Origin: Ashinkailepas kermadecensis
Taxonomy: Eukaryota > Arthropoda > Thecostraca > Neolepadidae
Length of the DNA: 64,000 nt
NCBI GenBank assembly: GCA_034440615.1
Contig: JAOTOM010005108.1
Coordinates: 310,001-374,000, forward strand
Direction of reading: 5' to 3'
A model generated the notes under the pieces. That model was not told where the DNA came from, did no database searches, and worked only from the letters and a program-made list of their open reading frames with translations. This document shows positions 1 to 64,000 of this stretch, piece by piece. Numbering within the stretch: position 1 is the first letter of the stretch; each line of letters starts with the position of its first letter. The translations under genes and the position numbers were made by a program.

Positions 1-696
1 TTCCTGCTGTCACACTGAAACACAATTTCTGTGATTCTTTCGATTTCACGTCACAAGGAAATTGATATTTGAACATGTTTGATAAATTTGTGTCTTCGTC
101 ATTGTCATCGTCTCAGTCGGCTACAGCAGTGTCATCGTCTTGAACGTACACCAGTACGTCGGCCGATTGAGATGACATGTCCTGGCGTTCGGTTGCTGAT
201 CCTGCAGCAGGAATCTTTCTAGCTATCCTTTTCGTCCCTTGCTGATCCACTGCAGGGGCGGCTTTGCCTTCCGAGGGCGACTCTGGCCGAACAATTCGAG
301 GTTGATGCACTCGAGCCTTCCGAGGCTCGAGCCTTTTCCCGGCCGGAGGGGCTCCACCTTTCATTGGGTGGGGGTGGGCACACAGTGTTAAAATAATGAT
401 TGCTTGTTAGTTGTGAGATGTTGACACGAATACAGCAGGATGTCGAAATCGCTACATAAATAATGCCATTTATAATCTTGCCAAGTCCTGCAAACCCAGA
501 TTTGAAACAGATGCGTACATATGACTTTCCCCGTTTTGCGTATTTTGCGAAGTACCTAATTTGGGGATACAGATATCAACGATAACGATACAAACACCTA
601 TGCAATAAACTGGCATTGTATAACGCAGTACATCATTAGGTACTCCTCTCACCTGGAATTGCTCTACGGGGTGTTCGTTATCACGATCACGGGTCA
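1..696. other. No recognised gene or element
   Basis: No recognisable gene, RNA or repeat is visible. A minus-strand open frame at 113-364 encodes 83 residues rich in Arg, Lys, Pro and Ser, ending in DDDTAVAD. It has a plausible coding look, but I see no motif and no homologue comes to mind. It could be the tail of a retroelement ORF1 or chance. Confidence 0.3.
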
Positions 697-912
697 GTGG
701 TGAGCATAAGTATAATTGCAAATGGAATACAGTTAGAAACGAGGCATGAAGACAAACACCAAGAAGCACGATGTCGATATGTCTTTGTGAGGGACGTCGA
801 TTCAGTGTTCAGTAAGTGGTACCCTATTTCGGGAATAATTTATAACTGTGGGCACATGGCCCTTCTTGGTTGCACTCTAGACACTGAACCAGTTGCTCAC
901 CAAATCCGTCGA

Positions 913-1452
913 TTAGCCCTTCCTGGAATACCGAAAAGCAAGCCCTCTATTCTTATAATGATTGTCTATGCTGTTTTTAAAGATGTCCATTGTGCTGCTA
1001 CTGACAATGGTTTCTAGCAGCTGGTTCCAGTGTTCTACTACCCTGTTGGTGAAGAAAGACTGTCTTAACCTTGTCCTGCTGTGATTAACTTTAATTTTGA
1101 ATTGATGACCTCTAATTGCATCATTTCTGCTAAACTCAAACATTTCCCTGAGATATCCCTCTTCCTGATCATGAACAAATTTAAAGACCTCGATGAAATC
1201 TCCTCTCAGCCTTTTATATCTAAGTGAAAACATATTCAATTTCCTCAATCTTTCCTCATATGCCAGGTTGCTTATACCATTAACTATTTTTGTTGCCCTC
1301 TTTTGTACTCTCTCTAAAAGCCAACAATCTTTTTCATAAGGGGGCCAAGCTTGGACACAGCATTCCAAATGTGCCCTGACATAAGCACAGTAAAGATTCC
1401 TGATGACTTCCTCACTTTTGTATGATACATTCCTATATATTGCCCCAAACAT
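913..1452 (-). pseudogene. LINE ORF2 C-terminal region
   Basis: This 179-residue open segment has RAHLECCVQAWPPYEKD, LLERVQKRATKIV and LAYEERLRKLNMFSLRYKR, the standard wording after the RT of CR1-like elements. It continues through SFFTNRVVEHWNQL to a stop at 913. It is the longest uninterrupted piece of this LINE copy. Confidence 0.85.
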
Positions 1453-1668
1453 TCTTAGTGCCTTCCTCCTGGATTCTTTGGTCTGTTCTGATGCCCCAAT
1501 TTTGTGTTCAAAATAACACCTAAGTCCTTCTCCTGCTGAGTCACAGATAGTACTTGGCCTACCATCAAGTATGGAGCCTTCATATGCTGCCTACCTACAT
1601 GCATTATTTTGCACCTATGAAAATTAAATTTAATTTGCCATCTTTTCGGATCACTTCATAAGTTCGTC

Positions 1669-2751
1669 TCAGTCTTTCGGCAGCGAGACCTGCTCATTGT
1701 GTCTTGTTATTGCCCTAAAGACCTTCAAATCATCCGCAAATTTCAAAACCTTACTGCTTAGACCACTTTTAATGTTATTTACAAATATAATGAACAATAG
1801 TGGCCCCAGTATTGACCCCGGGGGGACTCCACTAAGAACATTTCGCCATGATGACTTTGTACCATTTAGCATCACTTTCTGCTGTCTATCTGAAAGCCAC
1901 AACTCTATCCATTTTAGGATGCTACCTGCAATACCATGGACCTGAAGCTGCATCGTTAACCGTTTATGGGGTACCTTGTCCAAGGCCTTACTAAAGTCAA
2001 GATATGCTACATCAACCTGATTTCCCTGATCAAATTGTTCTGTAGCGAAATAAAAAAAAGTCCAAGAGATTTGTGAGACACGATCGCCCTTTTCTAAACC
2101 CATGTTGAGTATCTTGAATCAATCTGTTTCCTTCCAGAACACTATAACTACTATATCCTTGATAATTGATTCGAGTACCTTGCAGACTAGGGATGTGAGG
2201 CTTACTGGCCTATAGTTTTCAACTTTCCTTCTTTCTCCTTTCTTGAAAATAGGAACTACATTTGCTCTTTTCCAATCTGTTGGAATTTCATTTTGTGAAA
2301 CTGATCTACAAAATATAATACTAAGTGGAATTGCCATTTCATTTTCAGCTTCCCGCAATACCATAGCATAAATTTAATCAGATCCTGCTGCCTTGTTAGG
2401 CTTTATTTTCCTGATATGATTGAAAACATCACTATCAATGAAATCAACATCGTTTATCCGATCACCTGTCACTGAACTGTGGTGTACGCCTGGCAGATTA
2501 GTCATATCTTCCAATGTTAACACTGACTTAAACTGCTTGCTCAGCTCCTCAACCATCTCACCATCCTCTCTCAATATAGTACCATTTACTTCCTGTGGAC
2601 CAATTGTGCTAGAGACTTTACTCAGCTTGTAAAAACTAAAAAACCTTTTGCTGTCCCCATTACAGTTCCTAGCCAAATCCAATTCTTTTGCTCGCTTTGC
2701 TGCTCTGGTTTTCTGCTTCAAAGCGTGTCTAGCTTTTTGATAAGACCGCAT
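1669..2751 (-). pseudogene. LINE ORF2 reverse transcriptase remnant
   Basis: The segment 2751-2374 ends in IKPNKAAGSD, the entry to the RT domain. The segment 2364-2119 has IPTDWKRANVVPIFKKGER and YRPVSLTSLVCKVLE, RT blocks 1-2. The segment 2103-1669 has VAYLDFSKALDKVPH (block A), GVPPGSILGPLLFIIFVNN (block B) and FADDLKVF (block C, the YADD-type catalytic site). Stops near 2110 and 2370 interrupt it. All catalytic-block landmarks are present in order. Confidence 0.88.
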
Positions 2752-3183
2752 ATTTACGATATTTGAAGCTTCCTAAAACACTGTAAATGCATCTTTCTTA
2801 GCCTTAATTGCTTTTATCAAATCTTGCGTAAGTCATGCTGGCTTTCCTACCCTTCTTTTGCGCCTTTGCTTTTGGGGGACATGTCTAATCTGAATTCCCC
2901 CAAGTAAGATTTGAACTTTTCCAACATTTCACAGGCATTTAAATTGGAGAATTCTTCTTCCCATTCTATGGCACTTAAGCCGCTCTCATGCAGTCAAAAT
3001 CTTCCCTGTTAAAATTTGGAACCTTTGCCAAATTATCCTTGATTGTGCCCTCTACTTGTGCCTTGAATCTCACTATGCTATGGTCCCTTCTTCCCAGAGT
3101 TTCTCCTAAAGTCAAGTCTTGAACTAAATCACTTCAATCTGAGAAGACAAGGTCCAAGAATGAGCCCTGCCTAGTTGGTTCCG

Positions 3184-3720
3184 TTACAAACTGGTGTAAG
3201 AACAGGTCCTCTTCAAGGAATTTCCTAAACATTTTACATGATGGGGAGCCAACACCAACATTGTCATATTCTTTAGATTAAAGTCACCAAGAATAAGGCA
3301 TTTCCTCCGAAAGTTTCTACTGATTTCCTCGCAAATCACCTTATCGGGCTCCAGTTGCTGAGAATGTGGCAAGGTTCCTGAACGGTACAAAGCTCCTATC
3401 CCCAGTTTATTGCTGTTGCCTTTTCCCACAGCGACATCAAGCCAAATGGACTCCACAGACACATTTTTTACCCCATCTGCTACTTTTTAAAAACTGAATA
3501 AGCTATTCACATAGAGCGTTACACCACCCCCTTTCACTGCTGGACCCCTATTCCACGAAAACATATTGTATCCCTGGATCTCATGGTCCTGCAAGTTATC
3601 CCCAAAATACTCTTCACTGACCCATGCCTCAGTAATACAAACAAAATCTGGTTCTTCCTCAGCAACATAACACTTGAACTCATCAAATTTGGATCGATTA
3701 CTCTGAGCATTAAGCATCAT
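3184..3720 (-). pseudogene. LINE ORF2 apurinic-like endonuclease remnant
   Basis: The first block (3720-3487) has the APE-type endonuclease opening: LNAQSNRSKF, then DFVCITEAWV, where the Glu is the conserved metal-binding residue, and then GGGVTLYV. After a frame break, the second block (3462-3184) has the GALYRSG and CLILGDFN motifs typical of CR1/Jockey endonucleases. The endonuclease nicks target DNA to start retrotransposition. Stops and frameshifts make it non-functional. Confidence 0.8.
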
Positions 3721-3906
3721 ACACCTAACATATGTTCCATAACCAGCTTTGGCTTTTTCATTTTGAGTAGCTCTTTCATCTCTGGATGAGCTACCACTCT
3801 GCCCCCTTGAACTACTGCTATCCCTATTTGCTGACTGTTAGGTTCTATTGCCTAGCCTGTCACTATTGGCATATCCATGAGATGGCAGTGCCACTTCATC
3901 CCTCCC

Positions 3907-4384
3907 CACCCCATTGTCTAGTTTCCCTGAAGGACATGATCATATACCTTGCTTAACACATGCATCCCCTTCTCGGAGAAGTGCAGGCCATCCCTCTGAT
4001 AGAGGTACCATGAGCCAAAAAACCTGCACCACTCGTCAGAAGGGCTCTGTAGTCCTGCAGCAGCTCCTCACTCCTAGCAGGACCTATGTTATTTACTCCT
4101 GCCTGCACTACAACTGCACTAAACTGGTGCTCACTGGTGGCCTGTGCCACCACTGGCACCAAGTCTTTGACCTTGGCACCAGGCCTGGTGATGCACATCC
4201 TGCCTCTCCGACCTTTACAGAACACCCTATCTAAATGCCGCACACGAGAGTCGCCTACGACCAGCACTGTCTCCTTGCTACTATCCTGGGGGCAGTCCTC
4301 CAATACCCGGAACCTATTTGATGTTAATATACCTGCCTGCTGAGCTGTTCGACTAGGCTGCCTGCCGCTCCTACCACCTGCCAC
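3907..4384 (-). pseudogene. LINE ORF1 remnant with SGNH-esterase domain
   Basis: In the open part (4384-3953) the protein shows GDSRVRHLD, the nucleophile block I of SGNH/GDSL hydrolases, and about 65 residues later VVQAGVNNIG, the block III Asn motif. A one-frame shift near 4030-4000 continues into a segment with RDGLHFSEKG, the Asp-x-x-His block V that supplies the other catalytic residues. All three blocks are therefore present but split over two frames. Some CR1 families are known to carry an esterase in ORF1, and the position directly upstream of the endonuclease of ORF2 fits this. The N-terminus lies in or before the low-complexity tract. Confidence 0.75.
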
Positions 4385-4394
4385 CTGCCACTCA

Positions 4395-5103
4395 CTACCC
4401 CTTGCTTAAGGTCCCCCCCCCCAAACCCTCCCCCACTGATTTTATTCCCCCCCCCCCCCTGAGAGCCCCCAAAATTAGAACTCCTCTTTTCCTAGGAAAA
4501 CTCCCCTCTAAAGATATTCCGCCACCCCCACAGCAGGAGAAACCCCCTGTCCCCTGGGGCCCCCGACACAGAGAAAAAAAACGCCCCCCCCCCACACCCA
4601 ACCCCACTTCTTTCCTTTCCTCCCCCCCCCCACCAAAAAACCCAGCCAAAACCTTGAAAAAAAACTCCCCCACAACCCGCGCCCCAGAGGGCCTAAAAAA
4701 AAAAGAAAAACGGGGGGGGGAAACACCCCCCCCCCACCACCACCCCCCCAAAAAAGAAGGAAAAAAAAAAAAAGCTGGATGGGTAAGGTATTTTAAAATA
4801 TAATTTATATTTTTTAATTTTAAACTTAAGTTATATTAGGTAAAAATTGTTAAAATTTTTTTTTTTATTTTTTTTTTTTTTGGGGTGGGTTGCCTAAATT
4901 TTTTTAAACTATAAAAATGTTTAAAAATAATATTAAAAAAAAAAAAAAAAAAAATAAATAATAAAAAAAAAAAAAAAAAAAAAAAACAACATAAAAACAA
5001 AAAAAACTAAAATAAAAATACCAAACAACCTACCTTAACACCTACGTCAACCACACCGGCACCAACCCCCCCACCCACAAAACCGGGAACCAAAAGGGAA
5101 AAC

Positions 5104-5198
<95 letters not shown>

Positions 5199-5215
5199 AA
5201 AAAACAAAATAAAAA
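4395..5215. repeat. Homopolymer-rich low-complexity tract
   Basis: Runs of C, A, G and T dominate. At 4410-4760 there are poly-C/A blocks, at 4855-4985 A and T runs, and at about 5107-5190 a nearly pure poly-A of more than 80 bases. Proline-rich open frames here are compositional. The tract separates the CR1-like LINE from the next element. It may be genuine, or it may be poorly polished assembly. Confidence 0.85.
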
Positions 5216-5221
5216 CAAACT

Positions 5222-5544
5222 TAAAATAAAAAATACCTAGCATATCAATATACATCAAACAAGTCGTTAGTGTTGCCAAGAACACTTCCCCTTTTGCAGT
5301 GGATATACGGGAAGAAGCGCATCAGCGCCGATTTTTTGTGGTCTGGCGCTAATAATTTTATTTTATTTTAACGGCCCCTATCTCGAAAAATTGTCAGCCG
5401 ATTTCCATTTTCTTGCTTTAAACGACGCGCCTGTCATTTCTAAGAAGGTACGCAGAAAATCGCGTATATCGACTGCTAAAATATGCGGTTAGGTACGAAA
5501 AACCGGAGGGGTGGGTGGATTTCGCCCCCCATCCAGTGCGCGTG
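5222..5544 (-). mobile_element. TTAA-type DNA element, truncated copy
   Basis: This is the mirror image, at roughly 85-90 percent identity by eye, of the first 300 bases of the element at 5549-6484. It ends ...CCAGTGCGCGTG immediately before TTAA at 5545-5548. Its other end is lost in the poly-A tract. The same sequence occurs at about 57390-57698. Confidence 0.75.
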
Positions 5545-5548
5545 TTAA

Positions 5549-6484
5549 CACGCGCACTGGAGGGGCGGGGGCGAAATCCGCCCACCCTCCGGTTTTTCGT
5601 AAATAACTGCAGATTTTACCGGTCGACATACAGTATGTTCTGCGTACTTGCTTAGGAATGACCGGCGCGTCGTTTAAAGCAAGAAAAATGGAAATCGGCC
5701 GAAAATGTTTCAAGTTAGGGGCCGCTAAAGTAAAAAAAAATGTCTAGCGCCAGACCACACAAATCGGCGCTGATGCGCTTCCCGTATATTCGCAAAAGGG
5801 AAGTGTTCTTGGCAACACTGGCGACTTATTTGATGTATATTGATATGCTATATAGTTTCAAGATCATGTTAGGCCACCGAGGTCATGTCAGGTCAAGTTC
5901 ATGACAGGTTAATGGAACCAAACTTGATCAACTGGAATGTTGTCATAAATGCACTACTGGCTGTCATTTGTACTGTTTGTCATTGCGTTTCCATACTTTA
6001 TTCATTCACTTATTCATTTATTCACTCCTTTCTTCACGAAGCCGATTGCTCCGAGCTGCCCGACGGAGCAGTTGGGCGGGCGGCCCGGTTTCGGTAACTG
6101 GAACAGGTAACTGACCAGATAAAGTGGTGCTATATAGGTGACCTGAGCTCAAATGTTGGGTCCAGCATTTGCATTGCATCATTAGTAATGTCCAAAACAT
6201 CATTGATGCCCATTTTGGAGCATTTAAATACAATCACAGCGACCCATAACGATGACAAGCCAAGCCACGCAATACCAGAACATTTTGCAAATTTGACCTC
6301 ATTGGACCTTGAAGATATCGACCTAAGGTCATGAAATTTGCACACAATAGAGTTCACTACCGTACCCATCCACCTTGCGAATTTCGTTCCTCTAGCTTCA
6401 CTAGGAGCCGAGATCTTAGGGGGGGGGGCGGAATCCGCCCCCCCTCCAGTGCGCGTAATTTTCAGAGGCCCTCCAGGGCGCGTG
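5549..6484 (+). mobile_element. TTAA-type non-autonomous DNA element (936 bp)
   Basis: It starts CACGCGCACTGGAGG and ends with the inverted CCTCCAGGGCGCGTG. On the left is TTAA (5545-5548), shared with the neighbouring copy. On the right is TTGA (6485-6488), a one-base decayed TTAA. A related 976-bp copy sits in the opposite orientation at 56723-57698 with intact TTAA on both sides. TTAA duplications are characteristic of piggyBac and Kolobok superfamilies. No transposase ORF is visible, so this is a non-autonomous member. Confidence 0.82.
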
Positions 6485-7027
6485 TTGAGGGCCCTAACCT
6501 CCTCCTCTAGTGCCTGCATCCTGGTAGAAACCACCCATCCTACAGGTTGCAGCTTATTCCTAGATTTAGATTGAAAATGACTTGCTACAAAATGATATAC
6601 AAAAGTAACAGAGCAGATAAAAATAACTGACAAAGCTTAGATGTATCCAAGTTCCTAACTATGCAGCACTTACAAGCTAATCCACTGCTGTTTTTCGGAA
6701 TGCACTTAAGTCAAAAGCACTTGAAGCTCACACAAAAGACACAACACAGGCCACCTATTCTTAACTCAATAGACAATTGACACAACGCAATAGGCAATCA
6801 ACACTTGGCACTGGTCAACACTTGACACAAGGTCGCTGTACAGAAATTTGACATGTTTTTGACCAATTAATAGCTAATAAATAGCTGATAAATAACTAGT
6901 AAATAGCTGACTATTATTGACTATAAATGGCTACCTCCTATGCTGCCAGATAATGATCGAAATACCTCAAGAACACTAGCACACTGGACAGAGACAATAA
7001 GACTAGTCATGAAATAAGATGTATGTG

Positions 7028-7064
7028 CTTCCTTGCTCTTATATGATATATAAGAGCAAGGAAG
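7028..7064. repeat. Perfect short palindrome
   Basis: Arms of 17 bases (CTTCCTTGCTCTTATAT and its exact complement) flank a 3-base spacer. It lies just 5' of a LINE fragment. Confidence 0.9.
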
Positions 7065-7078
7065 TCATGAAAAAAAAC

Positions 7079-7545
7079 TGTACTTAGCATATGTGCGACC
7101 CCACTTGGAATATTTTGTACAAGCATGGAGCCCCTACCTAGATAAGGATATAGACATGTTAGAAAGAGTGCAGCGCAAAGCAACTAGACTCATCAGTGGA
7201 ATAGGTAACTTAGAATATGGAGAAAGGCTTGTGGCATTAGATATGTACTCACTCAAGTATAGGAGATTAAAGGGGGGGACATGATTGAAATGTACAAAAT
7301 TGTTAAAGGGCTAGATCAGGTCAATTTGAATGGCGCTCTTCAGTTTAGAATATCACATAGGAGTCATCAATTCAGGTTAGACAAGTTCAGGTGTTAATTC
7401 AGTTACACGACAACAGGTCTTCAGTCAAAGGGTTGTTGATCAGTGGAGTGGGCTGCCTGCTGATGTTGTGGGGAGTTCCTCATTGAATGTATTTAAAAGT
7501 AGGGTGGACAATTTTTTAGACAGGAAAATCTTGTTTTTCAGTTCT
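7079..7545 (+). pseudogene. LINE ORF2 C-terminal fragment
   Basis: The plus strand reads RPHLEYFVQAWSPYLDKDID, MLERVQRKATRLISGI and YSLKYRRLKG, then after a frameshift MIEMYKIVKGLD and further LINE C-terminal wording to about 7545. It is clearly the same domain as 1452-913 but from a different copy in the opposite orientation. It is 5'-truncated, as is usual for LINE insertions. Confidence 0.82.
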
Positions 7546-10125
7546 AATTTGTGATGGATGGGGTGAGATTTATGTTAAGAAAGCGTGCACGGCACAGACC
7601 CCTTTAAGCAGGCATGGATGCAGTTGGAAAATTATTACTAAGGCATTCAATCCACATGTGTTAAGAGAGATCAGGGGAATAGGGCTGGATAGCTAGGGTA
7701 GATAGGCATTGATAGGTGTGTGGGATATTAGAGGACTGGTTTCTTCAGGATGTGGGATGGTTGGGGTGGGTCTTTTTACCAGGCTTATGGTATCTTCCAT
7801 TTACAGACTTAACTGGATGGGCCCTTGGGTCTCTTATTAAGTCTAAACGTTTTATAACTTTATATAGGGTGTACCTAGCAGTGGATTCAGCACCTTCCTT
7901 CGGGATGTGATACTGATGAGATTGTCTATGGTAGCACAATGGGTATGATGGGAGGAGTTTGTAATTGTTCAGTGTGTTATGCAATAGCAAGTGAATGGTG
8001 CTAGATAGGCTGGGATATATAGCTCCCTAGGAACTTGAGAAAAGGGATTGATAGGGGTGAGAGTATGTATATTTCTAGTACATTTTCTAGATAGGCTTAA
8101 CCCAGATGGGCCCCTGTGGCTCTTATTAAGCCTTAACACTTTATGACAACTGCCTTCTATATGTTTTTTTTAATTGTCTAATTTAATTTAATTGTCTTCT
8201 AGACAATTAGACAACTAGATGAATATCACTTATGCAAGACAGTTAAAATTATAAGGCTAAAGGTTAGAACATGAAATAGCACAGAAGTCGAACAGCACTT
8301 ATAAACACCACTAGTTTAGTCTTAAACTCTATCTTAAACTTAAACACCGAAAAGACTATGCACCACAAGATTAAATATATTATGTTAAGAAAGAATTAGT
8401 ATTCTCTAATGTAACTTATAATATCTACGCACAGGAAAGAAGGCAACAAGCTATCTACAAAATATAAAACAAAGACTTACCTTACGAACGAAACTACACC
8501 GTGAACGCCACAATTTCAAGGTTATCTAATGTATTCAATATTCACCATAAGACGAAGTGAACTATAAGAAAAAAATGTTATTCCCTAACTTAGCTTATAA
8601 TACCTACACACAGATTAAAAGCCACAAGCTATCTACAAAATAAACACAAAAACGTATCTTAATCACCAGTGGTCCATTCTTCTTTTTCCCCTCGGTGTCC
8701 TCAACCAGTCCTCCCCAGGCCTCGGAGCCGCGCGAACACGTCTGTCTGGAACAAGAGCAGAACCGTGGTGAAGTTCACATGCACGTACGTCATGAAATTG
8801 TGTACCAGTTTGGACCTCTTCGGAAGCCATAATGACGTCAGAGACAGTTTCGTTACGTCCTGCTCCGTTTGCAAGCAAGATGTGCGCCGGTTTCTATGGC
8901 ACTGCTTACTTACCAGCTGAATTATTTTATTACCTCATCTTAAATGGCCAGGAAAGGCAATGACATTGTTTTCCTGTAAACATAGATGCTATCGAATACT
9001 TTCTGAAAAGTATTCGGGGGCAAAATACATGAAGGCAATGGGCGGGCCCAAACTGATTGGGGAGCATACCACATAGGGCTCCATGTTAAAAGTTGAAATT
9101 ATTGGAAGGGAACATCCGACATTGGAGGATGGGGGTGGCAAGTGTCCTCCCAAAAGCATACAAAGCTGAACAACAACAATTATAATGCATGCCTCGTATC
9201 GCTGACTGCATTCTGTCATCGGATCATGAATTAACAGTTACATTGGGCTCACTTTGTATGTGGGACTATTGTGTGTCATATGGATCTGTAAGAATCTACC
9301 TAAATCTACATGCTGGATCTGTAGTTATCTACCTAGGTACCTATGCAAGAATAAAGGTGCAGGTGGACGGATGGGTTGTTGAATCATAGATCATAGATGG
9401 CATGTCCACGAACTCATTGCTAAAGGTGCGATTGCAATGATCTAGATTGCATACAAGTTTGATGGCTGAAAATTGATAGGGCAATGGAATTAATACAGTT
9501 CAAGCTACTTTTCCATATGTTTGACATTCAGAGTAACTGTGAAGATAATTATCACCATATAGCTGCTGATTAGTGGCATCATATATTCTTCCGACAATTA
9601 AGAAGCTCGGCATCACATAATCTCAACATTTTATCCTGGAAAGGTGTGTAGGTGGAATGCAGAAGGAAATATTTTTTATTCTTCCATGGGAAAAGTCGGA
9701 GAGCGAATCTGTTATCCAATCCGTTTCCGTTTATATTTGCCAAACTTTCCCATCCGCTCCGTTATCCCGTACCAAACGGATATCCTTACGAGCATCCAAT
9801 CCGTGTGATGCTCTGGTCAGCAGGCATAATGTCACCAGTTGTATTTTCTTGTCCACTATCACACACGGGCTCGATGCATATAGCAATCCGTGCTCCAATT
9901 CATGTTAAGTAAAAACAAACAGCATCAACTGGTGTGTTGAAGCATAGGAAGTAATGAACACCGTTTGCCCTGAAATGAGGTCTTGATCTGCCAGTTCTTC
10001 CAAAACAGGTGCCAGAATATGCTCGCCATCCCCGGGCTGACGCTGCCTCAAACCGTACTTTAGCATGCTCCACATTCGTTGCCGCTCCCAGCTGACCTGC
10101 GAGGCACTGACACGGTCCGGTCCAT
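7546..10125. other. Unassigned unique sequence
   Basis: No gene or known element is recognisable over about 2.6 kb. One place could hold a small minus-strand exon: at 8878-8780 a frame with MASEEVQTGTQFHD runs into a donor-like GTACGTGC. It is too short to call. Short dispersed similarities occur at 8390-8470 and 8570-8640. Confidence 0.4.
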
Positions 10126-11900
10126 GTAGCGGTGGCCGACGGTAGAGGTCGGTACCAGTGCCCCGCCGTCAGTGTTGAGAGGGTGTAGCGGTGGCCGGCG
10201 GTAGGGATCGGTACTAGTGCCCCGCCGTCAGTGTTGAGAGAGTGTAGCGGTGGCCGACGGTAGAGGTCGGTACTAGTGCCCCGCCGTCAGTGTTGAGAGA
10301 GTGTAGCTGTGGCCGGCGGTAGAGGTCGGTACTAGTGCCCCGCCGTCAGTGTTGAGAGAGTGTAGCGGTGGCCGACGGTAGAGGTCGGTACCAGTGCCCC
10401 GCCGTCAGTGTTGAGAGGGTGTAGCGGTGGCCGGCGGTAGGGATCGGTACTAGTGCCCCGCCGTCAGTGTTGAGAGAGTGTAGCTGTGGCCGACGGTAGA
10501 GGTCGGTACTAGTGCCCCGCCGTCAGTGTTGAGAGGGTGTAGCGGCGGCCGGCGGTAGGGATCGGTACTAGTGCCCCGCCGTCAGTATTGAGAGAGTGTA
10601 GCGGTGGCCGACGGTAGAGGTCGGTACTAGTGCCCCGCCGTCACTGTTGAGAGGGTGTAGCGGTGGCCGGCGGTAGGGATCGGTACTAGTGCCCCGCCGT
10701 CAGTATTGAGAGAGTGTAGCGGTGGCCGACGGTAGAGGTCGGTACTAGTGCCCCGCCGTCAGTGTTGAGAGGGTGTAGCGGCGGCCGGCGGTAGGGATCG
10801 GTACTAGTGCCCCGCCGTCAGTATTGAGAGAGTGTAGCGGTGGCCGGCGGTAGGGATCGGTACTAGTGCCCCGCCGTCAGTGTTGAGAGAGTGTAGCGGT
10901 GGCCGGCGGTAGGGATCGGTACTAGTGCCCCGCCGTCAGTATTGAGAGAGTGTAGCGGTGGCCGACGGTAGAGGTCGGTACTAGTGCCCCGCCGTCAGTG
11001 TTGAGAGAGTGTAGCGGTGGCCGGCGGTAGGGATCGGTACTAGTGCCCCGCCGTCAGTATTGAGAGAGTGTAGCGGTGGCCGACGGTAGAGGTCGGTACT
11101 AGTGCCCCGCCGTCAGTGTTGAGAGGGTGTAGCGGTGGCCGGCGGTAGGGATCGGTACTAGTGCCCCGCCGTCAGTGTTGAGAGGGTGTAGCGGTGGCCG
11201 GCGGTAGAGGTCGGTACTAGTGCTCCACCGTCAGTGTTGAGAGAGTGTAGCGGTGGCCGGCGGTAGAGATCGGTACCAGTGCCCCGCCGTCAGTGTTGAG
11301 AGAGTGTAGCTGTGGCCGACGGTAGAGGTCGGTACCAGTGCCCCGCCGTCAGTGTTGAGAGAGTGTAGCTGTGGCCGACGGTAGAGGTCGGTACCAGTGC
11401 CCCGCCGTCAGTGTTGAGAGGGTGTAGCGGTGGCCGACGGTAGAGGTCGGTACCAGTGCCCCGCCGTCAGTGTTGAGAGGATGTATCTGTGGCCGACGGT
11501 AGAGGTCGGTACCAGTGCCCCGCCGTCAGTGGGGGGGGCCGACGGTAGAGGTCGGTACCAGTGCCCCGCCGTCAGTGTTGAGAGGGTGTAGCGGTGGCCG
11601 ACGGTAGAGGTCGGTACCAGTGCCCCGCCGTCAGTGTTGAGAGAGTGTAGCTGTGGCCGACGGTAGAGGTCGGTACCAGTGCCCCGCCGTCAGTGTTGAG
11701 AGGGTGTAGCGGTGGCCGACGGTAGAGGTCGGTACCAGTGCCCCGCCGTCAGTGTTGAGAGGATGTAGCTGTGGCCGACGGTAGAGGTCGGTACCAGTGC
11801 CCCGCCGTCAGTGGGGGGTAGCGGTGGCCGACGGTAGAGGTCGGTACCAGTGCCCCGCCGTCAGTGGGGAGAGGGTGTAGTGTTGGCCGGCCGCAGGGGT
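10126..11900 (+). repeat. 59-bp minisatellite, about 30 copies
   Basis: The unit begins GTAGCGGTGGCCGACGGTAG, continues through GTACCAGTGCCCCGCCGTCAG, and repeats every 59 bases (for example 10126, 10185, 10244). Two sub-variants (GCCGACGG...GAGGTCGG and GCCGGCGG...GGATCGG) alternate in the left half, a higher-order pattern. Two shortened units near 11530 and 11815 contain a G run. Confidence 0.95.
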
Positions 11901-11929
11901 CGGTAACAGTGCCCCCACAGTCGGGCCGC

Positions 11930-12225
11930 CACCCGCCGTCAGTTTGGAGAGGGTGTACCCGCCGTCAGTTGGGAGAGGGTGTAGCGCGGACCGCCACCCG
12001 CCGTCAGTTTGGAGAGCGTGTACCCGCCGTCAGTTGGGAGAGGGTGTACCCGCCGTCAGTTTGGAGAGCGTGTACCCGCCGTCAGTTTGGAGAGCGTGTA
12101 CCCGCCGTCAGTTTGGAGAGCGTGTACCCGCCGTCAGTTGGGAGAGGGTGTACCCGCCGTCAGTTGGGAGAGGGTGTACCCGCCGTCAGTGGAGAAGGTG
12201 TAGCGCGGGCCGCCGCCCGCCGTCA
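11930..12225 (+). repeat. 26-bp minisatellite, about 10 copies
   Basis: The unit is GTGTACCCGCCGTCAGTTTG plus GAGAGC. It shares CCGCCGTCAGT and GAGAG with the 59-bp array to its left and is probably a shortened derivative of it. It runs directly up to the acceptor of the candidate exon at 12248. Confidence 0.93.
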
Positions 12226-12247
12226 GTTGGGATAGAGTGCGTTGCAG

Positions 12248-12444
12248 GTGAGGTGGCGGCGTCGCGCTACGCCCGGCTGACCGCCGTGACCAACATGGCG
12301 GCCGATCCACCTCACCTGCTCGCCGACCCCGTGTGGCGCCCGAACGCCAGACGGCGCCTCGCAGACTGGATCGCATCCACTAAAAGTATGTTGAAGTATA
12401 GCAAGCTGTTGCCCGTACTGCTCAGACACAAGGCGCGCAGAAAG
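12248..12444 (+). CDS. Possible exon of an unidentified gene
   Basis: A GC-rich open segment reads LTAVTNMAADPPHLLADPVW, then RPNARRRLADWIASTK. It is bounded by an acceptor-like GCGTTGCAG on the left. On the right there are two possible donors: AAAA|GTATGT at 12385/12386, or AAAG|GTATGT at 12444/12445. An ATG at 12295 in AACATGG context could make it a first exon of 50 codons ending in phase 0 at 12444. I do not recognise the protein. It lies on the same strand as the TLDc gene 17 kb downstream, but no link can be shown. The open frame extends leftward through the minisatellite, which weakens the case. Confidence 0.35.
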
Positions 12445-12699
12445 GTATGTGGTCGTCTGCTCTGCCGGCACTGAATGTGGTCAGCAATGTATGTAATGCT
12501 AACGCTAGCTGTACTGGCAGTCTATGCTGATTTGCATGGTATCGGCGAGACTACTGACTTATGGGTGAATTGGGGAAGTTATTTTTATTTTGTGAATTGA
12601 TCTACTGGTGTGTCTTCGCGGTGTACCTATTAACCACAGGTCGAGCATATGTTGCCTGGCACGTACACTTCAACGTGCTGCAGTTGAACAATAAACCTA

Positions 12700-12859
12700 G
12701 GGGACGAGTGTTCTAGGGGTAAGATGCTCGTCTCGCAATCGAAAGATTGTGGGTTCGAATCTCACCTGTCGCTACTCTTCGCCCGCGACCAATCGGCGTG
12801 AGAGATTGGCGACGCTATATAACTCAACGGTCGACGTGTCGTAAAACCAATAACCAACC
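12700..12859 (+). mobile_element. tRNA-derived SINE, family 1, full length
   Basis: The head resembles a tRNA gene, with A-box GTTCTAGGGGTAAGATGC and B-box GGTTCGAATC. The body has CCAATCGGCGTGAGAGATTG and GGCGACGCTATA, and the tail is CCAATAACCAACC. It is flanked by a perfect 13-bp target-site duplication, AACAATAAACCTA (12687-12699 and 12860-12872). SINEs of this type are copied by a partner LINE. This is the reference copy for the family in this window. Confidence 0.95.
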
Positions 12860-12904
12860 AACAATAAACCTACTTTGAATTTTCAACGCTCGCAGTGTGG
12901 AGAT

Positions 12905-13028
12905 TAACTAGACTCTCGGAGGCTGATATAAACTAGACCCTCTGAGGCTGAGATTAGCTAGAGCCTCTGAGGTTGATATTAAATAAACCCTCTGATACCA
13001 AGATTAACTAGACCCTCGGAGGCTTTTT
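12905..13028 (+). repeat. Degenerate ~28-bp minisatellite
   Basis: About five copies of a unit like CTAGACCCTCGGAGGCTGA with variable spacing. Confidence 0.75.
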
Positions 13029-13264
13029 GTCATAATTCCCAAACCGCTAAGATTGAAACTGTAAATTCGGCATAAGCACCTACCTCCCAACAATTGGGAT
13101 GCATACATGAAAAATTGAGGTTAATTCCATAAAAGTTTGCATAGCTAAGGTTGGTCAAATGTCCGCATGCCCCCGTTTCAATGCTGTTTTAAACGTACCT
13201 TGACACATAAGTTTCAAGTTAATGTTAAGTCGCTAAGATATGACTTCAAACGGAAATTGAAAAG

Positions 13265-14660
13265 CTCCAAGAAGCCTATCTGTTCCACCAATATTGTGTG
13301 AATTGGCTCGATTTGTTGGCTCCTTGCTCAGTGGATTAAATGGACTGGATTTGCCAGTGAGGGCATCCGCTGAGTGAGGGCTAATATTGAGAAAATCCAC
13401 CTGCAGCCACTATATATTTCCCAGCTGAAATGACCTCAAATCTAAGCACATTTTTCGGGGACTAATAGACTGACTATTGCAAAGTGAAAATGGCTAATTC
13501 ACGTCGTGCACGAAGAATTGTGCACTACGCTTTCGTTTCTGAGGTGATCACGGTCAAACAGCTTATATTCAACATTTTTTTTTATCCAAAATAGTTCAGG
13601 TTTTTCATGTCAAAAATGTTTTGGGATTTTTCTTGAAGTTGTAAAAAGTGAGAAGCATTTGGCTTTACGTTCGGGTCTCTCATTACCTTTTCCTGGACAC
13701 AATATATTTCGAAAGTCGCCAGATTCATCACATATTCCCTGGTACTTGGCCTTGATCTTTGTTCACACCATGGTGTTGAACTAAATTTTGAGCTTGCATA
13801 TCATCGGTGGTGAAGCACGAAGCCACATTTGCATCATGACCAGAGTCCGAGAACTACAGCAAAGAACAGGCGACGAACTCCATTCCGGACATTGTCCTGC
13901 TTAAACTAAGCTGTAAGATCGATGAAACATGACCAATGAACTTGGCGCTACATGACCAATGAAGTCGATGCGCCCTAAAGCCGAAGTAACTAACTAACTA
14001 ATCGATGAAAGCAGGTCCACAAACACATTTTAAGTAGCACTGAAAGTGCAAAGATAGACCAAAATCATGCCATTTACCACCTATCTGTCCAGTAGGTATA
14101 GACCAAAAGTTAAGTAGGATAAAATTCACCTCTCCCCACAGTTAGAGTTGCTGCATATTCTGCTGTACTGCTAGAGTTAACTATGCTTAACTGCACTGCT
14201 ATTTCTATTTAATGTACGTTTTAGAAACACTATGTCCTAAGCATTTACAACAGTGAACAATATTTCAGCTTTTGAACTCATTCCAGGGTATATAAGACAG
14301 TTTATAAGAGCACATTACTACCAAATTTTCGCTGTACCTGCCGCTTCGATTCTGCGTGACCAACTGGGAATGCAAGCATGCTTTCCGAAAACATATTCTG
14401 CCCTTGCATGCGAAGACAGAAGGTTCCGATAATAACTTCACTTTGCTATAACACGTGATTCATAGAGGCGCGGCTATTTTTACATTGAACGACATTTCAG
14501 CTGAGGAACTAGTGGTACCGGTGGATTTTCTCAATATCAGCCCCCAGTCAGCTGATGCCTTCACTGGCAAATCGATTTAATTCACTAAGCAAGGGGCCGA
14601 CAAATCGACCCAGTTCACGCAATCTTGGTGCAACAGATAGGCTTCTTCTGAACTTTTGTG
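13265..14660. mobile_element. Inverted-repeat (foldback-like) element
   Basis: The left arm (about 13268-13445) begins GAAGCCTATCTGTT and runs through CCAGTGAGGGCATC and TTGAGAAAATCCACC. Its complement forms the right arm (about 14490-14655). The arms are about 180 bp at roughly 85 percent identity by eye. The interior of about 1.05 kb holds no transposase that I can see and carries a short retroposon at 13941-13999. Boundaries and TSD are not certain. Confidence 0.65.
13941..13999 (+). mobile_element. Mini-retroposon copy (diverged)
   Basis: This diverged member of the 52-53 bp family has TTGGCGCTACATGACCAATG, then GTCGATGCGCCC, and a CTAACTAACTA-rich tail. The clean copies are at 44675 and 63369. 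No unambiguous TSD is seen. Confidence 0.55.
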
Positions 14661-15005
14661 GTAACCGCATGCTCATTTTGTGGTAACCGCATGTTACTTT
14701 TGTGGTAACCGTATGCTCATTTTGTGGTAACCGCATGCTCCTGTTCTGGCCATACTCATGCTTCCCATTGGATTTCCAGTGAATACTGCATCGATTATCT
14801 TGGCATGCTGCATACTACTGCACCGAGCCCAGCCTCACCAACCCGATCGACATCAATCAACAGAGTCTCACGCTGCAAAATACATGCCAATCCCGACCTT
14901 ACCAACCAGACTTGTTGTAAACAACAGTGTCTCATGCTGAAACACAGATTCCGAGCCCAGCTTCACCGACCCAATCGGTGGGAATCAACAACACCGCAGG
15001 CTCAA
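14655..15005. repeat. 22-bp repeats followed by ~75-bp repeats
   Basis: At 14655-14745 there are four copies of GGTAACCGCATGCTCATTTT-like units. At 14750-15005 there are about three diverged copies of a ~75-base unit with CATGCTG, GAGCCCAGCCTCACC and ATCAACA. Confidence 0.65.
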
Positions 15006-15743
15006 CCGTGCCTCTATTTTTACCGGCGTTTTGCCACCGTGTCCAGCTGACCTTTGCCTGTCCCCTGGTGGCACTGCGCACAGGTCAAGGTCACTAGATT
15101 GCCCGAGGCAGCTACCAGCTCCCAGACACCTGGTGATGAAACCCCGAACCGCGGCAGTTCCTGTTGACCTGAGCGGTGCTGCCAGGTCGCGTCTTGTGTA
15201 TGGTGTTCGCTTAGTATTATTGTCGTCGCCAATCACCGGAAGGTACGGATCGGCTAGCGAGACACTGTGGCTCACATGAGGCTGGGATTAATGACTTCAA
15301 GTCACAACACGGCTCGTGCGTGTGAAGACATATTCAGCTCGTGAGTGTGAAGACATTATCAGCTCGTTAATGTGAAGACATCCTCAGGTACGCTCTGCTG
15401 CGTGCATGAAGTCGTCAGCTCGATAAGTCTTGATTTTTCCCATGTGTGTGTGTGGATGAATTTTACCAGCCTGCCACCGTGTTGGTGATTTCGGCTGTTA
15501 CAATTTTCCCTTTGCTCGTTTGTACTGGTGGACAGCTTGGGAACCACTCAGCGCATGCACAATGAATGGTTACTATAATTCAATGGTATATTGATATACA
15601 TGGCCGTAAGTGTGTGAAAATCATGGGGCTTGGGAACAGGTAAATGCAAAAATTTAAGTTATGGGGGTATGGGGACAAGATTGGGGAGGGTCGACACCCC
15701 GGAGATGTACATCAATTATCATGTATACATGCATATATACACA

Positions 15744-15746
<3 letters not shown>

Positions 15747-15810
<64 letters not shown>

Positions 15811-15826
15811 ATATATATATATATCG
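15747..15826. repeat. (AT)n microsatellite
   Basis: Uninterrupted AT dinucleotide repeat of about 80 bases, broken once near 15810 by C. The ORFs over it are compositional. Confidence 0.97.
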
Positions 15827-16048
15827 ATGCGGTTAACTTAATTGTTAATCAGGTTGCTTGTTAGTTATATTTTCGCCCAACAATCCAGAAAAACAATAAC
15901 CGAAGAAGATCGTACTGTTGACCTTCAAAAGTGCTAGACGTGTGCAATTTCATGGCGTGGTCGTTAACGGTTCGGTCATAGTAGTTACGTATTTCGATGT
16001 CTGTCGCCGCATGACGACATTAGCACTTGTTCAGCCACGCAGTGGCAG

Positions 16049-16425
16049 CACCTGTGGCTCGCCCACTGACCACTGGCCCACCTGTGGCTCGCCCACTGAC
16101 CACTGGCCCACCTGTGGCTCGCCCACTGACCACTGGCCCACCTGTGGCTCGCCCACTGACCACTGGCCCACCTGTGGCTCGCCCACTGACCACTGGTCCA
16201 CCTGTGGCTCGCCCACTGACCACTGGTCCACCTGTGGCTCGCCTACTGACCACTAGTCCACCTGTGGCTCGCCCACTGACCACTGGCCCACCTGTGGCTC
16301 GCCCATTGACCACTGGCCCACCTGTGGCTCGCCCATTGACCACTGGCCCACCTGTGGCTCACCCACTGACCACTGACCCACCTGTGGCTCGTCCACTGAC
16401 CACTGGTCCACCTGTGACTTCCCCA
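16049..16425. repeat. 30-bp minisatellite, about 12 copies
   Basis: The unit is CACCTGTGGCTCGCCCACTG plus ACCACTGGCC, exactly 30 bases. All six frames therefore stay partly open and give repetitive ORFs (for example PPVARPLTTG). Confidence 0.95.
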
Positions 16426-16545
16426 ACAATGTGTGGTCGACGAATTGCCTGGCCTGCTGTGATATTTTCATACAAGCAGCTGATCGTTGCCTTCACTCGA
16501 TCACAGGCTTGACATCGTACGTATTGGGTATTTATCTTGTCAACC

Positions 16546-16777
16546 CAGCGGCGGATCCAGGGGAAACTGGGGGCATGTTCCCCCAGCCCCCGATAGAGAT
16601 GCACTTAACGACTGAAAAAAGCCGTCCCTTCAGTATGTTTGAGTACACCCTCCCCTCCCAGTGAGTTTTTCATCCGATAGCGCCCCTCGGAGTAGAAAAG
16701 ACCTCCCTCCGGAAGAATGGCGCCCTTCCAGAACAAGTGACTCCGCTAGGCGATCAAGATTCCTGTATCCGTCCCTG
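16546..16777. mobile_element. hAT-like MITE (232 bp)
   Basis: It begins CAGCGGCGGATCCAGGGG and ends ...CTGTATCCGTCCCTG, imperfect terminal inverted repeats of the CAGnGGCGGATCCAG type common in animal hAT elements. Flanks TGTCAACC (16538-16545) and GTTCAACC (16778-16785) make a near 8-bp target-site duplication, the hAT length. There is no coding capacity. Confidence 0.75.
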
Positions 16778-17284
16778 GTTCAACCGTATTCATCGAGGTA
16801 TGGAATAGCACTGCTTGCTTGCTGTAAATGCATGCGATTCATTATTCAATGATTGTTGTTAAGTGCTAAGATTCCATATCAATGTCAATGTGACGTTGAG
16901 CTGAGATTCCATCCAGATTATTACTTGCTCTGAGATGCATCCGGATGTGATCAAGATCAAAATCCAGCTGTGAGATGCATCCAGATTATTACTTGCTCAT
17001 GTTTCGTGTTTGCAGCATCTGGATTATTACTTGCACGTATGTCGTATTTGTACCATTGTAAATTTACGCCTCGTATTGTATTAATTGTTTCATGGGCAGT
17101 TGAATCCGGTTCACTTTGACTTTTCATTCGGGCGCAAGTGTGCGATGCAATTTCTCGTGATAATTATTGTGTATATATCCGTTTTCAATCCTCCTTTGCT
17201 ATATCAAGGTAATCGCCGTCAAGTCAGGTCCCATGGTACCTGTAATGACCCTTCCTGGAAGATGTTCTCAGGAAAATGTCCTGC

Positions 17285-18115
17285 ATATCGCGTCTCTGGT
17301 ACACTACCAACGTCCTCAACTGATGTCCAGATTGTCTCTGGTAACTACCAACGTCCTCTGCTGACATACGGGGCCGCGGTAGCTCAGTTGGTAGAGCATC
17401 GGACTCTTGATCGCAAGATTGTGGGTTCGAATCTCACAACAGACGGTATTTACAGAGTCCACCCGCGACCAATTGGCGTGACCGGTTGGCGACGCTATAT
17501 AACCTAGCGGTTGAATGCGTCGTAAAAGAACTCAAGGTTCTTCTTCTGCTGACATACAGATCGTCTCTGGTACACTACCAACGTCCTCTGCTGCCGTCCA
17601 GATTGTCTCTGGTACACTACCAACGTCCTCTGCTGATGTCCAGATCGTCTCTGGTACACTACCAACGTCCTCTGCTGATGTCTAGATCGTCTCTGGTACA
17701 CTACCAACGTCCTCTGCTGACGTCCAGATTGTCTCTGGCACACTACCAACGTCCTCTGCTGATGTCCAGATCGTCTCTGGTACACTACCAACGTCCTCTG
17801 CTGATGTCCAGATCGTCTCTGGTACACTACCAACGTCATCTGCTGATGTCCAGATTGTCTCTGGTACACCACCAACGTCCTCTGCTGATGTCCAGATCGT
17901 CTCTGGTGCACTACCAACGTCATCTGCTGATGTCCAGATTGTCTCTGGTACACCACCAACGTCCTCTGCTGATGTCCAGATTGTCTCTGGTACACCACCA
18001 ACGTCCTCTGCTGATGTCCAGATTGTCTCTGGTACACTACCAACGTCCTCTGCTGATGTCCAGATTGTCTCTGGTACACCACCAACGTCCTCTGCTGACG
18101 TCCAGATCGGATTCA
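17285..18115. repeat. 42-bp minisatellite split by a SINE
   Basis: The unit is CAGATTGTCTCTGGTACACT plus ACCAACGTCCTCTGCTGATGTC, 42 bases. About two copies lie left of the SINE at 17370-17544 and about thirteen to the right. Because 42 is a multiple of three, both strands give long repetitive ORFs that are not genes. Confidence 0.95.
17370..17544 (+). mobile_element. tRNA-derived SINE, family 2 (different tRNA head)
   Basis: The head is a strongly tRNA-like GGTAGCTCAGTTGGTAGAGC (A-box) with ACTCTTGATC in anticodon position, suggesting tRNA-Lys(CTT) ancestry, and B-box GGTTCGAATCT. The body (ACCAATTGGCGTGACCGGTT, GGCGACGCTATATAAC) is clearly homologous to family 1, so the head has been exchanged. 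The copy is flanked by a perfect 13-bp TSD, TCTGCTGACATAC (17357-17369 and 17545-17557), made from the surrounding minisatellite. Confidence 0.93.
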
Positions 18116-18589
18116 CCTGGGCATAACCCACGCACTACTGGATTCATAAATGCTTGGCATGATTTTGACTCGTGGTTACTTTTGAACGAAGTACTTTTCA
18201 ACGGAGTGGTATAATTTGAACTTACTTTAGCTTGCTTACCAGCTCAAAATACGGCATCATCTAGCGACACAGCTTTTAGCGCATGAAGGTTCACAGGGGC
18301 GTTACCAGTGTGATCATGGCGAGTACAAGGCGGCATTGGGAGTGTTGATGCGGGAGAGGAAGATGCTGACCGCAGGGCTTCCGCTCTGTGTCCGGGATCG
18401 GACGTCATACCGTACCGTATCATACCGTTATCCACAAAGACGCGGCGCGGCGCTCTGCGCACTCTTACCACCACCAAGCGAACCCACGCGTCTATTACAC
18501 ACCAAGCGAACCGGCGAGTCCATTACGCACCAAGCAAACAGCGCGCCCATACCCGCCAAGCGAACCGGCCCCGGCGCGAGTTTTCTTGG

Positions 18590-19720
18590 GTCGCTGTACT
18601 TATTTGGAGCCCCTATACGAATTATGGGGCCCCGACGCTAATTTTTTGGGACACAGCGCGATTCTTGGGAACCCCGGCGTGATTCTTGGGGGCCTACCCT
18701 CTCAGAATTGGGCGGGGGGGGGGAGGTCATTGGCCCATTTGGTACGCCACTGCGGCTGCTTAACGAGTTTTTTTTAATCAGCCGATGACATCCTTCTGAG
18801 TAGAAGAGGGCTTTTTAGGGACGTTTTAGGGACTTATGGCGCGATTGTTGGGGCACCGGAGTGATGTTCCATGTCCGTGTTAATTTTTCCATGCTTCGGC
18901 TTCATTTTTTTCGAGTTTCGGTGAGACTTGGGGCCCCGGTGCTACACTTTGAACCCATAGCGTAATATTTAAGGGCCGGGTGCGACTGTCTGAGACCCCC
19001 GGGTTCAGCGTGATTTTCAGGGTGCCCCGGCCCAACCTTTTGGGAGCTCCAGCGTGATTTTGAAGGACCCCGGCCCAATTTTTGGCGGCCCCAGCGTGAT
19101 TATCAGGGGCCCGGTCAAACTTTTTGGATGCACCAACACGATTTTCAAGGGCCCGGCTCGACCCTTTGTGCCCCAGCGTGATTCGCAGGGGTCCGAATCT
19201 TTTTGGGGCCACAGCATCATTTCCAGGGGCCCGGTGAGCTTTCTTGGGCCCCATCGTGACTTTCAGGAGCCCCGGCCGGACCTATTAGTGCCCACAGCGT
19301 AATTTCCAGGGGCACCGGCCGACCTTTTGGAGCACATAACGTGACTTTCATGGGCCCCGGCATGGCTTTTAAGGACCCTAGCGTGATTTGCAGTGGCCTC
19401 GGCCCGAATTTTTTGGGCTCCGCGTGCGATTTACAGGGGCGCCATGTTCACCTTCTGAGGCCTTTTCTTTGCCCTGACAAAACTTTTTTGGGGCCCCGGC
19501 ATCATTTTTTTGGTCCTCCAATGTGATTTTCAAGGACTTTGGTGCGTTTTTGTGGCCCTCAGCGTCATTTTCAGGGGCCCAGACGCGACGTTTTGGGGCC
19601 CCAATGTGATTTTCAGAGGGCTCAGTACGAGTTTTGGGGCCCCAACAGGATTTTTAGGGGCACCGGTACAATTTTTCCGAACCAGGCGCGATTCTTGGGG
19701 CCCCGCAATCTCTCAGGCGG
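18590..19720. repeat. Degenerate ~35-bp minisatellite
   Basis: Some thirty loose copies of a GGGGCCCCGGCGTGATTTTC-like unit of 33-38 bases, heavily diverged and likely old. ORFs in it are repetitive and not credible genes. Confidence 0.85.
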
Positions 19721-21300
19721 GCAACTGTCCCTTTTGCCCCCCGCTCTTGGTACGCCGCTGGTCCACGATCAAATTATGCAGAACTCGCTCATTGTACCTA
19801 GTCTGTTTAGTCTAGCTTAGTGTAAGTATAACGTATCAGAAGCTGATGCAAAAACCTGGTTTGTGGGGTGGCAAAAAAGTATTTTCTCCGATTTGGACAA
19901 AAACTCATCAGACTTGAGCAGCTGACAATCGTCGGGTCTGTTTAACACAACATTTATATCATGAAATATTCTTAGATTTCGAGAAAATACCAGTGCGGCG
20001 CAAAAATTAGGCAAAAATCGGCCTCGGGAGCACGAGCATGACCCCACTGGACACTAGATTCGCAAGCGCTTCCGTGCAGTCGTGTGTGTGGTTCGTCATG
20101 GCTCTCATTTTGCATGCCTATTTGGCAGTAAGGGTCTTGTTGAAGTTATGCGTTCCGTTGAGAAACACCGCAGGTTCTTTCTGCGGACGTGTTTGCAACA
20201 TGCAGCGGTTCTCATGCAGCGGTGTGCTCTGTGTATGTGTGGTTGCATTGGTGAGCTCACCCGCGTTCAGACACGTGCTGTTGCCACGACTGCAATTAGT
20301 TCGTGGGACAGCATCATACAACTATTTGTCAGTTGGATTAGTGCATGAGCTGAAGTTCAGAGGATGGGTGCTTATTTTTAGGTTAACGCTATGTCCATGA
20401 GCGGCACAAGGCATGCATGGACGTAAGCTCTACTCGTACCCCTCCCTCTCCAGCAGCCCCCCCCCATCCCACCATTTACAATCACTTTGCCGTGGCAGAG
20501 CCTCTTACTGGGTAGCAAGACCGTCGCATGGCAACAGGATTGCAACACCACCTCGCATCCGTCCGACAATCCGCATCTGGCAGTCACCCAACGTGGACAG
20601 ACCGGCCGACAAAAGGCGGCAGGTCTGACGATGCACGAGCCCGCTCTGTGGCCGGCGGTCGGCACGGCGCGGCACGGCGGTACCGTGACTGGGCGCTGAC
20701 CGGTCCGCCAGGCGGCGTGCGTGACCTGGTGCTATGTGCCGGTCGGTACCGAGGTCGTGCCGGCTCCGTGCCGGCTGCCCGGCTCATGTCCAGGCACGGC
20801 CCGCCGCACCAGTCGGCTGGAGATCCGGCAGCACGCCGTGCGCTGCACCGGCGCACACTGTGATAACTCGAGGGAAAACTGGCCATAAATCATTGCGGAC
20901 AAAGTATGCTAGTTACAGGGGCGGTTTTGGTCTTAATCGAAAGAGCTTCACATTTAGAAGATATGGAGAATCTCTATTGTCTTAAAGATTGCTTAACCCA
21001 GGAATTTCAGAGGTAATACCTACAAGAGTGAAGAGAACATTCCCCTCCTCATTTTGCTTCCGCGAAATATCTCGGGAACCAATTGAGGTAGACAGCTCAA
21101 ATTGTGCACACACCTACATGAGTATCTAGTGTACCTCGTTTTAAAAGATCAACGTCCGGTCATTCATAGTGACATCATAATGGCGTCATAAGCGAAGTCC
21201 ATGGGCACTCATATATTGGATAATTATTAGTTAGCGTTTGCAATGCGAGCATTCTGCACTGTAAATGTGACCTAATAATTGCTCCGCAGAATATAATCCA
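19721..21300. other. Unassigned sequence with a GC/CpG-rich patch
   Basis: No recognisable gene. The stretch 20570-20870 is CpG-rich and open in several frames on both strands, which could mark a promoter-proximal or coding patch. No motif, splice pattern or homology supports a specific call. Confidence 0.3.
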
Positions 21301-21309
21301 ATAATTGCT

Positions 21310-21570
21310 TGGAGAGGGCTCGCTGTGCGCGTCAGGGAGCGGCGGCTGGACGCTGCCGACCGTTGGACGTGGACGTTGCCGACCGTTGGACGTGGATGTT
21401 TCCGACCATTGGACGTTGGGTTGGACGTGGACTCTGCCGGACGTTGGACGTTTGATTGGAAATGGACGCTGCGGACCGTTGGACGTTGGTTTGGACGTCT
21501 GCAGGGATTGAGCGGCGGTTGGACGCGGCCGACCGTTGGACGTTGGATTCAACGTCTGCAGAGATTCTGC
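21310..21570. repeat. Degenerate minisatellite around GTTGGACGT
   Basis: About ten copies of a ~20-33 base unit (GACCGTTGGACGTGGACG and variants). Confidence 0.8.
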
Positions 21571-24185
21571 GGCGTGCCGAAGGGTGTGGCTGTGATGTTG
21601 CATGATTAGTGCTGTGTTGCAAATCAGCTCAGAATAACAATGAAAAATACAACGCATGTGTGGAAGTTCCCCATTCGCCCGTTTACTCTTCTGAGCGTGG
21701 TGAACAATAACACCTTGTGATGGAGTAAATCATGTGGTATGCGCTTTACAAACCCTGCTTGAGTACTGACGTACAATACCAATTATCAGAAGATTCAATG
21801 TACAACGTTGTGATGGCGTTGTGGCCCGCTATACAAAAGCTAAACACAGCAGGCTTCGCAATTTAAACGAAGGACTTCATGACCCTCCCAAGAGTAAGGC
21901 GATCCAAAGGGAAACGAATGCAATTTGTCTGTACGGATTTCGATTTCTGGAAATGAGATATCCAATCATAACATACGACACATGAATTCAGAATGTATGG
22001 CGTAGGTCGGGTGCGCTCTCCGTTCTTATTGGGAACAGAGAGCTAGACGCCGAGTAGCACAGTGCCGAATCATCTCCACAACCAGAGCGCTCCCTGGACA
22101 TGGTGCGCTAGTGCGGATCCGACCGGCTTGGCAGCTGTCGTTGCCAGGCACGTGGTCGTTTTTTTTAGGATGCCTGCGCCGTTACGTCACTGGACCGTAG
22201 GGAGACACGTCCCGCTGATGTTGCAATGTCCCGTCGTTACGTACCGTCGTTAAGTCACTGGACCGGATAATATTTGGGTAATGCGATTTATCATCAGAAT
22301 AAAGTGACCATCAAGAGCGTTGGAAGATCGAGGGCAGTAGCTGGTGCGTTCCACGACAAATCGATCAATGTCCCATACATTTTGATTGAGACCAAAATTC
22401 GTCTTGCTTGCTCACTTGTTTGCTTGCTTGCTTGCTCACAGGGTAGTCTTTAGATCTGAATACGGCTGTGCAAATTTCGCCCGATTCGGCCAACGGATTT
22501 TGGGCTACAGCCTCCGGCATTATTTTTAGGTCAAATAACATGGGTTGGTTTGACGATGGATATCTCATCAATAAGAAGGGGAAAGGGCGGGAAATATTAT
22601 ATATTTCAGAAGAAAAAGGATCAACTGAAACATTCCCGAAATAAAATATCAGTATTTCCTATGTTTGACCTCGCGGCCTCATGACCTCGTGCCTCATGAC
22701 CTCCCGTAACCCCTAGCCCATCGAAATTGACAAATTTGACAGCGGAAATAAAAGTGGACATGATTTCGCTGACCAAACGAAAAGTTTTTTAAAATGCGTT
22801 CTTATCCGATACGGCCGTCCGCTCGTCATGACTTTTTGATTTTGCGTTTTCCGGGTAGGACAGATTTCGTGTAAGCTTTCTTCATTGGAAATCTACGTGA
22901 GGTAGAACAATGACATACGGACATATGATGGGAAAACGTTTTTCTAAAAAACACATTCCTACCTTTTTAATGTGAATCTTATAGTTTCCTTTAAAAACCA
23001 TGACGAATTTCAAGGTCACTAGATACCGATAGGTCACTTATGGGTTTATTTACGCATGGCGACGCAATTGTACTTCGGAGCAACTGATATGCACAGAATA
23101 ACATCAAACATGGAAACAACGCAGCCCGACCCTATTGAATGACGTTATATTACCTACATATTGCATCTGACGCGGTAGGTAGGTACCTATAAGAAACATG
23201 AGGATCACTTTGTGTTAGCGTCCAAGTGTTAGCCAGGTTTATCATTTTGTGCTGAAGAAAAAGCATCGTCTCTCTGGACTGCTGATGACTATGTGTTAAA
23301 GGCAAATAAAAGCCAAGGTGCTTCTCTCGCGTATGTCTTCCATCCCACCCCATCCGTACTTCGTACATATATCCGTACTTCCCATCCGTACATAGTTCAA
23401 TACTCTCCAGCCTGGTCGCGGTTCCGAGGGAGATAAAGGCGCCGGCATTGATGCCGGTGGACAACAGAGAGGTTAATATCGGGAAGGAAACGATAATAGG
23501 CTTGGCAGAGCCGGATCAGTGTACGAATCAGTTTTCGAAAACGCCTGGTGGAAAGAGGCGTGGTCAATTTTTTTTACTTACATAAACGCTACAAGCAATT
23601 ATGATAGTTGCTGTGTCGATTCTTTTCGTCGCCATACAAAGCGAATAAGAAAAAAATTGTTGCTAAAGTATCGGTAAGCCCCAGTGACAACGTGAGAATC
23701 CTCACATTACTAGAGGTGTGGCTTTGTGTGTGAAATTTCCATTTTGAAATTTGTCAAACAATTTTTTTAATATCCGATTTTTAAAGATTTTTTTTCTCAC
23801 AATCGGCGTCAGAAAAGAAACAAATGAAAAGGATACACCGAAGTGAAACTTGATGCAAACAAAATTCGGAACTCTGACAAGCTTAGAAGAACAAAGCATG
23901 CCAAAATCGACAAATATGTAAAATTCATTTTGCGGAAACGTTTAAACTCGAAATTGACTTTCCATCAAATAAAATATATTTCGTTGGCTGCTGGCTATCT
24001 GTACCTGTCGATAAGTCTTTGAAATATGCCATATTCAAAGCTCTACAAATTTTTGAAGGTATATGTAATCCCAAAATTAACCCGTTAAACAACTTTCACC
24101 GATTAACAAAATATATCCTAGGCCAAAGCGATGCGCCCGGACGACTTCTTTCAGATGCCGTCTTAAGATCATCTGCCAATTGATA
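21571..24185. other. Unassigned AT-rich sequence
   Basis: No gene, RNA or clear repeat recognised. Short ORFs here show no motif. Confidence 0.4.
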
Positions 24186-24344
24186 GGGGACGAGTGGTCT
24201 AGGGGTAAGATGCTCGTCTCACAATCGAAAGATTGTGGGTTCGAGTCTCACCTGTCGCTACTCTTCGCCCGCGACCAATCGGCGTGAGAGATTGGCGACG
24301 CTATATGACTCAACGGTCGACGTGTCGTAAAACCAATAACCAAC
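24186..24344 (+). mobile_element. tRNA-derived SINE, family 1, full length
   Basis: Near-identical to the copy at 12700 (A-box GGTCTAGGGGTAAGATGC, B-box GGTTCGAGTC, tail CCAATAACCAACC), with a perfect 13-bp TSD CTGCCAATTGATA (24173-24185 and 24345-24357). The high identity suggests recent activity. Confidence 0.95.
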
Positions 24345-24784
24345 CTGCCAATTGATATTTACTATCTAAAAAAAACATTTCCGGAATTCCAAGCTGTTCG
24401 CCCCGCTTTTATTACCAGATATGATGAACTATTAGGCGTTGCAGTCACCAAAAATCACAAAACGGCCTGGCAACATCATATTTCACCCATTGCGCAAAAA
24501 TGCAACGTTAAACAGTTCCAATTTTTTTATCTCGAATTTTCCGAGAATAGTTTCACAATTCCTAAGGTGCCCACGGCCCCAGATTCCATGTTCACCTCCA
24601 AAATTCGGTTTCAGCGAACTTCGAAATCGACGCAGTTTGTAACGATTAGGTTATCAAAGCCAAATCGACGCCGTTTTATCTGCTTTCATTGTCCTAACAT
24701 GTGTACCATTGTGCAGTAGAGTCCCATGCAGAATGCTCACATGCACAGTGTCCCCAGAATGTGAATAACGAAGTCACATAAAGG

Positions 24785-25480
24785 TTGTGAAAATGATGTT
24801 TCCGGACAAAGCCTACGTGCACTGTGACAGCAAAGAGTGGCTTGTAATAGGTGTTGACTGTGCGTCCATATACATGATGCTCTGCAGGTGGAAAGAAAGC
24901 ATAATTGTACTTCTTGTTGTGATGTTCGAATATGGTCAGACTGCATCGTTGTCATGTTTGATGGCATTCAGTACGTGTTGTAAGTATCCACCAGATATTC
25001 CGAAGTAAAATTGCGCCGCTACACGGAAATATGCTACGACACTATGGTGATCATAAAATGTTCAACCCTTCTTAAGGAAGCTACAAGAGCTGCATTGGAG
25101 AGCTACAAATGTGTAAGCTGGAAAAGCAAGTTCTCATCATCTGATGTTTATTTCGTTGTTCTATCTCATCGTTGTTCGATTGTACACTGCTTAATGCAGT
25201 GTAGTAACGTGCAATAATGTGCAACATACAGGGAGTGCCCAATACTTGAGCAATGGAACCACAGGAAGCTTGTGAATATGTTCATGTTTTCCGGCACACG
25301 CTATGTATGCCGTGACGAAAACGCGCGTCTTTACATTACGATAGGGATTCGACTGTACGTCCATGCAAATGATGCCGACAGGTAGAATGCAGGCACAATT
25401 GTACTTCTTGTTGTGAGGCCAGCATGATCAGATGTTTCCATTACCAGTCCACCAGGTGTTCCGAAGTAAAATTACGTCGT
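24785..25480. repeat. Diverged tandem duplication (~500-bp unit)
   Basis: 24790-24980 and 25280-25450 are recognisable copies: GATGTTTCCGG against ATGTTTTCCGG, GTGCGTCCATATACATGATG against GTACGTCCATGCAAATGATG, and AATTGTACTTCTTGTTGTGA in both. No coding function is apparent. Confidence 0.65.
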
Positions 25481-25878
25481 CACACGTAGATAAGCCTATG
25501 GATGACCTATCGGTAATACCTTCTGACCCGCGGTGGCAGACCGCTGTGTCCAAGGTGCCATGCTGCACTGTCAGTGCGGCACATGCCGATTGCCTGCAGC
25601 CAACTTACCCATGAGCGAAGGCGTCACTTTGGACGTACCTCTCTATCCCTTAGGAAAGTATTAGGGGACGAGTCATCAAATGTTCAATCTGGACGGCTCT
25701 TCCGCTTCCTATCAGAAATCAAGTTTTCTTTGATTTATGCCCTCATTAACTCGCTTTTACACCTGATAAAATGAGGATCGTAGCACGGCATGATGTCACA
25801 CGTACATCGACCTCTTCACATGCAGTTGTCCCGTCGACTGACCTTCGTGCATGTACCATTGTTTAACTGACGAAGATT

Positions 25879-25931
25879 GGGCGCTGCATGATCGACGCAG
25901 TCGATGTGCCCATAAATTATAATACCCAACC
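25879..25931 (+). mobile_element. Mini-retroposon copy, 53 bp
   Basis: GGGCGCTGCATGATCGACGC, then GTCGATGTGCCC, ending ACCCAACC. It has the same length and layout as the clean copy at 44675. No TSD remains visible, so it is an older copy. Confidence 0.7.
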
Positions 25932-25939
25932 TATCAGTA

Positions 25940-27000
25940 ATGGGTGACCCTGAACTTTGTGAACTTTATTAAGGCAAACTATAAGACTAACATGAATAAG
26001 CTTAAAATATTTTGTGTTAAGCAAACGTTTTTATATCACCCTTTTTATTACATTGTTCGATCCCCCGTAGTTTTCCAATATGAGACAACTTGCTCGAAAT
26101 CCGCCCTTTCCGAAAATTGGAAAGCCATAGAAACGTAGACAACGGATGCCTACATGGGGTATTTACAAGCAAAACGCATTTTTTAAAAAGAAGTTTTTAT
26201 ATGGCAGCCAAATCATGCCCGTTTGCATTTCTGCCATCAAATTTATAAATTTCAATGGGTTTGGGGTCACAGAAGGTCACGAGTTCTCGAGGTCATAGGG
26301 TCACGAGGTCAAGCGATATAAATATTGATATTTTATCACGGATGTGTTTCCTTGGATTATTTTCTTCTCAAAGATGCATAATATGCCACACTTTCTCTTC
26401 ATTATCGATGAGATATCTATCGCCACAGATACCCTTGTTGTGTGACCTCAAAATACTGCCGTAGACTATAACTCCGAAACCGTTAGTCGGATCGGGCTAA
26501 AACTTGTTCAGGCGTGTTCAGAGCACAAGATTGCCCTGCACACCAATTGTTGTTCAAATACAAATTAAGTGGGTGTAAAATTTGACAATTTTTGGTCGAT
26601 CTGTCGTGGAACGCACTAGCTGCTTCATCGGCAATTGCGATATAAACGACAAATGGGTGAACAGTCGCATGTGCGTTCTCCCAGTGGTACCGTTGCACGG
26701 CACCTTGAACCACAAATGCATATTTTTTCGGAAGTTTCCCCATGATTATCACCTCATCTGGTACAAGCCCGAACTTCAGGCTGTTGAGGTAGCTGTTCTG
26801 AGCGTGCCTATGTAGCAGTGTGTTGTCAGATTGGCAACGGCATAGTTAGACCATCAATAAATAAATACATCAACGCTCTGACGCATTGAGACAATTGTGG
26901 TTCGGATCCCGCGCTTTCACAAGTAAGTAAAGGTCAGAAGAGGGGCGGCAGACCGTCTGTCTCTCCTCCGTGATCCAGGCGCCGCCGCGGCCCGTCGCCC
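25940..27000. other. Unassigned sequence
   Basis: No recognisable gene or element over this kilobase. Short repeated phrases such as GGTCACGAGGTC near 26265-26310 are local only. Confidence 0.4.
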
Positions 27001-27035
27001 TGCCGCTGTCGCGCCGCACTCACCCGCCAACACAC

Positions 27036-27482
27036 GGGCTGTCGCGCCGCACTCACCCGCCAACACACGGACTGTCGCGCCGCACTCACCCGCCAACACA
27101 CGGACTGTCGCGCCGCACTCACCCGCCAACACACGGACTGTTTGCACACTGTCGCGCCGCACTCACCCGCCAACACACGGACTGTTTGCACACAGTCGCG
27201 CCGCACTCACCCGCCAACACACGGACTGTTTGCACACTGTCGCGCCGCACTCACCCGCCAACACACGGAATGTTTGCACACTGTCGCGCCGCACTCACCC
27301 GCCAACACACGGACTGTCGCGCCGCACTCACCCGCCAACACACGGACTGTTTGCACACTGTCGCGCCGCACTCACCCGCCAACACACGGACTGTTTGCAC
27401 ACAGTCGCGCCGCACTCACCCGCCAACACACGGACTGTCGCGCCGCACTCACCCGCCAACACACGGAATGTTTGCACACTGT
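27036..27482. repeat. 33/44-bp minisatellite
   Basis: The unit is GTCGCGCCGCACTCACCCGC plus CAACACACGGACT, 33 bases. In many copies an extra 11 bases (GTTTGCACACT) bring it to 44. On the minus strand each unit holds GGCGG|GTGAGT, a strong splice-donor look-alike. The ORFs of up to 176 codons are repeat by-products. Confidence 0.95.
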
Positions 27483-28149
27483 TCTGTTCAGTTGAGTTGA
27501 GGTCACACTCCATTTATCGATGGTGCCAATACGAAGTGGAGCTTATAATAAAATAAAATGATGGTTGAAGAAAATCGAGAGGATGTTTTTCTAAAATCGA
27601 AATTATATACAAAATTTGGAAAAAAATCTGCAAAATTTGGGGAAATGTATTGGTAAATGTATCGTGAAGTAGTGTAGGTATATGGGCTCCACGCAACAGT
27701 TTTCGGATGACGCAAATATTTCCCCGTTCCAGAGATACATGAATTTAAACATCAGTTTGTGGCATGACGTCATATTTTACGTCACCGTACAGGGAGAACT
27801 GCTGGCCAGACACATGAAACTTTCAGAATCGTGTTTTGGGTCTAAGATGGAGTCCCCGGACAAAGCTTGAGCAAAATTTAAGGAGGTGTGGTGCTATCGA
27901 CAGATTGAGTTGGTGTGGATGCTATCGACCCACATATGAAGGACAAGATTGGGACGAATGACAACTAAAATATAGAGTGAAAATGAGATTATCGAGACCA
28001 GGTTTCGTGCTAAATATATGTTGCGTAAGCAAATTACATGCCTGCTGCTAGCGACGTGTGGCAACGACCTTCAAAATCTATGACATAGAGGGAAAAACAC
28101 CAGTAAGGAAAAGCACTACCAAGAAAGGCTGCGCCATGTATATTGTATG

Positions 28150-28331
28150 TAAATTCCTTTCAGCCAGAGTATGCCAATGGGGAGTTCATCCATCATACTT
28201 GCCGATTCGTGCCGGGCCCTGACGAATTATGCGGCGTGCCAAAGCCAGAAGCACCTCACCGTCTGATGTCTGCGATACTGTCTCTGTGGTGCCGACCGCG
28301 CACTGGACGCCTCCGTCAATTGGGTCGCATG
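28150..28331 (+). CDS. Possible exon, unidentified protein
   Basis: After an acceptor-like AAATTCCTTTCAG the frame reads PEYANGEFIHHTCRFVPGPD, then CGVPKPEAPHRLMSAILSLW. It is GC-richer than its surroundings and has coding-like codon use. No good in-frame donor is visible before the hAT-like insertion at 28332, which would interrupt it. It is 730 bases upstream of the first certain TLDc exon on the same strand, so it could be a former exon. Confidence is low. Confidence 0.25.
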
Positions 28332-28595
28332 CAGGGAAGGATCCAGAAATGGTCGTGGGAGCATTTGCCTTTGCCTGAAAATCCGTTTAACTAGGAGAGA
28401 GAAAGTGAACTCAAACACACGTCTTATATTCTCAAGAAGGACGCATTTGTTTCCAATTTTATTCCTCTCCGAGAGGCACCTCTGATTGAAAAATCCGCTG
28501 AGCGGAGGCTGGGATGCACTGGAATCTTTCTGGATGGGCGCCCCATTCCATGAGGGGGGCGATGCCCCCAGTGCCCCCTCCTGTATCCGCCCCTG
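28332..28595. mobile_element. hAT-like MITE (264 bp)
   Basis: It starts CAGGGAAGGATCCAG and ends CTGTATCCGCCCCTG, imperfect TIRs of the same type as the element at 16546. Flanks GTCGCATG (28324-28331) and GTCACATA (28596-28603) match at 6 of 8 positions, consistent with an aged 8-bp TSD. Confidence 0.7.
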
Positions 28596-28929
28596 GTCAC
28601 ATAAGGTGACAAACGTCGGGTGTTACCCTGGGACTGAAGCTAGGTGAGGTGTACGTTGCTCGGGGAGCAGCTGGTTATATTCGCTGAGGTAGAATGTGCT
28701 TGAGCACGTGTGGGCTGCAGTGCCTTAACCTCGCGCCAGGAACGTCAGCTATGAAACTCGCTCCTCTGTCTTGTATGTGGTATAAATGTGTTCGTATATC
28801 GTGCTATTGTCAAATAGGAACAGCATGTGTATATGGTGTACATTGCAATTGCAAAACTCTTGCAATTGTACATTGCAAGAGTTTTGATAGGATTAACATA
28901 GATTGTAAGCTACTCCGACCTTGCATGAG

Positions 28930-29100
28930 GTTCATCACACGTCGAAGGAACATTGTACCTTACCTTGTATATAACTCTACTCCAGTGTTATCCTCAGTCT
29001 TAGCACACGTCGGAGGAATAGAGTACCTCACTGTGTCTGACCCTCATCCACTGTCATTTCCAGCTTCAACACACGTCGGAAGAACCGTGCGCCTCTTCGA
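28930..29100 (+). repeat. Three tandem copies of an exon's acceptor end
   Basis: The motif CACACGTCG(G/A)A(G/A)GAA starts at 28936, 29004 and 29070, a period of 66-68 bases. The third copy is the beginning of the TLDc exon at 29064, including its acceptor CATTTCCAG. The second keeps a CTCAG, while the first has lost the acceptor. Confidence 0.8.
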
Positions 29101-29217
29101 GCCAGGATTCAGCGTCGCTGGACATGGCCTGCATCCCTGACCTAATTGGGAAGTCGGATCTGCTCAGCACCGAGATTCGGTCATGTCTTTGCATGGTGCT
29201 CCCTGCTCGTGTCGAAG
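29064..29217 (+). CDS. TLDc gene exon A
   Basis: Acceptor CTGTCATTTCCAG|CTT and donor GTCGAAG|GTGAGG; length 154, phase 0 in, phase 1 out. It encodes a Ser/Glu-rich linker (LQHTSEEPC..), then GKSDLLSTEIRS and MVLPARVE, the typical lead-in to a TLDc domain (LPPR.. before GYPW). Confidence 0.85.
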
Positions 29218-32200
29218 GTGAGGGCCTGTCGGTGTGCGAGGGTCCGCTACTAGAATACACTGCGACTAGGGCGATGATCCGCCAGTGGACTGCACTGTAA
29301 TTAAGGCGGGGAGTGTCGGCAGAATGCACTGTGGCTGGGGCGAGGACTCGCCAGTAGACTACATAGTGGCAAAGGAGAAGGTGCGGGGACGAGTAGTCTA
29401 GGGGTAAGTTTCCAGTCTCACAATCGAAAGACTGTAAGATGTGCTTAAAAACCAATAACCAACCAAGGAGAATGTGCGAGTGCGAGTGCGACAGACAAAT
29501 CCACTTCGGTCAAGAGAAAATACAAGTTATCGGGATATTCATTGAACAAAAATGGATATTATATGCCACCCTGTCTCACGCCATTCGACACGGAAAACCC
29601 ATGTGAGATCAAATTTCCCCACTGCACATGGAAACTCTGTAAGCGATTCCATGATATTAGCAGCTTCACGATATGAGGGTTCAACCCCTAAACAATAATT
29701 TGTGGAGCAATGCTCATTCTATCATTTCGTGGATAGCATTCCGCAATCTCCTTTAGAGCGTACATAGCCATGTCTGTGGAATGGTTCAGCTTCAAGCAAA
29801 ACTAGTTATCGCTGGTAGTAAAAAGCCGTACTCCGATTCAATATAACCTTTTCGAATATCTTTGAGCTCGCGCTGGTGTAGCGATAGATATATAGTTACC
29901 TGTATCTGACACATTTCCTAGTTTATCTTTCAGTATTGGAATTAGTACCACCTTGGTCAATCCGGAAATAAATGCGCATGCTTGGTCATGATTTTGAGAA
30001 AGAAAAAAGCATTGCATTGCACACATTTGACGAGGGAATTTGCAGCGTTCCATGCCATGTCCACACTATTTCCCTGATGATAAATTACAAGAAGAACTTA
30101 AAATATCTCGAACACCAATGCTGTAAAGCGTTCCAGGGCCTACACCAAGTTTGTCCAGCACAGCTTTCCTTGGCATTATCATTCGAGACCGAGTTGAGTA
30201 TCCCCTCAGAAATGCTCCTTCACATGTTACTCATGCCTCTGGAACCACATATCCCGTCCCGATTAATGGTGTGAGGGGAGAACTGCTATCATTTTAAAAT
30301 AATCCATTTCTCACCAAATCGTTGCTAGGTCACGAGGAGTCTGATATAGTTTTTCAGCACGAGACTTAGCACGTAGTGTTTTTTCGTTGTTCAAACAAAA
30401 ACATAGAGCATATTTGAACTGTGATTTGGCCATACGCAACTGAGCATAAATGTAACCCTCCCTAGGTTTACCCACCAAGGACCACATACACCACCTGGAA
30501 TAGCCTGTGTCGATAATTTTCAAAGTGGTGTTATAAAAAACGGCTACTGTTTTTATTTTGCCTTGATATGTGCCTTACAACATGGCATAAAAATTAGATC
30601 GCTGGGCAATCGGCATTTTTTCTCAAAATGCGTTTGAAAAAAATTTTTCGGCATTCGGCGCCATATTGGCTGTGAGAACCAATCCAGATAAGTGGCTCAA
30701 ATAGTACCTCTTTTTGATCGTCTCGACGAGCTGAGTCGATTGAAACAACGCGGTATCGTCAAAAAATCGATAGTTAAGAAAATATTGCCTATCTTATGTC
30801 TTCTAATACACCAGCAAATGTCCATTTCGGGGCATACAAGGAACTCTGAGGTTTAAACAAGTAAAAATCATGATACAACCGCCGTTTCTGCACTTACTCA
30901 TTTGAAGACTTCAGCATCACTCACTGGGCATATATATACAGACAAGGCTTCATATTTATTCGCTGTTTGACCTACATAGCAGCATGATTGAGGGAGGCTG
31001 CTTTGTACGCATGTGCATCACATACCAAATACCTACCTATTCGTTGCATGTTGAGACATTCAGATAGCCTTTCCACATCACGTTCAGACGAAAATCAGAT
31101 ACGTTGGTGATAAAAATGATTAAAATTCGCCGTGGTTTTTGAAATTCGCCGTGATCACCATGGGACCATCGATGCCTATTTTTTTCCCAAAGGGAGACAC
31201 GTCAGACATCAATCAATTAACACTGGTATATCCAAGGCAAACATCGCGCGAAGGTGCGGAGCACAACTGCTGGGCGGCATAGAGCACCCCAGTTCTATCT
31301 TTCATGGAACTCACAGTCGTTTTAGCATATTATCCACGTCCCTCTTAGTTGTTAGCACGTGCAAAAGCTGCCGGTGCATGTAGCCAGCCGGGATGTAGCG
31401 TCCTCTCCTTCCCGTACACGGTTTTGCGAGCGACACCTGTTTCACGCATCGTTCAACTGACTGACCGTGCACGGGAAACTGTGGAACTGACATTGTCATG
31501 TCCACATAGCCATCAAGTTCGGAACTTGGCGTGTGGCACGTGAGGGCCGGTTCGAAGGCGCCGTCCTAGGATATCACCTCTTGCAGACTCTCCGCGGTCT
31601 CATTTAGTCTCGGAGTTCTCCTGGGACGAACGCTAGGGTATCCACGATCATTTTTGCCTCTGATGCACCTGATACGTTCAACAGCGAACTGGCGCTCTGC
31701 TCTGTCATCGCTACAGAGAAGTGTCTGGAGCACCATTTCGCTGTGAGCATACCAGGCACTGGAGTGGAGGTACGGCATCACCATGCTCACGACTTCCCCA
31801 TGCTGCAGCCGAATGAGCTGCAGCTGGCGCAGCATATGCCGCGGCCCATCCAGCCAGTTGTGCTGCACCTTCGCGCGAAACCACATCGGGTAGTAAACCC
31901 CCACAATGAATTCAACGATACGCCGGAGGTTTTTGCATGCAGTGTCTCCCAGGCCATGATCTGGCACGTACAGCCTCAGCATTGAGTTGGCCGTAGTGAG
32001 CCACCTGCTGTGATCCAGCCGTCCGATCTCCATCAGAGCCAGATCGACAGGGACACACCCCTGCCGTATCGCTCGGCACATCTGGTAGCCGTAACTTTGA
32101 TCATGGCTGAGGTCTTTTGCCACATCTGGTGGTAGAGACACCAACTCCTCCTCTGTGATCACTTTTTCGAAGTCTGTTATGGGGAGGTGTGAATGAAGTG

Positions 32201-35200
32201 AAACCCAAGTCGAGTCTGAATGTTTTCTAATGCGTGGTCGTGCTTCAGGCTTACCTTTTACTGTTTTAGCATTGCAATTGCAAAGTAGTATTTATATCTC
32301 CGAATGAGGAAGCTGTGAAAACAGCAAATGTGCCATACTTTCACTTTTTTCTAAAAGTAGATGTGGGACTACAAATTGGCCAGATGTCCGCTGATGGGAG
32401 ATATAAAACTGCCTTTATTTTCTAAGCTATCGATTTTTCGACCGCACTGCGCTGTTCCAACCGACTCAGCTCGTCGAGATGATAACAAAGAGGTACTATT
32501 TGACCCACTTATCTGTATTGGTTCTCCCAGCCAATATGGCGCCCAATGCCGAAAACAGTCTTTTTCAAACGCATTTTGAGAAAAAATGCCGATCGCCCAG
32601 CGATCTAATTTTTATGCCAAATTGTTAGGCACATATCAAGGCAATATAAAAACGGTAGCCGTTTTTGATAACACCACTTTGAAAATTATCGACACAGGCT
32701 AACCTGGAACCACATGTGACTCCTGCACAAACATATTCCTACCAGGAATCGTATGACTCCTGCCCCGAAATCTTTTCGCCGAGGCATGCTTAGAAATTGC
32801 AAATAAGCACAGTATAATATCATGATAATACTTATCAATGGAGATAAGATTTTCAGTAGCAGATGCACCAGTGCAATGACGGGCTCCTGCAAACATTTCA
32901 ATAAGTCCTAATTTGTGCTCCACCATGTCGGCATACTTCGGGATATTCCGAAGTATGCCGACATGGTGGAGCCGATGTCGATGGTTTGACCGAGGGTCAA
33001 TCCACAGTCGCCAATCTGGATGTCAATCAACAGCCAGACGCATCATCTAGCTTATCAAAGGATGTGACAACAGTTGCTGCATGTCGAATGGAAATGTTGA
33101 CAGAAATTGGGAGGTGATCTGAACTTATAATAGAATGTTTAATGATAACATCCTGGACTAGATTGTACATGTCAATAAATAAAATACTGCAGTAGACTGC
33201 ATAGTGGCTGAGGTGCTGTTCCACCAGTAGACCATACTGTAACTAAAGCTATGGCCCACCAGTATACTACACTGTGACTAAGGCGATAGTCTGCCATTAG
33301 AGTGCACTGTGACTAAGGCGATAGTCTGCAGTTAGACTACCCTGCGTCTATGGCGATTACTCACCAATAGACTACACTGCGTCTAAGGCGGGGTTCCGCC
33401 AGTGGACTACATTGCACTAAGGTGCTGGTCCACCAGTAGACTACACTGTGACTAAGGTGCTGGTCCACCAGTAGACTACACTGTGACTAAGGCGCTGGTC
33501 CACCAGTAGACTACACTGTGACTAAGGTGCTGGTCCACCAATAGACTGTGACTACGACTATGGTCCACCAGTAGACCACACTGTGTCTAAGGCGGGGTCC
33601 CGCCGGTAGACTCCACCGTGACTAAGGCGATGGTCCACCAGTAGACCACACTGTGACTAAGGTGCTGGTCCACCAATAGACTGTGACTACGACTATGGTC
33701 CACCAGTAGACTACACTGTGACTAAGGTGCTGGTCCACCAATAGACTGTGACTACGACTATGGTCCACCAGTAGACCACACTATGGGCCCGGACCACCGT
33801 GACTAAGGCGATGGTCCACCAGTAGACCACACTGTGACTAAGGCGATGGTCCACCAGTAGACTACACTGTGACTACGCTGTGAGTCGACCATTTGGCGGC
33901 ACTGTGTCGTATTTGGCTCAGTCAGTTTGTAAATCTGCTAAGGAGCAGACCTTCACTGGGCACAATTTGCATGTTGATAAATTCCTGCCAGAGTTTCGTC
34001 ACCAGCACCCAGATAGTTCGGCTATTGTGTTAGATTTGAAAAATCTTAATGGCGTTCCTGCCATAAATCATCATAATCTAAGGTTACATATGATTGTTAG
34101 TCTCCACGTAATATCCACAAGCTTGTCACACTGTTCTTTGACGATGCAATGCATGCTCCTGTGTTCCGACTCCAATCTCTGCACCAGCCAATACTTTGTC
34201 CGCCTATTACAGGTCACCCATGGAGTCTGATCTTCAATACAGCTGAGCACGGCTTCAGTCTGAAGTCCCTGTACCGGAAGGCGCTGGCGTTTGAGTGTCC
34301 CATGCTGTTGGTTGTCCATGATTCCAACGACAAGGTGAATTGTACGCAGAGTCGCAGCCAAGCTCCCCATTTAACAAACAAAAATACACCAGGTCAAACA
34401 AACAAACATGGGATTTTCCTCGCTCAAAAACGAAAATGATAGGCGCGGTTAGCAAAGCGAAAGCGGTGTTCATGGCATTTTTTTGGTCGGGCCGCCTTAA
34501 GACAAGCCTGGCTGTGCCTCTGATTGTATGCTTGTATGCAACGTCAAGAGGTGCACACACTATCATATATGCTGCCAATACATCAAGCAAGATAAACGCA
34601 CACAAATGCGGGTCATGAAATCAGTTCTGCATGCATCTCATATAGTTGTAACACACCTGAGCACACTTTCTAAAAGAGTATCTGCTACCAAATAAGTTCA
34701 CGTTTGCTATTGTAGAGTAAAGGGTTCTTAACATGCCTGGGTAGCCTGCAAAATGTCATTTTAAGCATCCACTCTTCTGGTCGGCACATTGAAAATTAGT
34801 TTAGACAGCGTGGGTGTAGCTGAGACGGCTACAATATACCAACAATATCCATACAATCACTCTGAACACCAAATAGTTCATGGATGAGCATCACCTCATG
34901 CTGGACCAGTCAGCAGCTTATTGCTCCAACATTAACGTGCACTAAAAAGCCCAAAAGGTGATGATAATCAAGCGAGTTTGACGTCTTAGTAGAATGCAGA
35001 GTCAGCCACTAAATAATGTATGCTGGATTCATTCTAGACGTGACAAGTGAGATTTAAGCGTCCCTGACCAAATTATGCTAACAAAATCAATGATGGAGCG
35101 AATATGTGCATTAATGCCAGAAACGAGGAGACTAGGGCAAAGCTTACTTCCAATGGTGGTTCGTGAGGTTTCGAGGGATCGCAAATGCATACCTGGCGCA

Positions 35201-38200
35201 CGGTTGGCTCTTCTGTCAACGTCACCTGTGGGGGTCCAAATGTTAATTTCGCGTCTAAGATTCCACACAGGTCACGCACTGAACTGACGCTTTCCGGGGT
35301 AGCGCCATCTATTGCATAGCAACACGCAGTATGCTTTGCATGAAGAATGAATTTGATAGCTTTGCGTTTGGCTGGGCTTAATTTGAACTTCCACCTTTTT
35401 GCCAAAGCAAATTCTGTCCATATTTTCCAGGGTGGTGACGTCTTCCGGGAAACCAATCAGCTTGTACTATATCGTCAGCATGCATACTATACATTAAGCT
35501 AACGGAGTTTGGTTCCTCGGTACAAAATCAAGCGTACAAGATCGGATCGTATATATTGTCTTCGAAGACACCAAACCTCACCGGAATCCAGACCGATGCC
35601 TTCCCATAACTCACTGTACTCGCCCACAAAAACAGTTCGAGCTATTTCAACGCCAGACCGCACGGAAGATACTAATGACTATGCCTATGAAGTAGTAGAG
35701 TATGGTTGACACTGGTAAAATTGCAACAATAATCCGTACCGATTGCATCCGTTTGAAAATGCAAGTTGCGGTTGAATCCCATAGCTTTTCTACGAAGCAG
35801 ATAAAACTTGTATCATCGGAACGCCCAGATAAAGCTCCGCGCTGGGCCTGAGACAGCGCTGGCAAGACACGACCCATCAGCTGGTCACATGCAACTCGTT
35901 CAACAATTTTGTAACAGCTTGAGGGAGTGAGACAGGCCGATTATTGGGTCCTTGCCAGTACTTTCTTCTCACCTTTTCTAAACACTGGAGTGACATGGGC
36001 TTCTTCCAAAATGATGCTTTTCCGTGTTGAACCGAGGTTTGAAATCTTAGTGACAGGCGCTGCATTTTTTTCCCCAGCACACCCATTAAATAATATGAAC
36101 ACTGAGATCATCGAATCGACGAGCCTTGTGATGATTTAGTGTCATGAACAAGTTTTATATTGTGGGACGCATCATTGACAACTAAAAAAAGTGTGTTCTG
36201 CAGCGGTGGTACAGGGAGAGTATCTGCAGGGGGAAAACTTTTTCGGCAAAAACTTCGTTAAACATTGCGGCCGGCCACAGTCACCAGTCAGCCACAGTCA
36301 CCAGTCACCAGTCAGCCACAGTCACAAGGTACCAGTCAGCCACAGTCACCAGTCACCAGTCAGCCACAGTCACCAGGTACCAGTCAGCCACAGTCACCAG
36401 GTACCAGTCAGCCACAGTCACCAGGTACCAGTCAGCCACAGTCACCAGCCACGCCTCTAACGTTGTGTCTGAGGAGAGAAGCCGAGTTACTTACAGATTT
36501 GACAGATTTTAAGGAGGCCAGAATCGTCTGTAATTGCTGCTAAAATCCTCCTTCATGTACACCGAATATACACGAGAGTTAGTCGGCACGATATCCTTAA
36601 ATCTAGTCTATTTTAAACCAAAATCATGTATAGTGTCAGAGGTTGCGAAACCTTTTTTCGCCGATGGGATACGTCCTTGACCGCGGCAAATGTTTGACAT
36701 TGTCATCAAGCCAGGACATATATTTGACCTTCAAAATTACTCCAGGAATATGATCCGCCACCGTCGTCCCAATCCACGGATAAAAACGATAAACTGCACC
36801 ATCAGCGTCCATACCACTCGGTACCATCGAAAGACGGAGAGACAAAGTGCGTTGTAAAGCTGGAAAATCGGCTCTACGGTAACTTAGAGCAGTGCTACGA
36901 CTACTCCGAGCGATTGTGGGACGCGCAATTGACACACGGCAATGACTTGGAGGTGACGAAAATCTATAAGAACCATTTGTACGTATATGACATCACCACG
37001 ACTAATATCGAAGCTGTTTGTCGGAACTAAGTAAAAAATGCTATCACCCCTAGTTGGCACAGCCACATATTGTATAAAACCGTGGCGATCCATCTCTTCT
37101 AAACACGCTGTTGCTCTCTTCGATCTACCCAGCAACAGTTGAGGCCTGCATTGTCAATGGTCCAGTGCTGCTCTCGATGCATACTTCCACGTTGCCGCGC
37201 AGTACTTTCGGTGCAGATGTGAGCTGTTGGGTTCAGTCACACGACGACGTATAATTTTGACCGCATAATAGCTTTCTTCTGGACATTGCACTGCTGCATT
37301 TACTACATCTACTTGTCAACGATCTGCATGTTTGCTTCCAATGTGCAATCTGCATGCGGCGTCTTTTCACCGAGCTGGTTGGTTTCGCCAGATATTCGGC
37401 GCCCTCAGCACGGACCCAATTCGGATGAAGCCATACTACTACGGCACCGGAGAGTCGTTCCTCTTCACGTTCCACCAGCAGTTCCGGGTGTTCCGATGGA
37501 GCGGAGAGAACGCCTACTTTGCCCGCGGCCATCTGGACGGTCTGCAGTTCGGCTCCGGAGAGTGAGTTCCCGTCCAGTTTCCGGAGAGTGAGTTCCCAGT
37601 CCAGTTTCCGGAGAGTGAGTCCCAGTCCAGTTTCCGGAGAGTGAGTCCCAGCCAAGTTTCTGGAGAGTGAGTCCAAGCCCAATTTCCGGAGAATGGGTCT
37701 CGGTTCAGTTTCCGGAGAGTGAATCCCAGTCCAGTTTACGGGGAGTGGGTTTGAGTCCAGTTTCCGGAGAGTGAGTCTCAGTCCAGTTTCCGGAGAGTGC
37801 GTCTCATCAGTCGAGTTTCTGGAGAGTATCAGTCCAGTTTCCGGAGAGTGAGTGTCAGTCCAGTTTCCGGAGGGTGAGTCTCAGTCCAGTTTCCGGAGAG
37901 TACGTCTCATCAGTCCAGCTTCTGGAGAGTATCAGTCCAGTTTCCGGAGAGTGGGTCCAAGCCCAATTTCCGGAGAATGGGTCTCAGTTCAGTTTTCGGG
38001 GAGTGGGTTTGAGTCCAGTTTCCGGAGAGTGAGTCTCAGTCCAGTTTCCGGAGAGTGAGTCTCAGTCCAGTTTCCGGAGAGTGCGTCTCATCAGTCGAGT
38101 TTCTGGAGAGTATCAGTCCAGTTTCCGGAGAGTGAGTGTCAGTCCAGTTTCCGGAGAGAGAGTCCCAGTCCAGTTCCTGGAGTGTGAGTCACAGCCATGT

Positions 38201-41200
38201 TGCAGGATGGTGAGTCTCGGCTCCGGCTCTAGAGGTTTCAAGGAAAATGCATATAAGCAAGCAGTCGGGGACGAGTGGTCTAGGGGTATGATGCTCGTCT
38301 CACAATCGAAAGACTATTTGGGTTCGAAAGTCTCACCTGTTTTAACGGTCTTCGCCCGCGACCAATCGGCGTGAGACTTTGGCGATCGCTATATGACTCA
38401 ACGGTCGCACGATGTCGTATCAAACCAATGAACTGTCATTCTCCACAAGCAAGCAGTCGGTGTTGGGTAGCCAGAGTTCAACTGGAAGATGCTCTTGCAC
38501 AGTTTGTTGTAGTGTATTCCTAGGCGCATGCATCAATTTGATCTCGTCATTTGAGTGTGATAAATGATTGAGGCATGCAGGACACCATGCCCCTCTGAAT
38601 CTGTCACTGATAATTCCAGTGGCACATTTGTATTCATGTGATAAGTAACGCTTCCAATATGTTATATTATGTGAATACGTAGGAGTTGTTGACGACAGTT
38701 TCAAAATGTTGATGGTTTGGATTTCGGTGTTTGGCCCATTAGCGGATAAGTCTGCATTAGATGCCTTTTTTCTCTTTTTTATTAGCAACTGTTCTCCATC
38801 CAATCCTCACAAAACGAAGACCGTGGAGCAATGAATGCTTCGGCCCAGTGGTGAATCCAGAGGTCATGGGAGGCATGGCCTTTCTATGCTCTAAAGGCAT
38901 TGACTTGGCTCTTGAGCACTTTCAATGCATTTTGTATATCGTGTATTTCTCTTCACAAAGAAATTAGGCTCTTTCTGAAGAGAGTGAACTATTCCCGAGA
39001 AGTTTTCATGGTACGGCACGGGTAGTTTTTTTCGGTGCAGGCACGGCAGGGGCTCCTGACTGTAAGCCTGAAACTAGGAGCGGCCTTCAAAGTTGTTGTT
39101 GTCCACTTCCACATGCTTGGTGCCTCTCTTAATCACACCTCTTCCACACGCTTGGAACCTCTCTTGGTTGGTTATTGGTTTTACGACACGTCGACTGTTG
39201 AGTCATATAGCGTCGCCAATCTCTCACGCCGATTGGTCGCGGGCGAAGAGCAGCGACAGGTGAGACTCGAACCCACAATCTTTCGATTGTGAGACGAGCA
39301 TCTTACCCCAAGACCACTCGTCCCCCTTGGCACCTCTCTTAATCACACCTCTTCCACACGCTTACACACTCAGAGGTGCACAACACGTCAAGAATGTCAC
39401 CTACAAGCATTGAAACTCATAAATCTGTCACATTTCGAAACTTTCGGATTTTGCCCAACCTACTCCAATAGCACAGGTCCCCCAAAGCGGTTCTCCTGCC
39501 AAAACTTGTCCACCAAACCTGTCATTTTGCCGATTTTTTTAACCAAACTCAATGACTTGCTTCTTGCGTTCGGGATGAAAACATTCGAAAGAAGTATCTA
39601 CCAAATGTAAAGTTGTGAAATAATATCTCCACTATCACAAGGATCTCAGCTCTCCATTATATATGCAGCCAGGATACCCGCGCAGAGCCTTCCGGCGCCA
39701 AGGTGGCGGCATTTCGGCACCAATCAGCACCCAATACGCTGCATGACCGACGCAGTCGATGCGCCCCTAAACTCCAGCACCCAATACCTCGCCTCACTGC
39801 ACGCGATCACACGAGAACCAACAAGTAACCAAGATAACTAGAGACAACTAGAGCAAGTAACGACCGGGAAAGACTATGCCCGAAGCTGGCAGGGGTTAGC
39901 AGGTGCCCGTCGTACGTCCTTTCCCATACAAACGTTTGGGAACTGCGCCGCAATCGAGCCCTATCAACTGTCACGGCGTATCTGTGACAGCCTGCTGCGC
40001 CATGGTTCAGCCTAATGGAGCTGGCTGCGTGCAGCCGATATCGTGCACCGGGATCTGTCCCAAAAGAGTTAGCGCTGCCAAATGTCCTGCTCCGAAATTG
40101 CAGTGATAACTTACGGAAATATAAGCGAATAGTTTGTGAAATAAGCAAAAATAAACTGTGCATGCAATATTTGTGCGTTAAAATGTCTTTCCTGAAGTGA
40201 TATATCTTCTTTATGTGGTGAATACTTTTCCTTCTTCGAATAATGATTATCTGTCACAACAACGGCACAGTTTCAGCCAATATCTGCCACCTACGCTGGT
40301 AGGCGAGTTGGCAGGCGTGTGCACCTCTGTGCACACTACTCAAACACGCACACACACAAACTCGTGCACGTACGCTCATGATCATTCACACGTGTATTCA
40401 AGCGTATGTATAGCTGTGCAACGCTGCCGAGATGGACGCGCGCTGGCCGACGCCATTTGTACGGGTTGCTGCTCGCCGCTGTGCCTTAGATAGAAGAACG
40501 AAAACAGATTCGAAAGGTGTCCGTATTTACAATGTTGTTCCTTTTGGAACGGTTTTCAAGCACATGTATGCAGATATCTTTCCTTCTAAAGTTTGAACTT
40601 TCTTGTACGAAGAACTTTTCAAAGCAACATGCTACTAGCAGTCCCTCGTCCCCACTTGGGTTGGAGCCATATATTAGGATTTGTATTTGCCTTAGTCGGG
40701 CTAGGGAACTGAAATATAGGTGCAGTATTTCGGATGTCTGCTAAGGGAAAGGCTCGTAAGTCATTGCAAACGGGACATGGAATAATATAATGTTCGACGA
40801 TTTCAAACTGGTAACTGCAAATTAATTTGGGAGAATCGACTAATTGGAATTGGAAGAAGTGAGTTGAGCCCTGACACTCGGAGACTCGGAGTCTCGTGTG
40901 AATTTTGTTTGCTTGTTTTGCGCCAAAGCTGAAGCATTTAGGAACAGCTGCCGACCCGAGATGCTCGATGACTGTATGTTTGAAAGGTAAAGAGGTAAGC
41001 AACCCAAGAGGCGCAGGAAGGCTAAATGCCTATCAGCAGACAAGCATATAATTTTACAATCTCTCTACAGCATGAGTTTTTACAAACAAGGTGTGAGGTC
41101 TCGTCAATTATTCTCTCGAACCCTGTTCAAAAGCAGTTTTGTATTGGGTGTCGCTGCTCCCTGAGAAGGCAACTTCGTGTGAAACTATCAAATTGTGACA

Positions 41201-42047
41201 ATATTAAGCCCAGACCTCTGGCTGCAATTGCTTGTCAAATTATGGCAATATTAAACTCGTACCTCTGGCTGTAATGGCTAGTCAAATACTGGCTGCTTTA
41301 AGCCCATACCTCTGGCTGTAATGGCTTGTCAAATTCTGGCTGCTTTAAGCCCAGACCTCTGGCTGCAATTGCTTGTTATATTGTTGTAGCTTTAAGCCCA
41401 GACCTCTAGCTGTGCTGGCATGCAGCCAGATGTTCTCTCGCTTGAGAGGGCCCCCGTTTACACTTGAGCGTGGCCCTGTGTAGTAGCTACGTCTGACCCA
41501 CCGCTGCCGTTTCAGAGGCCGCTCTGGTCTGCGCTTGGACGAGGGTCTGTACCATGGGTACACAGTCATGTCTGACCCACCGCTGCCGTTTCAGAGGCCG
41601 TTCTGGTCTGCACCTGGACGAGGGTCTGTACCACGGGTACACAGTCATGTCTGACCCACCGCTGCCGTTTCAGAGGCCGTTCTGGTCTGCACCTGGACGA
41701 GGGTCTGTACCATGGGTACACAGTCATGTCTGACCCACCGCTGCCGTTTTAGAGGCCGTTCTGGTCTGCCCTGGGGACGAGGGTCTGTACCATGGGTACA
41801 CAGTCATGTCTGACCCACCGCTGCCGTTTCAGAGGCCGTTCTGGTCTGCGCTTGGACGAGGGTCTGTACTACGGGTACACAGTCATGTCTGACCCACCGC
41901 TGCCGTTTCAGAGGCCGTTCTGGTCTGCACTTGGACGAGGGTCTGTACCATGGGTACACTGAGTCATGTCTGACCTACCGCAACCGACCGCTCACGTCGA
42001 CACGCAACTTCACCATCCAGGCGGTGGAGCTGTGGGCGCTGTCGTGA
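29064..42047 (+). CDS. TLDc-domain protein, last four exons (OXR1/NCOA7/TLDC2 family)
   Basis: This is the spliced gene 29064-29217, 34213-34334, 37392-37561 and 41912-42047. Junction phases are 1, 0 and 2 and agree on both sides, giving about 193 codons to the TGA at 42045. The joined frame is a complete TLDc domain: LPARVEG, HPWSLIFNTAEHGFSLKSLY, MLLVVHDSNDK, IFGALSTDPI, YYYGTGESFLFTF, FRVFRWSGENAYFARGHLDG, then LDEGLYHGYTESC, NRPLTSTRNFTIQAVELWA. TLDc proteins bind the V-ATPase and are linked to oxidative-stress resistance. That role is family knowledge and is not shown here. Domain wording is closest to OXR1/NCOA7/TLDC2, and the short ...LWALS C-terminus recalls TLDC2. N-terminal exons are not identified, so LysM or GRAM-like parts cannot be judged. 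The introns hold two antisense decayed LINEs, a DNA transposon and several SINEs. One substitution to note: the usual FGLWLD of the family reads SGLHLD. Confidence 0.9.
29240..29385 (+). repeat. Left part of a 35-bp intronic minisatellite
   Basis: Loose copies of CCAGTAGACTACACTGTGAC plus TAAGGCGATGGTCCA, the same unit as at 33180-33880. The intron's array appears to have been split by the later LINE and transposon sequence between 29.5 and 33.2 kb. Confidence 0.65.
29386..29464 (+). mobile_element. Internally deleted SINE, family 1 (79 bp)
   Basis: It has the family-1 head GGACGAGTAGTCTAGGGGTA, then joins directly to the tail CCAATAACCAACC, with the B-box half and body missing. A 14-bp TSD, AAGGAGAAGGTGCG / AAGGAGAATGTGCG (29372-29385 and 29465-29478, one mismatch), shows that it inserted in this shortened form or was deleted afterwards without touching the ends. 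Confidence 0.88.
30501..32701 (-). mobile_element. 2.2-kb TIR transposon with uncharacterised ORF
   Basis: Terminal inverted repeats of about 285 bp (30501-30785 and 32417-32701) start TAGCCTGTGTCGATAATTTT and are roughly 90 percent identical by eye. A perfect 8-bp target-site duplication ACCTGGAA flanks it (30493-30500 and 32702-32709). The host LINE reading resumes across the gap, which proves insertion. Between the TIRs is a single conserved minus-strand ORF (32173-31311). The 8-bp TSD is shared by hAT, P and Merlin groups, but the TIR sequence and the ORF match none that I recognise. Confidence 0.88.
31311..32173 (-). pseudogene. Conserved uncharacterised protein of the TIR transposon (one in-frame TAG)
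   Basis: The frame opens after an acceptor-like CCATAACAG at 32173 and reads FEKVITEEELVSLPPDVAKD, LSHDQSYGYQMCRAIRQG, DHSRWLTTANSMLRLYVPD, RRIVEFIVGVYYPMWFRAKV. A TAG at 31566-31568 interrupts it. The same frame continues with FEPALTCHTPSSELDGYV, FPVHGQSVERCVKQVS and HRQLLHVLTTKRDVDNM to a stop at 31311, about 287 codons in total. From memory, the phrases DLS.DQ.Y.Y..C.A, HSRWLTTAN..LRLYV, and HGQSVER.VK recur in uncharacterised multi-copy proteins of arthropods and cnidarians. I know no function. Since it is the only ORF between long TIRs, a transposition role is inferred. The TAG may be a one-base change from TGG (Trp). Confidence 0.75.
32917..32972. repeat. Perfect 25-bp palindrome
   Basis: Arms GCTCCACCATGTCGGCATAC (first 20 of 25) and its exact complement flank a 6-base spacer GATATT. 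It lies inside the antisense LINE between endonuclease and linker, where no such palindrome is expected, so it is a templated inverted duplication. Confidence 0.92.
33180..33880 (+). repeat. 35-bp minisatellite in the TLDc intron
   Basis: About twenty copies of CCAGTAGACTACACTGTGAC plus TAAGGTGCTGGTCCA, with variants. The same unit is found at 29240-29385. Confidence 0.93.
34213..34334 (+). CDS. TLDc gene exon B
   Basis: Acceptor GCCTATTACAG|GT and donor GACAAG|GTGAAT; length 122, phase 1 in, phase 0 out. It encodes (G)HPWSLIFNTAEHGFSLKSL, YRKALAFECPMLLVVHDSND, the first beta-strands and helix of the TLDc domain. It has strong family wording (YPW.L.Y.T..HG.SL.SLYR). Confidence 0.93.
35029..37135 (-). 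mobile_element. Decayed antisense LINE in the TLDc intron
   Basis: On the minus strand, in order: endonuclease C-terminal part (37135-36884: MDRHGFIQYVAVPTRGDSI, LTNSFDISR-type wording), the linker (36935-36636), a minisatellite at 36272-36452, RT entry NNRPVSLPQAVTKLLNELH (36086-35877), the RT middle (35877-35647), and post-RT KLSPAKRKAIKFILHAKHT, YAIDGATPESVSSVRDLCGI and SGINAHIRSIIDFVSIIW (35456-35029). It has many frame breaks. It occupies most of the intron between exons B and C. Confidence 0.8.
36272..36452 (+). repeat. 24-bp minisatellite
   Basis: About eight copies of CAGCCACAGTCACCAGGTAC plus CAGT, inside the antisense LINE remnant. Confidence 0.93.
37392..37561 (+). CDS. TLDc gene exon C
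   Basis: Acceptor GTTTCGCCAG|ATA and donor CCGGAGA|GTGAGT; length 170, phase 0 in, phase 2 out. It encodes IFGALSTDPIRMKPYYYGTG, ESFLFTFHQQFRVFRWSGEN and AYFARGHLDGLQFGSG, the core of the TLDc domain (YGTGE..LF.F and the GD/HLD.L..GSG turn). Confidence 0.95.
37545..38205 (+). repeat. 26-bp minisatellite made of exon C's donor site
   Basis: The unit is CCAGTTTCCGGAGAGTGAGT plus CCCAGT, about 24 copies. It starts at the exon C boundary, whose own sequence is CAGTTCGGCTCCGGAGA|GTGAGTTCCC. Many units therefore hold an intact CCGGAGA|GTGAGT donor, and others vary (GTGGGT, GTGCGT, ATGGGT). Confidence 0.95.
38278..38446 (+). mobile_element. tRNA-derived SINE, family 1, diverged
   Basis: Head GGACGAGTGGTCTAGGGGTA and body GACCAATCGGCGTGAGACTT with several small insertions. 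The tail decays to AAACCAATGAACTG. A perfect 13-bp TSD AAGCAAGCAGTCG is present (38265-38277 and 38447-38459). Confidence 0.9.
39166..39325 (-). mobile_element. tRNA-derived SINE, family 1, full length
   Basis: Complete copy in reverse orientation (GGTTGGTTATTGGTTTTACG at the tail end, ...CACTCGTCCCC at the head). TSD CTTGGAACCTCTCTT / CTTGGCACCTCTCTT, 15 bp with one mismatch (39151-39165 and 39326-39340). Confidence 0.94.
39738..39774 (+). mobile_element. Mini-retroposon fragment, 37 bp
   Basis: GCTGCATGACCGACGCAGTC plus GATGCGCCCCTAAACTC, flanked by a perfect 13-bp duplication CAGCACCCAATAC (39725-39737 and 39775-39787). It lacks the first four bases (GGGC) and the tail of the clean copies. 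Confidence 0.7.
41207..41445 (+). repeat. 62-bp repeat, four copies
   Basis: The unit includes ACCTCTGGCTGTAATGGCTT, GTCAAATTCTGGCTGC and TTTAAGCCCAG, immediately left of the 79-bp array. Confidence 0.85.
41489..41966 (+). repeat. 79-bp array made of exon D's acceptor end
   Basis: Six tandem units start at TGTCTGACCCACC (41569, 41648, 41727, 41807, 41886 and 41967; the first partial unit is near 41489). Each carries CTGCCGTTTCAG|AGGCCG followed by the first ~55 bases of exon D. The last unit is the real exon start (41912). Earlier units lack two bases (ACACAGTC against ACACTGAGTC), and 79 is not a multiple of three, so they do not maintain the frame. Confidence 0.93.
41912..42047 (+). CDS. 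TLDc gene terminal exon D
   Basis: Acceptor CTGCCGTTTCAG|A at 41911/41912, phase 2 in. The first base completes a Glu codon with GA from exon C. It encodes GRSGLHLDEGLYHGYTESCL, TYRNRPLTSTRNFTIQAVEL, WALS and TGA. The LYHG...SC.T...RPL...F.IQ..E.WA pattern is the canonical TLDc C-terminus. GC-rich 3'-flanking sequence follows. A possible ATTAAA polyadenylation signal is at about 42941, beyond the 33-bp array. Confidence 0.93.
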
Positions 42048-42207
42048 GAAGATGAGTTGTCTGGCCGTGCCGGCGACCGGAGCCGCCGTTGGTTCGACTG
42101 AGGCGCGCTCACACTCGCGGCACTACTCGGAGGCCGTGCCCATTCGGCGCGACATCGACTGCCTTTCTGAGCGTCACCTGTCGGAAATCGCCGGGACTGT
42201 GTCGGAG

Positions 42208-42866
42208 CGCCATCTATCACCACTCGCTGGGCCGTGTCTGGCACCATCTATCACCACTTGCTGGTCGTGTCTGGCGCCATCTATCACCACTTGCTGGTCG
42301 TGTCTGGCGCCATCTATCACCACTCGCTGGGCCGTGTCTGGCGCCATCTATCACCACTTGCTGGTCGTGTCTGGCGCCATCTATCACCACTTGCTGGTCG
42401 TGTCTGGCGCCATCTATCACCACTCGCTGGGCCGTGTCTGGCACCATCTATCACGGGGACGAGTGGTCTAGGGGTAAGATGCTCGTCTCACAATCGAAAG
42501 ATTGTGGGTTCGAGTCTCATCTGTCGCTACTCTTCGCCCGCTACCAATCGGCGTGAGAGATTGGCGACGCTACATGACTCAACGGTCGACGTGTCGTAAA
42601 AACCAATAACCAACCAACCACCATCTATCACCACTTGCTGGTCGTGTCTGGCGCCATCTATCACCACTTGCTGGTCGTGTCTGGCGCCATCTATCACCAC
42701 TTGCTGGTCGTGTCTGGCGCCATCTATCACCACTTGCTGGTCGTGTCTGGCGCCATCTATCACCACTTGCTGGTCGTGTCTGGCGCCATCTATCACCACT
42801 TGCTGGGCCGTGTCTGGCGCCATCTATCACCACTTGCTGGTCGTGTCTGGCGCCATCTATCACCAT
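42208..42866. repeat. 33-bp minisatellite 3' of the TLDc gene, split by a SINE
   Basis: The unit is CCATCTATCACCACTTGCTG plus GTCGTGTCTGGCG, 33 bases, about 15 copies in total. It is interrupted at 42455-42618. All ORFs here are repeat-derived. It may be part of the 3' untranslated region. Confidence 0.95.
42455..42618 (+). mobile_element. tRNA-derived SINE, family 1, full length
   Basis: Near-consensus copy (GGGGACGAGTGGTCTAGGGG head, CCAATAACCAACC tail) with a perfect 13-bp TSD CACCATCTATCAC (42442-42454 and 42619-42631) taken from the minisatellite unit. Confidence 0.96.
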
Positions 42867-44440
42867 TCATCAGGGCTGTGAGAAGATCGTGGAACAGGTG
42901 CTGCGTAGCTGCCACAGTTTGACATGCCAAAAAGCAAACAATTAAAAAAGTGTGCATTTTTTTAACTGATAGTCCGGAGGTTTGTATATAGGTGATTGTT
43001 GGATCACGATACCTATCGGAATGTTCCCCGAATGAGGATTGTTTTCGACAACATCAGATGCGATAATATCACATTTGCTAATTTCAGTCAGTTCAACAGT
43101 GAACAGAAGCGGAAATGCCGACCTACGCGTCTCCAGCGGAGACGTCTGGAACTACTGTACCGGTGTTGAAGCACGTGAATATGAACACATTGTTAATACT
43201 AATGCTGCGTGTACAATATATTGATAGGCTTCGTGTTCATTGTCTGAAAATTGAGCATGTTATGCATCTTCTTATGCACTTTCTGTGGACCTGGGTCGGA
43301 CAAAAATGATGCGTCATTCTCGAGGTGAAACCCCACCGATGACATGAAAGGTTTCCTCATGGAGAATGTTGTGTCCCTCCAGGATGCTCAGTACACCCAC
43401 TTGATTTTTGCTTCAAACGAAGGCTCCTTCAGGACGCTCCAGTTCACCCATCCACTATTTAATTTTTAGGAGGCGCCCATCTGAGTATAAAAGACGCCCC
43501 TTCACGAACACCGAAGCGTTTGACATTTGCTTAATTAGTGGCGCCCTTTCAGGAAGATTGGGACCCTCAAAGTTACCCCACCCACCACTTGACAACATCC
43601 TAGATCCATCAGTGACGCCGGTGCAATTGATTAAGTACATTTTCATTCAAAGATGTCATGAATCGTACGTCTGGTTCATTCATGTTGGCGGATCTATCGA
43701 ATATTAACAAGTAGTGCTGCGAGTGTGTTCACGAACCAAAGTTGGTAAGCATTCGGGTAGCTTCTATGGGTATGGAGTGAAGATATTGCATGTGGATGAG
43801 TACATTGCAAATAGAATCCTTTAAGTACAGATTTCCGGCCATTGGACCAACACCACGAATTCGCTGCTCGCTGGTCGCGCGATGTGATTTAAAATTAAAG
43901 AAAACAATTGTGATTAGCAATGAGATGACACCGTGCACAATGTGCTTATGCCTGGATGTGTCAGCTGATTTCTGCGAGTAGCCTCTAGTTCTGTGAACAA
44001 CCGATGGTCGGTAGGGTGTTCTAGGGCTTCTTGGATCGAGGTGTCTCAACCGCTGCATGCTGGTGCTGTCTACTACTGTAATGCTGTGCTGTCCAGATAC
44101 CTCTAGTCTCTGGTATGACATGTACCCCGCTCAGTACCTACTGATCTGCGTCGTACATTTGCGAACTGGTAGGTGGCGGTCCCGTTGCGAGTAGGAATAA
44201 TTACCGGTGGTTGGGGATTGTTCTGTCACTGGAGGAATTCAGCCATGAATGGGATGTTCAGCTTCGTAAACGCATGCTGGAGAACTTCGCGTTCATACCT
44301 TTGAACTGTTTCATACAACAACGCGCCGGCCAATGTCGGTCGTTCTTGCTGTATTGTGCCACGTGCAACTCCGTGGTCTGGAGATAGCGCAAGGTGCACT
44401 GGGGCCAGCGAGTACATAGCCAAGCTGCGTTCATGCTTTT
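42867..44440. other. Unassigned sequence with a possible MITE
   Basis: No gene recognised. Around 43440-43625 the wording (GGAGGCGCCC, AAAAGACGCCCC, ending CTAGATCCATCAGTG) resembles the inside and end of the hAT-like elements elsewhere in the window. The left end is not clear. Confidence 0.35.
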
Positions 44441-44446
44441 GACGGT

Positions 44447-44580
44447 GTTCAGCACCAGCACCAGCGGCGTATCCCGGCTGTTCAACACCAGCATCAGCGG
44501 CGTATCCCGGCTGTTCAGCACCAGCACCAGCGGCGTATCCCGGCTGTTCAGCACCAGCACCAGCGGCGTATCCCGGCTCT
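44447..44580. repeat. 33-bp minisatellite, four copies
   Basis: The unit is GTTCAGCACCAGCACCAGCG plus GCGTATCCCGGCT. Its minus-strand frame reads GYAAGAGAEQP repeats, a repeat artefact. Confidence 0.93.
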
Positions 44581-44674
44581 TTGCTTTTCCTCACTACAGC
44601 AGTTAGCTTTAAGTATGCATTCCCATAACTTGAATTGTGCATGCTGCCATGAGTGACATCAATATTCGTTCACT

Positions 44675-44727
44675 GGGCGCTGTATGACCAACGCAGCCGA
44701 TGCGCCCCTAAGCCCAAATAACCAACC
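44675..44727 (+). mobile_element. Mini-retroposon, complete 53-bp copy with perfect TSD
   Basis: GGGCGCTGTATGACCAACGC, then AGCCGATGCGCCCC, then TAAGCCCAAATAACCAACC. It is flanked by a perfect 14-bp direct repeat AATATTCGTTCACT (44661-44674 and 44728-44741). GGGCGC and GCGCCC can pair as a hairpin of about 33 nt. The end AAATAACCAACC matches the tail of the tRNA SINEs. There is no A- or B-box. Confidence 0.88.
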
Positions 44728-45261
44728 AATATTCGTTCACTTGCTCGAATAAAGAGATGGCAGGGTACCGCTTGTCATCCATCTTGGATTTTGTGGGTAA
44801 ATCATTTTATATGGGCTACGTTGTGCTGTTAGTAGCGACTGCTGATGTATTCAGCTACAACCCTGTGGCTTCAGGTGCTGATATGATTTTACTTCGCATC
44901 AGGGTGACCGAGGTACAACCAAGAGAGTGCAATACCGAGCACGGGCGACGGAACGTATCTGGCCAAGGGGGGGCTCTAAACCAAGAAGTGCCGCATTTTC
45001 TGAAATGCGATCACTTAGGCTACTACAAGAAAGAGATCCTCATACATCACCACCTTACAGTGATCGTGTATGTGTCTGTATGTCAATTATCAATACTTGT
45101 TTTATGGTCTCTCATAGCCTTCTTTTGTCGGGTGGAATACGAACCTCGAGGTAAATCTCTGAAATGATGGCGACTTCGGGTCTCCGACTTGAGCTTTCAG
45201 GGTTCCGACGCGATTTTTGGGGGCTTCGGTTCCATTTCGGCCCGGGGCATTGGACCCGGAC

Positions 45262-47505
45262 GACGATGCTTATGTGTGACGGCCAGCCCCAGACGACAAT
45301 ACCTGTGTGTGACGGCCAGCCTCGGACGACAATACCTGTGTGTGACGGCCAGCCTCGGACGACAATACCTGTGTGTGATGGCCAGCCCCGGACGACAATA
45401 CCTGTGACGGCCAGCCCCGGACGACAATAACTGTGACGGCCAGCCCCGGACGACAATACCAGTGTGTGACGGCCAGCCCCGGACGACAATACTTGTGTGT
45501 GACGGCCAGCCCCGGACGACAATACCTGTGTGATGGCCAGCCCCGGACGACAATACCTGTGTGACGGCCAGCCCCGGACGACAATACCTGTGTGACGGCC
45601 AGCCTCGGATGTCAGTACCTGAGTGTGACGGCCAGCCTCGGACGACAATACCTGTATGACTGCCAGCCCCGGACGACAATACCTGTGTGACGGCCAGCCT
45701 CGGACGTCAGTACCTGAGTGTGACGGCCAGCCTCGGACGACAATACCTGTGTGACGGCCAGCCTCGGACGACAATACCTGTGTGACGGCCAGCCCCGGAC
45801 GACAATACCTGTGTGACGGCCAGCCTCGGACGTCAGTACCTGAGTGTGACGGCCAGCCTCGGACGACAATACCTGTGTGTGACGGCCAGCCCCGGACGAC
45901 AATACCTGTGTGACGGCCAGCCCCGGACGACAATACTTGTGTGATGGCCAGCCTCGGACGTCAGTACCTGAGTGTGACGGCCAGCCTCGGACGACAATAC
46001 CTGTGTGTGACGGCCAGCCCCGGACGACAATACCTGTGTGACGGCCAGCCTCGGACGACAATACCTGTGTGTGACGGCCAGCCTCGGACGTCAGTACCTG
46101 TATGTGACGGCCAGCCCCGGACGTCAGTACATGTGTGTGACGGCCGCCCCGGACGACAATACCTGTGTGTGACGGCCAGCCCCGGATAATATTACCTGTG
46201 TGTGACGGCCAGCCTCGGACGACAATACCTGTGTGTGACGGCCGTCCCAGGCCAACACACCGGTGTGTGACGGCCGCCCCGGTCCAGCACACCGGTGTGA
46301 CGGTCAGCCCCGGGCCGACATACCGGTGTGTGACGGCCGCCCCAGGCCAACAACACCGGTGTGTGACGGCCAGCCCCGGTCCAACATCACCGGTGTGACG
46401 GTCAGCCCCGGGCCGACATACCGGTGTGTGACGGCCGCCCCGGTCCAACACACCGGTGTGACGGTCAGCCCGGGCCGACATACCGGTGTGTGACGGCGCC
46501 TCAGGCCAACACACCGGTGTGTGACGGCCGCCCCGGTCCAGCACACCGGTGTGACGGTCAGCCCCGGGCCGACATACCGGTGTGTGACGGCCGCCCCAGG
46601 CCAACACACCGGTGTGTGACGGCCGCCCCGGGCCAACACACCGGTGTGACGGTCAGCCCCAGGCCAACACACCGGTGTGTGACGGCCGCCCCGGTCCAAC
46701 ACACCGGTGTGACGGTCAGCCCCGGGCCGACATACCGGTGTGTGACGGCCGCCCCAGGCCAACACACCGGTGTGTGACGGCCGCCCCGGTCCAGCACACC
46801 GGTGTGACGGTCAGCCCCGGGCCGACATACCGGTGTGTGACGGCCGCCCCAGGCCAACACACCGGTGTGTGACGGCCGCCCCGGTCCAACACACCGGTGT
46901 GACGGTCAGCCCCAGGCCAACACACCGGTGTGTGACGGCCGCCCCGGTCCAACACACCGGTGTGACGGCCGCCCCGGTCCAACACACCGGTGTGACGGTC
47001 AGCCCCAGGCCAACACACCGGTGTGTGACGGCCGCCCCGGTCCAACACACCGGTGTGACGGTCAGCCCCGGGCCGACATACCGGTGTGTGACGGCCGCCC
47101 CGGGCCAACACACCGGTGTGACGGTCAGCCCCGGGCCGACATACCGGTGTGGACGCCCGGTCCAACACACCGGTGTGACGGTCAGCCCCAGGCCAACACA
47201 CCGGTGTGTGACGGCGCCCCGGTCCAACACACCGGTGTGACGGTCAGCCCGGGCCGACATACCGGTGTGTGACGCCGCCCCAGGCCAACACACCGGTGTG
47301 TGACGGCCGCCCCGCCAACACACCGGTGTGACGGTCAGCCCCGGGCCGACATACCGGTGGTGTGACGGCCGCCCAGGCCAACACACCGGTGTGTGACGGC
47401 CGCCCCGGGCCAACACACCGGTGTGACGGTCGCCCGGTCCAACACACCGGTGGACGGTCGCCCGCACATACCGTGTATCCCGGCAATAGTGTGGCCAACA
47501 TACCG
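45262..47505. repeat. 2.2-kb minisatellite of ~31-bp units, two families
   Basis: At 45262-46235 the unit is TGTGTGACGGCCAGCCCCGG plus ACGACAATACC. At 46240-47505 it changes to TGTGTGACGGCCGCCCCGGT plus CCAACACACCGG, alternating with TGTGACGGTCAGCCCCGGGC plus CGACATACCGG, a two-unit higher-order repeat. ORFs up to 331 codons are artefacts. The last 300 bases are less regular. Confidence 0.96.
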
Positions 47506-47782
47506 GTGTGACGACCAGCTCCGCGGTCCGACGTGGATCAGCGTCAGAAGTTATCTCTGAACTCACGCTAATCTCCCACGTTCAAGGATTTGTGTATTCG
47601 GCGTCCGGCCGGGCCTGTCCTGGAGGCGACTGGAGGCAGGCGGGCGGGATTAGCAGGATCAGCCGGCTGACCAGCGTCATATATGGGGGCATGCTATCAT
47701 CGCGCTACCGTTAAACCAGCCAGCCAGGCTGAATGCTAGTTCAGCCCGTCAGGACGGCAATTCTCATACGGGACCGGTTTGG

Positions 47783-47870
<88 letters not shown>

Positions 47871-47872
47871 CA
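47783..47872. repeat. (TA)n microsatellite with (CATATA)n end
   Basis: Pure TA for about 62 bases, then CATATA repeats. Confidence 0.97.
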
Positions 47873-48052
47873 TACTTTTTTATGTAGCGTGGGTATGACA
47901 AGATGCACGTTCCCGATCATACGTAAATGCATCAAGCTCTGAAAAGGGCTCACACATTTTCGCTGAATACTTGACCTCTTTTTGAGATGTGCTAAGGAGT
48001 AAAATGTATGTTGAGAGCAAGGTCTATGGTTAATAGTTGATGGCACTACGAT

Positions 48053-48128
48053 TGGTTGGTTGGTTATTGGTTTTGCGACACGTCGACCGTTGAGTCATGT
48101 AGCGTCGCCAATCTCTCACGCCGATTGA
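48053..48128 (-). mobile_element. Truncated SINE, family 1
   Basis: The tail and body (GGTTGGTTATTGGTTTTGCG, ACACGTCGACCGTTGAGTCA, CGTCGCCAATCTCTCACGCC) are present. The tRNA head is missing, so this is a 5'-truncated copy in reverse orientation. Confidence 0.85.
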
Positions 48129-48701
48129 TCTACAAATCTTTCACGCCAGTTGAGCTACAAAACGGGACAATCCGACTATTAGCTTTCCAAACACAGGCGG
48201 TCGATACAAAGCACAAGTCTGGGGCATCACGCGAATAATCGGGATTATATTACTAGTTACAGGTCTACTCCGCGCCGGCCGAACCTCCCAGTCAGATCGT
48301 CCTTCGTTCGGCCCGGGGGAGGGGAATTCCCCCCTCCACACACACCAGGTTCTCAGGAACTATGGAACACAGAAAAGGATGTTACCGTCGAATAGCCCGT
48401 GACGATTTCGGGAGAGCGCAGCTATAATATTTCAATCAATCCCGATAATAATATTTCCCACCATATTTTGGCTACATTTGTGATAAAATACCGTTTTGCA
48501 CTATCCGTGACTTGTGCTATAACGACTGTCATGCCTACTTCGCAGGCACGGACCTACATGGGGCAGTGGCGTAATTAGGATTTGGTTCAGGGGGCGAACA
48601 TCTCGAGAGGGACCGCATCTTCTTAGGGCCACCTGCCATTTTCCCGAAACTTCTTGGATCTCGGTCACAATTTTGTCAAATGACCCAGAAGATATATTAT
48701 G

Positions 48702-48705
48702 CGTA

Positions 48706-48738
<33 letters not shown>

Positions 48739-48762
48739 GCGCACGCGCGCACACACACACAC
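48702..48762. repeat. (AC)n(GC)n compound microsatellite
   Basis: ACAC, then GCGCGC with CACGCG interruptions, then ACAC: alternating purine-pyrimidine throughout. Confidence 0.95.
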
Positions 48763-49424
48763 AGGTGACAGTAGGACTGACAGTAAGGAAAGGAGCGACG
48801 CAAGTAGCGCTTACTGTGTGCTTAACAAAAAGAATGTCCTGGACAGATCGCATTGCTTTCTGAGCTAACTGCATGCCGTGAACCAACCCCTGTAAATTCC
48901 GTTGATTGATCTATCCGAGATCGAAACTGGTTAGTGACTGACGTTGATCGAGTGTCGCCCTCTAAAACCGTGGTAAAAATCGAACGGAATTCATCTCAGT
49001 CCGTGTTCAACATGATCAAATGATTACATTAAATATAAGTTACAAGTTGCATTGCGTTGTTTGTCTTCAGGCTGGACACTGTTCAGAGTGGTGCTCATTC
49101 AGCATGACATGTTAGTGGTTGATTTCGTAGGTAAACATTGTGAAGCACAAACACGGAGCGCCGCGAGTGGATGAGATACCAACAATGTCGCTTGAATGGC
49201 TGCTGCGCATACATTACCCCAGCCGTTCTGCCAGTAAAATGTACAGAGATGCAGAATCACATGAACAATTCCACCATGTTATCGATGAAACTTCAGTGTT
49301 TTCGGCTAGGCCGCGGTGTAAATGAGTGACTAGTTGTTAGCACTGTACAGTGTGATGTTCTGGCTGAGTAGGCGATGCTGATGGCCCGGTTGATAAACAG
49401 TGCTCAGTTATCACTGTTTCGCTT

Positions 49425-49850
49425 CAGTTCCGACTTACAGCACATTATCACAGTTTCGCTTCAGTTCCGACCGACTGCGCATTATCACTGTTTCGCTTCA
49501 GTTCCGACCGACTGCGCATCATCACTTTCGTTTCAGTTCCGACCGACAGCGCATTATCACTGTTTCGTTGCAATTCCGATCGGCAGCGCATTATCACTGT
49601 TCCGCTTCAGTTCTGACCGACAGCGCATTATCACCGTTTCGTTCAGTTCTAACCGACAGCGCATTATGACTGTTACGTTCAGTTCTAACCGACAGCGCAT
49701 TATCGCTGTTTCGTTCAGTTCTGACCGACAGCGAATTATCACTGTTTCGTTTCAGTTCCGACCGACAGCGCATTATCACTGTTTAGTTCAGTTCCGACCG
49801 ACAGCGCATTATCACTGTGTCGCTTCAGTTCTGACCGACAGCGCATTCAG
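49425..49850. repeat. ~38-bp minisatellite
   Basis: About eleven copies of CAGTTCCGACCGACAGCGCA plus TTATCACTGTTTCGCTT. Confidence 0.93.
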
Positions 49851-50374
49851 TAGCTTGTAGTAGAACTCTGTGAGAGCAGACGTCGACCAGGTCTGCCTCT
49901 CCCCCTCTGGCTACATATTTCCAGAAAGTATTGTACGTGGTGCAGCTTGAAGGACCATACCGAGGCTCCCGTACCGTACTGACCTGGATACACGTCAGTC
50001 CAGGTCGATACACGTTTTTACCTATTTCACTTCCTATGTTTAGTATGCTTATGTTATACCTTCAACTTGCTGATAAAATGCCCAGTATATTATTGGCTGT
50101 CCTTAGTTGTTTTGCTCTCACTCTTTCATTGATGAAAGGTACTCTTGGTGTACATTACGTTCTTGGCATCCACCACGAGCGTGGTGGACACCACGGGCGT
50201 GGTGGACATCACGAGCGTGCCTAGGCTTACGATTTTTTCCACATCCTTCTGGGGTCCCAGGGAAAACCGCGGGATGCAATTTCCCTGGACATAATCAAAT
50301 TATCTACTACTGCACTAACCAACTCAAATTAACTACTACACAGATTGTACCCTGTCTGTGTCCTTTTTTTGTCT

Positions 50375-50575
50375 GCTTGGCTGTACCTGCTCGGACGTTT
50401 CGTCCAATTGGTGTATTCTATGTACCTGCTCGGATGCTTCGTCCGTCCAAGTGGTGCATTTTGTGTGCCTGGTCGGACGCTTCGTCCGAGTGGTATATCC
50501 TATGTACATGCCCGGACGTTTCGTCGAAGTGCTGCATTCTATGTATACAGCTCATTGGACGCTTCGTCCAAACGA
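50375..50575. repeat. Degenerate ~50-bp repeat
   Basis: Four to five loose copies of CCTGCTCGGACGTTTCGTCC with a GTGGTGTATTCTATGTA spacer. The 289-codon ORF across it (50107-50976) shows no other support. Confidence 0.75.
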
Positions 50576-50796
50576 TGTTACAGCACGCTCGTATATGTAC
50601 AGCACGCTCATGTGGATGCAGCCCAAACAATTTCGTTGTTGTTGCATGCAACAACATGCATTGCATTGCATGCAAAACTAATGTTCGCGGTTTTAGAATG
50701 CTCCACTGGAATCGACGTGAGATGCAGTTTTCTGGAACTAGAACGCGCAAAAAAGAAGGACATGCGACTATGCAGATTATTGTTTTCCAAGCACAG

Positions 50797-50854
50797 CAAT
50801 CGGTATACTCATACATCTTAACTGAGCAGTTAAGATGTACGAGCATACCGATTG
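50797..50854. repeat. Near-perfect 28-bp palindrome
   Basis: The left arm starts CAATCGGTATACTCATACAT. The right arm is its complement with two mismatches, and the spacer is two bases (AG). Confidence 0.88.
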
Positions 50855-51309
50855 CCGTACACATACATCACCTTACATTGGTACTTCTTATATTCTTACA
50901 TTACATTAGCATACTCATAGTATACGTATACTATCTGGCCGGCAGCCTGTTGCATGCTGCGCAACTTAAATCATAGGTTTTTTTCCACGGAAGTCCACCG
51001 ATCCCACCAGGGGCGTAGCCAGGAATTGTCCAAGGCAATTCCTTTTTCCAAGAAGATTTTGCAAAGGAGACCCGGAGTACCTCCACAAAATTGAAACACT
51101 TGGATTTTGTCCACTATATTTAAATTAGGGCCCGTTTTTCATATTAAGTTGTTTACTTATCATTAAGGGTGCAGATCGTCGGATCCCATCCCTCCTTAAA
51201 TTGTAAGCAAGCATGGCACTGTTATAAATCAGGAATGTAGACCGCCTAAGCATGCATCTAAATACAGGATACCACAGATTCATTGGAAAGGATGTGGATT
51301 CCGTATTCG

Positions 51310-51720
51310 GTAATGAGTAAGTAAACGCTTGTAAGGACCGGTGGGCACTCGCAATGACCGGCAGGTATTCGTAAGTGTCGTATGTATCCCTGTGTCCTCT
51401 CGTCTGTGAGGGCTTTTAAGGGTGTGTAAGGGCCCGCAGACATTCGCAAGCGGCTGTAGACGTTCGTGAGGGCAGGTGGGTGCTCGCAAGGACCAGTAGA
51501 CGTTCGCAAAGGCCAGTAGATGTTCGCAAAGACCCGCAGACGTTCGCAAGGGTATGTGCACGGTCGTGAGGGTCCGTAAGTCATCGTAGATGCCCGTTAA
51601 AACTCGTCAGGGCCAGTAGACGTTCGTAGGGCCAATAGACGTAAATAAGGCTCCGCAAACGTCCGCAAGGGATGATGGACGTTCTCAAGGACTCGGCAAC
51701 AGCCTCGGCGGTCATAAAGA
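51310..51720. repeat. Degenerate ~30-bp repeat
   Basis: Many loose copies of GTAGACGTTCGCAAGGGCCC-like units. Confidence 0.75.
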
Positions 51721-51949
51721 GGTTCTAGATCTTTCTGTCTTCGCCATGGCCACCCCATGGACGATTTCGTACGGGCGTTGGCACAGCCTGAAGTTGTCTT
51801 ACATGGCACAGTCTTACGAATGCATGCAGCCTCTTCGAGTGTCTACAGGCCCTTACTCCTTACCGAATACTGAATCGACGCCCTTTCAAATCAAGTTTTG
51901 GCATCCTGTATCTCGATACGTGCTTAGGTGTTCTGCATTCCTGATTTAC

Positions 51950-52420
51950 GGCAGCGGCATGCTGACCAACAATTTGAGAGGGATGGGATCCGACGAGGAC
52001 GGAGTGCAACGTGCATGGTGTGGTGACGATTCCTGTCGCCAAGGTCGTGCGCGTGCCAAGGCCAGCGGCTCGCCACGACCGATCTGTGGCCGACGGCCAT
52101 GCGTGCCGCGGCGCCACCAGTCTGACCACTTTCACTGGGCGGCGCGCCGCCGGATGTGGCCGCCGCATTAGCCGGTGCCGAGCCGGATGGCCGCGCGCCC
52201 ACCCAAGGATTCCTGGCGCGCCACATGTCCGACGCCGGAGGGGGTGTCCGATGCCGGAGGGGGTCAGATGTCCGATGTCCGCAGCCGGCCGGTCTGGTTA
52301 ACGGCGAGGCGGCCGACATGCACCGCGACCACAGCTGATGAGCGCCGACTGCCGCCCAACCAGTTGGACACAGGCCGACCTGTTGCCGGGATTTTGAGGA
52401 CGGCAAACTGGCTTGCAACG
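51950..52420. other. GC-rich patch, possible exon, strand unclear
   Basis: CpG-rich and open in several frames on both strands. Plus-strand wording such as DVAAALAGAEPDGRAPTQGF could be coding, but stops at both ends and the absence of convincing splice sites or motifs leave it undecided. Confidence 0.2.
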
Positions 52421-53169
52421 ATTGCTGATGTGAGACCATTTTTACCAACGGCTCAACATAGAAGTGCTATTGCGCACTAGGGTAATATTGCTCCTCGCCT
52501 TTTCATTGCACGTAGGTTTGAAAAGGATGTCATACCGATCAAAGGGTGGTCGGAATATAATGGCCAGGTGTTCACACACATGTACACATGCACACTATAT
52601 ATATAATTATATATATACTGGCGGTTTCTCCAGCTGAAATTCCACCTGCGGAGAGATGCGAAAGCATGAATTCAGCGGTGAAAGCTATGCATTGCCGGAC
52701 GGACGTGTTTTAGTGGAATTCGTCCTTGCGGTGGGTTGAAATATTTATTATTATGAACGTTTCACAGAAGAGGGTCTTCGACGTATTGGACCTCACTTTC
52801 CACGACAATCTGCAAACTGGACGAGTCCATCGCTAACCACAGTGATTGACGGGACAATTTGTAATCCGTTTGGCCGTAGCTAGTCGAGGGAATTGCCTGC
52901 ATGTTCATCACGGTGGTTATATTCGCAGGAAGAATTAACAAAGTCATGAAAGCATGGGTGGTGGAACGTCCGAATTTATGGGCTGGGGAGGACACCGATA
53001 CATTTTTGGGTCTATTCGTTCCAGTCAGCGCCATCAGGCCAATGTTGCATTTCCTGGATTAATGGGGGGGGGGCATCGCGCCTCGGTGCCCAGCTCCTCC
53101 CCTCCCCCCCCCACCTATGCAGCAACTCTTCAGTAATTCAATATGATTGCTTTAAATACTACAGGTTTT

Positions 53170-53750
53170 CATTTTCAAGTATGCTGAGACGAACAGACCC
53201 CTATGAGACGAACAGCCCCCCCCCCCCCCACACCCCACTGAGATATAAGGAGAGTCCTATGGGCTATCGATGGTTGAAAGGAACGCTGAGAGCCAGCTTC
53301 AAAGCTAGACCGTCCTTGATAGCCCGAAAGACTGTCGATGAATGGGGTGGGCCTATGAGAGCTAGAGCGAATCGGACTGTGATGCTCCTGAGGCTTGGGG
53401 GTGGGGGGGGATCACTGAGGGATGAACAGAGCCACCTAAGTGCTAAGGAGAGTTCCGGGAGCTGGCGATGTATGCTGGAAATTGTCAGGTCTGTCTCGGA
53501 GCTGCAGGATCATTTTGAAACCTGGACAGGCTTGTCCAGGACTGCGAATGGCTCATGCAAGATGGAGAGAGCTCCTGACGGATGGATAGGTCCCCTGAGA
53601 GCCAGAGAAGACTGGACTTGGATGTTCCTGAGCTTTGGGATGAGCACCGGAGAGATCGGGGTCCACTGAAAGCTGGGGGAGTCCTTGAAAACTGGCGAAG
53701 GGTGCGATGAATACTAAGGGTCAGTCTCAGATATTGAGATATCCCTGAGA
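53170..53750. repeat. Degenerate ~35-bp repeat (CTGAGAGCYAG units)
   Basis: Loose copies of TATGAGAGCTAGAGCGAATC, CCTGAGAGCCAGAGAAGAC and similar. The 162-codon ORF here is repetitive. Confidence 0.65.
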
Positions 53751-53873
53751 GCCGTAAATGCTGCCGAGGATTGGGAGGGTCAGCCACTGCCACCTCAGCG
53801 GCGGCGGCAGCCCTGACGGCCACGGCCGTCCTGGCGGTGACGACCGCCCATGGGGCCACAACTGTCCCAGTGG

Positions 53874-54016
53874 CCTGACCACAGCTACTCCAGCAGCTAC
53901 GGTCGCTCCAGCGATGGCGAAAAAAGGCAGCCCAGCGATAGCTGTGATGACGGCCGTTCCGGCGGTGCCAGTTGCTTCGACTCGGACCGGGGTGACACCG
54001 GCGAAGAAGAAGTACT
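53874..54016 (+). CDS. Possible exon, Ser/Asp-rich, unidentified
   Basis: After an acceptor-like CAACTGTCCCAG the frame reads WPDHSYSSSYGRSSDGEKRQ, PSDSCDDGRSGGASCFDSDR, GDTGEEEVLYRKS, followed by G|GTGTGT as a possible donor. Acidic and serine-rich composition in GC-rich unique DNA looks like a disordered exon. No homologue is recognised and the other frames are also open, so it remains tentative. Confidence 0.3.
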
Positions 54017-54471
54017 TTACAGGAAGTCGGTGTGTTGGACATAGCTGGCCAGGCACGTTGCTAGTCCATCCCCTGTCCACAAAATCTAGAATTTAATATT
54101 CCAGCTAGTATTCATGCCACATTTTGAGATAGTATCAAGGTGTTGAAAAGGCGCAACCATATGGTTATTCCCTTATTAATACCCTTCCTATAAAACTATG
54201 TCTGAATGTAGTCGATGACAGCAACAAGCAATCGTGTCAAAGGAGATGAACAATCGTATTTTTACTGAAGCTAAAATATTTGTGTCTTCATTGGAGACGC
54301 ATTAATATCCCTTCATTTTCTGAACAATTTTTATGTTGTTGGTTGTTGTCGGCACCTAAACGGTTTGCTTTTCTGTTATTTACCGTGCTGTTGGAGCTTC
54401 ATTGCAGGTCTCGCATGTGCCACAACAGCGTGGAGTGCCTGATTTGCAAGGTATTTAACGTAATTTTCCTT

Positions 54472-54674
<203 letters not shown>

Positions 54675-55077
54675 GCGTGCGTGCGTGTTACCAGTTACCA
54701 GTTACCAGTATATTCGAAAATGGTCCAACATGTTGCGGCTTTTCACATTTTCACGTCAGGTGTGTAAAACATTGTGATATAAAATAAACACGGCTAAAAG
54801 TGGTCTAAAATAAGCACGGCTATACGTGGCAGTTCATTAGCATTCTCAATGGCTCAATACATACATCAATCCATTGGACCAGCGCGCCCTTTCATTTCGT
54901 CGACGGTCGTCCATCCTACTATAGAAAAGCACACGACTGATCAGTATATAACAGTGCATCAGTACGTAGTTACATTTATCTACCATCACTTTCCTACGAT
55001 TTCCTGTAACTGAGGTAAAAGCTCACTTGAAGAAATCACCGAAAATCACAGAAAATCACGCAAAAGACGCAATGAAA

Positions 55078-55436
55078 TCACGTATCATCTACGGATCGTA
55101 ACGCGTCCCGAAGCGCTGTCCTAAAAGTCTGGTCACAGGGTTCAACGCCTATTGAATTGAGCAGCGCAACGCCACGATAGCATAGTCGGCGACGGCCGGC
55201 TTCCGTGCGAATTTGCGGTAGCGTCCACTGGTCAGCCTGTCGCGTGCCGTAGCCGTGCATTCTGTTGGCTCGCGGTCCGATGGTCCCACTGATGTACACC
55301 GGCTCGCCAGTTATGATTGCACGTTGTACAGCAGTCACAGTGTGGAAATCAGTTAGTTGCTGTGCAGTATACCACCCGAGCTGTCTAATTGCATCGGAAA
55401 CATGATCATACCGTCGCCGTCCGGTTACGACTCGAG
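55078..55436 (-). pseudogene. LINE ORF2 C-terminal fragment
   Basis: The minus strand reads VVTGRRRYDHVSDAIRQLGW, TAQQLTDFHTVTAVQRAIIT, GEPVYISGTIGP, TLPQIRTEAGRRRLCYRGVA, LLNSIGVEP to a stop at 55078. This matches the C-terminal end found after the RT in many animal LINEs (GRRK.DH..D....LGWL...Q....H, TGEP, R...G.RR..Y......N.L). It is cut 5' by the TG/poly-T microsatellite. Confidence 0.75.
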
Positions 55437-55517
55437 CACACACACGTGTGTGCGTGTGTGCGTGCGTGCGTGCGTGCGTGCGTGCGCGTGTGTGTGTTTT
55501 TTTTTTTTTTTTTTTTA
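55437..55517. repeat. (TG/CG)n plus poly-T
   Basis: CACACACGTGTGTGCG, GTGCG repeats and TGTGTGTG are followed by about 20 T. Confidence 0.95.
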
Positions 55518-56329
55518 GAACGTACACACACATCCCCGAAGGATGAACCTGCAATTTCTACATTTAGTTCGTCAGGAGACACATGCTGGTGTGAGCACAC
55601 TGCAGACCGCATCCAAACGCCGTTTGTAGCTTGGAATGGTGATGGCAGCCACGTAAGCTATTTACGGCATGCTTATGTCGGAACAGAGACATTCGCGTCA
55701 GGTACCCGGGTAAGGAACCCTTTGATAGTACTGCATGTTACACGTCACTAAGCCCTTCTCAAACCGACTTTTCTGCTCCCCCAGTGTGCTCATGCTCCAA
55801 AGCTGGCAATGCGATGGTATAAATAACCGTACGACCACACCTGAACCATCATAAGAGGATTGCACATACCAGACGGTTTTATTCGGATGCGGGAAAGGGA
55901 AAACGTATTGCTCTGACGAATCGCCTGACGGGAAAACGATATTGTCAAATTGAAGTTGTTCAGATTGGTACCTCATCGCATAAATGCATATGAAATGAAT
56001 TATAAATGTTCAAGGAACCTTTTAAGTTCACAAATTCACGAGATATCAGTTCGCGAGCCCAACAAACAAGCCTTAACTTTCATATGTGCTCTAATTTCGC
56101 GCGGCCAAACGGAATTTACACGCATTTTCATTTATTGTGTCCCGTTTTAATTCTTGATCCATGGACGTTTATGGCGCGGATTCTACAATCGTTGGAAAAG
56201 TCTTCAACTATAATTACGGTGAGGCGGAGACAAGGTAAGAATCCTCAAGAAGAAGGAGTCCGGGGAAATGTCGATGACATTCCAGCAGATTTCCGATGTC
56301 TGCGAGGTCGGCTGAGCCTGCCAGCTTTT

Positions 56330-57760
56330 GCCGCATGTGAACGATTCTCTTTGTGTTTCAGGTCATGTGGCCGCCAAACTACAGGAAATACAAACGAATA
56401 ACTACATGCAACGAATAGGCAAATGCTAAGATAGCAAGAATGATTTCGAGAAAATATGGCCACCACATCTTGCATTGGATTTCAGAAGGCTGCGACGTCC
56501 GTCCTACCCGCCCGTGTCTCATTAAGGCCGTATGCGAACTAATATCTTTATGTTTTAGGCCATGTGGCCGCCACACTATAAACAATACAAGCGAACAACT
56601 AAATGCAACGAATAGAGAAATACTCGAATAGCAGGAATATTGCTGCGCAAGTATCGATTACCTCTAAATGTGGCTTTTAGGAGGCTTTGCGAGATCGGCC
56701 CCGACCGCCCGTTACTTATTAACACGCGTCCTGGAGGCCCTCTGAAAAATACGCGCACTGGAGGGGGAGGGGGGATTCCGCCCCCCCCCCTAAGATCTCG
56801 GCTCCTATTAAAGCTGGAGTAACGAAATTCTCAGGGTGGGTGGGTACGGTAGTGAACTCTATTGTGTGCAAATGTCATCACCTTAAGTCAATATCTTCAA
56901 GGTCAAGTGAGGTCACATATGCCAAAATCTTCTTGTTTTGCGTGGTTTGGCTTGTCATTGTTATGGATCGCTGTGGTTGTGTTTAAATGCTCCAAAATGG
57001 GCATCAATGATGCTTTGGGCATTACTAATGATGTGATACAGATGCTAGACCCGGCATTTGACCTCAGGTCACCTATATAGCAGCACTTTATCAGGTCAGT
57101 TACCTGTTCCAGTTACCGGAACCGGGTCCCCCGCCCGACTGCTCCATCGGGCGGCTCGGCGCAATTGGCTTCGCGAAGAAAGGAGTGAAGTACATGAATA
57201 TAGTATGGAAACGCTTACGTACACAATGACAAACAGTAGTTTTCAGGATGTGTAGGGAGTGACATGGAAAGTGACATCAATCGCATGACAGTCATTTGTA
57301 TTTATGACAACATTCCAGTTGACCAAGTTTGGTTCCATTAACCTGTCATGAACTTGACCTGACTTGACCTCGGTGACCTAACATGACCTTGAAGCTATAT
57401 AGCATAACAATATGCATCAAACAAGTCGCTGGTGTTGCCAAGAACACTTCCCTTTTGCCAATATTCGGGAAGCGTATCAGCGCCGATTTTTGTGGTCTGG
57501 CGCTGCGAAATGTTTTGATTTTAACGGCTTCTAACTCGAAAAATGTTCGGCCGATTTCCCTTTTTCTTGCTGTAAGCGACGCGCCGGACATTTCTAAGCA
57601 GGTATGCAAAAAATGGCGTTTATCTACCGGTAAAACCTGGAGTTATGTACGAAAACCCGGAGGGGTGGGCGGATATCGCCCTCCCTCCAGTGCGCGTGTT
57701 AAGACCGTATAAGAACTAATATCTTTCTCTTTCAGGTTTTCGAACAGCACGCCAAAACTG
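56330..57760 (+). repeat. ~195-bp tandem repeat, three copies, one holding an insertion
   Basis: Copies share GAACTAATATCTTTATGTTT, AGGCCATGTGGCCGCCA, ACAATACAAGCGAACAACTA and GCAACGAATAG. The first is at about 56335, the second at about 56530. The third is split by the TTAA element, and its right part resumes at 57703 (GACCGTATAAGAACTAATAT). Each copy holds an acceptor-like TTTCAGG or TTTTAGG. Confidence 0.8.
56723..57698 (-). mobile_element. TTAA-type DNA element, complete (976 bp)
   Basis: It begins CACGCGTCCTGGAGG and ends CCTCCAGTGCGCGTG, with intact TTAA on both sides (56719-56722 and 57699-57702). The flanks rejoined give CTTATTAAGACCGTATAAG. The unoccupied paralogous repeat copy near 56520-56540 reads CTCATTAAGGCCGTATGCG, an internal empty site. 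It is homologous to 5549-6484 in opposite orientation. It has no transposase. Confidence 0.88.
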
Positions 57761-58815
57761 CTGGCAGTCATTTGTCTCTCAATTCAACAGGTTCACCCCT
57801 ACCGGCAGAATTTTGGACCTGATGAAGCGTTTCAATCTAAAACTCCCACCACCAGGCCCCTTCCTCCAGCTGACGGTGAAAGGACAACACATCACTGACC
57901 CACAACAAGTCGTAGACCACTTTAAACTGCACTACGTTAGTGTATCTGGCAACAGCGACTACGATACCACTATAGTAAGCGCACTAGACACCCTTGTCTC
58001 CAAAGCAAATTTTTGCTCTAGCAATAGAGAAACCTACAATCAGACGTTTACTATGCACGAATTACACCTTGCCCTCAGCAAGTGTGGAAACACGTCGGTT
58101 GGGCCGGACAACATCCATTACCAGTTTCTCAAACACCTTAGCAAAAATTCCCTAACGTACCTACTGGCGGCCATAAATAAACTGTACCAAAGCGACACCT
58201 TTCCCGCCTCCTGGAGGGAAAGCGTAGTCATTCCATTGCCAAAGCCGCACAAAGATCACTCCACCCCAAAAGGTTATAAAACCATCTCACTTACTAGCTG
58301 TGCTAGTAGGCTGGTCGAGCGCATGGTCAACACACGACTAAGGCAATTTCTGGAACACATCGACCTGCTCGACGAATTCTAATGCGGCTTCCAGCGTCAA
58401 AAATCAACTACAGACATGACATCAAAAGTGGTCTACGCATCAACCGCACAACAATAGCTGTCTACTTAGACATCACTGCCGCATTCGACCGAGTACACAA
58501 GTCCACACTGACACACAAACTCCACAAAATAGGCCTACGCGAACACATGGTACACTTCATTCTCAACTCCCTCAAAGACAGGACCCTCAAGGTACGATGC
58601 GGCAGTGTCACATCAAACACCTCAACTCAGGAGCAGGAATTGGCGCAGGGGAGCGTACTCTCACCGAGCCTCTTCATCATCATGATCAGCGACATACTTG
58701 CTGACCACACGGACACTTCACTTCAATAATCACTTTTCGCGGACGACATAGCCATTTGGACAACATCACGATGCTTCCTAAAAGTTGAGAAAAAAAACAT
58801 TCAAGCAGGTCTAGA
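57738..58815 (+). pseudogene. Jockey-like LINE linker and reverse transcriptase, broken
   Basis: It starts in the pre-RT linker (FVSQFNRFTPTGRILDLMKR, PFLQLTVKGQHITDPQQVVD), then RT: LHLALSKCGNTSVGPDNIHY, FPASWRESVVIPLPKPHKDH, GYKTISLTSCASRLVERMVN and DLLDEF. A stop at 58380 and a frameshift follow. It then continues with TIAVYLDITAAFDRVHKSTL, LAQGSVLSPSLFIIMISDIL, another stop at 58727, and LFADDIAIW (the YADD-box equivalent). It is cut at 58818 by a hAT-like element. The FADD box and the order of blocks are clear; the clade assignment is from wording only. Confidence 0.85.
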
Positions 58816-58817
58816 CC

Positions 58818-60000
58818 CACTGGCGGATCCAGGGGGGGGCATTCCGGCCATGCCCCCCCCCCCCAAGCGTTTCAAAGGGGGGGCCATAGTATCTTTTGGC
58901 CCCCCGAAACCAACGAAAGTAAACTGAATTAAAATGCAGTAATCTTTGCTGAGGTTAAAAAAATAGCGTTCCGGGTGAAATAATCTCCAATTTTACAGGT
59001 ATTTTTTAATAATTTTTTGGAAGAACAATATGGTAGCATAGTAGATTCTGACATATCAAGGGTTCTATGCTGTTGAAGTTCTGCTTCCAGCAAGAGATGA
59101 CGAAATCAGCAGTTTCATTATTCCTTCGTCAGATAGGTTCATGAAGTTTGTTTAGCCAGTAACGGGCAAGTGGACCCAGTGAGCCAGATTTCGAAAGCGG
59201 AATTTGAACAGGATGTTTGTGCGAGTGACCAGTTGAGCTCAGTTGAGCAGCATGTTTCGTATGTTGGTGTTGGGGTTGCTAAGATGAACAGACAGGCTAC
59301 ATTGACTGATTTTTTTCAAGAAGAATAGCAACAGGAGGTATGTATTTACACTGGCGGATCCAGGGAGGGGCCATTCCGGCCATGGCCCCCCGAAGCGCTT
59401 AAAAGGGGGGCCATGGTGTCTTTTGCCCCCCCGAAACCAACAGAAGTCAACTAAATTAAAATGCAGTAACCTTTGCCGAGGTTAAAAAGTAGCGTCTGGA
59501 TGAAAGAATCTCCAATTGTAAATTTAAAAAAAAAAATTGTTTGGAAGCCAGTGTGGTAGCATAGTAGATTCTAACACACATCGAGGGTTCCATGCTCTAA
59601 GTTCTGCTTACAGCAAGAGTTGACAAAATCGGATCCGCCAGTGTGTACACGTGCATGAACGTTGACGTGGTACAAGACGTTGAACGAGAACGTGAACGTT
59701 TTGGTAAGCAAGAACAAAAATCCGGTAACATAGAAACGGTGGAGGTAGGCTGGGGCCCCTACACAGGAAACTATGTTGTTAATTATTATGTTTTTCTTCA
59801 GATGGGCCCATTTGCCAAATAATGGTCGAAATCCGGTGCTTTTAACTAAAAATAGCGGGAGAAGGGGCACCCTCCAAATCCGTTCGACTCCTCCCCTGAT
59901 GTAATTCCTAGGTACGCCACTGGGGGAGGGGGAGGGGAGGGGCTGACGCCGAAAACCGAAAGTTGCCCCCCCCCAAACTGGTGGGCTAGATCCGCCAGTG
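58818..60000 (+). mobile_element. hAT-like element, truncated transposase start, holding a MITE
   Basis: It starts CACTGGCGGATCCAGGGG and ends CTAGATCCGCCAGTG. Inside, at about 59170-59325, the frame reads QISKAEFEQDVCASDQLSSV and MNRQATLTDFFQEE then a stop. The short TLTDFF phrase recalls the N-terminus of ZMYM1-type hAT transposases (KQ.TL..FF). The rest of a transposase is absent. The flanks do not form a clear TSD, so the right end may belong to another copy. Confidence 0.65.
59349..59643 (+). mobile_element. Internally deleted derivative (MITE) inside its parent
   Basis: CACTGGCGGATCCAGG to GGATCCGCCAGTG, 295 bp. Its body (AAATTAAAATGCAGTAACCT, GTGGTAGCATAGTAGATTCT, GTTCTGCTTACAGCAAGAGT) is a copy of the first ~290 bp of the outer element, joined to a right terminus. 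Flanks TGTATTTA and TGTACACG match at only 4 of 8 positions. Confidence 0.75.
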
Positions 60001-62400
60001 AGTGGGTTGGAGACTCGTCTTTATGCCATTTGAATGTTCGCGCCTCGTGAGGGCTATATGTTCGAGATTTTAGTGGCTAGTTATTTAATATATTAGAATT
60101 CGCATCATGATGCAGTGTTCACGTTGTGTGTATGTGACTGAGTGGTCACGTGACCTGACCTGTCCTCGGACTGCAGCCAGGTCGAAGTCGCAAGTTCTGA
60201 GTTCAGGACGGCGGCAGGTTGGTTGGTGGCATCGCAAGCCAATGCAGTCAAACAGCCAGGTAATAGTTAGCTCGGCAAGCTTTTATATCTAATTTGAAAT
60301 TCAGTCATTTATATGCCCTCATCTTCCCAGGTACACTGGGGAAGGGGAAGAGCCGGAGATTGATCGTCATCTGTATTGAAGTCTGTCGTCACCCCTATGG
60401 GAGTTGCATTGAAAGAATGAGACAAATACATGATAATTCCCTCCCACAGCCCAGGCCGAACGCGGTCGCAGATCCCTCGCCTCAGTCCACATGCCAGATG
60501 ATAAATTGACTTCACGGAAGAAGCAGATGTTGATCCAATATTTGGTCAATAGGTGAGGGTGAAGTGAGAGTTCATGATGTTCCGAGTTCATGATGTCGTT
60601 TAGATTCGCACTACCCATTATTTTAGAAGCCCAGTGGCACAGTCACGAGAGCTGGGTGTAAGGCCCAATCGCCCATGAGACCCACCTCATGAGTACGTTT
60701 ATTATACTAGCCCTAATGAAAATGTTTCGGTATCGGCAATTGCTCCACCTTTAACGCTGGGTTATCATGACCTCCACTCCCGGATCCGAAGGGAGGGGAG
60801 TGTCACGGGGGCATACGCCTCCAGATCGGAGAATTGCATCCCCTGATAAGAAAATGACACCCCATCGGGAATGCCCAGCTGCACTCACTACCTTCGGATT
60901 TTGTAAGCCGTGGGCATCCTTTCGGAGGGTTGCAGTGCTCCTCGCCACCGAAATGTTCAGTAAAAGCACCCGTTTGAGAGAAATCGGAACTGAGGAGATC
61001 CGGGCGCATCCCCCTTCCACTATTTTCCTGATCAGTGACGCGGCTACAGACAAATGGCCGTCCTCCGGGTGAATGGCCGTCCCTGGACGAGTGCCGCCAG
61101 GTAGGAACCTCCGGCTACATCCGCGTGCCTGCCCTCTAGAGCAGCCTGACTCCGGGTGAATGGCCGTCCCTGGACGTGTGCCGCCAGGTAGGAACCTCTG
61201 GCTACATCCGTGTACCTGCCCTCTAGAGCAGCCTGACTCCGCTCCTCAGCGCCTCCAATGGCTTAACGGGAAATTGTCCACAGTTGCTTGTCCTCACCTC
61301 TACTCACCTCCTCAGGCTGTGGAGCAGTCTGAATCGTTAGTGGATATCGGTTCCGAGACTTGAAAGTTAGCTATGTAGGCTAGGTTCAATATATCTCACG
61401 GACGCCTTCAGGCAGGAGTCTATAACTGTCAAGCCACTGTTTGAAGTCTTTCCTCAAAATCGGCAATCTGTAATGCATTTTTGGTCCACAATTTCGGGGA
61501 ATTTTTGTATACAGCTCCATCTCCTGATAAATACACCCTGGTCTAAGAATCGTGTTTGGTAATGTTCGGGATGGCCCCGACACATACTAGGGCCTGCTCA
61601 TGGCACATTAGGATCGCCTCCGGCCTTACAGACGTCACGAGAAGTATGTGAGAGGCCCACCCGGGGTCATTTGCAAGTAGAATACCGGTATATATTTAGC
61701 TGAAGGATCACTCTGATAGCTAGGGTTCTATTTACGACGAATCCGAAGTCGATTTGACTACATCAGGACGCATTTCGGTCGTTGCAGATATCTCATGAAA
61801 CTAGAAGAGATCATTACTTTTCGAAGCTCTCCTAAGCTCGAATGACAGCCTGAGTACTGACGGGAATGTATCCCCCATAATTGCAATGGTTGCGGAGCCT
61901 ATGGCCATTTGTTGTCACCTCATTTAACACTTCAAGGTAATTGCAGGTTGTGTACGGGTAGTGAGGAGGCAGGAAAGCGAGATGCTAACTCCAAGTTTGA
62001 TTTAGGAGAATTGACTTTGAAAGCCGATGTCTAGAGGAAATACTTTGAAGTCCCATTGAACCTGGTATGATACAAGACCTTGTAATGCAGCAGTTTTGTT
62101 TTTCAATGACAAGGTAAAAGAGGTCGTAATGGAAATTGAATGTCTACTTTCGGCAAGGAAAAAAACTTGGCGGCCGGTCAGTTTCCCATCGAATACCGTA
62201 TCCCTGATGAAAAAGAACTCGTCGATGTCTACGATCTGGACCAATTTGAAATATGTAGTTGTTGCTACGGAATTCTCCTGCAATGCAATACGGAACAATT
62301 ACACAACGCGCCAAAATTCACCAGACACTAAGACTGAGGTTTGACCGCTGGACCTAAGAATGACTTTATTCAAAAGCATTGAAGAGTCTTAGAGTTAGAA
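60001..62400. other. Unassigned sequence with one 86-bp tandem duplication
   Basis: No gene recognised. Positions 61070-61240 contain two copies of an ~86-base unit (GAATGGCCGTCCCTGGACG, TGCCGCCAGGTAGGAACCT, GCCCTCTAGAGCAGCCTGAC). Each holds a donor-like CGCCAG|GTAGGA. Confidence 0.5.
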
Positions 62401-62402
62401 TA

Positions 62403-62564
<162 letters not shown>

Positions 62565-62744
62565 CAGAAAAAAAGAAGTGGATTTCATGCCGGACAGCGT
62601 AAAATCAATGAGAGAATGCTTCGGAGCTGATATGTTGATGTTAATCAAGCAAGCAAGCCCTATTGGTCTAATGTTATATTTCCGAAGGATTGAATAGTTA
62701 TTCAGAGTTATCCCCTCATCTCAAACGGTTACCAACCCGACGCC

Positions 62745-63055
62745 AACTGCACGACCACACACACCCGACCCTATACCCTCACACGACCACACACCCGGCC
62801 CCACACCCTCGCACGACCACACACACCCGACCCCATACCCTCACACGACCACACACCCGGCCCCACGCCCTCGCACCACACATACCCGGCCCCACACCCT
62901 CGCACGACCACACACACCCGGCCCCACACCATTGCACCACACACACCCGGCCCCACAACTTCGCACGACTACACACACCCAGCCCCATACCCTCGCACGA
63001 CCACACACACCCGGCCCAACAACCTCGCACTACTACACACACCCGGCCCCACGCC
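62745..63055. repeat. ~31-bp minisatellite
   Basis: About ten copies of CACACACCCGGCCCCACACC plus CTCGCACGACC. Confidence 0.93.
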
Positions 63056-63368
63056 CTGCGTTCCCAAGCCATGCGCAGTCGGGCGGTTGGCAGATCCAAT
63101 TGCCCGATTGCGTGTAGCTAGATATAGAAATAACAGACAACAGCCCTGATCCGCGACCATATCGTGCAGCACAGTAATCAGCATCCAACAGGCAATCGCC
63201 TGAGCATTCGCAGCTCCTGAAAGCATAGTAATCCATTTCTACGGAACTGTTTTAGCTCAATAACTTTGCCCCAGTCTTCGGCGGCATCAGCTCTGACAGC
63301 GCCCGACATCAGTTCTGATAACGGTAGCCAATATACGCCTAGAACTGCCGCATGTGGTAGGGTACTTA

Positions 63369-63420
63369 GTTGGTTATTTGGGCTTACGGGCGCATCGACT
63401 GCGTTGGCCATACAGCGCCC
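63369..63420 (-). mobile_element. Mini-retroposon, complete 52-bp copy with perfect TSD
   Basis: In its own orientation it reads GGGCGCTGTATGGCCAACGC, AGTCGATGCGCCCGTAAG and CCCAAATAACCAAC. It is flanked by a perfect 17-bp direct repeat ATGTGGTAGGGTACTTA (63352-63368 and 63421-63437). Start and end coincide with the copy at 44675 apart from one tail C. Confidence 0.92.
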
Positions 63421-63439
63421 ATGTGGTAGGGTACTTAAA

Positions 63440-64000
63440 ACGGTAGTACATGGCAAGGGGCCCGTCTCCCAACCGAAAGGGTTTCGGTTTGAGACCTACC
63501 TGTTGCTACTCTTCGCCCCCGAGCTATCCGCGTGAGCGATTGGCCACGCTATACCCTTGGCCCGCGAGCTATCGAAGTGAGGGATTGGCCACGCTATACC
63601 CTTCGCCCGCGAGCTATCGAAGTGAGGGATTGGCCACGCTATACCCTTCGCCCGCGAGCTATCGAAGTGAGGGATTGGCCACGCTATACCCTTCGCCCGC
63701 GAGCTATCGAAGTGAGGGATTGGCCACGCTATACCCTTCGCCCGCGAGCTATCGAAGTGAGGGATTGGCCACCCTATACCCTTCGCCCGCGAGCTATCGA
63801 AGTGAGGGATTGGCCACGCTATACCCTTCGCCCGCGAGCTATCGAAGTGAGGGATTGGCCACGCTATACCCTTCGCCCGCACTATCGAAGAGGCTATACC
63901 CTTCGCCCGCGAGCTATCGAAGTGAGGGATTGGCCACGCTATACCCTTCGCCCGCGAGCTATCGAAGTGAGGGATTGGCCACGCTATACACTTCGCCCGC
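63440..64000 (+). repeat. 45-bp satellite grown from a SINE body
   Basis: 63450-63545 is a diverged family-1 SINE head and body (GCCCGTCTCCCAACCGAAAG, CTGTTGCTACTCTTCGCCCC). From about 63500 the body segment CTTCGCCCGCGAGCTATCGA plus AGTGAGGGATTGGCCACGCT plus ATACC repeats every 45 bases (cccgc at 63561, 63606, 63651 and onward) to the end of the window, about eleven copies. One unit near 63880 is shortened. The array continues beyond the window. Confidence 0.93.

What the first reader, a model, noticed from the sequence alone, without database searches (positions are those of the whole stretch)
30501..32701. Complete DNA transposon carrying an uncharacterised conserved ORF
It has ~285-bp TIRs starting TAGCCTGTGTCG, a perfect 8-bp TSD (ACCTGGAA), and a host LINE whose reading resumes across the insertion. 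The only cargo is an ORF of the HSRWLTTAN..LRLYV / HGQSVER.VK type, which I know only as an uncharacterised, multi-copy family in invertebrates. If the linkage is general, that family would be the transposase (or a partner protein) of an undescribed or poorly described DNA transposon group.
Basis: partly seen in the sequence, partly recalled or inferred. Interest (0 to 1): 0.85.

Follow-up and report, generated by a model that had tools for sequence, protein, structure and literature searches.

The report
Jumping gene of Hermes-like transposase family
This stretch is a worn, internally shortened animal jumping gene, and the odd protein it carries is the tail part of a cut-and-paste enzyme that looks in predicted shape like the fly Hermes (hAT) transposase although sequence searches do not recognise it as one.

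The parts
30493..30500 (.). left target-site duplication ACCTGGAA
   Evidence: identical 8 bp at both ends, match length exactly 8
30501..30784 (+). left terminal inverted repeat (284 nt), starts TAGCCTGTGTCG
   Evidence: 90.6% identity to the right arm over 286 columns, outer 34 nt perfect; mismatches more frequent in the inner 86 columns
30785..31313 (-). region downstream of the transposase remnant, no family match
   Evidence: no stretch here matches the family profile; one search gives only chance-level hits (E 0.16 and 0.96, plus strand)
31314..31565 (-). 84-aa C-terminal piece of the transposase remnant; holds H.QS.ER (third catalytic acidic residue) and the C-terminal helices; profile positions 704-785 of 786
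31566..31568 (-). in-frame TAG stop splitting the remnant
31569..32177 (-). homologous part of the 241-aa ORF: helical insertion domain with HSRWLTTAN..LRLYV; profile positions 497-699 of 786
   Evidence: 43-55% identity in tblastn to the 8 longer relatives printed
32178..32415 (-). 238 bp between remnant and right repeat, including 38 codons of the ORF without family match; too short for the missing N-terminal part
32416..32701 (-). right terminal inverted repeat (286 nt)
32702..32709 (.). right target-site duplication ACCTGGAA

Best explanation
A non-autonomous, internally deleted copy of a cut-and-paste DNA transposon whose autonomous form encodes an ~800-aa transposase. Shown here: the repeats, the duplication, the truncated gene, the family, and (as predictions) the fold. 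Inferred: the transposase binds the repeats through an N-terminal Cys/His cluster domain. It cuts at both ends with a D-D-E active site on an RNase-H core, helped by the histidine of a CxxH motif, as in Hermes. It then joins the ends to target DNA at positions 8 bp apart, which leaves the 8-bp duplication. The copy in the window keeps the ends but lost the gene part carrying both aspartates, so it could move only if a full-length relative supplies the enzyme in trans.
Confidence: 0.85

Rival explanations
1. A captured gene fragment: the element belongs to another superfamily and merely picked up a piece of this gene (Pack-type element).
For: The gene is a truncated piece inside a non-autonomous element; only one copy was examined.
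Against: The captured gene would itself be a DDE transposase by predicted fold and active-site conservation, closest to a class known for 8-bp duplications (PMC3942097, passages). An internal deletion of its own element is simpler.
Confidence: 0.08
2. A divergent member of the hAT superfamily proper, already within its range (a finer reading of the best explanation, not exclusive of it).
For: 8-bp duplication; Hermes is the top aligned structure for both models; CxxH present.
Against: No hAT Pfam model among the shown matches in 65 sequences. The repeats are ~285 nt, against 5-27 or 10-25 bp for hAT. No Hermes sequence at E<=10 in a profile search of PDB sequences. The divergent profile search returned 37 proteins, none named hAT.
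Confidence: 0.4
3. A relative of the P superfamily (also 8-bp duplication).
Confidence: 0.05
4. A Mutator-like (MULE) relative, as the long repeats suggest.
Against: Hermes scores 3.6 Z higher; no MULE model among the shown Pfam matches; the D2-E spacing of 317 is far from the 107 of ISCth4 (D241, E348; PMC7780238, passages).
Confidence: 0.04

Closest known systems
Hermes / hAT superfamily (hobo, Ac, Tam3)
   Same: 8-bp duplication; predicted RNase-H core with all-helical insertion, D-D-E plus CxxH; best aligned structure for both models
   Different: No detected hATC or BED domain, no sequence match to Hermes, terminal repeats ~285 nt instead of 5-27 bp, a distinct N-terminal Cys/His cluster
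P element superfamily
   Same: 8-bp duplication; RNase-H core with an insertion domain between strand 5 and helix 4 (PMC7776569, passages)
IS256 / Mutator (ISCth4)
   Different: Much smaller D2-E spacing (107 against 317); no MULE Pfam match shown
KDZ (Kyakuja-Dileera-Zisupton)
   Same: 8-bp duplication reported for Zisupton (PMC12730594, passages)
   Different: No KDZ model among the shown Pfam matches (that Pfam holds one is recalled); no solved structure known to me to compare

Membership tests
Cut-and-paste DDE DNA transposon | terminal inverted repeats flanked by a target-site duplication | tested here: met
   284/286-nt repeats, perfect 8-bp duplication
Cut-and-paste DDE DNA transposon | encodes an RNase-H-fold transposase with D, D, E/D | tested here: met
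   Met for the family by predicted structure and conservation; the window copy itself lacks both D residues
hAT superfamily | 8-bp target-site duplication | tested here: met
   definition from PMC3942097 passages
hAT superfamily | short terminal inverted repeats (10-25 or 5-27 bp) | tested here: not met
   ~285 nt here against definitions in PMC3942097 and PMC3517528, passages; one copy
hAT superfamily | C-terminal hATC dimerisation domain (PF05699) | tested here: not met
   Not among shown matches at E<=10 (E<=1) in 65 distinct sequences (searches show 25 of 34 and 25 of 31 families). Sequence level only: the C-terminal part aligns in fold with Hermes to residue 609
hAT superfamily | N-terminal BED zinc finger | tested here: not met
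   No BED model among shown matches in the same scans; a different conserved Cys/His cluster (C129 to C157 of P0045) is present instead
hAT superfamily | Hermes-type RNase-H core with large helical insertion and C/DxxH | tested here: met
   Predicted structures only; role of the motif from PMC7780238 passages
hAT superfamily | terminal consensus YARNG (recalled) | tested here: inconclusive
   termini read TAGCC, fifth base differs; the consensus is recalled and appears in no call, one copy only
P superfamily | 8-bp target-site duplication | tested here: met
   definition from PMC7776569 passages
P superfamily | N-terminal THAP domain | tested here: not met
   not among shown Pfam matches in 65 sequences
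P superfamily | GTP-binding insertion domain | tested here: inconclusive
Mutator-like (MULE) | MULE transposase domain and ~9-bp duplication (recalled) | tested here: inconclusive
KDZ / Zisupton | KDZ transposase domain | tested here: inconclusive
   no KDZ model among shown Pfam matches; no structural yardstick found

The most novel reading that the evidence does not exclude
The ~800-aa family is the transposase of an undescribed DNA transposon superfamily, widespread in animals (named hits in cnidarians, annelids, arthropods and chordates). It would be a sister of hAT that keeps the Hermes-type catalytic machine and the 8-bp target step but has its own Cys/His end-binding domain and long TAGCCTG-type inverted repeats.
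Probability: 0.35. Interest if true: 0.75.

Novelty: new variant of a known kind. Interest (0 to 1): 0.58.

Why it matters
An animal protein family that sources call 'uncharacterized' and that the Pfam scans here did not recognise would become a transposase family with predicted catalytic residues, a domain plan and a testable end sequence. Genome annotations could then stop counting its copies as host genes. If it is a separate sister of hAT, it would help show which parts of the Hermes machine are ancestral and which (BED finger, short ends, hATC sequence) are hAT-specific.

Tried and rejected
Other copies of the repeats in the window: blastn at E<=0.01 found only the two arms; the 12-mer end with up to 2 mismatches gave 7 matches, the two ends included, against 4.29 expected, and 11 of 100 shuffles reached 7. 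A second remnant at 24740-24967 (minus): one 40-residue match, E 8e-4 among 2538 ORFs, no convincing repeats nearby; too weak to claim.

Prokaryote and virus sources: no member confirmed in viral contigs, genome contigs, plasmids (window protein) or phages (P0045); the outer 20 nt of the repeat had no exact match in viral contigs. These are pattern or similarity searches of those collections only. Weak Pfam matches (DDE_Tnp_1_7 E 0.0062 in 1 of 28 members, NurA, DnaD_N E 0.0012 in 3 of 39, PaaA2 E 0.13 for the window ORF) were below cut-off where one was shown, or scattered, and were not used. NCBIfam: nothing near a cut-off in 10 members. Viral structure library: no hit at E<=1e-3. P element is not in the 50 rows shown for the second model; that excludes nothing. 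Three hits (P0182, P0187, P0188) were left out of alignment A6; P0182 carries precomputed kinase domains, which looks like a merged gene model. Neutral-decay test of the open frame: uninformative, one stop is expected under mild decay.

Literature: (motif string SRWLTTA) found 0 papers. Searches (20 of 60 listed; 18 of 18; 15 of 19; 12 of 13; 14 of 14; 6 of 6) showed, in titles and abstract starts, nothing I recognise as this family; one search found 0 papers. Passages only were seen in PMC5753468, PMC4455052, PMC8721813, PMC12730594, PMC7780238, PMC7776569, PMC3942097 and PMC3517528. Not held: PMC3093488, PMC6212770, PMC5499845.

Full report
What is there. The window holds one complete pair of element ends. 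The left arm (30501-30784) and the right arm (32416-32701) are inverted copies, 90.6% identical over 286 columns. Both begin TAGCCTGTGTCG. The outer 34 nt are identical. Mismatches in successive blocks of 50 columns, the last of 36, are 2, 4, 2 (plus 2 gap columns), 4, 6 and 7. The element is flanked by ACCTGGAA on both sides, exactly 8 bp. In 100 mononucleotide shuffles of the element the longest exact inverted repeat was 18 nt against 34 observed. No further copy of the repeats was found in the window.

The gene. On the minus strand two same-frame pieces of 241 and 84 aa are separated by one TAG stop. A profile built from 114 relatives matches them at positions 497-699 and 704-785 of 786, and nothing else in the element. 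The first 38 codons of the longer piece do not match. The 238 bp between the match and the right repeat are too few for the missing ~490 residues. The copy is therefore internally deleted as well as interrupted.

The family. The window protein, read through its stop, found 43 relatives at E<=1e-3. A profile of 8 longer members found 372 at E<=1e-3, of which 120 are listed. A profile of six divergent members found 37 at E<=1, the weakest at 1e-60. Of 188 sequences held, window protein included, all match the profile, 77 span it from end to end, and their median length is 797 aa. The profile was built from 114 of them, so this is not an independent count. Names given by sources are animals: Hydra vulgaris, Helobdella robusta, Caligus rogercresseyi, Chionoecetes opilio, Myxine glutinosa, Chaenocephalus aceratus and Aldrovandia affinis. 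Most listed hits are unnamed. The window protein falls inside a 51-row tree but on a long branch, and its nearest fork is supported at only 90/52.

No known domain. Pfam scans of 65 distinct sequences, the window protein included, gave no match better than E 0.0012 (DnaD_N, 3 of 39) and no transposase family beyond one weak DDE_Tnp_1_7 match (16.3 bits against a 22.4 cut-off, 1 member). Searches list 25 of 34 and 25 of 31 families and show no cut-offs. PDB sequence searches found nothing relevant. NCBIfam gave nothing near a cut-off in 10 members.

How it likely works. [quoted passage not shown] the conserved CxxH here is inferred to do the same beside a metal-binding acidic triad. The 8-bp duplication follows from joining the two ends 8 bp apart. 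That the Cys/His domain reads the long repeats is inference. The copy here keeps both ends and so could have been moved by an enzyme made elsewhere; whether the deletion came before or after insertion cannot be told from one copy.

Membership. It works like hAT but does not meet the sequence and end-structure features used to define hAT (see table), so it is not filed as hAT. The most economical label is a Hermes-like DDE transposon family, a possible sister group of hAT.

Limits. The decisive test, other copies in the host genome, could not be run because the genome search gave no answer in 20 identical attempts. Repbase and Dfam are not among the tools. A literature search for a family motif returned 0 papers, which says little because papers seldom print such strings.

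Noticed in passing
window 12707-12767, 17380-17437, 24193-24253, 42462-42522 (+), 39258-39318 (-): Five tRNA-family matches of 31-36 bits and similar length (58-61 nt), which look like copies of a tRNA-derived SINE.
   Followed up: no
window 10125-11915, 45273-47464, 63507-64000 and others: The window is packed with minisatellites; tandem repeat search gave 50 rows at score 150 or more, some overlapping.
   Followed up: no
window 24740-24967 (-): A 40-residue stretch with marginal similarity to the same transposase family (E 8e-4 among 2538 ORFs), no convincing repeats nearby; fossil or chance.
   Followed up: partly
window 32920-32969: A perfect 22-nt inverted repeat around a 6-nt spacer just outside the element, in the flanking LINE-like sequence (read).
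   Followed up: no
window 57720-58382 (+) and 913-1590 (-): ORFs that look like retrotransposon coding remnants; Pfam gives only a sub-threshold reverse transcriptase match (E 0.082) to the first and a sub-threshold DUF677 match (E 0.12) to the second.
   Followed up: partly
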